The notes below the pieces were generated by a model that was given only the letters and a program-made list of their open reading frames with translations, had not been told where the DNA came from and did not search any database. Below are positions 1 to 33,476 of a stretch of DNA of 33,476 nucleotides, piece by piece; within the stretch, counting starts at the first letter, position 1; the number at the start of each line of letters is the position of its first letter. This DNA is from Ignavibacteriales bacterium (lineage in GTDB: Bacteria; Bacteroidota; Ignavibacteria; UBA10030): positions 1 to 33,476 of the forward strand of contig JACPLA010000044.1 of NCBI GenBank assembly GCA_016186715.1, read 5' to 3'. A program made the translations under genes and the position numbers.

Positions 1-129
1 CCGACGATTGCCTTCGGTACAAAAGGAAGCGTCTTTGCAATAAATGAATTAAGAACTGACATAGACTCGCTTAAGGTGGGGGAGGTTCAGAAGTCGAAGC
101 AGGTTGTCCACCGACGGGAACCGGGTTGA
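1..129 (+). CDS. Possible 3' end of a truncated plus-strand gene
   Basis: The first frame is open from the window edge to a TGA at 127-129, giving 42 residues that start PTIAFGTKGSVFAIN and end RREPG. The segment faintly resembles FecR-type repeats (a T-x-x-x-G-T-x-G-x-x-F pattern), but that is only a visual impression. An open frame of this length arises by chance fairly often, so coding status is uncertain. If real, it is the tail of a gene starting outside the window and would converge on the minus-strand beta-barrel gene at 405-1739. Confidence 0.3.
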   Translation, partial: PTIAFGTKGSVFAINELRTDIDSLKVGEVQKSKQVVHRREPG

Positions 130-225
130 CTGGATCGTAGAGGAGGATTAGGAACTGACGAAAAAAAGACCAAAAAAGATAGTCAGACAAGGCTCGAAAT
201 GCAAGGGAAAATCGATGGTGTATCG

Positions 226-315
226 GAATCAGAATTCTCAGAATTACAGGATTAACAGAATCATCGTATGGGTTCTCCAATTCTGAAAATTCTGAAATTC
301 TGAAAATTCTGATTC
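226..315. repeat. Inverted and tandem AATTCTGAA word repeats
   Basis: Positions 281-312 contain the word TTCTGAAA(A) about four times in tandem. Positions 226-245 are the reverse complement of 296-315 with 19 of 20 bases matching, giving a potential long hairpin around a 50-nt loop. It sits in the spacer downstream of the minus-strand gene ending at 405. Confidence 0.7.
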
Positions 316-375
316 AGACAACCTCACCAGAGGATCAATCCGACCACGCCAACTAAGCGAGTCCTTTCACTGGGA

Positions 376-396
376 AGTCCGATCGAGGATCGGACT
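376..396 (-). terminator. Perfect 9-bp hairpin after the beta-barrel gene
   Basis: AGTCCGATC at 376-384 and GATCGGACT at 388-396 pair perfectly around a 3-nt loop. The hairpin begins 8 nt past the stop codon of the minus-strand gene ending at 405. No T-run follows on the minus strand, so it may be a 3'-end-stabilising or Rho-assisted element rather than a classical intrinsic terminator. Confidence 0.4.
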
Positions 397-404
397 CAAC
401 AACC

Positions 405-1739
405 TCAAAAGCTTATCACAAAGCCGATCTTCGGCTCAATCCGCTTCTGCGATTTGTATCCGACGACGCGACCCTGATCATCCTTGTCTTCTGTGAACGT
501 CCAGATGTACATTGTGGAAACAAACAGAAACGGCAGCGGTTTGTAACCGATGTTCGTGTAAAACAGTGAATTGTTGTCGACTTTGAAGACCCGACCGACC
601 TGCTTCTTGTCGTACCCCGCAGTGAGAATGATCCCGGGAATGGCATCACCCGGATCGAACTCCAGATGGATGATCCCCTGGTTCTTCACCCCAACGGGGG
701 ATTGATATCCGCCGACAATGTTGAATCTCCCCAGGATGCTGACAACAATTTCGCCGTAATACCCCTCGGATTTTTTCACGCCGCGCAAATCCTGAGCTTT
801 GCTCGAAAAACTCGTTGTATCCACCGGCAGGTATCGCTCTCTCTCATACAAGGCGTCGAAGTACGATGGCAGAAACTGATCGCCCGTCCACCGGCGCTCG
901 TACTTGGCGCCCAGCCCGATCACTCCCAAACCCGAAAAATTCAGGTCAAGGCCGAGGGCAGTCCCGCTTCCGTAATCTGAGATGCTCGCAAAATCAAAGT
1001 ATAAGGTCGAATTGACGGTCGGAAGAGACAGGAGGGGAAGGCCGAAATCAAAACCGATGATTCCGAGGGACCCGCCGTCTTTTGCGTTCGCCAGAGTGTT
1101 GTCCACACCCCATGTTTTGTTTGCGTTTTCATTGAAATCCGCCGCGTACGTCGCCCCAACTTCGAATCCGCCGATAATCGGAACGTTGGCCAACGACGTG
1201 AACTTGAGCGGCCGACCGTATGCGCGCAGTCCAAACACCCCTCCCGCACCGAAATCGGAATACATGCTCTCAAAGCCGAATTTCTCAAAATCCAGATCAA
1301 ACTCCAACCCAAACTTTCGCAAATCGTAGCTCGCGCTGTTCCTGTAGTTGTACACGATGAATCCATGCCCCAGACGAGAGTAATCCAAAACGCCCAGGCG
1401 GACATAGATCGGCTCCTTCTTTGTGCCGTACCGGATGTAGCGAATCATCCGAAGGTAATCGTACCCTTCGTCGAAATCCTCCGTCCGCAGCTTCCCGTTC
1501 TTCCCCATGCGGAGGTTGATGTCCAAACCGAGTCCGAATTTCCCAAAGGCAAGTTCGGGCGCAAGGTTGAAAAGATAGTACGGCTCACCGTCGATAACGG
1601 TCACTCCGAATCCACCCATGATGTTCTGCTGCTGTTTCTGCATCATCGCCGATTTGGCGGTCGTCTGAGCAACCCCGACCGAAATGCCGAGGGTCAACAG
1701 AACGATCAGCAGAAGGGGGCTGCGTTGAAAACGTTTCAT
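405..1739 (-). CDS. Predicted outer-membrane beta-barrel protein
   Basis: This 444-residue protein starts with a clear signal peptide (MKRFQRSPLLL, then a hydrophobic run ending GVAQ). The rest is glycine- and aromatic-rich with alternating hydrophobic residues, as in beta-strands, and it ends in phenylalanine (GFVISF), as many outer-membrane barrels do. The ATG at 1739 is preferred because GGAGG lies just upstream; an upstream in-frame start would place 17 polar residues before the signal peptide. I do not recognise a named family or a substrate. It follows spmB by 26 nt on the same strand and could be cotranscribed with spmAB. A porin or surface-structural role is inference. Confidence 0.75.
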   Translation of the reverse strand: MKRFQRSPLLLIVLLTLGISVGVAQTTAKSAMMQKQQQNIMGGFGVTVIDGEPYYLFNLAPELAFGKFGLGLDINLRMGKNGKLRTEDFDEGYDYLRMIRYIRYGTKKEPIYVRLGVLDYSRLGHGFIVYNYRNSASYDLRKFGLEFDLDFEKFGFESMYSDFGAGGVFGLRAYGRPLKFTSLANVPIIGGFEVGATYAADFNENANKTWGVDNTLANAKDGGSLGIIGFDFGLPLLSLPTVNSTLYFDFASISDYGSGTALGLDLNFSGLGVIGLGAKYERRWTGDQFLPSYFDALYERERYLPVDTTSFSSKAQDLRGVKKSEGYYGEIVVSILGRFNIVGGYQSPVGVKNQGIIHLEFDPGDAIPGIILTAGYDKKQVGRVFKVDNNSLFYTNIGYKPLPFLFVSTMYIWTFTEDKDDQGRVVGYKSQKRIEPKIGFVISF

Positions 1740-1765
1740 GATATCCTCCGGTAGTATTGACAGAT

Positions 1766-2314
1766 TTACAATCCGAAAAGAATTCTGCAAATGAATACTG
1801 CGCCAAGCATTCCGAACACATCGGCGGTCAAACCGGCGGGGAGGGCATGGCGGGTATTCCGCACATTGACAGATCCAAAATAGACAGCAAGCACATAGAA
1901 GGTCGTCTCCGTGCTGCCGTACATGGTCGAGACAAGAACGCCGAGGAACGAGTCGGGTCCGTGCACCTTCATGATTTCCGTCATCACACCAAGCGATCCG
2001 CTTCCCGAGAGGGGCCGCATCAAAGCCATCGGCATCGCCTCGGCAGGCATGCCGATCAGATTTGTGGCGGGCGCGAGAACACTGGTGAGAACTTCCATCG
2101 CGCCGCTGGCCCGAAAGATTCCGATTGCCACAAGCATGGCAACCAGATACGGAATGATCCGGATTGCCACGTTGAACCCGTCCTTGGCGCCTTCGACAAA
2201 CAGTTCATAGACCTTGACTTTCTTCACCAGACCCCAGCCAAGAAAGAGGAAGAGAATCAGAGGAATAGCAACGATCGAAACGATGTTGACCAGGGAACGG
2301 AAGATTTCAGCCAT
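1766..2314 (-). CDS. spmB: Spore maturation protein B homologue (SpmB)
   Basis: This 182-residue membrane protein belongs to the SpmB family (nucleoside-recognition/Gate domain). Family features visible are LMRPLSGSGSLGVM, then MYGSTETTFYVLAVYFG, and a C-terminal stretch with ADVFGMLGAV. There are about four to five membrane segments. Start: ATG at 2314, preceded by a G-rich ribosome site including AAGG, overlapping the end of spmA by 8 nt, so the two are likely translationally coupled. In Bacillus SpmA and SpmB affect spore-core dehydration. Homologues are common in bacteria that do not sporulate, where the transported molecule is not established. No other sporulation gene is in the window. 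Confidence 0.9.
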   Translation of the reverse strand: MAEIFRSLVNIVSIVAIPLILFLFLGWGLVKKVKVYELFVEGAKDGFNVAIRIIPYLVAMLVAIGIFRASGAMEVLTSVLAPATNLIGMPAEAMPMALMRPLSGSGSLGVMTEIMKVHGPDSFLGVLVSTMYGSTETTFYVLAVYFGSVNVRNTRHALPAGLTADVFGMLGAVFICRILFGL

Positions 2315-3326
2315 GATCCTTGTCCCCTCCCTTCCTTGTTTCCCGACCGACGAGCGCGGGGTCATCCTTCCTGAACACAGGAAGCCGTTGCAGCAGCTTG
2401 ACCGTGATGAGGCCGGCAACTGTTGCACAGCTCGCCCCGAACAGCGACGTCCCGATGATGATGCCGGGATTGGCCGAGCCCGCCGCCGCCCGTACCGCGA
2501 TCGCGGTTGCCGGAATGAGAATAAGCCCGGCGGTGTTGATCGTCAGAAACGTGCACATGGCATTCGTGGCTGTCCCCGCTTTGGGATTCAACTTGTTCAG
2601 CTCTTCCATGGCTTTGAGTCCAAAGGGCGTCGCCGCGTTGCTCAGCCCCAGCATGTTGGCCGAAACGTTCATGATCATCGCGCCGACGGCAGGATGGTCG
2701 GGCGGCACTTCGGGGAACAATCGTCTTGTGATCGGCGCAAGCAGCCGCGTGAGAATCTTGACAGCCCCGGCCTCTTCGGCAACCTTCATCACACCGAGCC
2801 AGAGAGCCATGATTCCAATGAGGCCCAGAGCGATTGTGACCGCGGTCGATGCGTAGTCGAACGCCGCCTGTGTCACTGCTTTCAGCTTCACAAACCGGAC
2901 CGGCTCGAAAACTATCTGAACAACCGCCTGGCGTCCTTCCTGGGAGAATCGAATCGAGCGGATGGTTCCCGTCAAACGGTCTTTCGTCGCTCCGGCGCGT
3001 GCCATCTCTCTCCAGAGCAAAGGAGTCGTTTCGCCGACGGGGATCATGATCATCGACTCGCCGCCCGCACCCGTCGTGACCTTGACCTCGTGGCGGATCT
3101 CCTCCGTTTCCTGATTGAATCCATAGAACCGATTGAAACTCTCCGCCGGAATCACAAGCTCCCCTTCCCAGCTTGCCATCGCGGCCGATGGAACGCCATC
3201 GGCAACAATAACGGCTTCCAGCGGCACGTCGTTGCGGTATGTATTCTTGATTTCATCGCCGGCGTCGTTACCGACGGCAACGAGAATGCCGACGGCAACA
3301 AGGGCAATCCAGACATAATTAAGCAT
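2307..3326 (-). CDS. spmA: SpmA homologue with large extracytoplasmic insertion
   Basis: The 339-residue product has SpmA hallmarks in its second half: WLGVMKVAEEAG, PPDHPAVGAMIMN, LSNAATPFGLKAMEEL and TFLTINTAGLILIPATAIAVR. Classical SpmA is about 195 residues. Here roughly 120-130 residues (about positions 27-155) are inserted between the first membrane segment and the Gate domain. The insert is hydrophilic, contains beta-like stretches and no Cys pairs, and would sit outside the cytoplasmic membrane if the first helix is N-in. It is directly followed by spmB with an 8-nt overlap. The transported substrate is unknown. Upstream is a 200-nt spacer, so a promoter for this pair is expected there, but none is clear. 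Confidence 0.88.
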   Translation of the reverse strand: MLNYVWIALVAVGILVAVGNDAGDEIKNTYRNDVPLEAVIVADGVPSAAMASWEGELVIPAESFNRFYGFNQETEEIRHEVKVTTGAGGESMIMIPVGETTPLLWREMARAGATKDRLTGTIRSIRFSQEGRQAVVQIVFEPVRFVKLKAVTQAAFDYASTAVTIALGLIGIMALWLGVMKVAEEAGAVKILTRLLAPITRRLFPEVPPDHPAVGAMIMNVSANMLGLSNAATPFGLKAMEELNKLNPKAGTATNAMCTFLTINTAGLILIPATAIAVRAAAGSANPGIIIGTSLFGASCATVAGLITVKLLQRLPVFRKDDPALVGRETRKGGDKDHG

Positions 3327-3399
3327 GGGTCAATCCAATCTATCGATCCGTTGGTCGCACAGTTGTGAGTCTCGGCACATCCATGAGACTAAGAAACCC

Positions 3400-3430
3400 T
3401 TCTACATTCAAAATTCCGCGTTCTACATTC
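3400..3430. repeat. TTCTACATTC direct repeat in spacer
   Basis: The 10-mer TTCTACATTC occurs at 3400-3409 and 3421-3430, with the related AAAATTCCGCG between. This is one of several word-repeat patches in spacers of this window. The rest of the 3327-3526 spacer shows no gene and no obvious terminator for the upstream minus-strand gene. Confidence 0.5.
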
Positions 3431-3526
3431 GATATTGTTCTGGAGAAGCTGTTGTGACTCTGCTGAGTGAGCAATTTCCCGAATGTTCCCCCACTCATAC
3501 GTTACCGTAATTGCGAACCGAAGCAC

Positions 3527-5035
3527 TCAGCCGAACCCGGACACCGCAATCACGCCGGCTCCCATCAGCGCACAACCCCAATTCACCGCATCGTTGTTTA
3601 TTCCCTCGATCCCCATCCGCCGGACTGTCGGCTGATTGTTACAATGTCGTTTCCTCTCCGTGCTTTTACCGCACACCGGGCATCGGTAGATACCCTGCAC
3701 CGTCGCCCCCAGGAAACTGTCAAACAAACTTCCTGCCAACCCGGCGAGGACAATCCAGGGGAGAATGCGTGCATCCGGGAGCCACGGAAGTGCACTCACA
3801 CCAATGAGGAGACTGCCTCCCAATCCTCCGGCCGATCCCGGCAGCGTGACACCTCCGCTCGATCCCGCGGCGACCGGTTTGAACGAAGTGATCAACAACG
3901 GCTTCCTGCCGCTCAACAGACCGATCTCGGTACCCCAGGTATCGGCAGTGACGGCGGCAAGCGATCCCAGGTACAGAGGATACCATGGAACATCCGGTTC
4001 TACGAAAGAACAGACGACGAAGATTCCCGCCGCACCGCCGTTGGCAAAAACCTGAGCCCAATCGCGGGGTCCGCTCTTTTCAAAAAATTCTTCTGCCTCG
4101 GCTTTCCGGTTCCTTCCAATTCGTGAAAGAATGCTCGAGAGAACGAAGAACACAAGGATCGGAATCGTCCACTTCCATCCACCGATTCCGAAGACAACGG
4201 TTGCAAGGAGGTAGGTTGCAACCGCGCCGCTTGCCGAAAGGAACTTGAACTGGTAAGAAACCACGGCTACCGCGATGGCAAACGCGCTCCCCATCGTGAA
4301 CTGTTGGACGTCCGTTCGGCTATCCGGAATCAGGAAATACCAAAGCACAAACGCGACCGACAGCGGGATTGAGAGGTTATCCAGTCCCCGTGAGGAAAGC
4401 GCCTCCCAGGCTGTCGCAGTTGCCGCGGCAATCCCCGCCGCGGCAAGGATGTAATCATAGTGCCCCCCGAATCCCGGATCCAGCTGAGTCAGTCCCAAAA
4501 ACAAAACTGCAAAAGAGACAAGAAACATCGTCATCGATCCTTCAAGAGACTTCCTGTCCCCGGAAAGAGAAAACGTTGCGGGAGCGCGTTTCAATTCGCC
4601 GACAATCGCCGCCCCGGCATCGCCCAGAGCAAGCACAAGGATCGACAGCGAGATGATCAAAGGTTGGCGGTACCAAAAAATCAAAACGAGAATGAGGAAT
4701 GCGAGCGGATAATAGACCGTTCCAAAGGTCGGCCGACCGGTTCCATGCATGCCTTTCAAGAGTCCAAAGCGAATGGCCAGAAGATTCACAATGATGAAGA
4801 CGACTGCGAGGACGACGGCGGGGAGCGGAACGGTGAAGATTTGGGGAGCAAAGAAGACCAGGACACCAACGGAGACGTGTACCAGTTTGCGTGTAAACTC
4901 GGGCGGCCACCGAAGCAGAATCCGTATTCCCTCACCGGCCCCAATGAGGGCTCCAATTCCGGCCAGAACAAAAACAAGCCTCCACCATTCTTCAATGGAA
5001 GGAGAATCCCAGAAAGCGGGCGCGGCATCAACCAT
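3527..5035 (-). CDS. Fused dolichol/phytol-kinase-like and DUF92 membrane protein
   Basis: This 502-residue polytopic membrane protein contains two homology units. The N-terminal half (about 1-250) resembles CTP-dependent dolichol/phytol kinases and CdsA relatives: TRKLVHVSVG, LGDAGAAIVGE and KSLEGSMTMF. The C-terminal half (about 260-502) is a DUF92 (TIGR00297) domain: QVFANGGAAG, ADTWGTEIG, GGVTLPGSAGGL and SLFDSFLGATVQG, followed by a CPVCGKSTERKRHC loop that may bind a metal, and NNDAVN. In plants the equivalents are VTE5 (phytol kinase) and VTE6 (phytyl-phosphate kinase), which act in succession. Start: ATG at 5035, overlapping holA by 8 nt with GAGGAG upstream; an earlier in-frame start at 5068 lies deeper inside holA. 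A polyprenol or phytol salvage role is inferred. Confidence 0.82.
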   Translation of the reverse strand: MVDAAPAFWDSPSIEEWWRLVFVLAGIGALIGAGEGIRILLRWPPEFTRKLVHVSVGVLVFFAPQIFTVPLPAVVLAVVFIIVNLLAIRFGLLKGMHGTGRPTFGTVYYPLAFLILVLIFWYRQPLIISLSILVLALGDAGAAIVGELKRAPATFSLSGDRKSLEGSMTMFLVSFAVLFLGLTQLDPGFGGHYDYILAAAGIAAATATAWEALSSRGLDNLSIPLSVAFVLWYFLIPDSRTDVQQFTMGSAFAIAVAVVSYQFKFLSASGAVATYLLATVVFGIGGWKWTIPILVFFVLSSILSRIGRNRKAEAEEFFEKSGPRDWAQVFANGGAAGIFVVCSFVEPDVPWYPLYLGSLAAVTADTWGTEIGLLSGRKPLLITSFKPVAAGSSGGVTLPGSAGGLGGSLLIGVSALPWLPDARILPWIVLAGLAGSLFDSFLGATVQGIYRCPVCGKSTERKRHCNNQPTVRRMGIEGINNDAVNWGCALMGAGVIAVSGFG

Positions 5036-6059
5036 TGCTGACGATCTCCTCGTACAGGGGGGTTCCACGAACCAAGGTGTACACCAAGAGGTCCATCACC
5101 AGGCGGGGGTCGCGTCCGGTTGATTTCAAGACCGTATCGGCCTCCAGCAGTGCCCGGTATCCCTGTTCAATCTGCGTTTCGGAGAAGTTCGATTGAAACT
5201 GCACAATTTGTCTGAGGAAATAGGGATGAACGCCGATCGTCTTCGCCATTTCCGCATCCGGCGCCCTCAAGCGCTTGATCTCCCCGATTCTCCACAGCTG
5301 ATTCAAAAACCTCGTGAGCATGACAATGATCATTTGGGGACTTTGACCTGCCTGCAGCATGGCCTGGAGGATATGGAGCGCTTCCTTGAGATCTTTTTTT
5401 CCTATCGCATTTTGAAGTTCAAAGATCGTGAATCCCTTTGAAGCTCCCACGACTTCGGTCACATCTCCCGCCGTGATAACATTTTTTCCCCCGACAAAGA
5501 CAAACAATTTCTCGATTTCGTTCTGAAGCGCTCTCAAGGAATTCCCCACATATGCTTGAAGAATACGGGACGCGTCCGGATCGACGGATTTTCCCATCTC
5601 CGCAATCCTCCCCGCGATCCAGTCGGGAACCTGATTATCGTACAGGGACTTGCACTCGACAAGGTCCGCGTGTTTTTTCAGGTCGGTGAACGGTTTTTTT
5701 CGGAAGTCGGTTTTCTGTGCTATGAGCACAAGACACGTTGAGGCGAGCGGGTTCTGTAGATAGGTGGTGAATCTCTCCCCGGTCCCGTCGCCGATGCCAA
5801 GCTTTTCGAATTCCTTCACTACGACCACGCGTCGCTCGCTCATGAGTGGAAATGCGGAGGCGAGCGCCAGCACTTCCTTGACGTCGGTCTTGCTTCCGTA
5901 GACAACGTCGAGGTTGAAACTTTTCGTCCCTTCATCCAGGATCGACTCGACAATTCCTTTCACGCATTCATCGATCAGAAAATCCTCGTCCCCGTAAAAA
6001 AGAAGCACGGGGGCGAAGGTCTTCCGGGCAAGGATGCTCTGAAAGTCCTGAAAGGTCAT
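5028..6059 (-). CDS. holA: DNA polymerase III subunit delta
   Basis: The 343-residue product matches the HolA family over its full usual length. It has an N-terminal AAA-like domain beginning VLLFYGDEDFLIDECVKGI, the helix-rich SLRALQNEIEKLFVF stretch and the clamp-loader C-terminal collar region (LQAMLQAGQSPQMIIVMLTRFLNQL). Delta opens the beta sliding clamp within the clamp-loader complex. The ATG at 6059 overlaps the TGA of the preceding 37-residue gene (ATGA), so translation is probably coupled. It overlaps the next gene by 8 nt. Replication function is well established for the family. Its presence in a transporter-containing operon is probably incidental. Confidence 0.93.
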   Translation of the reverse strand: MTFQDFQSILARKTFAPVLLFYGDEDFLIDECVKGIVESILDEGTKSFNLDVVYGSKTDVKEVLALASAFPLMSERRVVVVKEFEKLGIGDGTGERFTTYLQNPLASTCLVLIAQKTDFRKKPFTDLKKHADLVECKSLYDNQVPDWIAGRIAEMGKSVDPDASRILQAYVGNSLRALQNEIEKLFVFVGGKNVITAGDVTEVVGASKGFTIFELQNAIGKKDLKEALHILQAMLQAGQSPQMIIVMLTRFLNQLWRIGEIKRLRAPDAEMAKTIGVHPYFLRQIVQFQSNFSETQIEQGYRALLEADTVLKSTGRDPRLVMDLLVYTLVRGTPLYEEIVSNG

Positions 6060-6169
6060 TGACGGCCTTTGAGACGTTCCTTTCGTAGTGCTGTCACCAA
6101 CACAAAGACAAATCCGCCCCAAACAATCCCAAGACTCACCACCATGGTCACGACAGCCTCAGCGGGCAT
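6056..6169 (-). CDS. MetS-like small subunit of NSS amino-acid importer
   Basis: This 37-residue protein reads MPAEAVVTMVVSLGIVWGG, followed by FVFVLVTALRKERLKGRQ. It has one membrane helix with the IVWGG signature of the methionine/alanine import family small subunits (MetS type, PF16951) and a basic C-terminal tail. It starts 11 nt inside the 3' end of the NSS transporter gene, has an excellent AAAGGAG ribosome site at 6177-6183, and its stop overlaps the holA start as ATGA. Corynebacterium MetS is needed with its NSS partner MetP for transport, so an accessory role for the adjacent transporter is likely. Length-filtered gene calling will miss it. Confidence 0.85.
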   Translation of the reverse strand: MPAEAVVTMVVSLGIVWGGFVFVLVTALRKERLKGRQ

Positions 6170-7658
6170 TGTTCGGCTCCTTTGCTTGTTGAAAAATCCG
6201 CCTCACCATCACGCGGTTCATAAAGAAGAAAAACGCCATCATCACTCCCCATTGCAGCACGCAGGTTCCCACGCTGTAGGTATGGAACGGGTTCCACCAC
6301 CCTTCCTTGTCGAAATCCGTCATTGCAAGATAGAACCACCAGACGATGAGCACGATCACCTGCAGGGGGATCAGCCAGGTGACAACGATATTGTACCATC
6401 TGCCGATGTGGATATCGGTCCCCTCGCTGTTCACCGCCTCGCGCCGGAACCGATCTGCTCCGTGCTTAATGACTGCAAACGAAATGAAACCGCCGCTGAT
6501 CATGAGCCCGATCCCCCACACCCAATCCTGGTTGTTAAAGTACACAAGGCTGAAGGCGGAGGGAATACCGAGCAGAAACCCGAGCGCGAGCGTGAGACCA
6601 AGGGCCCGTTTCCGTTCAAGCCCCATGTCGGAAAACACGCGCACGGCCAGCTCGATCATGGAAATGAGCGACGTGATGGCGGCAAAAGTCAATCCGAGAA
6701 AAAAAATGATGGAAAAAAACGTCTGCACAAACGCCCCCCCTGGCATCTTTTCGAAGAGTTGCGGAAGAAAGATAAAGGCAAGTCCCGTGTTTGTGCTTCC
6801 CCGTCCGGAAATCAATTCGGTAATCCCATCACCCGGGGCCAGGGCAAACACAGTGGCAAAGATCGTGATGCCGGCGAGAAGGGAAACCGAGTTGTTGCCA
6901 AACCCCGTCAGCGCCGCGTTGAGCGTGATGTCTTCCTTTTTGCGGGCATAACAAGCATACGTGAGGATCAGGCCCCACCCGGCGCCGGTGTCCCATGCAT
7001 TCTGCGTAAGAGCGGCCAGCCAAACTCTGTAATCGAGCAGCGTTTCAATATTGGGAGTGAAAAGATAGGCAATACCGTCCCATGCCCCCGGAAGCGTCAC
7101 CGCGCGCACAGCAAGAGTCACAAGAATCAGAAGCAGCGCCGGAACCAGGATGCGACTTGAGCGCTCAATACCGCGGACAACGCCCTTGTAAATAATGAAC
7201 CCGCCCAGGGCGATAGCCGCGGCGTGAAACATCACGGGCTCATATCCGCTCGTAAAGGAATCCCACAGCGCAAGGTGATCGTCGGTCGTCGTCAGAGTCC
7301 CGCTCAGGGAGTTCACCAGATACTTTATGCACCAGCCCGTGACCACCGAGTAGTAAAACATGATGGCCGTCGCGACGAAACCAACGAAAGCCCCCATCCA
7401 GGCGAACTTCTCTCCCGCAAGCCTCGCGATCCCTCCCACGGTCCCCATCCGGGTCGATTTTCCGATTGCAAATTCGGCGATAATGAGAGGAATCGACCAG
7501 ATGAACAGGAAGATCACCCACGGAATCAGAAACGATCCTCCGCCGTTTTGCGCCACGATGCGTGAGAACCTCCAGATGTTCCCGGTCCCTACCGCGATCC
7601 CAATCACGGAAAGAATCATCCCCCAACGCGAGGTGAAAAACTCTTTCGTCTCGGACAT
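6159..7658 (-). CDS. Sodium-dependent transporter, NSS/SNF family
   Basis: The 499-residue protein has about eleven to twelve membrane helices. Its N-terminus carries the NSS hallmark GIAVGTGNIWRF followed by NGGGSFLIPW, the helix-1/2 region that binds sodium and substrate. Helix-6-type residues appear in TQNAWDTGAGWGLILTYACY. The family couples sodium entry to uptake of amino acids or related solutes. The adjacent MetS-like small subunit points to methionine, alanine or other neutral amino acids, but the substrate is inferred. Start: ATG at 7658 with AAAGG upstream. The gene lies 30 nt after the cyclophilin gene and overlaps the small subunit by 11 nt. Confidence 0.93.
   Translation of the reverse strand: MSETKEFFTSRWGMILSVIGIAVGTGNIWRFSRIVAQNGGGSFLIPWVIFLFIWSIPLIIAEFAIGKSTRMGTVGGIARLAGEKFAWMGAFVGFVATAIMFYYSVVTGWCIKYLVNSLSGTLTTTDDHLALWDSFTSGYEPVMFHAAAIALGGFIIYKGVVRGIERSSRILVPALLLILVTLAVRAVTLPGAWDGIAYLFTPNIETLLDYRVWLAALTQNAWDTGAGWGLILTYACYARKKEDITLNAALTGFGNNSVSLLAGITIFATVFALAPGDGITELISGRGSTNTGLAFIFLPQLFEKMPGGAFVQTFFSIIFFLGLTFAAITSLISMIELAVRVFSDMGLERKRALGLTLALGFLLGIPSAFSLVYFNNQDWVWGIGLMISGGFISFAVIKHGADRFRREAVNSEGTDIHIGRWYNIVVTWLIPLQVIVLIVWWFYLAMTDFDKEGWWNPFHTYSVGTCVLQWGVMMAFFFFMNRVMVRRIFQQAKEPNNAR
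6177..6183 (-). promoter_or_regulatory. Strong ribosome binding site for the MetS-like gene
   Basis: AAAGGAG on the minus strand lies inside the last codons of the NSS transporter gene and 7 nt before the ATG at 6169. It is the main non-homology evidence that the 37-residue overlapping gene is translated. Confidence 0.8.
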
Positions 7659-7688
7659 GTGGGTGCCTTTCGTTCGATCGCCGGGCTG

Positions 7689-8279
7689 TTACTTTCTGAC
7701 GACGGTAACCTTGTTCATAACGACGTTTTCCACGGGACGGTCAAACGGCTTTTTTGTCTTGACCTTTCCAATCGCACGAACGACGTCCATTCCGCCAACC
7801 ACTTTCCCGAAGACTGTATGCTTTCCGTCAAGCCAGGGGGTCGGAACCAAGATAATGAAGAACTGGCTTCCGTTGGTGTTCGGCCCGGCGTTGGCCATGG
7901 AGAGGATGCCGGCCGCGGTGTGCTTCAGCGTATCGACAATCTCGTCTTCGAAGGGACGCCCGTAGAAACTCTCGACGCCGCGCCCTGTGCCTGTCGGATC
8001 GCCCCCCTGGATCATGAAATTTTCGATCACGCGGTGGAAGATGACCCCGTCATAGAATCCCTTTTCCGCGAGTCCGACGAAATTCATGACGGTTTTCGGC
8101 GTTGCTTTTTCAAACAACTCAGCTTCGACAGTACCCATCGAAGTCTCGATCACCGCATACACTTTCGGTAGCTCCATGGTTTTCACTTTTTTTTGCTGTT
8201 GTGTGCCTTTTTCCTTTTCAGCCTGGGAGAATCCAATAACGGGTATGATAAGAGTGAGGAAGAAAAGCAGAGATTTCAT
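7689..8279 (-). CDS. Exported cyclophilin-type peptidyl-prolyl isomerase
   Basis: The 196-residue protein has a signal peptide ([20 protein letters not shown]), a short charged linker and a complete cyclophilin domain. Catalytic-site motifs are [15 protein letters not shown] (residues 81-95, catalytic Arg83), [15 protein letters not shown] and LDGKHTVFG. It would catalyse proline cis-trans isomerisation during folding in the periplasm, probably for envelope proteins. The ATG at 8279 has AGGAGG about 10 nt upstream. That ribosome site is joined to the stop codon of uppP (TAGGAGG), so the two genes are tightly linked. Confidence 0.93.
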
Positions 8280-8294
8280 GTGTGTTCAGACCTC

Positions 8295-9110
8295 CTAAAT
8301 GAAAACGATTCCGATTGTTCCAACACCGAGACAGTAAAAGGAAAACATGCTGAACCGCCCCTGTTCGATGATTCTGAGGAGCAGACGGATTGCAAGATAC
8401 CCGGAAGAGAAAGCCACGGCAGTCCCAACCAGGATCGGCAGAAAATATTCAACGGTTATTCCGCTCTCCAGGATCTCCTTGGTTTTCATCAGTGTTGCGC
8501 CGGCGATCACCGGAACCGAAAGCAGGAAGGAAAACCTCGCTCCCTTGAGGGGAGGCACCCGGAGATACATCGCCGTGCTGATGGTTGATCCGGAGCGGGA
8601 AATACCTGGCACAATGGCCAGCGCCTGCGCAACGCCAATCAGAATAGCTGAAACTATCCCGACTCTCTTCTCCGAAGACGGCGTTGCAAGACGCGTCAGG
8701 AAAAGAATCAGCCCCGTGAGCACAAGCATGACGGCGACCAGTTTCGGATCGGTGAATGTCTCGGAGATCGCGTCTTCGTACCTGATGCCGATCACGGCCG
8801 CCGGTATCGATCCGACAAGAATCAGAATCCCAAGGCGGAAATATTCGTTCTCCCGATAATACTGCGGAGCCAATCGGACACCTGTGAGAAGATCCCTCGC
8901 CGATCGAAGAATCTCTCTTACTTCGGGCCAGAGAGCCACGAGCACGCTCAGCAGAGTGCCAAAATGAACAAAGACTTCAAAGGTGATGTCGTCCGTGATA
9001 GGGACCTTCAGAAGATGTTCGGCCAGCACAAGATGTCCCGAACTGCTCACCGGAAGAAACTCGGTCAACCCCTGAACGGTTCCGAGAATGATTGCCTGAA
9101 GAACGGTCAT
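8295..9110 (-). CDS. uppP: Undecaprenyl-diphosphate phosphatase
   Basis: The 271-residue polytopic membrane protein is a full-length UppP (BacA). It has both catalytic motifs: GLTEFLPVSSSGHL at residues 14-27 and PGISRSGSTI at 168-177, as in the two inverted repeats of the family. It dephosphorylates undecaprenyl diphosphate released by peptidoglycan and other glycan polymerases, recycling the lipid carrier. Start: ATG at 9110 with CGGAG about 10 nt upstream. It is the first gene after a 100-nt AT-rich spacer and so may begin its own transcript with the cyclophilin, transporter and holA genes behind it. Confidence 0.96.
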   Translation of the reverse strand: MTVLQAIILGTVQGLTEFLPVSSSGHLVLAEHLLKVPITDDITFEVFVHFGTLLSVLVALWPEVREILRSARDLLTGVRLAPQYYRENEYFRLGILILVGSIPAAVIGIRYEDAISETFTDPKLVAVMLVLTGLILFLTRLATPSSEKRVGIVSAILIGVAQALAIVPGISRSGSTISTAMYLRVPPLKGARFSFLLSVPVIAGATLMKTKEILESGITVEYFLPILVGTAVAFSSGYLAIRLLLRIIEQGRFSMFSFYCLGVGTIGIVFI

Positions 9111-9150
9111 AAAGCTGAGGCTCCGGAGTTTCGGGTCTTGGCTTCAATGA

Positions 9151-9208
9151 TCAATTTTCAGTCCTCAATTTTGAGTTTTGGCTTTTTCACTTTAAACTTT
9201 CAATTCTT
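9151..9208. repeat. AT-rich word-repeat spacer upstream of uppP
   Basis: TCAATTTT occurs at 9151-9158 and 9165-9172, followed by related TTTTGAGTTTTGG and AAACTTTCAATTC words. This spacer separates the operon ending at 9211 from uppP. It resembles the other spacer word repeats and shows no gene. Confidence 0.5.
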
Positions 9209-9210
9209 CC

Positions 9211-9858
9211 CTACCAGAGGAACTCCACGCCCAGTTTCAACCCCACGGCAAAAAAATCAAGAGAAGCCGCGGATTCTCCCACCCTCAGTTCTCTGACGTC
9301 GTTCCGGAAGACTTCTCCGACCACCCAACGGAGATCCAGTGCTATCGTTCCAAAGAAATGGTCGTCAAATTTTGTGACGCCGATCGCTTCCAGCTTCACA
9401 CCGGCTCCCGTTGACCGGTAGTCAATAGCCTGTGCGCTCCCGTACAATGCCTCTGAGAACGTTCCTGCCGCATACGCGAGTCCTCCTCCCAGCTTGAATC
9501 CATACCCCTCTGCGGGAACGAGATAATGGACGATAACCCCGGGGAGTCGAACGGAATAGGTGAAATTCGAAATGCCTCCGCTTCCGGCGATCGAGTACGA
9601 CTTGATCACGTAGTTGTATTCCACTCCGGCCGACCAGAACTCAGAGATCTGTACCTCGGGCGACACGAAAAATTCTATCGATGATGAGAACTCATCGAGC
9701 CTTTCGTTGAAGCCGGGCTGAGCAACAACATTGACGTAATCCACAACTGCAGGCGCGGCAAACAGGTTCATTCCCATCCCGCCCGAAACCGCAACCCATC
9801 GACCCTGAGCCTGAGCTCCGGTGAGGCCGACAATCAACAGGCAGAGCGTTCTCACCAT
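9211..9858 (-). CDS. Predicted outer-membrane beta-barrel protein
   Basis: The 215-residue protein has a signal peptide (MVRTLCLLIVGLTGAQAQ) followed by alternating hydrophobic and polar segments rich in Gly, Tyr and Phe. It ends in VGLKLGVEFLW, consistent with an eight-stranded barrel of the OmpW/OmpA-like size class. I do not recognise a specific family. The ATG at 9858 shares one base with the TGA of the preceding dehydrogenase gene (TGATG), with GGAG upstream. A TTG one codon earlier is possible but less likely. It is the last gene of the long operon that begins with rng. Confidence 0.72.
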   Translation of the reverse strand: MVRTLCLLIVGLTGAQAQGRWVAVSGGMGMNLFAAPAVVDYVNVVAQPGFNERLDEFSSSIEFFVSPEVQISEFWSAGVEYNYVIKSYSIAGSGGISNFTYSVRLPGVIVHYLVPAEGYGFKLGGGLAYAAGTFSEALYGSAQAIDYRSTGAGVKLEAIGVTKFDDHFFGTIALDLRWVVGEVFRNDVRELRVGESAASLDFFAVGLKLGVEFLW

Positions 9859-12080
9859 CAACTTTCTCCGAACGAAACGGGGACGCCCAGCCGCAGGGAT
9901 TCCACGATCTTGAATGTCGTCATCGTCGTTGTCACGAGGCTTTCAAAGGGAATCGGTGACAGGCTCCCGTCCCTGACGGAGGTGAGAAACCTTCGAATTT
10001 CCTCGGCGTGCCCCTTATCGACAGAAGATCGCTTGAAGACGCGGCGTTTTCCCTGTTGAAAAAGTGTGAGAATGCGGAAGTCCTCCACGATAGCTGTCCG
10101 ACCCGTGGAGAAAATTTCAATGTGTTCTTTCCCAAGCCCGGCATCGCCGTTCGCCAGATACGCGATCGTCCCTATCGAGCCGTTCTTCATTTTCATCGTC
10201 ACGGCAACCGAATCGTCGTCAAGCATTCCTCCGCCCGGCGGCGTCAAGGGCTCGGCAAACACCCGCACAGGAACGGAATTCGTCAGATATTGAATCAAAT
10301 CGACAAAATGACACACCTCTCCCAGGATCCGCCCGCCCCCTTCGAGGGGGTTTTGTGTCCAGTGAGTGCGGGGTACAAATCCGGCATTGATTCTGTACTG
10401 TACTGCAAAGGGGCCTGTGGCATTCTCAAAAAAACGTTTCACATGTTGAATATGAGGGGCAAATCGGCGGTTAAAACCGACCATCAGAATCGGCGTGGGG
10501 GAGGCCTCCTGCGACCGCGGTTTTTTCGCCGCGAGTGCCCGGTACGTCTTCACAACCTCACGCGCATCGTCCACTCTGATCGCAAGAGGTTTTTCAACAA
10601 AGACATTCTTTCCCGACTTGAGAGCTTCAATGGCGACTGGCGCATGAAGGTTATGACGCGAGGCGATGAACACTGTGCCGATCTCCGGCTTGCCGAGTAT
10701 CTCCCGGTAGCTTGTCGTCGCAAACTGGAAGCCAAACGTCCGTCCGACGTTGGCGGCGCTGAGTCCGGTACCCGTGGCGACTCCTACCAGATTTACGTCC
10801 TTGAACCTCCGGATATGCGGAAGCAAGCTCGATTGAGCAAAAGAACCTGCGCCAATGAAACCGAGTTGAAGCGCATGCGGCGAAGGTTTCCGCTTCTTTT
10901 CCTCCAGGATGATCGTCGTGGCGGGCTCGAATCTGGCCGACAGCGAGGGATCGCCGTAATCGAGAACAACCCCGACAAACCGATCACGGACGGATGACCG
11001 TCCTGTGACGAGTGCGTATGCTGACCGCGCATCCTCGAGCCGAAAACGATGTGTGATCAGCTTCTGAACGTCGATTCTCCGTTTCGTGACCAGGCGGAGG
11101 AATTCCTCCATGTTTCGCTGCTCCGTCCAGCGAACGTATCCTACGGGGTAATCGTGTCCGCCCTCTTCAAACAATGGATCGTAGCGTCCGGGCCCATACG
11201 AGCGAGAAAGCCGGAAATCCAATTCTTTCATATAGTACGGCGCACGGGGAAGCTGAAGACCGACATCCCCGACCAAGACCACCCTCCCTTTTTCCCTGCA
11301 GAGCTCGCCCGCCAGTTCCACCGGATCGTTGCTCGGCGTGGCGGCCGTAATGATCACAGCATCGGCCCCAATGCCGCGCGTGAGGGACTTCACGACTTTG
11401 GTCACGTCATCGGAATGACGCAACAGTGCCATGTCGGTCCCGCATTGTTTCGCGAGTCTTACGGCGAAGGGATCGAGGTCGATTCCCGCCGTCACGCATC
11501 CGTTCGCTTTGAGAATCTGAAGGCAGAGCTGTCCGACAATGCCCAACCCGATCACCACCACTGCTTCTCCCAGGGTCGGGTTTGCCTGACGGACACCCTG
11601 GAGTGCGATTGCCCCAATCGTCGCCGATGAAGCTTCCTCAAGCTCCACACCCCGCGGCACCCTGACGCAGAGGTTTTTCGGAACGACAGCGTATTCCGCG
11701 TGAGCGGCGTACCCGGCTCCGGCGCACGCAACGGCGTCGCCTGGAATAAACTCCTTCACTTGATCGCCGACAGTCACCACCGTGCCTGCCAGACTATACC
11801 CGAGTGAGCCGCGTTGATTGAGCTGAGTTCTGACCCGTTGCAACGTGGGAATGAGTCCATACTGCCGAACCTGTTCTAGAACTTTGCGGACGAGCTCCGG
11901 GTTCTTCCGTGCTTTTTCGAACAGGGATGCCTTTCTCGCCGCGATCCCAGCTTTCTCCGTCCCCGGGCTAATAAAAGAGAACCGTGTTCGGACGAGAACA
12001 AACCCCAGCTTCAACGCCGGAATCGGCATTTCCTCGACCCGGATCTCTCCGCTCTTGATATCCTGCGTGACCTGTTTCAT
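9858..12080 (-). CDS. Two-domain dehydrogenase: MDR plus Gfo/Idh/MocA fusion
   Basis: The 740-residue protein joins two NAD(P)-dependent dehydrogenase units. Residues 1 to about 370 are a zinc-type medium-chain dehydrogenase relative with SPGTEKAG, GSLGYSLAG and the Rossmann motif GLGIVGQ. From about residue 400 there is a Gfo/Idh/MocA domain with LGFIGAGSFAQ, the EKPLAI motif and a C-terminal (beta/alpha) portion. Such bi-domain proteins usually occur in cell-surface polysaccharide clusters and are thought to oxidise sugar or sugar-nucleotide substrates, though the exact reaction is not established. It overlaps the upstream flippase-like gene by 4 nt (ATGA) and the barrel gene by 1 nt. No glycosyltransferase is nearby. 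Confidence 0.87.
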   Translation of the reverse strand: MKQVTQDIKSGEIRVEEMPIPALKLGFVLVRTRFSFISPGTEKAGIAARKASLFEKARKNPELVRKVLEQVRQYGLIPTLQRVRTQLNQRGSLGYSLAGTVVTVGDQVKEFIPGDAVACAGAGYAAHAEYAVVPKNLCVRVPRGVELEEASSATIGAIALQGVRQANPTLGEAVVVIGLGIVGQLCLQILKANGCVTAGIDLDPFAVRLAKQCGTDMALLRHSDDVTKVVKSLTRGIGADAVIITAATPSNDPVELAGELCREKGRVVLVGDVGLQLPRAPYYMKELDFRLSRSYGPGRYDPLFEEGGHDYPVGYVRWTEQRNMEEFLRLVTKRRIDVQKLITHRFRLEDARSAYALVTGRSSVRDRFVGVVLDYGDPSLSARFEPATTIILEEKKRKPSPHALQLGFIGAGSFAQSSLLPHIRRFKDVNLVGVATGTGLSAANVGRTFGFQFATTSYREILGKPEIGTVFIASRHNLHAPVAIEALKSGKNVFVEKPLAIRVDDAREVVKTYRALAAKKPRSQEASPTPILMVGFNRRFAPHIQHVKRFFENATGPFAVQYRINAGFVPRTHWTQNPLEGGGRILGEVCHFVDLIQYLTNSVPVRVFAEPLTPPGGGMLDDDSVAVTMKMKNGSIGTIAYLANGDAGLGKEHIEIFSTGRTAIVEDFRILTLFQQGKRRVFKRSSVDKGHAEEIRRFLTSVRDGSLSPIPFESLVTTTMTTFKIVESLRLGVPVSFGES

Positions 12081-13114
12081 GATTGGACCGGTTTTTCCGT
12101 GCTTGTTTCCAGCGACACTTCGGACACTTTGAAGTGATCCTTCAGGAAGAAATAAATTCCCGTGATCACAACGAGAATCGCACCGAGCTCATGGGTGACG
12201 ATGGAAAAGCTGAGCGCCGTCACTTCATCAATGCCGTACATGCTCACGAGTGCGAACTTCAGAAACGAGTGATACGTACCGAACGCGCCCGGGACCGGAA
12301 TGACGAAGGCGATCGTGCTGAGGGTTAGGAGAATGACCGCCGCGCTGAAATCCAAATGTGCTGCGGCAATCGGTTCGAACGCCTGGAACGGAACATAGAG
12401 GGCAAGCGCATACAGCCCCCACATAATGACGCTTAACAAGCCGATCCTCAAAAACTCGCGCCGCATCGCGCCAACCCGAAAACCGGACACAAACGATTCG
12501 AACACTCCTTCTACTTTCGTCCTGTGCCGGCCGGGCACCAGCTTGAGCACGATTCTGATCGAGCGGACGAGGGACTCGCTCTTGAAAAACAAAAGCGTGA
12601 AGATCGCAAGGCCTGCAACCGAGCCAAGCAGGAATAGTGGACGCACGGCCTGGATATCTTCCATGAACACGCCAAGACTCCCCGGAACGAAAAACAACAC
12701 CAGGCTGAGGATCACAAAGAACGACATCATGTCAATGATTCGTTCGATGACAACGGTTCCGAGCGCCGTGCTCTTTGAAAATCCCTCCAGTTTCCCGGCA
12801 ACATAGGGACGAATCAATTCACCCACACGCGGCAGGACGTTGTTGACCATGTAGCCGATCATCACGGCAGAGAAGAGATTCCGCGTGGAAATATCTTTTT
12901 TCACGTGCCCCAGAAGATATTTCCACCTCCACGCTCTGACATAGTGGCTCAGGAGCCCGACGGGGATCAATAGAGCAATCCAAAAATAGTCGACGGCCTG
13001 AAGAGAGTCCCACAGATCGGGAAAATCGACCCCGCGAAATGCAACAATGAGGAACACGGCGGCGAGAAGAAAGCCAAAGGAGGAACGAAGAAGTGTCTTG
13101 ATTCGTTGGGTCAT
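12077..13114 (-). CDS. Flippase-like integral membrane protein (UPF0104/AglD type)
   Basis: The 345-residue protein has about eight membrane helices and the features of the LPG-synthase transmembrane-region/flippase-like family (TIGR00374): RAWRWKYLLG, VNNVLPRVGELIRPY, ALGTVVIERIIDM and VPGAFGTYHSF. Relatives include the membrane part of MprF and archaeal AglD. Here there is no C-terminal aminoacyl-transferase domain, so lipid or glycolipid flipping is the usual guess. Start: ATG at 13114. A GTG at 13132, which would overlap the lolA stop as GTGA, is a serious alternative and adds six residues. It overlaps the following dehydrogenase gene by 4 nt. Confidence 0.85.
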   Translation of the reverse strand: MTQRIKTLLRSSFGFLLAAVFLIVAFRGVDFPDLWDSLQAVDYFWIALLIPVGLLSHYVRAWRWKYLLGHVKKDISTRNLFSAVMIGYMVNNVLPRVGELIRPYVAGKLEGFSKSTALGTVVIERIIDMMSFFVILSLVLFFVPGSLGVFMEDIQAVRPLFLLGSVAGLAIFTLLFFKSESLVRSIRIVLKLVPGRHRTKVEGVFESFVSGFRVGAMRREFLRIGLLSVIMWGLYALALYVPFQAFEPIAAAHLDFSAAVILLTLSTIAFVIPVPGAFGTYHSFLKFALVSMYGIDEVTALSFSIVTHELGAILVVITGIYFFLKDHFKVSEVSLETSTEKPVQS

Positions 13115-13128
13115 GCTGTCGTCGGAAG

Positions 13129-13761
13129 TCACCGGAGATCCACGACCTCCGTCCCCGGCGGCGGCGAAAACGAAAATTGGGTGTCCTTCACATTTGTGTT
13201 GAGAGTCAGCGAATGAATTGAGTACGTCGTTTCGCTTTCGTTGACGTCTTGAATGAGGATCCTGCGGACAACCCAGGTTCCGTCTTCCACCCACAGCTTG
13301 ACCGATTTCACAAATGAACGGTCATCTCTTGGAACAAGTTTAAGGACCACCATCGTCTTCTGCTGTTCCCCTTCGGTCCCCAGAACCGTGGCGTAGTACG
13401 ATTCGGGGAGATTCAGCAGAAATTTGTCCGGAGTGATGGAATTCTGATTCTCCTTGTAGCGGTCGATCACCACCTGCTTGTTGACCGGGGAATAGGCCCA
13501 AACGGTGGAACCATCGGTCACGAGGGTCTGATGTTCCGATTCAACACGGTACCGATTCGGCTTCTTCATCGTGAGCGTTCCTTGAAACTCCTGCTCGATC
13601 TTCGAAAAGCCAAACTTCACCTGCTGGGAAAACTCTGCAATCAGGTTGTCGATCATCTCAAAACGCTGTTGCATCCCTCCGGTTACATCGCTCAGGGACG
13701 GCGCTTGTTGCGCAAAAACCGGCACCGAGAGAGACAAAACTATCACGCAAACGTTCTTCAT
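13129..13761 (-). CDS. lolA: Outer-membrane lipoprotein carrier protein LolA
   Basis: The 210-residue protein has a signal peptide (MKNVCVIVLSLSVPVFAQQ) and the LolA fold signature: FSQQVKFGF, then EFQGTLTMKKPNRYRVE, VTDGSTVWAYSPVNKQVVI and FSFSPPPGTEVVDL. LolA ferries lipoproteins across the periplasm from the LolCDE complex. The window contains at least one likely cargo, the Lpp-like lipoprotein at 24296-24559. The ATG at 13761 overlaps the ftsK stop as ATGA, so translation is probably coupled. An ftsK-lolA order is also seen in other bacteria, including E. coli. Confidence 0.93.
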   Translation of the reverse strand: MKNVCVIVLSLSVPVFAQQAPSLSDVTGGMQQRFEMIDNLIAEFSQQVKFGFSKIEQEFQGTLTMKKPNRYRVESEHQTLVTDGSTVWAYSPVNKQVVIDRYKENQNSITPDKFLLNLPESYYATVLGTEGEQQKTMVVLKLVPRDDRSFVKSVKLWVEDGTWVVRRILIQDVNESETTYSIHSLTLNTNVKDTQFSFSPPPGTEVVDLR

Positions 13762-16202
13762 ACAATACTTCTGAGGATAACGTCCAACTCGGCCTCGGAT
13801 TCAATCAGCACTTCACGAGCCTTGCTTCCATCGAAGGGACCGACAATTCCCGCGGCTTCCAGTTCATCGATGAGGCGGGCTGCACGTGAGTATCCGACCT
13901 TCAAACGGCGCTGAAGCAGCGAGACCGATCCTTGCTGGTGCCGGACAATGATCTTGGCGGCTTCCTCAAACAACTCGTCACGGCTCCCGTCGGCTGCGGG
14001 TCCGGAAGCTCTTTTCTTTTCAAAGGCCGAAGGAAGCTGCAACGGCTGGCTGTACCCTTTCTGACGTCCGATGTGGCCTGTCATCGCCTCGACTTCCTCG
14101 GTTGAAATGAACGCGTTCTGCAGGCGGATCGGCTTTGGCGAGCCCGGCGGGAAGTACAACATGTCTCCGTTTCCTAAGAGCTGCTCTGCACCGTTCATGT
14201 CGAGGATGGTTCGCGAGTCGATCTTTGTGGCGACCTGGTAGGCAATCCGTGCCGGAAAATTCGCCTTGATCACGCCCGTAATCACGTCCACCGACGGCCG
14301 CTGTGTCGCAAGGACCAGATGGATCCCCACTGCGCGGGCCAACTGGGCCAGTCTCGCAATCGGCTCTTCCACTTCACGGGCGGCGGTGATCATAAGATCC
14401 GCGAGCTCGTCGATGACGATAACCAGATAGGGGAGTTTCCGGTGCTTCACCGCTTCAGTGTCGCGGAGCCGGCCTCCCCGGATCCGCTCGTTGTAGTCGG
14501 CGATATTGCGCACAGCCGCCGCCGCCAAACGGTCATAGCGCTTTTCCATCTCCAACTCCACGCTCTTAAGAACCAGCACGGCGTTCTGTGGAGTGGTGAT
14601 GATTTCTTCCTGAATATCCGGAGACACGGCAAGGTAATGGTGACGCAGCTGACGATACTGCGAAAGCTCGATCTTCTTTGGATCGATGATGATGAACTTA
14701 ATATCGCTCGGATGCAGACGGTACATCAGACTTGCGAGGATCGTATTGATGCCCACACTCTTCCCCGATCCGGTAGCGCCGGCGATGAGAAGATGCGGCA
14801 TGCGGGCCAGGTCGTCGACGAAGACCTCGCCGGAAATGGTTTTCCCGAGGGCAAGGGGCAGCGCAGCCCGCGTGTCGCGGAATTTTGACGAGTTGATGAC
14901 GCTTCGAATTGTGACCAGGCCCGGCTTGTGATTGGGGATTTCGACTCCCACGGTTCCTTTTCCCGGAATCGGCGCAATGATCCGGATTCCCTTCGCCTTC
15001 ATCGCAAGGGCGATGTCGTCTTCCAAGCTCTCGATCCTGCTGATTTTCACCCCCGTGGCAGGCACGAGTTCGTACAGGGTCACGACCGGGCCGGGAGTCA
15101 CGGCAACGCTTTCGATGGCAACGCCAAAATCGGCAAGCTTTGACCGGAGGAGTTCCGCGTTCGACTTAAGCTCACCCTCGTCAACGTGCTCCGCGGACCT
15201 CGCGGAATCCAGCATCTCAACGGAAAGGGGAACATAATCGATTTCCTCCACGATCTCCGTCTGTTGTCGACGTTCATCGAAATCCACCTCTTCCTCTTCA
15301 ACGGCCTCCTTGATGTCCAACTGGAGGTCCGCAGAGGATCCAGGAGACACATCGAACGGCAGTTCGCCGGCCGGACTGTCCGCCTGCGCAACAGGACGCG
15401 CATCGGGTCTTGCCGTTGGAAATACAGGTGGAATTGTCCGTTTCGGCGTTCCCGTCGCCGTGTACGTTTCTTCTTCCCCTTTTCTGATCTCAACCCTCCC
15501 AACGGCGGCTTTCTTTGCACGCGCAACGATTCGGAATCCCACGCTCAACATCCGCTCCCACACGGCATCCAATCTGGCCCCGGTCTTCAAAAACCTGAGT
15601 TTCAATCGTTCAGAGGCGCTCGGAAGATCGATGTCAAACAACAGGATCGCGACGGCCAGCAACAGACCGACCAGAACAACGAAGGTCCCGGTCATCCCGA
15701 TCAATGCAGAAAAAATACTCGCGAGAAAATCTCCAACAACGCCGCTCCATTCCGTGGAGAGGACCGGCTCCGCGGAGGTAAGGCGTACGGCTCCACTCAA
15801 CGCGGAAAACAGGATGGCAAGAGCCACAACATAGTTCGTCACGACAATGAGCTTCTGAACGTTTCGCTGACGGAGCCACACCCACGACCACACAAGGCCG
15901 AAAATCGGAACGACGATGACGGCGTATCCTATGGTTGAGTTGATCAGCAAGTTCGCGAGCAAAGCACCCAACAGTCCCAGCAGGTTCTGCGTTTGCGCCG
16001 CCTTCGCCATGATGAGCTCGTCGTTTGTAAGGACCTTCCACAGATCGACAAAACGGATATCCCCGCTTGCCTGATCCTCGGCGCTGTATGAGAGCAGACT
16101 GAGCAGGAGCATGAACGAAATGAGGATGCCGCCAAAGCTCAGAAGCTGATTCTTTCTGCTTCTTCGTTTCCTCGGAGCCAGAACTGTTCTCGGATCGTCC
16201 AT
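13758..16202 (-). CDS. ftsK: DNA translocase FtsK
   Basis: The 814-residue protein has about four N-terminal membrane helices (to about residue 190), an acidic and proline-rich linker (about 240-330), the alpha/beta motor domain and a C-terminal gamma winged helix (SLLQRRLKVGYSRAARLIDEL). Walker A is GATGSGKS at 475-482 and Walker B is VIVIDELADLM near 598. FtsK couples septum formation to clearing and dimer resolution of the chromosome terminus. The ATG at 16202 is chosen because AAGGAG lies 9 nt upstream; an ATG at 16220 has no ribosome site. The linker is short compared with E. coli, and the overall size is like SpoIIIE. Confidence 0.96.
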   Translation of the reverse strand: MDDPRTVLAPRKRRSRKNQLLSFGGILISFMLLLSLLSYSAEDQASGDIRFVDLWKVLTNDELIMAKAAQTQNLLGLLGALLANLLINSTIGYAVIVVPIFGLVWSWVWLRQRNVQKLIVVTNYVVALAILFSALSGAVRLTSAEPVLSTEWSGVVGDFLASIFSALIGMTGTFVVLVGLLLAVAILLFDIDLPSASERLKLRFLKTGARLDAVWERMLSVGFRIVARAKKAAVGRVEIRKGEEETYTATGTPKRTIPPVFPTARPDARPVAQADSPAGELPFDVSPGSSADLQLDIKEAVEEEEVDFDERRQQTEIVEEIDYVPLSVEMLDSARSAEHVDEGELKSNAELLRSKLADFGVAIESVAVTPGPVVTLYELVPATGVKISRIESLEDDIALAMKAKGIRIIAPIPGKGTVGVEIPNHKPGLVTIRSVINSSKFRDTRAALPLALGKTISGEVFVDDLARMPHLLIAGATGSGKSVGINTILASLMYRLHPSDIKFIIIDPKKIELSQYRQLRHHYLAVSPDIQEEIITTPQNAVLVLKSVELEMEKRYDRLAAAAVRNIADYNERIRGGRLRDTEAVKHRKLPYLVIVIDELADLMITAAREVEEPIARLAQLARAVGIHLVLATQRPSVDVITGVIKANFPARIAYQVATKIDSRTILDMNGAEQLLGNGDMLYFPPGSPKPIRLQNAFISTEEVEAMTGHIGRQKGYSQPLQLPSAFEKKRASGPAADGSRDELFEEAAKIIVRHQQGSVSLLQRRLKVGYSRAARLIDELEAAGIVGPFDGSKAREVLIESEAELDVILRSIV

Positions 16203-16227
16203 GACACGCGTCTCCTTCATGGAAGTT

Positions 16228-17007
16228 TCACGCAACCGGTGTCGCGGCGTTTTTGTCAACCGAAGCAGTACCATCCTTCCGAAGCCTGATCGATGTCCCG
16301 ATCATCATCGGGAGAATGGGCATGGAGTCAACCTCGGCACAGACTTTGATGTCTTTCTGAAAGCCGATCTCGATCAAGTACTTGCCGTGATCGGTGTTCT
16401 TCAGCATTTTGAGAATCGACCTCCCGAAACTCTTTGTAAGGCTTTGAGCAGCCAGCGAGGCATCGCTCAATTGGATCGAAAGGGATTTTTCCTGTGTAAG
16501 ACGTTGGATGATCATTCCGGCGCAGACCGCGTCTTCAAGACTAAATCCACCGGCTTGAGCCGGCCTTCCCGCACACAAGAGAAGGATGTCGGAGTTCAGA
16601 CTCTTAATCAGATCGACCACGGCACTGAGATTCACAAAGGCGCCGACGGCCAACAGACGGGCGTACCGGCTTTTCACCATGGCCACCGAGCCGTTCGTCG
16701 TGCAAAAAATTATCGATTTCCCGCGCACCATCGCTTCCGAGTATTCCAGAGGAGAATTCCCCAGATTAAACCCCTGGATCATTTTGCCGTTCCGTTCACC
16801 GCCCCGAAGGGTGACGTCACCGAAGAGGCTTCCCGAAATCTTCACTGCGGATTCAATACTGCCTACCGGAATCACTTCCCGCGCGCCGTTCTGTAGCGCC
16901 GCGATGATCGACGTACTCGAACGCAAAACGTCGATCACAACGACGTTCTTGTCACGAAGCTGCATCTCATCAAGCTGTCCCTGCGAGAAACTCAGATCGA
17001 TCTTCAT
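16228..17007 (-). CDS. comB: ComB-type 2-phosphosulfolactate phosphatase family protein
   Basis: The 259-residue protein belongs to the ComB family: VVVIDVLRSSTSI near the N-terminus, then GERNGKMIQGFNLGNSPLEY, IIFCTTNGSVA and the central FSLEDAVCAGM. In methanogens ComB removes phosphate from 2-phosphosulfolactate on the way to coenzyme M. Bacterial members are common, but their substrate is usually unproven, and no ComA or ComC gene is present here. Start: ATG at 17007 with AGGA upstream. It lies 19 nt after gcvT and 25 nt before ftsK. The gene symbol reflects family membership, not proven coenzyme M synthesis. Confidence 0.88.
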   Translation of the reverse strand: MKIDLSFSQGQLDEMQLRDKNVVVIDVLRSSTSIIAALQNGAREVIPVGSIESAVKISGSLFGDVTLRGGERNGKMIQGFNLGNSPLEYSEAMVRGKSIIFCTTNGSVAMVKSRYARLLAVGAFVNLSAVVDLIKSLNSDILLLCAGRPAQAGGFSLEDAVCAGMIIQRLTQEKSLSIQLSDASLAAQSLTKSFGRSILKMLKNTDHGKYLIEIGFQKDIKVCAEVDSMPILPMMIGTSIRLRKDGTASVDKNAATPVA

Positions 17008-17026
17008 GAAAAACGTTCCTGAGCGT

Positions 17027-18115
17027 TTACGACCGACGTACGAACGGAAGAGAAACCACCGTTGCCGGAATCTCTTTCCCACGGATGTCCACCGTCAGCA
17101 CCGTTCCCGGCATGGCGGAATCCGGCGAAACAAAGCCAAGACCCACCCCCTTCTGAAGGGTCGGCGAAAAAGTTCCGCTTGTGACTTGTCCGATGCTTTT
17201 TCCGTTTTTCTTGAGCTCATATCCGTGACGGGCAAGGTTTCTGTCCGGAAGGGTAAATCCGACCAGCTTTCTGGCTAATCCTTTGTTCGTGGCTGCGACC
17301 AGTGCAGGCCTCCCCACAAACTCGCCTTTGTCGATTTTGGTAATCCACCCCAGCCCCGCCTCCAGCGGATGGGTTGTCTGATCGATATCATTGCCGTAGA
17401 GACAGTATCCCATTTCCAAGCGGAGCGTATCCCGGGCCCCCAATCCGACCGGCGCGATGTCGAACTCCCTGCCTGCTTCAAAGATTGCATTCCACACCTC
17501 AGAGGCCTTTTTCGGATCGGCCTCAAAGTACAGTTCGAATCCGACTTCCCCGGTGTACCCTGTTCTGGAAATCATCATGTCGACGTTTGCAAGAGAATCA
17601 CGCACAAACCGGTAGTACTGGATCGCCGAAAGAACCCGTTTCGTGAGCTTCTGAAGCGTCGCCGGCGCTTTCGGACCCTGAACCGCCAGAAGGGCCGTCC
17701 GATCGCTGGAATCATTCACCGTAACGTCTCCCGTGATGTGCATGGACAACCATTCGAAGTCCTTCGCACGATTGGAGGCATTCACGACCAGCATATAGGA
17801 ATCGCCACAATGGTAGACCAGGAGATCGTCGACGATCCCGCCGTCGTCGTAACACATGGCTGAATACTGCGCTTTCCCTTCGGAGAGCTTCGAGACGTCA
17901 TTGACCGTCATCCTCTGAAGGAACGCCTGCGCATCCCTGCCGCGCACTTCGAACTCACCCATGTGTGAAACATCGAAGACACCCACAGACTCGCGGACCT
18001 TGAGGTGTTCCTGCACAATGCCGGACGGGTACTGGACCGGCATTTCATATCCGCCAAACTCAATCAGCCTTGCACCGAGCGAACGATGGATCTCGTAAAA
18101 AGGAGTCCGTTTCAT
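17027..18115 (-). CDS. gcvT: Glycine cleavage system aminomethyltransferase (T protein)
   Basis: The 362-residue product has the full GcvT pattern: [18 protein letters not shown] and [10 protein letters not shown] at the N-terminus, [13 protein letters not shown] in the middle, then [18 protein letters not shown], and a C-terminal barrel with [12 protein letters not shown]. It transfers the aminomethyl carbon of glycine from lipoylated GcvH to tetrahydrofolate and releases ammonia. Length is standard. The ATG at 18115 overlaps the transaldolase stop (ATGA). gcvH and gcvP are not in the window, so in this genome the T protein is apparently separated from its partners. Confidence 0.95.
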
Positions 18116-18765
18116 TTCTTCGATTGCTGACCTTTTTTCCAATCGGAAAGAAATTTCTCCAGTCCGATGTCGGTCAGCGGATGCCGGATCAGCTGGTCGA
18201 TCACTTTGAACGGCATCGTGCAAATATCGGCTCCGATCATGGCTGCTTCCACCACATGCATCGGATGGCGAACACTGGCAACCAGGACCTGCGTGTCGAA
18301 GTCGTAGTTTTTGTAGATCGTGACGATCTGTTGGATCAAATCCATGCCGCTGTGACTGATATCGTCAAGCCTGCCAATGAACGGGCTGATGATATATGCG
18401 CCGGCCTTTGCTGCCATGAGAGCCTGGTTTGGCGAAAAGCAGAGCGTCACGTTCGACCGAACGCCCTCCGCCTTCAAGGTCTTCACCGCCTTCAGACCTT
18501 CCTTGATCAGCGGGATCTTCACCACGATGTTCTTGTGAATGCTGGCCAGATCCTTTCCTTCCTTGATCATCTCATCCGCTGTGATGGAGACGACTTCGGC
18601 ACTGATGTCGCCGTTCACGATCTCGCAGATCTCCTTCAGTAACGCGCGAAACTCCTTCCCTTCTTTCGCAACAAGGCTCGGGTTCGTCGTCACTCCGTCC
18701 AGAATGCCCATACTGGCCGCTTCTCTGATCTCTGAAATGCTCGCCGTGTCGATAAAGAATTTCAT
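18112..18765 (-). CDS. Transaldolase of the TalC/FSA small family
   Basis: The 217-residue protein is a small-type transaldolase. It has [13 protein letters not shown] at the start, [13 protein letters not shown], the Schiff-base lysine in IVVKIPLI (Lys83), [12 protein letters not shown] and [11 protein letters not shown]. The enzyme moves a dihydroxyacetone unit in the non-oxidative pentose phosphate pathway. Some close relatives are fructose-6-phosphate aldolases, and sequence inspection alone does not separate the two. The ATG at 18765 has GAGGA 10 nt upstream. It is 15 nt downstream of rng and overlaps gcvT by 4 nt. Confidence 0.93.
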
Positions 18766-18780
18766 AACGCTGGTCCTCAG

Positions 18781-20406
18781 TTACGCTTTGTAGTCTTCCG
18801 TAATGTCTTTGCCACTTTTCACCGAGATGAACCGGAACTCATCGGCCTGAAGGGTTGCGTCGGGAACGATCTTGATCTTCACAAATAACTTAAACATGAT
18901 CCGCGTTAAGCGGGAAATGGTCCCGTGGGTCAGGTATTCGCCGATCGAGGGATGGACACGCAGTTGAAGACGAAATTCGCGGGATTCTGACTTGAATCGC
19001 CTGATCCAGCGCTCAATCGTGTTGATCGTCGTCGTCTTGGACTGCACCAGCCCGGTTCCCCCGCAGGTGGGACAGGCCTCGCTAAAACTGAGGTGGACAC
19101 TCTGACGGATTCTTTGGCGGGTCAGCTGCATCAGGCCGAATTCCGTCAAGGGAAGTGCCGTGACTTTCGCACGATCTTTTCTTAACTCCTTCTTCACCTC
19201 ATCATAGACCTTTTTCTTGTTTTTTTCATCCTCCAGATCGATAAAGTCGATAACGATGATGCCGCCGATATCCCGAAGACGAAGCTGGCGGCAGATCTCT
19301 CTTGCGGCCTCAAGGTCCGTTCGAAGCGAATTTTGCTCCTGCTCCTTCTTCGCCGCGTACCGTCCGCTGTTCACATCGATGACGGTCATGGCTTCCGTTT
19401 TTTCGATGTAGATGTACCCCCCGCTCTTCAGCCAGACTTTCCGGCTCAAAAGGGTCTGGATGTCTTTCTCCACCCCGTACTTGTCGAAGACCGGCTCTTT
19501 GCCGCGATAGAGCTCCAACCGATTGAGCATGTCTGGAGACGTCCACTGAACGTACGCTTTGATCTCCTTGAACATTTTTTTCTCATCCACCACCACTCGC
19601 TCGACGTCGTGGGAAAACAGATCGCGGATCACACTCGAGGTCGTATTCATGTCTTTGTAAATAAGCGCCGGGGCGTTTTCATTTTTTACAGCCTTCTCAA
19701 TGCTTCGCCACACTTTGACCAGCTCCTCGAGATCCTGCTTGATCAGCTCTTCGGTCTTTCCTTCGGCCACTGTCCGAATGATCGCTCCGAAACCGTCGGA
19801 AAGAAGGAAACGAACGAATTTGCGGAGGCGTCGTCGTTCTTTGAAGTTGGTCAGTTTTTTGGAAACCCCCACTTTTCCGTCGAACGGAAGCAGGACGAGG
19901 AACCGACCCGGCAGGGAGATTTCCGACGTGACCCGGACTCCTTTTTTCCCGACCGGTTCCTTGGTAATCTGAACGAGGATTTCCTGCCCTTTTTGGAGGT
20001 TGATGTCACGGCGGCGGTCTTCGTGGCGTCGCGCTCGCGGGGGCGTTGGAGGTGGCGCTACCGTCACGGCCTGAGCCGCTTCTCCGCCGTCTCCCCCGGC
20101 GAACCCGTGCACGGATCTTGGTTCAAGGGGATCATCCTCATCGTCATCTTCATCGAAAAGAGCGTTGTATTCCTGGAGTGAATCTCCGATGTCGGAGAAA
20201 TGAAGGAAGGCGTCCTGCTGCAGGCCGATGTCGATGAAGGCGGCCCGGATTCCTGGCATGACTTTCGCCACTTTGCCGAGATAAATGTCCCCTACCACGC
20301 GTTCCTTGCCCGGAACCTCGACAAAGAGTTCGGCGAGTCTGTTATCTTCCAGAATGGCGATCCGATGCTCGTTCGCCAGCGAATTAATAATAATTTCTTT
20401 TTTCAT
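18781..20406 (-). CDS. rng: Ribonuclease G/E family endoribonuclease
   Basis: The 541-residue protein has an N-terminal S1 RNA-binding domain, an RNase H-like and DNase I-like catalytic core, and a Zn-link. Metal-binding catalytic aspartates are in VIDVNSGRY (Asp344) and IVIDFIDLED (Asp387), and the Zn-link cysteines are in CPTCGGTG (445 and 448). The S1 domain is interrupted at about residues 77-135 by a low-complexity insert: an acidic run, glycines, prolines and then many arginines. The protein lacks the long RNase E scaffold tail, so it is Rng-like. It processes rRNA and turns over mRNA. The 318-nt region before its start is unusually long for this window and could carry autoregulatory signals, as in rne of E. 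coli (inference). Confidence 0.95.
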   Translation of the reverse strand: MKKEIIINSLANEHRIAILEDNRLAELFVEVPGKERVVGDIYLGKVAKVMPGIRAAFIDIGLQQDAFLHFSDIGDSLQEYNALFDEDDDEDDPLEPRSVHGFAGGDGGEAAQAVTVAPPPTPPRARRHEDRRRDINLQKGQEILVQITKEPVGKKGVRVTSEISLPGRFLVLLPFDGKVGVSKKLTNFKERRRLRKFVRFLLSDGFGAIIRTVAEGKTEELIKQDLEELVKVWRSIEKAVKNENAPALIYKDMNTTSSVIRDLFSHDVERVVVDEKKMFKEIKAYVQWTSPDMLNRLELYRGKEPVFDKYGVEKDIQTLLSRKVWLKSGGYIYIEKTEAMTVIDVNSGRYAAKKEQEQNSLRTDLEAAREICRQLRLRDIGGIIVIDFIDLEDEKNKKKVYDEVKKELRKDRAKVTALPLTEFGLMQLTRQRIRQSVHLSFSEACPTCGGTGLVQSKTTTINTIERWIRRFKSESREFRLQLRVHPSIGEYLTHGTISRLTRIMFKLFVKIKIVPDATLQADEFRFISVKSGKDITEDYKA

Positions 20407-20724
20407 TGGGGCACCAATTCCACCTCAGCCTGTGTCCGTAGAAACGACGACAATGGAACCCAGCTCGAAATGGAAGAAGGCCCTGCGCGGACGATGGAAC
20501 ACCGCCAGGCAACGACATTCGTTGATGTGAACTTCCAGAGCGACCCGGGATTTGCGCAGACACGCCGCTCCAGCGGTCGTGTTTCTCACACGCAAGACTT
20601 CCGGTGATACCTGTTGTGATTGTGAGAGAATGAATCATGGTTGAACCCGTTTTTTGCCTTCCCGGCAGGCCAACGGAGAGGCCTCACGTCCGTTGAAACC
20701 GATCATGAACGTCGGAAACAAAAA
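20407..20724 (-). other. Long 5' region of rng, no confident gene
   Basis: This 318-nt stretch lies between the SRP RNA and rng. It contains the possible short ORF at 20425-20595 and a 7-bp hairpin with arms at 20671-20677 and 20689-20695. No promoter is clear. Given that RNase E of E. coli controls its own mRNA through a long structured leader, a similar role here is possible but unproven. Confidence 0.4.
20425..20595 (-). CDS. Possible short leader ORF upstream of rng
   Basis: A 56-codon open frame begins at a TTG at 20595 (or a GTG at 20589) and ends 18 nt before the rng start. Its middle reads RKSRVALEVHINECRC, then LAVFHRPRRAFFHFELGSIVV. Codon choice looks acceptable, but there is no ATG, the ribosome site is weak and I do not recognise the product. 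Its stop codon touches a GAGGTGG that could serve rng. It may be coding, a regulatory leader peptide, or chance. Confidence 0.22.
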   Translation of the reverse strand: MRVRNTTAGAACLRKSRVALEVHINECRCLAVFHRPRRAFFHFELGSIVVVSTDTG

Positions 20725-20826
20725 GAGGTCAAGCTACCCTGCGTCACACAATAGCGATTGCCGACCGTTGCTTCCTTCCGGACCTGGCGGGGTTGAGCAC
20801 CGTCTTGTTGCACAGGACTTGACCTC
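20725..20826 (-). ncRNA. ffs: Signal recognition particle RNA, small bacterial type
   Basis: The minus-strand RNA has the universally conserved SRP domain IV motif CCAGGTCCGGAAGGAAGCA (within 20765-20787), including the GGAA tetraloop and the Ffh-binding internal loops. The 5' end GAGGTCAAG pairs with the 3' end CTTGACCTC to form a perfect 9-bp closing helix, giving an RNA of about 102 nt, close to E. coli 4.5S RNA (114 nt). A TTTTTG tract follows the closing helix, which may serve in transcription termination. There is no Alu domain, as expected for the small form. Confidence 0.95.
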
Positions 20827-20874
20827 AAAAAACGTCTGAGAAACAAATAAAAACCCCTAACACTCGTGAATATT

Positions 20875-20930
20875 AGTAATTGGTCATTGGATAAATGGTC
20901 AAATAATGAGCCCTTTAACCGGTTGGCCAT
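20875..20930. repeat. ATTGGTCATTGG-type word repeat
   Basis: The spacer upstream of the SRP RNA contains TAATTGGTCATTGGATAAA and then ATGGTCAAATAATG, short words reiterated with small changes. Similar ATTGGTGATTGGTC words occur at 30919-30935 upstream of the guaA end, suggesting a shared origin. No gene is visible. Confidence 0.4.
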
Positions 20931-20934
20931 TTAA

Positions 20935-21200
20935 CCCCACAAGCCGTGCTCGTGGGGCTGATCGGAATCTCCGCCAAAGGCGCCAGCCCGCTTCCATTAT
21001 GCATCAGGGGAAGCTGGCGGGGATGAGCCTTCGGCTCAGAACTCCTCTACGTTATCGTGGAGCTGATCGGGATCTCCGCCACCGGCGGATGAGCATTTGC
21101 CTCAGAACCGACCAACCTTGTGGAGCTGAGGAGGATCTCCGCCTCAAGAGCGATACGGGAAGGCGGATGAGCCTTTGGCTCAGAACTCCATCATGCCAAC
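20935..21200 (-). repeat. Three degenerate repeats carrying tRNA-Ala 3' ends
   Basis: Downstream of tRNA-Ala on the minus strand the last 18 nt of the tRNA plus one base (GATCCCGATCAGCTCCAC, 21218-21201) recur three times: at 21137-21120 (15 of 18 identical), 21074-21057 (18 of 18) and 20969-20952 (16 of 18). Each copy is preceded by GGCGGA, which pairs with an upstream TCCGCC. Before that lies a TGAGCC(G/A)AAGGCTCA hairpin, intact in the first and third units and degraded in the second, and GTTCTGAG. Unit lengths are about 81, 63 and 105 nt. The last copy is followed by GTGGGG, which pairs with CCCCAC at its 3' end (20935-20957). The layout resembles the tyrT tail repeats of E. coli. Confidence 0.85.
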
Positions 21201-21201
21201 G

Positions 21202-21274
21202 TGGAGCTGATCGGGATCGAACCGACGACCTCTTCGTTGCGAACGAAGCGCTCTCCCAGCTGAGCTACAGCCCC
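21202..21274 (-). tRNA. tRNA-Ala, anticodon CGC
   Basis: The 73-nt minus-strand gene folds into a full cloverleaf: acceptor GGGGCTG with CAGCTCC, D-stem GCTC/GAGC, anticodon stem CTTCG/CGAAG around TTCGCAA (anticodon CGC, reading GCG), a 5-nt variable loop and a T-arm GTCGG-TTCGATC-CCGAT. The G3:U70 wobble pair, the identity element for alanyl-tRNA synthetase, is present, and the discriminator is A. CCA is not encoded; CG follows instead, so the 3' end needs nucleotidyltransferase. The gene is divergent from mazG and is followed by the tRNA-tail repeats. Confidence 0.96.
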
Positions 21275-21379
21275 GTCTATACTCTTGAATTTCCAGCCCT
21301 TCATTTATCCATCCGGAAAAAGGTAACGATAAAGCCCTAAAAAAACAATCGAAATATTGGGTGTAACTCTTTACCCTCG

Positions 21380-21408
21380 TTGATTCTAGCACTTTTTTTC
21401 GATATGAT
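21380..21408 (+). promoter_or_regulatory. Sigma-70-type promoter of mazG
   Basis: TTGATT at 21380-21385 and TATGAT at 21403-21408 are separated by exactly 17 bp. Transcription would start near 21415, giving a leader of only about 15 nt that contains the AGGAGG ribosome site at 21421-21426. Confidence 0.7.
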
Positions 21409-21430
21409 GCCTTCCTTTGAAGGAGGAACT

Positions 21431-22210
21431 ATGGCGCGTTCACGTTCAACGAGTGGTCACTTTGAGGAATTTCTTGCCGTAGTTCGCCGGCTTCGAAAAG
21501 ATTGCCCATGGGATCGGGAGCAAACTCATGAGTCCATCCGTCACAGCCTGATAGAAGAAACCTATGAGGTTGTGGAGGCCATCGACCGTCGGAATCCGGA
21601 AGAACTTAAGTCAGAGCTTGGAGATCTCTTGCTTCACGTGGCACTCCACTCCGTGATCGCGGAAGAAAGTCGGGAATTCTCACTCGAGGACGTCTTGGCC
21701 GCGGAAACTTCAAAGCTCATCCGGCGCCATCCGCATGTTTTTGGCGATGTCAAAGTGACATCCGCCAAAGACGTCAAAGCGAACTGGGAAAAAATCAAAC
21801 TCAAAGAAGGTCGAAGTTCTGCGCTTGACGGCGTTCCCCGGGAACTCCCCGCGCTGCTGCGCGCGTTCAGAATCCAGGAAAAAGCTTCCAAGGTAGGGTT
21901 CGACTGGGCCGGGAAGGAAGATGTCTGGAAGAAAGTGACAGAAGAGCTCGGAGAATTCCGTTCCGCCGAGGAAGACGCAACCACGAGCGCGATCGAGGAA
22001 GAATTCGGGGATCTTCTTTTTTCCCTCGTCAATTATGCACGGTTTCTTTCGGTCAATCCGGAGTTGGCCCTTCGGAAGACGGCAGAGAAGTTTGAACGGA
22101 GATTTCGGAAAGTGGAAATCGAACTTCGGAAAAAAGGAAAAACCCCCGAAGAGGCTTCCATGGAAGAAATGGATTTACTCTGGAACGCGGAGAAAGCAGC
22201 TCGCCGTTAG
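21431..22210 (+). CDS. mazG: Nucleoside triphosphate pyrophosphohydrolase MazG
   Basis: The 259-residue protein has two MazG domains in tandem. The first contains CPWDREQTHESI, the metal-binding EExxE in IEETYEVVEA (Glu42, Glu43, Glu46) and ELGDLLL (Glu62, Asp65). The second has EELGEF and EEEFGDLLFSLVNYARF. It hydrolyses non-canonical or excess NTPs to NMP and pyrophosphate, a house-cleaning function also linked to ppGpp levels in E. coli. Start: ATG at 21431 with AGGAGG 4 nt upstream; an in-frame start at 21380 coincides with the promoter -35 box and is rejected. It is a single-gene unit with its own promoter and a likely terminator at 22350-22375. Confidence 0.96.
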   Translation: MARSRSTSGHFEEFLAVVRRLRKDCPWDREQTHESIRHSLIEETYEVVEAIDRRNPEELKSELGDLLLHVALHSVIAEESREFSLEDVLAAETSKLIRRHPHVFGDVKVTSAKDVKANWEKIKLKEGRSSALDGVPRELPALLRAFRIQEKASKVGFDWAGKEDVWKKVTEELGEFRSAEEDATTSAIEEEFGDLLFSLVNYARFLSVNPELALRKTAEKFERRFRKVEIELRKKGKTPEEASMEEMDLLWNAEKAARR

Positions 22211-22252
22211 GGTCTCGGATCAGAAATACCTTACCCCGTGGTCTTACGCAGG

Positions 22253-22328
22253 AACTGAACATCCATTATCAAATCACACATGACAAGCACGAAATCACAA
22301 ACAAATCCCAAAGACCAAATTCAAACAT
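22253..22328. repeat. AAATCNCAAA word repeats after mazG
   Basis: The spacer between mazG and phoH reads as reiterated words such as TCAAATCACAC, CGAAATCACAAAC, AAATCCCAAAG and CCAAATTCAAAC. It is low in G and shows no gene. It is the same kind of spacer sequence as at 226-315 and 9151-9208. Confidence 0.5.
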
Positions 22329-22349
22329 CCCTTCCTTGGAATTTCTTTG

Positions 22350-22375
22350 GCGTCTGAGTCTCGACGCTAGTTTTT
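22350..22375 (+). terminator. Likely mazG terminator inside the phoH 3' end
   Basis: GCGTC at 22350-22354 pairs with GACGC at 22363-22367 around an 8-nt loop, and TTTTT follows at 22371-22375 on the plus strand. The T-run lies within the last codons of the convergent phoH gene. The stem is short, so strength is uncertain. Confidence 0.45.
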
Positions 22376-23371
22376 CTCCTCCCTTTCTCCTTCTCCCCTC
22401 TTTCCGTTCGTGCGCTCCTGGTACCGGTCGTACGCATCGATGATGTCTTTGACGAGACGATGACGGACAACATCATTCCGGTCCATATACATGAACGCAA
22501 TCCCCTCAATGGCTTTGAGTACTTCCTGAATCTGGACGAGACCCGACGTTGTCCGCTGGGGGAGGTCGATCTGCGTCACATCACCGGTGATAATAGCCTT
22601 CGAATTCATCCCCAGCCGGGTCAGGAACATCTTCATTTGGATTGCCGTGGCATTCTGGGCCTCATCCAGAATGACAAAGGCGTTATGCAGCGTTCGTCCC
22701 CGCATGTACGCCAGCGGGACTATTTCAATAATTCTCTTTTCCATGTAGCTTTTGAGCTTGTCGACCGTGAGCATATCGTCCAGGGCATCATAGAGGGGCC
22801 GAAGATACGGATCCACTTTTTCCCGCAGGTCCCCGGGGAGGAAACCGAGGTTCTCTCCTGCTTCCACGGCCGGGCGGGCAAGGACGATCTTGGTAACATC
22901 ACGGTTTTTCAATGCCGCGACAGCCATGGCAACGGCCAGATAGGTCTTTCCGGTTCCGGCCGGCCCGATTGAAAAGACAATGTCGTGTTTTCGGATCAGA
23001 TTCACGTATTGCTTTTGACCCTGCGTACGCGGCTTAATAATTCCCATCTTCGTGTAAAGTATAGCCGCGTCCACATCCTCCGTGCCGACAGCGGGCGCCT
23101 CGGGTCCCGACCCGTTTACCGAAACAAGATCGATCACCGTGTCAACATCGTTGGGCGAGAGGTTGCCGTTCTTGCTCAGAATGTACATCAGTTCCTTGAA
23201 CACCTTTTCCAACTTTGAGACTTCCTGCTGGTTTCCCCTCAGAGTAATCTGATCACTCCGCACGGTGATCGCTGCGTCAAACCGATCTTCGATCAGCTGC
23301 AAATGAGCGTCATTGAATCCCAGCAACTGAACCGTATCAATGCCCGTGAGCTCAATCTTGCGTTCTGTCAA
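22367..23371 (-). CDS. PhoH family ATPase (PhoL-like)
   Basis: The 334-residue protein has an N-terminal KH-like region and a PhoH P-loop ATPase domain: GPAGTGKT (residues 136-143), LARPAVEAGENLGFLPGDL, FVILDEAQNAT (Walker B) and ITGDVTQIDLP. The family is linked to RNA metabolism and often neighbours ybeY, which is absent here. I choose the TTG at 23371 because the protein then begins as (M)TERKIELTG, like its relatives, and GAGGA lies 9 nt upstream. The longer GTG start at 23422 lies within the terminator hairpin of the preceding gene. Even so, the start is not certain. Confidence 0.9.
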   Translation of the reverse strand: MTERKIELTGIDTVQLLGFNDAHLQLIEDRFDAAITVRSDQITLRGNQQEVSKLEKVFKELMYILSKNGNLSPNDVDTVIDLVSVNGSGPEAPAVGTEDVDAAILYTKMGIIKPRTQGQKQYVNLIRKHDIVFSIGPAGTGKTYLAVAMAVAALKNRDVTKIVLARPAVEAGENLGFLPGDLREKVDPYLRPLYDALDDMLTVDKLKSYMEKRIIEIVPLAYMRGRTLHNAFVILDEAQNATAIQMKMFLTRLGMNSKAIITGDVTQIDLPQRTTSGLVQIQEVLKAIEGIAFMYMDRNDVVRHRLVKDIIDAYDRYQERTNGKRGEGEREEKN

Positions 23372-23402
23372 CCCGTTGCGTCCTCTATGTATGGTGGTAC
23401 AG

Positions 23403-23447
23403 AAAAAACGAAACGCCCTCACATGCGCAGAAACTGCTGCGAGGGCG
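23403..23447 (-). terminator. Intrinsic terminator after the LysM gene
   Basis: On the minus strand CGCCCTC and GAGGGCG (23441-23447 and 23414-23420) pair, with an inner GCAG/CTGC pairing, and TTTCGTTTTTTC follows. It lies 55 nt past the stop of the LysM gene and just before phoH. It marks the end of the lipoprotein-LysM transcript and argues against a phoH start at 23422. Confidence 0.75.
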
Positions 23448-23502
23448 CTCCCTATTCGACAACGTTGTGTTCAAGCGACGAGACGTTGGCGGAGTCTCTC
23501 CT

Positions 23503-24264
23503 TTACGGCTTTGAGGCCATCCTCTGTTTGTTCCTCCAGTAGGATCGCTCAGCGTCTTTTTCTTCCTTCGTGAGCGGGGCTTTGGCGGGAATCTTCAGCT
23601 TCCATCCCGGCTCGATGATATCTGCGTTCTTGATCAGGTCGCGATTACCCTGATAGATCTTCGGCCAGAGGAACGCATTGTCATAAATTCTCTTCTTTTT
23701 TGCGATATTCCACAAACAGTCGCGGTCCTTCGCCCACGTTCCGACCGTGTAGGTCACCATGCCCATGCCCGACTCGGAATATTGCTTCAACGTATTTTTC
23801 AGAGCGTCAAGACGATTCTGAAAGTCTGCCAGGCGGTCGTTATGCCGCGGCACAGCTGCGAGACGATTTTTCTTCGCCGCGTCGATCCACTTCTGGACCT
23901 CATCCAGCTCGCCCCGGCGGTTCCACAGATCCTGGTTGGAAAGTCGTGAAAGCTCGTTGAGTTTATCGTCGATTTTCTGGAGATCTGCTTCGTACACCGA
24001 GACCTGATCGGCGCTTGCACCCGTCATAGCCAAGAGTTCCTCTTCGCACTTCTTCAGGGCCTCCGCCTTCTCCGCATCCTGCTTCTTCAAGTTTTCAACT
24101 TCGGCCCGAAGCGCATTCATCTTCCCGCCGAGGTCGTTCCGCTTCGCGGTCAATTCATTGATCTGTTGCTGCCAGGCTTCCTTGGTCAGTTCCTGGGCAA
24201 AAACTCCGATGCCAAGCGCCATCACCAGGAGCATCACAAAGCCGCTTCGTGCTAGTACGTTCAT
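23503..24264 (-). CDS. Exported coiled-coil protein with C-terminal LysM-like domain
   Basis: The 253-residue protein has a signal peptide (MNVLARSGFVMLLVMALGIG, cleaved near FAQ). A long coiled coil follows (about 30-155), with heptads such as LGGKMNALRAEVENLKKQ. The C-terminal region matches LysM: YTVGTWAKDRDCLWNIAKKK, then WPKIYQGNRDLIKNADIIEPGWKL. It would bind peptidoglycan in the periplasm while the coiled coil spans or oligomerises. It lies 31 nt downstream of the Lpp-like lipoprotein gene, with AAAGGAG before its ATG, so the two form an operon and may act together. It is followed by an intrinsic terminator. Confidence 0.88.
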   Translation of the reverse strand: MNVLARSGFVMLLVMALGIGVFAQELTKEAWQQQINELTAKRNDLGGKMNALRAEVENLKKQDAEKAEALKKCEEELLAMTGASADQVSVYEADLQKIDDKLNELSRLSNQDLWNRRGELDEVQKWIDAAKKNRLAAVPRHNDRLADFQNRLDALKNTLKQYSESGMGMVTYTVGTWAKDRDCLWNIAKKKRIYDNAFLWPKIYQGNRDLIKNADIIEPGWKLKIPAKAPLTKEEKDAERSYWRNKQRMASKP

Positions 24265-24295
24265 GTGTCTGTTCTCCTTTAAGACAATCTGCTGG

Positions 24296-24559
24296 TTACA
24301 TTCCCTTGAGGCGCTGCTCTGCCACAGCTTTGTCCTCGGCGCATTTCTTCAGTTGTGCATCTCTGTCCGCAACGGTCTTCTGCAGGCCCGCCTTCTCAGA
24401 CTCGAGACTCTGCAGCTGTGTCTCCATCGAAGCCACCTCGGCCTTCAGATCTTCGAGTTGTTTCAGTTCCTCGGCACTGGGTGAGCTAGAGCAACCCGCG
24501 GCAAGGACACCTGCCATCAAAAAAAGGGCACCAAGCGTCAGGCTCATCGACTTCTTCAT
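24296..24559 (-). CDS. Small Lpp-like coiled-coil lipoprotein
   Basis: The 87-residue protein has a lipoprotein signal peptide with lipobox LAAGC (Cys23). The mature part is almost entirely one heptad coiled coil (EELKQLEDLKAEVASMETQL and onward) ending in RLKGM. It resembles Braun-type lipoproteins in size and architecture, but there is no C-terminal lysine for covalent attachment to peptidoglycan, and it has an internal Cys (AQLKKCAED) that could form a disulfide. The start has AAGGAG 8 nt upstream. It has the best promoter in the window (24622-24650), suggesting high expression, and is cotranscribed with the LysM protein. Confidence 0.85.
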   Translation of the reverse strand: MKKSMSLTLGALFLMAGVLAAGCSSSPSAEELKQLEDLKAEVASMETQLQSLESEKAGLQKTVADRDAQLKKCAEDKAVAEQRLKGM

Positions 24560-24621
24560 GTGTCATCTCCTTGAAAGAAAAGGTAAAGATCGGATCTTTC
24601 AGAGTCAAAAATTCCGCTTGC

Positions 24622-24650
24622 ATTATACACAACCGGAGTCCAAAAGTCAA
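24622..24650 (-). promoter_or_regulatory. Near-consensus sigma-70 promoter for the lipoprotein operon
   Basis: On the minus strand TTGACT (24650-24645) and TATAAT (24627-24622) are separated by 17 bp, matching the consensus in all but one base. The start of transcription would be near 24615, giving a leader of about 55 nt. Confidence 0.8.
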
Positions 24651-24662
24651 GAATAATCGTTT

Positions 24663-24684
24663 TTTTGTGAGTTTTCTCACAAAA
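24663..24684 (-). other. Hairpin between radC and the lipoprotein promoter
   Basis: TTTTGTGAG (24663-24671 read on the plus strand) pairs with CTCACAAAA (24676-24684) around a 4-nt loop. It lies a few bases after the radC stop and just before the -35 box. On the minus strand it is followed by A, not T, so it is not a classical terminator for radC. It could be a protein-binding palindrome or an RNA 3'-end stem. Confidence 0.4.
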
Positions 24685-24688
24685 CGTC

Positions 24689-25405
24689 TCAGATCAAACC
24701 CCGCTCTGCAAAGCTGCACGAACCGTCATCGGCGATGATGATATGGTCATGAACCGGTATGCCAAGAATCTTTCCGGCTTCCGCAAGCTGTCGGGTGATC
24801 GCGAGGTCTTCCTGACTCGGTTCGGGATTCCCACTGGGATGGTTGTGGACAAAGACGACGCTTGCCGCTTTTTGTTTAATCGCCTCCGAAAAACATTCGC
24901 GGGGATGCACAAGCGACGAGTTCAGGGTTCCGCTGCTGACACGCAGTTCCCGGAACACCCTGTTCGATGATGAAAGAAGCAAGACCCAGAATTCCTCATG
25001 GTTCAGATCGCGCAGCATCGGACCATAGCGGCCGACAACATCCTCCGGGGATCGCACTATCGGATTCCGGTCGCTTCCGCCGGACGACAGACGCCGGGCA
25101 AGCTCAAAGGCAGCCACCAGCGTCACGGCCCGAACGGTCCCCAACCCGCCATGCTCCAAGTCGGAAACAGAGCACCGGCTCAGATCTTTGAGCGTCCTTT
25201 TTCCGGCGAGAAGTTTTTGTGCTAGGTCGACCGCTGTAGCCCCCCTGCCCCCGGTCCGGAACAAAATCGCCATCAGCTCCGCCTCGCTCAGAGCGGAAGC
25301 ACCGATCCGGATCAGCTTTTCCCTTGGCTGCTCCCCCTTCGGCCACTGTTTGATGGTCGTGTGGTAAAAGGAAGCTTCGAAGATTTTCTGATTCCCCCGT
25401 TTCAT
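24689..25405 (-). CDS. radC: RadC family JAMM-motif protein
   Basis: The 238-residue protein has an N-terminal helix-hairpin-helix-like part (HGGLGTVRAVTLVAAFELARR) and a C-terminal JAB/MPN domain with the complete metal motif HNHPSGNPEPSQED (His187, His189, Asp200) and an upstream catalytic-type glutamate (SEAIKQKA region). Length is standard. The family name reflects an old, incorrect link to DNA repair; biochemical function remains uncertain. Start: ATG at 25405 with GAGGGGG upstream; a TTG six codons earlier is less likely. It lies alone between two 70-80-nt spacers. Confidence 0.93.
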   Translation of the reverse strand: MKRGNQKIFEASFYHTTIKQWPKGEQPREKLIRIGASALSEAELMAILFRTGGRGATAVDLAQKLLAGKRTLKDLSRCSVSDLEHGGLGTVRAVTLVAAFELARRLSSGGSDRNPIVRSPEDVVGRYGPMLRDLNHEEFWVLLLSSSNRVFRELRVSSGTLNSSLVHPRECFSEAIKQKAASVVFVHNHPSGNPEPSQEDLAITRQLAEAGKILGIPVHDHIIIADDGSCSFAERGLI

Positions 25406-25484
25406 AAGACCCCCTCGTGTCAAGTGTCAGAGATGGCAGATTATCGTGGCCACGCTTCGTTAAGCGAACTTGTGAATCGAGACA

Positions 25485-27512
25485 CTAGCGTGTTGTTTGT
25501 TGAACCGGCTCCTCCTCCGGCTCGGAGAGATCGATTTCCCCGATCTTTTGTATCGCCCGCCGCTCAAATCGCAAAAGTGTGAGAAAGGAATTCACCCTGC
25601 TCTCGCCTATCGAGTACGATGTGTGTATCCCGCGCGCTCGACGCAACTGAACCAGAGAAGCGGCAATGTCGTTCCGGCGCGCGCTCCCTCCGGCAATCAC
25701 TTCAAGCAGAAGTTTCATCGAGTCATACCCAAAAAGAGAATTCGTCGTTGGCTTCCTTCCGTACAATTGCTGGTATTTCGCCGTAAAAATCTTATAAGCA
25801 GGATCGGCCTCCTCCACATACGTGTCATACGAATAGACAACGCCGTTCGAATACTCCCTGTTTTGATCCAAATAGGCCAGATCATTCCATTCACCGGTTC
25901 CCAGCAGCTGTGTCTGGAAATTGAAGTACCGTAACTGAGACGTCACGATTCCGATTTCATCCGAAGTGGCAATGGGAAGAAAGATTGCATCAACGTTCGT
26001 GACCGGCATGGCGAGACTGTCATATTTAATGATCCCCCGCTCGGTAGGGATTTTGAGCGAGTCGGCAAGGATTTTTCCGTCGGGCCCGAGGAGTTCCTCC
26101 ACCGGGGCTATGGCTCCACGCTCAACGAGTGAATCCAGCAACCTCGAAGGAACTCCCAGGATCAGGAGTTTCTTCAGATCCTCATAGCTCATTTTTGATG
26201 CAAAGTTAATCACCATTGGCTCGGTCTTGTCCAGTGCCCGTTGTCTCATGGTCGATAGTTGAATGCGGAGATCCGTCGCGCCTGTCGCATACCACTGGAC
26301 GTCGATGATTTCTCCGCCAAGCTTCTGCACTTCATCGAGAAACGCGTCCGCCATGGACTTCGGGATTTGTTCCGCCGGGGATAGGACCGCGAAACGCCGG
26401 GCTCCACGATCGAACGCAAAGCGCGCCATGGACCTGCCACGAACGTCATAATCCGGATTTAACTGGAAAACATATGGCCCGATCGAAGCAATGCCGTTGG
26501 CCGTGGCTGTCGGCGTGAGCATGGGGACGCTCTTTGCATTGGCAATCCCGGCGCACGCGAAGGCTTCATTGCTGAAGACGGGACCCACAATTGCGACAAC
26601 ATTCTCATCGGAGCAGAGTTCTGTGACAAGGCGCGCCGCAACACTCGGATCTCTCTCGGAATCCCGCACTTCCAGGTCTATTTTCGGAAGTTGGACCTGA
26701 TTATACTCTTCAACTGCCTGCTTCATCCCATTCAGGAGTTCGACGCCGAGATCCCTCTGCGAAGGTTGTACAGCCTTAAGCATGAGGGGCACCAGCACCC
26801 CCACCTTGAGCTCTCCGGCCACCTCAATCCGCTCAAGCAGCTCAAGCGCTTTCTGAACGTACAAAATGGAAGGGGGGAACGACGCGACAGGGCGTAAGAT
26901 ATCTTGAGCCGACTTGATGTCTCCTGTCTGGTAAATGCGTTCCGCCAGGCGAACCGTCAGGAGAACCCTCACCGGATCCGATACTCCGTTTCCGAGCAGG
27001 AGCTGCATCTGGGCAATTGTCAGGTAGCTGGCGGCAATCTCGTCGAGAAGTTTTTCCGCCCGCTCGCGCAGTGTTGCGTCGCTTGCGACTTGGTGTGCCA
27101 CGACAAGTTCGGCAGCCGAATCCTCATACCGCAGCATCCGGAAATAGTCAAGCCCCAGAGAATAATGGGCGTCCGGGACGTAGTTGGACTCAGGAAAGAG
27201 ATCGATGAAATTCTTGAGGACGCGCACTGATTCCCGGTAATTGCCGAGGCGGTAATAGGTTTTCCCCGCCATGATCGACGCGCCGGTTGTTCTATGGTTG
27301 GTGGGGAATTCCTTGAGGCAACGCATGAACAGGGCCGCCGCGCTGTCAAACCGGGAGGCCGAAAAGTGCCTCATGGCATCGACAAACACCCGCTCGACGT
27401 CGGGCCGGAAGGCAAGACTGTCAATCTGAAAAGCTCCGGCCGCGGCCGGAACGGTACAACCGAGAAGAAGCAAAAAAAGAGGGGCACGAAGGGTTGCAGA
27501 GCGAATCACCAT
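25485..27512 (-). CDS. LpoA-like exported TPR plus periplasmic-binding-fold protein
   Basis: The 675-residue protein has a short signal peptide with a possible lipobox (LLLG-Cys19), TPR-type repeats (about 40-220, for example GKTYYRLGNYRESVRVLKNF) and a type I periplasmic-binding domain of the LivJ kind (about 235-620: KVGVLVPLM, AIVGPVFSNEAFACA, MLTPTATANGI, FGYDSMKLLLEVI). The order helical repeats plus LivJ-like domain matches LpoA, the lipoprotein that activates the peptidoglycan synthase PBP1A in E. coli. Typical ABC permease partners for amino-acid uptake are absent here, favouring a regulatory role over uptake (inference). The start is ATG at 27512, 6 nt after the stop of the upstream TPR gene, with no clear ribosome site. 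Confidence 0.82.
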   Translation of the reverse strand: MVIRSATLRAPLFLLLLGCTVPAAAGAFQIDSLAFRPDVERVFVDAMRHFSASRFDSAAALFMRCLKEFPTNHRTTGASIMAGKTYYRLGNYRESVRVLKNFIDLFPESNYVPDAHYSLGLDYFRMLRYEDSAAELVVAHQVASDATLRERAEKLLDEIAASYLTIAQMQLLLGNGVSDPVRVLLTVRLAERIYQTGDIKSAQDILRPVASFPPSILYVQKALELLERIEVAGELKVGVLVPLMLKAVQPSQRDLGVELLNGMKQAVEEYNQVQLPKIDLEVRDSERDPSVAARLVTELCSDENVVAIVGPVFSNEAFACAGIANAKSVPMLTPTATANGIASIGPYVFQLNPDYDVRGRSMARFAFDRGARRFAVLSPAEQIPKSMADAFLDEVQKLGGEIIDVQWYATGATDLRIQLSTMRQRALDKTEPMVINFASKMSYEDLKKLLILGVPSRLLDSLVERGAIAPVEELLGPDGKILADSLKIPTERGIIKYDSLAMPVTNVDAIFLPIATSDEIGIVTSQLRYFNFQTQLLGTGEWNDLAYLDQNREYSNGVVYSYDTYVEEADPAYKIFTAKYQQLYGRKPTTNSLFGYDSMKLLLEVIAGGSARRNDIAASLVQLRRARGIHTSYSIGESRVNSFLTLLRFERRAIQKIGEIDLSEPEEEPVQQTTR

Positions 27513-27518
27513 GGGACA

Positions 27519-28424
27519 CTATGACCGGGATTTCGCCATGAGATGGAGCTCCTCTTTTCCCCGCAGCGCCTTGGCGTTCCGGGGTTCCAGAGACAGGGCC
27601 CTCTCAAAACATTCCGAGGCGGTCTCGGAGTCCCCCCGGCGGAGATACAAGGTTCCCACGTTGGCAATCGCATCCGTCAGCTGCGGATTTAGCTCCAAGG
27701 ATTTGCGCAGATAGCGTTCAGCCTCCTCGTAGCGCTCCAACGCGAGAAGAACTTCGCCGCACATTTGCCATCCGTTCGGCTCGTTTGGATCCATTTCGAC
27801 CGCGGAGACGAATTCATCATAAGCACCTGCCCATTGTCTCCGTCGCGCGAACGCGAGACCGAGAAGATAATGGCCAATCCACGAAGAGGGATCGTCGACA
27901 ATCGCCTGTTTCAACACTGTAATGGCTTCCGGGAGGACATTCCGCCGGAGAAGCAGCTCACCCAGCGATTCGTTGATCTTCGGGAATTGAGGATCAATGC
28001 GTTTGGTCTTTCGGAAATGGGATTCGGCCAGCTTAAAGTTCCCGCGGGAGAAATAACACAGGGCAATGTTGAACTCCAAATGCGAACGGAGTGTGAGAGA
28101 AAGTTGCCGCTCGTGTACAAGAAGCTGTTTGTAGTACGTCAGGGCGCGGTTGGAGTCGCCGCACCTGAAATACAGATTCCCCAGAAGAAACGTGATCTTG
28201 TTCGGATCGTTACTGCGGCTCATGGCTCGCTGCAGAACGTTTTCTGCCGCCTGGTATTGCCTGAGTTCCGAGTACACGTGGGACAGTTCCACCCACGCCG
28301 ATTCCAGCTCCGGGGCCGCCTCCGTGATGCGACGATACATCTGTGACGCATGGAGCAGTTTTCGCTCCTCGACGTACCCGCGTGCCTGTTCCAACATCTG
28401 GGAAAGTGTCGGTTCGTCAATCAT
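27519..28424 (-). CDS. Tetratricopeptide repeat protein
   Basis: The 301-residue protein consists of about seven to eight TPR units from end to end, such as AWVELSHVYSELRQYQAAENVL, IGHYLLGLAFARRRQW and AIANVGTLYLRRGDSETASE. It has no signal peptide or membrane segment, so it is probably cytoplasmic. No enzymatic domain is visible. It lies directly upstream of the LpoA-like gene (6-nt gap) and 38 nt after the ABC permease gene; it may serve as an assembly scaffold for neighbours, but that is inference. The ATG at 28424 lacks a recognisable ribosome site. Confidence 0.85.
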   Translation of the reverse strand: MIDEPTLSQMLEQARGYVEERKLLHASQMYRRITEAAPELESAWVELSHVYSELRQYQAAENVLQRAMSRSNDPNKITFLLGNLYFRCGDSNRALTYYKQLLVHERQLSLTLRSHLEFNIALCYFSRGNFKLAESHFRKTKRIDPQFPKINESLGELLLRRNVLPEAITVLKQAIVDDPSSWIGHYLLGLAFARRRQWAGAYDEFVSAVEMDPNEPNGWQMCGEVLLALERYEEAERYLRKSLELNPQLTDAIANVGTLYLRRGDSETASECFERALSLEPRNAKALRGKEELHLMAKSRS

Positions 28425-28462
28425 ACCGGTTGAAGATAGTTATTGACGTTTTGAATTGCAAT

Positions 28463-30166
28463 TCAGAAGTCCCTCTTGAGCGACCGGTAGCCGACGATGA
28501 GACCAAAACTCACCAGCGCTCCCGACACGATGCTGAAGACGATGGTGGGCGGAATGATCCGGTCGGGGGGAAAGAACCTCCGGTAGAAGATTGCATCAAA
28601 GTGTCCGGTGATAGGAAACACGATGAGAGCGACGAGAATAATCAGATACACGAGGGTAAACAGAAATGTGAGGGTTGCTCCCTGAGAAGACGCGATGCGG
28701 ATGGGGTTTTTTTCCTGATAGTTCACAAAGTAACTCCCAAACCCGACGTTCAAAGCGGTCATCGTGATGGAAATCCAAAACGCGCTGTAGAGGCCGAACC
28801 AGAGCAGGACCCGGTTAGTGGGGGTTAAGCGGACGAAAGGGAGGTTCGAAAAATATGCTACTACGAGCGCCAGCAGCAGCACCAGGGAAAAACCGATCGC
28901 AAACTTGATCCAATAAATCCTCCCTGTGGCGATCGGCATGCTGCGGAGGGCCCAGAACGAACGTCCCTCCAGGCTGATCAGCGGAAACGCGAACCGCAAA
29001 GCGAGGGAGGCAGAGAGGAATCCTCCGAACGCGAACAGGACAAGATACGTCAACGCCGGAAGTTCAGCAACGCGCAGAATGAAATTCAGTCCCCGGATAC
29101 TGCTCACAAAAACGGAGATCAAAACGACCATGACGCCCAGATGGATCCACTGGCTGGGCTCACGGAAAAACGTCAGAAATTCCTTCTTCAGGAGCGATTC
29201 GGTTTGAAAGCCGAAGATGGAGTCTTTCTTGAAATCAAGAAAAAATGGCTTGGGATGTGCACGTTGCGTATTGGACTCTGCCTGAACCTGAAAGGTCACG
29301 AGCCAGCTTTTATAATAGAAGCGATTGGCCACGATCAGACATACCACAAACAATCCGGCCGCGACCAGGACGAGCAGGAGAGCCATGGGAAGGCCGCGTT
29401 CGATCTCTCCCCGCGAGAGAAAGAAAAGGAACTCCGCAAGCCAGTGGCTCGGAAGAAACCTTGCAAACAGGGGATCGAGCTGAGCAAGGTTGATGTCGAC
29501 GTTTGGATAATATTTTGCCGTTTCCTCAATGAGCTTGACGGGGTTGGAGAATTTGAAGAAGGTGTACACAAAAATCAAATATAGTCCGCTCAGCAGGGCC
29601 ATCACGCGCCTGAAGCCGATCTTCCCTGCCACTTTCATCAAAGCCATCAGAATCAGCACAGCCAGACAGGCCGAAAGAAACATGAAAGGAATGAGCAAAA
29701 ACACCATTAACCCGATAATTCCGTACCACGAATAGCCCAGATAGGACCCGTAGCCGACCAGCACCATAAACGCCACCAGAAAGAGGGTTGTCGAGCTGTA
29801 CAGGAAGTTGTCCAGGAACTTCAAGACAAAGATCGTTGAATACCGGACGGGCTTTGTGAGAAGGTACGCGACTTCCGGAGAGCGGTAGAGCGTTGCATAC
29901 GAGACAATGATATTCCCCAGATTGACAGAAACAAAGAACACGAACAGAATCATCGAGATAAATCGATGGAAGAGGAAGAGACCGATCCTGGACTGTTCGA
30001 GGACGTAGCGTGTGATTTCATGGGAAAGAAAATACGCTCCCGCCGCAAATCCTCCGAACACCAGCAGAGAACCGAGGCCGCGCACCACGGAAACAAAACG
30101 GAGGTCAAACGTTGTTTTGAAAAACGAAATGACCTTGTACCGGAGAATGTGGAAGAAGAGACGCAT
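28463..30166 (-). CDS. ABC-2-type exporter membrane subunit
   Basis: The 567-residue protein has about twelve membrane segments grouped in two halves separated by a cytoplasmic region containing FFLDFKKDSIFGFQTESLLKK and EFLTFFREPSQW, typical of the putative ABC exporter family. Each half starts with an amphipathic segment like an ABC-2 coupling helix (for example SPEVAYLLTKPVRYSTIFVLKF and GRSFWALRSMPIATGRIYWIK). It is 2 nt from the ATPase gene upstream, and the two should form one exporter. The substrate is unknown. Confidence 0.83.
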   Translation of the reverse strand: MRLFFHILRYKVISFFKTTFDLRFVSVVRGLGSLLVFGGFAAGAYFLSHEITRYVLEQSRIGLFLFHRFISMILFVFFVSVNLGNIIVSYATLYRSPEVAYLLTKPVRYSTIFVLKFLDNFLYSSTTLFLVAFMVLVGYGSYLGYSWYGIIGLMVFLLIPFMFLSACLAVLILMALMKVAGKIGFRRVMALLSGLYLIFVYTFFKFSNPVKLIEETAKYYPNVDINLAQLDPLFARFLPSHWLAEFLFFLSRGEIERGLPMALLLVLVAAGLFVVCLIVANRFYYKSWLVTFQVQAESNTQRAHPKPFFLDFKKDSIFGFQTESLLKKEFLTFFREPSQWIHLGVMVVLISVFVSSIRGLNFILRVAELPALTYLVLFAFGGFLSASLALRFAFPLISLEGRSFWALRSMPIATGRIYWIKFAIGFSLVLLLALVVAYFSNLPFVRLTPTNRVLLWFGLYSAFWISITMTALNVGFGSYFVNYQEKNPIRIASSQGATLTFLFTLVYLIILVALIVFPITGHFDAIFYRRFFPPDRIIPPTIVFSIVSGALVSFGLIVGYRSLKRDF

Positions 30167-30168
30167 CG

Positions 30169-30888
30169 CTACTTTGTCAGCTCGAGGAAGACCGACTCAA
30201 ACTTCCCGTCATATTGTTTTTTGTACGCTTCAAGCTTTTCAAGCGTATCCATGAAAATCAACCGACCGTTCTTGATGATGCCGATACGGTCGCAGAGCTC
30301 TTCGGCAACCTGAAGGCTGTGCGTGGACATGAACACGGCCGCTCCTCCGCGCGCCTTTTGCCTCAAGGTTTCTTTGACAATCTTGGCGCTCCGCGGATCC
30401 AAGCCAACCATCGGCTCATCGATCACAATGACTTTTGGATGATGAACCAGCGCTGATGCGATTGTGATCCGCTGGCGCATCCCCAGTGAGTAATCCTCGG
30501 TTCGCTTGTCGACCCAGTCTCCGATTTCAAAGTGGGCGATCAGATCTTCGATGACCCTCGCGATTTCGGGTTTTTCCTGTTTGAACAATCCTCCCACAAA
30601 GTAAAGGAACTCCCGCCCGGTAAGCTTGTCGTAGAGAAAAGGCTGATCCGGAATGTACCCCAGGGTCAACTTGGCCATGAGAGGCTCGCGGACCGTATCG
30701 TGGCCGTTGATCAGAATGGTACCGCTTGAAGGAGTGAACAATCCTGCAATCATCTTGATCGTTGTCGTTTTCCCCGCGCCGTTCGGGCCAAGGAATCCGA
30801 AAAACTCCCCGGACCGCACGGCCAACGAAAGATCCTCAACGGCGGCAAAACTTCCGAATTTCTTGGTCACCTTGCGGAGTTCGAGCAT
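30169..30888 (-). CDS. ABC transporter ATP-binding protein
   Basis: The 239-residue ATPase has all the expected motifs: Walker A GPNGAGKT (34-41), Q-loop near residue 82 (YIPDQP), signature YSLGMRQR (133-140, the ABC-2 variant of LSGGQ), Walker B VIVIDEP (153-159), D-loop GLDPRS and switch His190. It matches the CcmA/drug-exporter subfamily. It is the motor for the membrane subunit 2 nt downstream. The start ATG at 30888 has no strong ribosome site. Confidence 0.94.
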   Translation of the reverse strand: MLELRKVTKKFGSFAAVEDLSLAVRSGEFFGFLGPNGAGKTTTIKMIAGLFTPSSGTILINGHDTVREPLMAKLTLGYIPDQPFLYDKLTGREFLYFVGGLFKQEKPEIARVIEDLIAHFEIGDWVDKRTEDYSLGMRQRITIASALVHHPKVIVIDEPMVGLDPRSAKIVKETLRQKARGGAAVFMSTHSLQVAEELCDRIGIIKNGRLIFMDTLEKLEAYKKQYDGKFESVFLELTK

Positions 30889-30933
30889 GAGAGGAGATTA
30901 GTTGAATGATTGAAATAGTTATTGGTGATTGGT

Positions 30934-30980
30934 CTCTGACTTCCGACTTCTGACTTCCGACTTCCGACCTCCGACCTCTC
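30934..30980. repeat. Tandem GACTTCC heptamer repeat
   Basis: A 7-bp word (GACTTCC, with GACTTCT and GACCTCC variants) repeats about six times in tandem immediately after the guaA stop and before the ABC operon. It is preceded at 30919-30935 by ATTGGTGATTGGTC. No gene or terminator structure is visible. Confidence 0.75.
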
Positions 30981-30985
30981 CCCCA

Positions 30986-32554
30986 CTACTCCCACTCGAT
31001 CGTCGACGGCGGTTTTGAGCTGACGTCAAAGACTACGCGGTTCACTCCCCGAACCTCATTGATGATCCTGTTCGACGCGGAGGCCAGGAGATCGTGCGGC
31101 AAGCGCGCCCAGTCGGCTGTCATCCCGTCGACACTGGTCACAGCCCGGAGTGCAACGGTGGACTCGTATGTTCTCCCATCGCCCATGACTCCCACCGATT
31201 GCACGGGAAGAAGAACGGCAAACGCCTGCCAAAGCTGGTCATATAAGCCGGCTTTCCGGACCTCCTGAACAAAAATATCGTCAGCTGATCGCACGATTGC
31301 CAGTTTTTCCTTCGTGATCTCCCCAAGGACGCGCACCGCGAATCCCGGGCCAGGAAACGGATGCCTCCGAATCAGTTCTTCCGATATCCCCAGGTGCTTC
31401 CCCACGGCGCGAACCTCATCCTTGAAAAGCTCTCGAAAAGGCTCCACCAGCCTGAAATTCATTGTCTCCGGGAGGCCCCCCACATTGTGGTGCGTCTTGA
31501 TCGTGACGGACGGACCTTTGAAAGACACCGATTCGATCACATCAGGGTACAGAGTTCCCTGAGCAAGAAACTCGAATCTTCCCTTCCGCTGCGCTTCGGA
31601 ATCGCTTTCAATCTTCTTCGCATGCTCCTCAAAAACGTCGATGAACGTCTTGCCGATAATCTTGCGCTTCTGTTCCGGATCAGTGACACCCCTCAGCCGG
31701 CTTAGGAAAATATCCGACGCATCAACAAAGGTGAGATCGATCCGAAAAGTCTTCCGGAACGTCTCCACGACCAGATCGCTTTCTTTCGTGCGCATCAGGC
31801 CGTTATTGATATGAACACAATGGAGCCTGTCTCCGATGGCTTTGTGCAAAAGGACCGCCGCGACGGAAGAGTCGACTCCCCCGCTCAACGCACACAACAC
31901 GCGGGACGTTCCCACCTTGCTCTTGATCTCAGCCACAGCCTGATCGATGAACGCGGACGAGGTCCAATTGCCCTTTGCCTGGCAGACGTTCAACGCAAAA
32001 TTCGACAGGATCTTCGTACCGTCGGGAGTGTGGACAACCTCAGGATGAAATTGCACGCCGAAAATCTTGCGCGCAGGATTCCGGATGGCACAAATGGGCG
32101 CGTTGCTGGTGTGGCCGATCGGCTCAAATCCGGGTGGAATCTCGCTTAAGGCGTCGCCATGACTCATCCAGACGGTTGTTTCACCATCGAGCCCGGCAAA
32201 GAGATCGTCCCGGCTGTCGATGACGAGGTTCGCCTTCCCGAATTCCCTGCGGGCCGAAGGATCCACCCTTCCGCCGAATTGATCCGCAATGAGCTGCAGA
32301 CCGTAACAAATGCCGAGGACGGGAACACCCAGATTAAAGATCTGCCCGGAAGACTTCGGCGCGTTCTTGTCGGAGACGCTCGAAGGACTGCCGGAGAGAA
32401 TGACGCCCAGAGGTTTTCGTTCCCTGATTTTTTCAACCGGATAGTTAAACGGATGGATTTCAGAATAGACTCCCAGTTCGCGGATCCTGCGGGCGATCAG
32501 CTGGGTGTACTGAGAGCCGAAGTCGAGGACAAGCAGCCATTCATCGTGTTGCAT
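30986..32554 (-). CDS. guaA: GMP synthase (glutamine-hydrolysing)
   Basis: The 522-residue enzyme has an N-terminal class I glutamine amidotransferase domain (nucleophile Cys83 in GICYGLQL, His170 and Glu172 in FHPEV), the ATP pyrophosphatase P-loop SGGVDSS (224-230) and the C-terminal dimerisation domain ending PPSTIEWE. It converts XMP to GMP with ATP and glutamine. Length is standard. The ATG at 32554 has no obvious ribosome site. The gene stands 83 nt after the 61-residue hypothetical gene and is followed by a tandem-repeat spacer. Confidence 0.97.
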
Positions 32555-32637
32555 GGATCAAATGTAGCGAAAATTCTTCGATTCCCAAAGAACGATAGCC
32601 CGGCCGCTGCACAATTGCATCGTCTCTACGATCCCAG

Positions 32638-32823
32638 CTATTTGGTTTTTTTCATCATCCTCTTTACCGCGTCCATGACCTCGTGCGTAAACCTCTGCCG
32701 CTCATTCTCGTTTCGAATATTAAGCAAATACTCCCTTTGGTCCTCAAGATACTTGCGTACCTCATCATCGACCTGTGACCAGACTTCTTTCTTGAACCAG
32801 TCGTACGTTTCCAGGGCGGGCAT
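32638..32823 (-). CDS. Small hypothetical charged protein
   Basis: This 61-residue protein begins MPALETYDWFKKEVWSQVDD and is rich in Glu, Arg and Lys, predicted mostly helical (LNIRNENERQRFTHEVMDAV). It ends with MKKTK. The ATG at 32823 has a good GGAGAAGG ribosome site. A longer in-frame start at 32910 runs into a repeat-containing spacer and is not used. I do not recognise the family. It is not a membrane or secreted protein. It may be cotranscribed with guaA. Confidence 0.6.
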   Translation of the reverse strand: MPALETYDWFKKEVWSQVDDEVRKYLEDQREYLLNIRNENERQRFTHEVMDAVKRMMKKTK

Positions 32824-32892
32824 AGTCCTTCTCCGGCTGAGAGCTCGTCTGAAATTGAAACTTTTTCTTCCTTGAATCAATATGTGAAACAA

Positions 32893-32962
32893 GCTCCTCG
32901 TGACCTTCATGTCCTTGCGTTCCTCTTTAATGTTGATCGCAAAGACACCAGGAGCACGAAGG
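32893..32962. repeat. Degenerate inverted word repeat
   Basis: GCTCCTCGTGACCTT at 32893-32907 is matched in inverted order by AAAGACACCAGGAGC at 32941-32955 (12 of 15), and CCTTC...TTGCG words recur inverted around it up to CGAAGG at 32962. It belongs to the same class of spacer repeats seen elsewhere in the window. Confidence 0.45.
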
Positions 32963-33070
32963 ATCTAAGCACTCCCGACCTGTATTCTCCTGTCAACCTG
33001 ATGAAGTCTGGATACTACACTCGCCCTTGTGAAGATTTTACAAACTTGTATTTTTGGGCCATTTTGTGGC

Positions 33071-33086
33071 TGGCATACACCTTGCT
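33071..33086 (+). promoter_or_regulatory. Candidate sigma-54 promoter
   Basis: TGGCATACACCTTGCT matches the -24/-12 consensus TGGCAC-N5-TTGCW, with the invariant GG and GC separated by exactly 10 bp. Transcription would begin near 33097, about 30 nt before the ATG at 33128, and GAGG lies in that leader. If correct, the gene needs RpoN and an enhancer-binding activator. Confidence 0.6.
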
Positions 33087-33127
33087 TTCTTGCTCGTTTG
33101 AGACAGTTCACAGGATTGAGGTCCACG

Positions 33128-33476
33128 ATGAAATACATGCTTTTCATTTTCGGTTTTCTGATTGCCCTTCCGTTGATGGAGTCGTCAAGTGTCTCCACCG
33201 AGGCCCACATGCAGGCGGTGTCCATGGGCGTCAGGGTCGGGCATGCCAGCTTTTTCTACCACCACCTTCGGCCTCACGGTGAATGGATCGAGATCGAGCC
33301 CGGGTTTTACGGTTGGCGGCCTGTTCAAGTCCGGCACGGTTGGCGGCCGTATCTCCATGGCCGCTGGGCGTGGACCGACTACGGGTGGTACTGGCATTCC
33401 TACGAGCCTTTTGGCTGGGCAGTCTTCCATTATGGTCGCTGGTACTTCGACGATTATTACGGCTGGATTTGGATTC
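33128..33476 (+). CDS. DUF6600-like secreted protein, 5' part only
   Basis: The gene starts at 33128 with GAGG about 8 nt upstream and runs off the window after 116 codons. The product has a signal peptide (MKYMLFIFGFLIALPLMESS) followed by aromatic-rich repeats: HGEWIEIEPGFYGWRP, HGRWAWTDYGWYWHS, GWAVFHYGRWYFDD and YYGWIWI. This W/Y/G pattern is characteristic of the DUF6600 family of secreted, often FecR-domain-linked proteins. Function is unknown; a surface or extracellular role is likely from the signal peptide. It is preceded by a candidate sigma-54 promoter and transcribed away from the minus-strand genes. Confidence 0.8.
   Translation, partial: MKYMLFIFGFLIALPLMESSSVSTEAHMQAVSMGVRVGHASFFYHHLRPHGEWIEIEPGFYGWRPVQVRHGWRPYLHGRWAWTDYGWYWHSYEPFGWAVFHYGRWYFDDYYGWIWI

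Follow-up and report, generated by a model that had tools for sequence, protein, structure and literature searches.

The tail behind the tRNA-Ala(CGC) gene of the window, i.e., the whole 33,476-nucleotide stretch of DNA that was analysed, is probably composed of three ORF-less copies, either non-autonomous or decayed, of a small tRNA-parasitic mobile element of the GIY-YIG homing type, a reading reached by sequence comparison to which we assign a probability of roughly 0.6. The tail looks like what is left of a mobile element that has attracted little notice, since the same layout recurs at many tRNA genes, in several phyla and often together with a GIY-YIG gene. The features of the locus are collected in Table 1.

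Table 1. Features of the tRNA-Ala(CGC) tail and its downstream neighbourhood (positions in the window)
Feature	Position	Strand	Basis
tRNA-Ala(CGC), intact	21201..21274	-	ARAGORN; Rfam RF00005 65.5 bits
Unit 1: 5' T-stem strand + TTC (TGGAGTTC)	21183..21190	-	sequence
Unit 1: double hairpin	21138..21182	-	sequence; covariance model R1 60.8 bits
Unit 1: copy of tRNA-Ala 3' end (GATCCTCCTCAGCTCCAC)	21120..21137	-	15/18 vs own tRNA
Unit 2: variable loop/T-stem copy + TTC (AAGGTTGGTCGGTTC)	21105..21119	-	sequence
Unit 2: double hairpin TGAGGCAAATGCTCA TCCGCCGGTGGCGGA, 30 nt	21075..21104	-	R1 66.0 bits
Unit 2: copy of tRNA-Ala 3' end, 18/18	21057..21074	-	sequence match
Unit 3: 5' T-stem strand + TTC (AGGAGTTC)	21039..21046	-	sequence
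Unit 3: hairpins 1 + 2	20970..21038	-	R1 28.7 bits
Unit 3: copy of tRNA-Ala 3' end, 16/18	20952..20969	-	sequence match
Terminal inverted repeat CCCCAC..GTGGGG beyond last unit	20935..20957	-	predicted stem
Small SRP RNA gene	20724..20824	-	Rfam RF00169 65.1 bits

The last 18 nt of tRNA-Ala (GATCCCGATCAGCTCCAC) recur three times downstream on the same strand, and the coordinates and match scores given for these copies in the initial annotation were reproduced. The best other match to this 18-nt end in the rest of the 33-kb window is 14/18, and dinucleotide shuffles of the 500 nt downstream of the tRNA (n = 200) likewise reached 14/18 at best, with a mean of 11.2. The pair of hairpins reported ahead of each copy is present in all three units, the first hairpin of unit 2 being weaker (TGAGGC/TGCTCA, 4 bp) and its second perfect. 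Each unit runs in the order T-stem strand, TTC, hairpin 1, hairpin 2 and then the copied 3' end. Hairpin 1 of unit 1 is TGAGCCAAAGGCTCA (21182-21168, stem TGAGCC/GGCTCA) and hairpin 2 is TCCGCC-18 nt-GGCGGA (21167-21138) with a loop of 18 nt; the T-stem of this unit forms four of its five pairs with CTCCT of the unit itself, and its 3'-end copy is identical (18/18) to the end of a tRNA-Ala(CGC) allele found in a relative (G015, L384). The corresponding hairpins of unit 3 are TGAGCCGAAGGCTCA (21038-21024) and TCC..GGCGGA, the loop of the latter holding a nested palindrome, CCGCCAGC..GCTGGCG (about 21020-20981). This nested palindrome occurs at three further sites of the genome (C141, C74 and C120; L002, L003 and L004), giving palindromes within palindromes.

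The tRNA copy extends upstream of the hairpins (AAGGTTGGTCGGTTC in unit 2 vs AAGAGGTCGTCGGTTC in the tRNA), therefore the hairpins lie within a copy of the T-loop and not merely ahead of the 3' end. The two 15-nt hairpins form a 30-nt insert between T-loop positions C56 and R57, longer where the loops are enlarged; a unit is thus the T-arm and 3' end of tRNA-Ala, split at one constant point by a hairpin pair. An Rfam search of the window returned the tRNA and the SRP RNA only, with no group I intron core in the units. No GIY-YIG gene is found in the window's units, whereas one is present in counterparts with identical hairpins. The predicted inverted repeat beyond the last unit is possibly the transcript end, although it carries no T-run.

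Self-copying tails behind other tRNA genes, for which the initial annotation had suggested a search, were found elsewhere in the same genome, where we read the tails at 30 tRNA loci and in chosen stretches. The tail of tRNA-Thr(CGT) contains a unit with its own 3' end (18/18), and that of tRNA-Arg(CCT) a unit with its own 3' end (18/18) plus 20 identical nucleotides ahead of the T-loop. Variant units follow tRNA-Arg(CCG) and tRNA-Leu(TAG), the latter copying a 3' end that is not its own, and a tRNA-Gln copy has its T-loop interrupted. Uninterrupted copies lie behind tRNA-Trp (14/18) and tRNA-Val(CAC), the second resembling a Val 3' half without being exactly its own. In two genera (G000 and G006; L011 and L104) a unit accompanies the Thr(CGT) gene that lies close to an atpD-like gene, each unit matching the tRNA allele of its own genome, which may reflect either independent insertion or concerted change. 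A partial tRNA-Gly copy behind tRNA-Tyr (G000:C52, about 2100-2140; L015) holds a single hairpin, TCCGCCTCTGGCGGA, in its D-loop. The genome also contains a group I intron (Rfam 81 bits; G000:C141:28215-28487, L307:816-1088), followed by a tRNA-Asn 3' half and, farther on, a GIY-YIG ORF; its tRNA list includes no intact tRNA-Asn. Neither of the GIY-YIG genes inspected in this genome (C141, C3) lies beside a T-loop unit, and we saw no local source of the nuclease.

To follow the units beyond this genome we used a covariance model, R1, built from five sequences, two of which had long loops that were shortened. Units were detected in 36 of 61 genomes (this one and 60 relatives), with 0 to 75 per genome. 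A tRNA gene is present within 400 nt for 53 of 90 distinct units; all 53 are on the strand of the tRNA and 46 are downstream of it. The 17 nt after the hairpins match the neighbouring tRNA at a median of 16/17 positions, and in 64% this match beats 99% of other tRNAs. An exact-pattern scan yielded 78 stretches in named genomes (about one expected by our own estimate), mostly in metagenome-assembled genomes (MAGs) of Ignavibacteria/Bacteroidota but also in Patescibacteria, Omnitrophota, Kiritimatiellota/Lentisphaerae/Verrucomicrobia (PVC) and Saganbacteria; a few of the 78 (e.g., Paractinoplanes, Chthonomonadales) look like chance matches. The scan pattern included GTTC and excluded the copied 3' end, so the constancy of GTTC among these matches is by construction. 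A search of a phage collection returned ordinary tRNA matches only, and no exact unit was found in viral contigs. We found no description of the bacterial units in the open-access literature, which is weak evidence, open access being only part of the literature. Two further arrays came to light, namely a long tandem array of period 140 with the hairpin pair beside tRNA-Val and tRNA-Gly, read on the opposite strand (L167, G032:C9), and tandem near-complete tRNA-Ala copies lacking the 5' acceptor strand behind tRNA-Ala (L393, G008:C4).

In several arrays an ORF of about 89-90 codons with a Pfam GIY-YIG domain (E about 1e-14) fills the space from the tRNA to the hairpins, as at L131, L133, L188 and L173. 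The ORF begins right after the restored tRNA 3' end, and its stop codon is the TGA of hairpin 1. A count that started from GIY-YIG genes irrespective of hairpins placed 27 of 70 within 300 nt of a tRNA gene, 27/27 on the same strand, compared with 0/28 control stretches (p = 3e-5). Most of these tRNA-linked genes have a partial copy of the same tRNA across the ORF, a 3' part where the copy follows the ORF and a 5' part where it precedes it, the 5' type being found at L291, L293 and L317. Over the 61 genomes, unit counts correlate with GIY-YIG counts (rho 0.63; about 0.48 allowing for Y1 transposases and genome size). Against reading the units as homing elements, 43 of the 70 GIY-YIG genes have no tRNA nearby, many units have no ORF, and genome G057 has four units and one GIY-YIG match.

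The tRNA-Ala(CGC) gene is located upstream of the small SRP RNA gene in the window and in relatives (same order at L378, L379, L381-L383, L385 and L386), and this conserved neighbourhood defines an orthologous site. Units beside tRNA-Ala are retained in some relatives and absent from others, one of the points on which the initial annotation had made its proposal depend: a copy of the gene's own 3' end lies within 500 nt in 8 of the 29 tRNA-Ala genes read, the window included. Within one genus, G025 has a clean 90-bp insertion directly after tRNA-Ala that G009 lacks, with both flanks aligning; the insertion is a partial tRNA-Ala copy whose T-loop is uninterrupted and whose anticodon arm holds a hairpin. 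Three species of another genus differ at the same gene, one having a decayed unit, another a single unit and the third three units in tandem. At tRNA-Pro(GGG), behind similar upstream DNA, G033 has a hairpin unit and G038 a GIY-YIG ORF with an uninterrupted copy. Presence and absence were also seen at tRNA-Arg(TCT), without a clean empty site because attC-like repeats follow that tRNA. Such high-copy repeats, with GTTAGGC-like cores, lie behind tRNA-Arg(TCT) at L111 and in many places in G028 and G026.

The initial annotation had read the paired stems as a sign of selection on RNA structure. The stems do covary, both being more than 99% paired over the 90 distinct units in an alignment that was itself fitted to the model. 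Where the stems change, C-G and G-C pairs are swapped and single-sided intermediates are absent; wobble pairs occupy 6 of about 1,078 cells (about 0.6%) in the hairpins vs about 31 of 425 (about 7%) in the copied T-stem. Paired swaps without intermediates and few wobble pairs suggest that the hairpins are maintained or exchanged as DNA palindromes, and the covariation looks like the product of such maintenance. The full tail folds 1.5 s.d. below shuffles (z -1.5), which is not unusually stable; with this and the scarcity of G-U pairs, we do not favour selection on RNA structure as the main driver, and that part of the earlier proposal is weakly supported.

The hairpin pair also occurs away from tRNA genes. 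In the genome of the window it lies inside a non-tRNA palindrome, GGCGTCGGAT..ATCCGATGCC, and in one instance it borders a Y1 (IS200-type) transposase gene (C9:19212-19559) on both sides (G000:C9:19076-20012; L254:1365-2300). That locus has a REP/RAYT-like layout, and an empty version of the palindrome, GGCGTCGGATTCATCCGATGCC, lies nearby between hairpin-bearing ones. The pair was further found at GTTCAAGTTCAAG repeats. As it is present outside tRNAs, the hairpin pair may be an independent loop-seeking element. Hairpin pairs were also seen off tRNAs at GTTCAA-type short repeats resembling the T-loop box (L171, L182, L189, L191, L192, L202, L227 and L248).

We propose that the full element comprises the restored tRNA 3' end, a GIY-YIG ORF of about 90 codons, a T-stem copy with GTTC, two 15-nt hairpins and the displaced 3'-end copy. 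A SegB-like GIY-YIG nuclease would cut the tRNA gene at GTTC^RAWTC, the conserved box of the T-loop, and in the repair of the cut a section of the tRNA would be duplicated around the insert. One copy would restore a working tRNA, while the other would be left displaced, its loop presumably filled by the hairpins. Repeated rounds, or recombination between copies, could then produce a tandem array, and the ORF-less units of the window may derive from ORF-bearing ones.

Several other explanations have to be weighed against the GIY-YIG homing element. The main rival holds that the units combine two independent things, partial tRNA duplications made by tRNA-targeting elements and a separate double-hairpin element that enters any hairpin loop, be it the T-, D- or anticodon loop of a dead copy or another palindrome. 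Uninterrupted T-loop copies exist (Trp and Val in the genome of the window, L290, L295 and G025), therefore duplication and hairpin insertion are separable, and hairpins are found in D-loop and anticodon-loop copies (L289, C52) as well as in the non-tRNA palindrome that has an empty version nearby. However, the T-loop units hardly differ between phyla and provide the stop codon of the nuclease ORF, which suggests that the hairpins belong to the element, and we regard two separate origins as unlikely. The copies might instead be a functional tRNA tail, its RNA retained as a processing decoy, a stabiliser or a released small RNA, like the rtT RNA of the E. coli tyrT locus invoked in the initial annotation. 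That analogy holds for the layout and for nothing beyond it. The same-strand, mostly downstream position of the units, their paired stems and the Thr(CGT) units of two genera, each true to its own allele, would fit such a role, but 21 of 29 orthologous tRNA-Ala genes have no copy, occurrence between genomes is sporadic, and neither the near-absence of G-U pairs nor the ordinary stability of the whole tail is what it would lead one to expect; we consider it improbable.

Scars of integration or duplication fit best among the three roles suggested earlier, in a form that points to GIY-YIG homing and not to a classical phage integrase. Attachment-site scars of integrase-type islands or prophages at tRNA 3' ends would account for the regenerated 3' ends and for a synteny break after one tRNA-Arg; they are very hard to reconcile with 55-110 bp tandem repeats bearing a constant two-hairpin insert, or with copies of the 5' type, and no integrase gene was noticed in the segments that were read. 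We give equally little credence to REP-like elements moved by IS200/IS605-type (Y1, RAYT) transposases and inserted 3' of the tetranucleotide GTTC. The Y1 gene flanked by hairpin pairs, insertion at GTTC without target duplication and a weak correlation of counts speak for them, but G033 has 20 units and no Y1 gene, G048 has 11 Y1 genes and no units, the partial correlation falls to 0.16 (no association) once GIY-YIG counts are allowed for, and the tRNA copies are left unexplained. A Y1/RAYT origin was our first idea of a mobile element and was dropped on these counts and partial correlations.

If the GIY-YIG reading is correct, a small nuclease element targets a sequence common to nearly all tRNAs and repairs the tRNA that it strikes. 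In Ignavibacteria and Patescibacteria this would explain the origin of many stray fragments of tRNAs, of GIY-YIG genes linked to tRNAs and of palindromic repeats. It is tempting to speculate, at slightly less than even odds, that these are a previously undescribed class of minimal mobile elements of several phyla, GIY-YIG-bearing when autonomous and two-hairpin when not. Such elements would spread via tRNA genes, cutting the universal T-loop box and using a duplicated end to rebuild the tRNA of the host, with the hairpin pair serving as terminus or as a block to re-cutting.

Bacterial mobile DNA commonly inserts at transfer RNA genes, which is usually credited to integrases. In the E. coli tyrT tail, source of rtT RNA, the 3' end of the tRNA recurs within tandem repeats that follow the gene, at a single locus. 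The window resembles it in having repeats with the tRNA 3' end directly downstream on the same strand, but we know of no T-loop hairpin pair in the tyrT tail. REP/RAYT and other short IS200/IS605-derived elements consist of short palindromes with a tetranucleotide foot, mobilized by a transposase in trans; the units share the palindromes and the foot but do not track the presence of Y1 genes. Group I introns in tRNAs with GIY-YIG genes, one of which occurs in the genome of the window, are similar in that GIY-YIG genes exploit tRNA genes, whereas the units contain no intron and the tRNA would be restored by duplication and not by splicing. The mitochondrial double-hairpin elements of Allomyces and sponges, which are short, GC-rich paired hairpins of sporadic occurrence and suspected mobility, with no flanking duplication reported in Allomyces, are a formal analogue that differs in residing in organelles and in having no tie to self-copied tRNA ends (PMC2800124).

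The closest likeness is to SegB of phage T6 and the related free-standing GIY-YIG homing endonucleases of T-even phages, with a nuclease beside tRNA genes, a T-loop-box motif and tandem repeats of tRNA segments (PMC13096335). SegB cleaves within tRNA genes with the preferred motif RAWTSGAAC, tandem amplification of a tRNA segment requires its activity, and segB is linked to tRNA genes in phages (PMC13096335). The units are split at the reverse complement of its motif, GTTCSAWTY, which is the T-loop box (SegB cleavage: PMC13096335). The SegB system belongs to phage genomes, and the account, in the parts read, describes no two-hairpin insert or self-copied 3' end (PMC13096335); the units described here reside in bacterial chromosomes, where they form ORF-less arrays or come with an ORF of about 90 codons, and cutting at the T-loop box is published for SegB only. 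If our reading is correct, it would link the tRNA amplification seen with SegB in phages to bacterial chromosomes.
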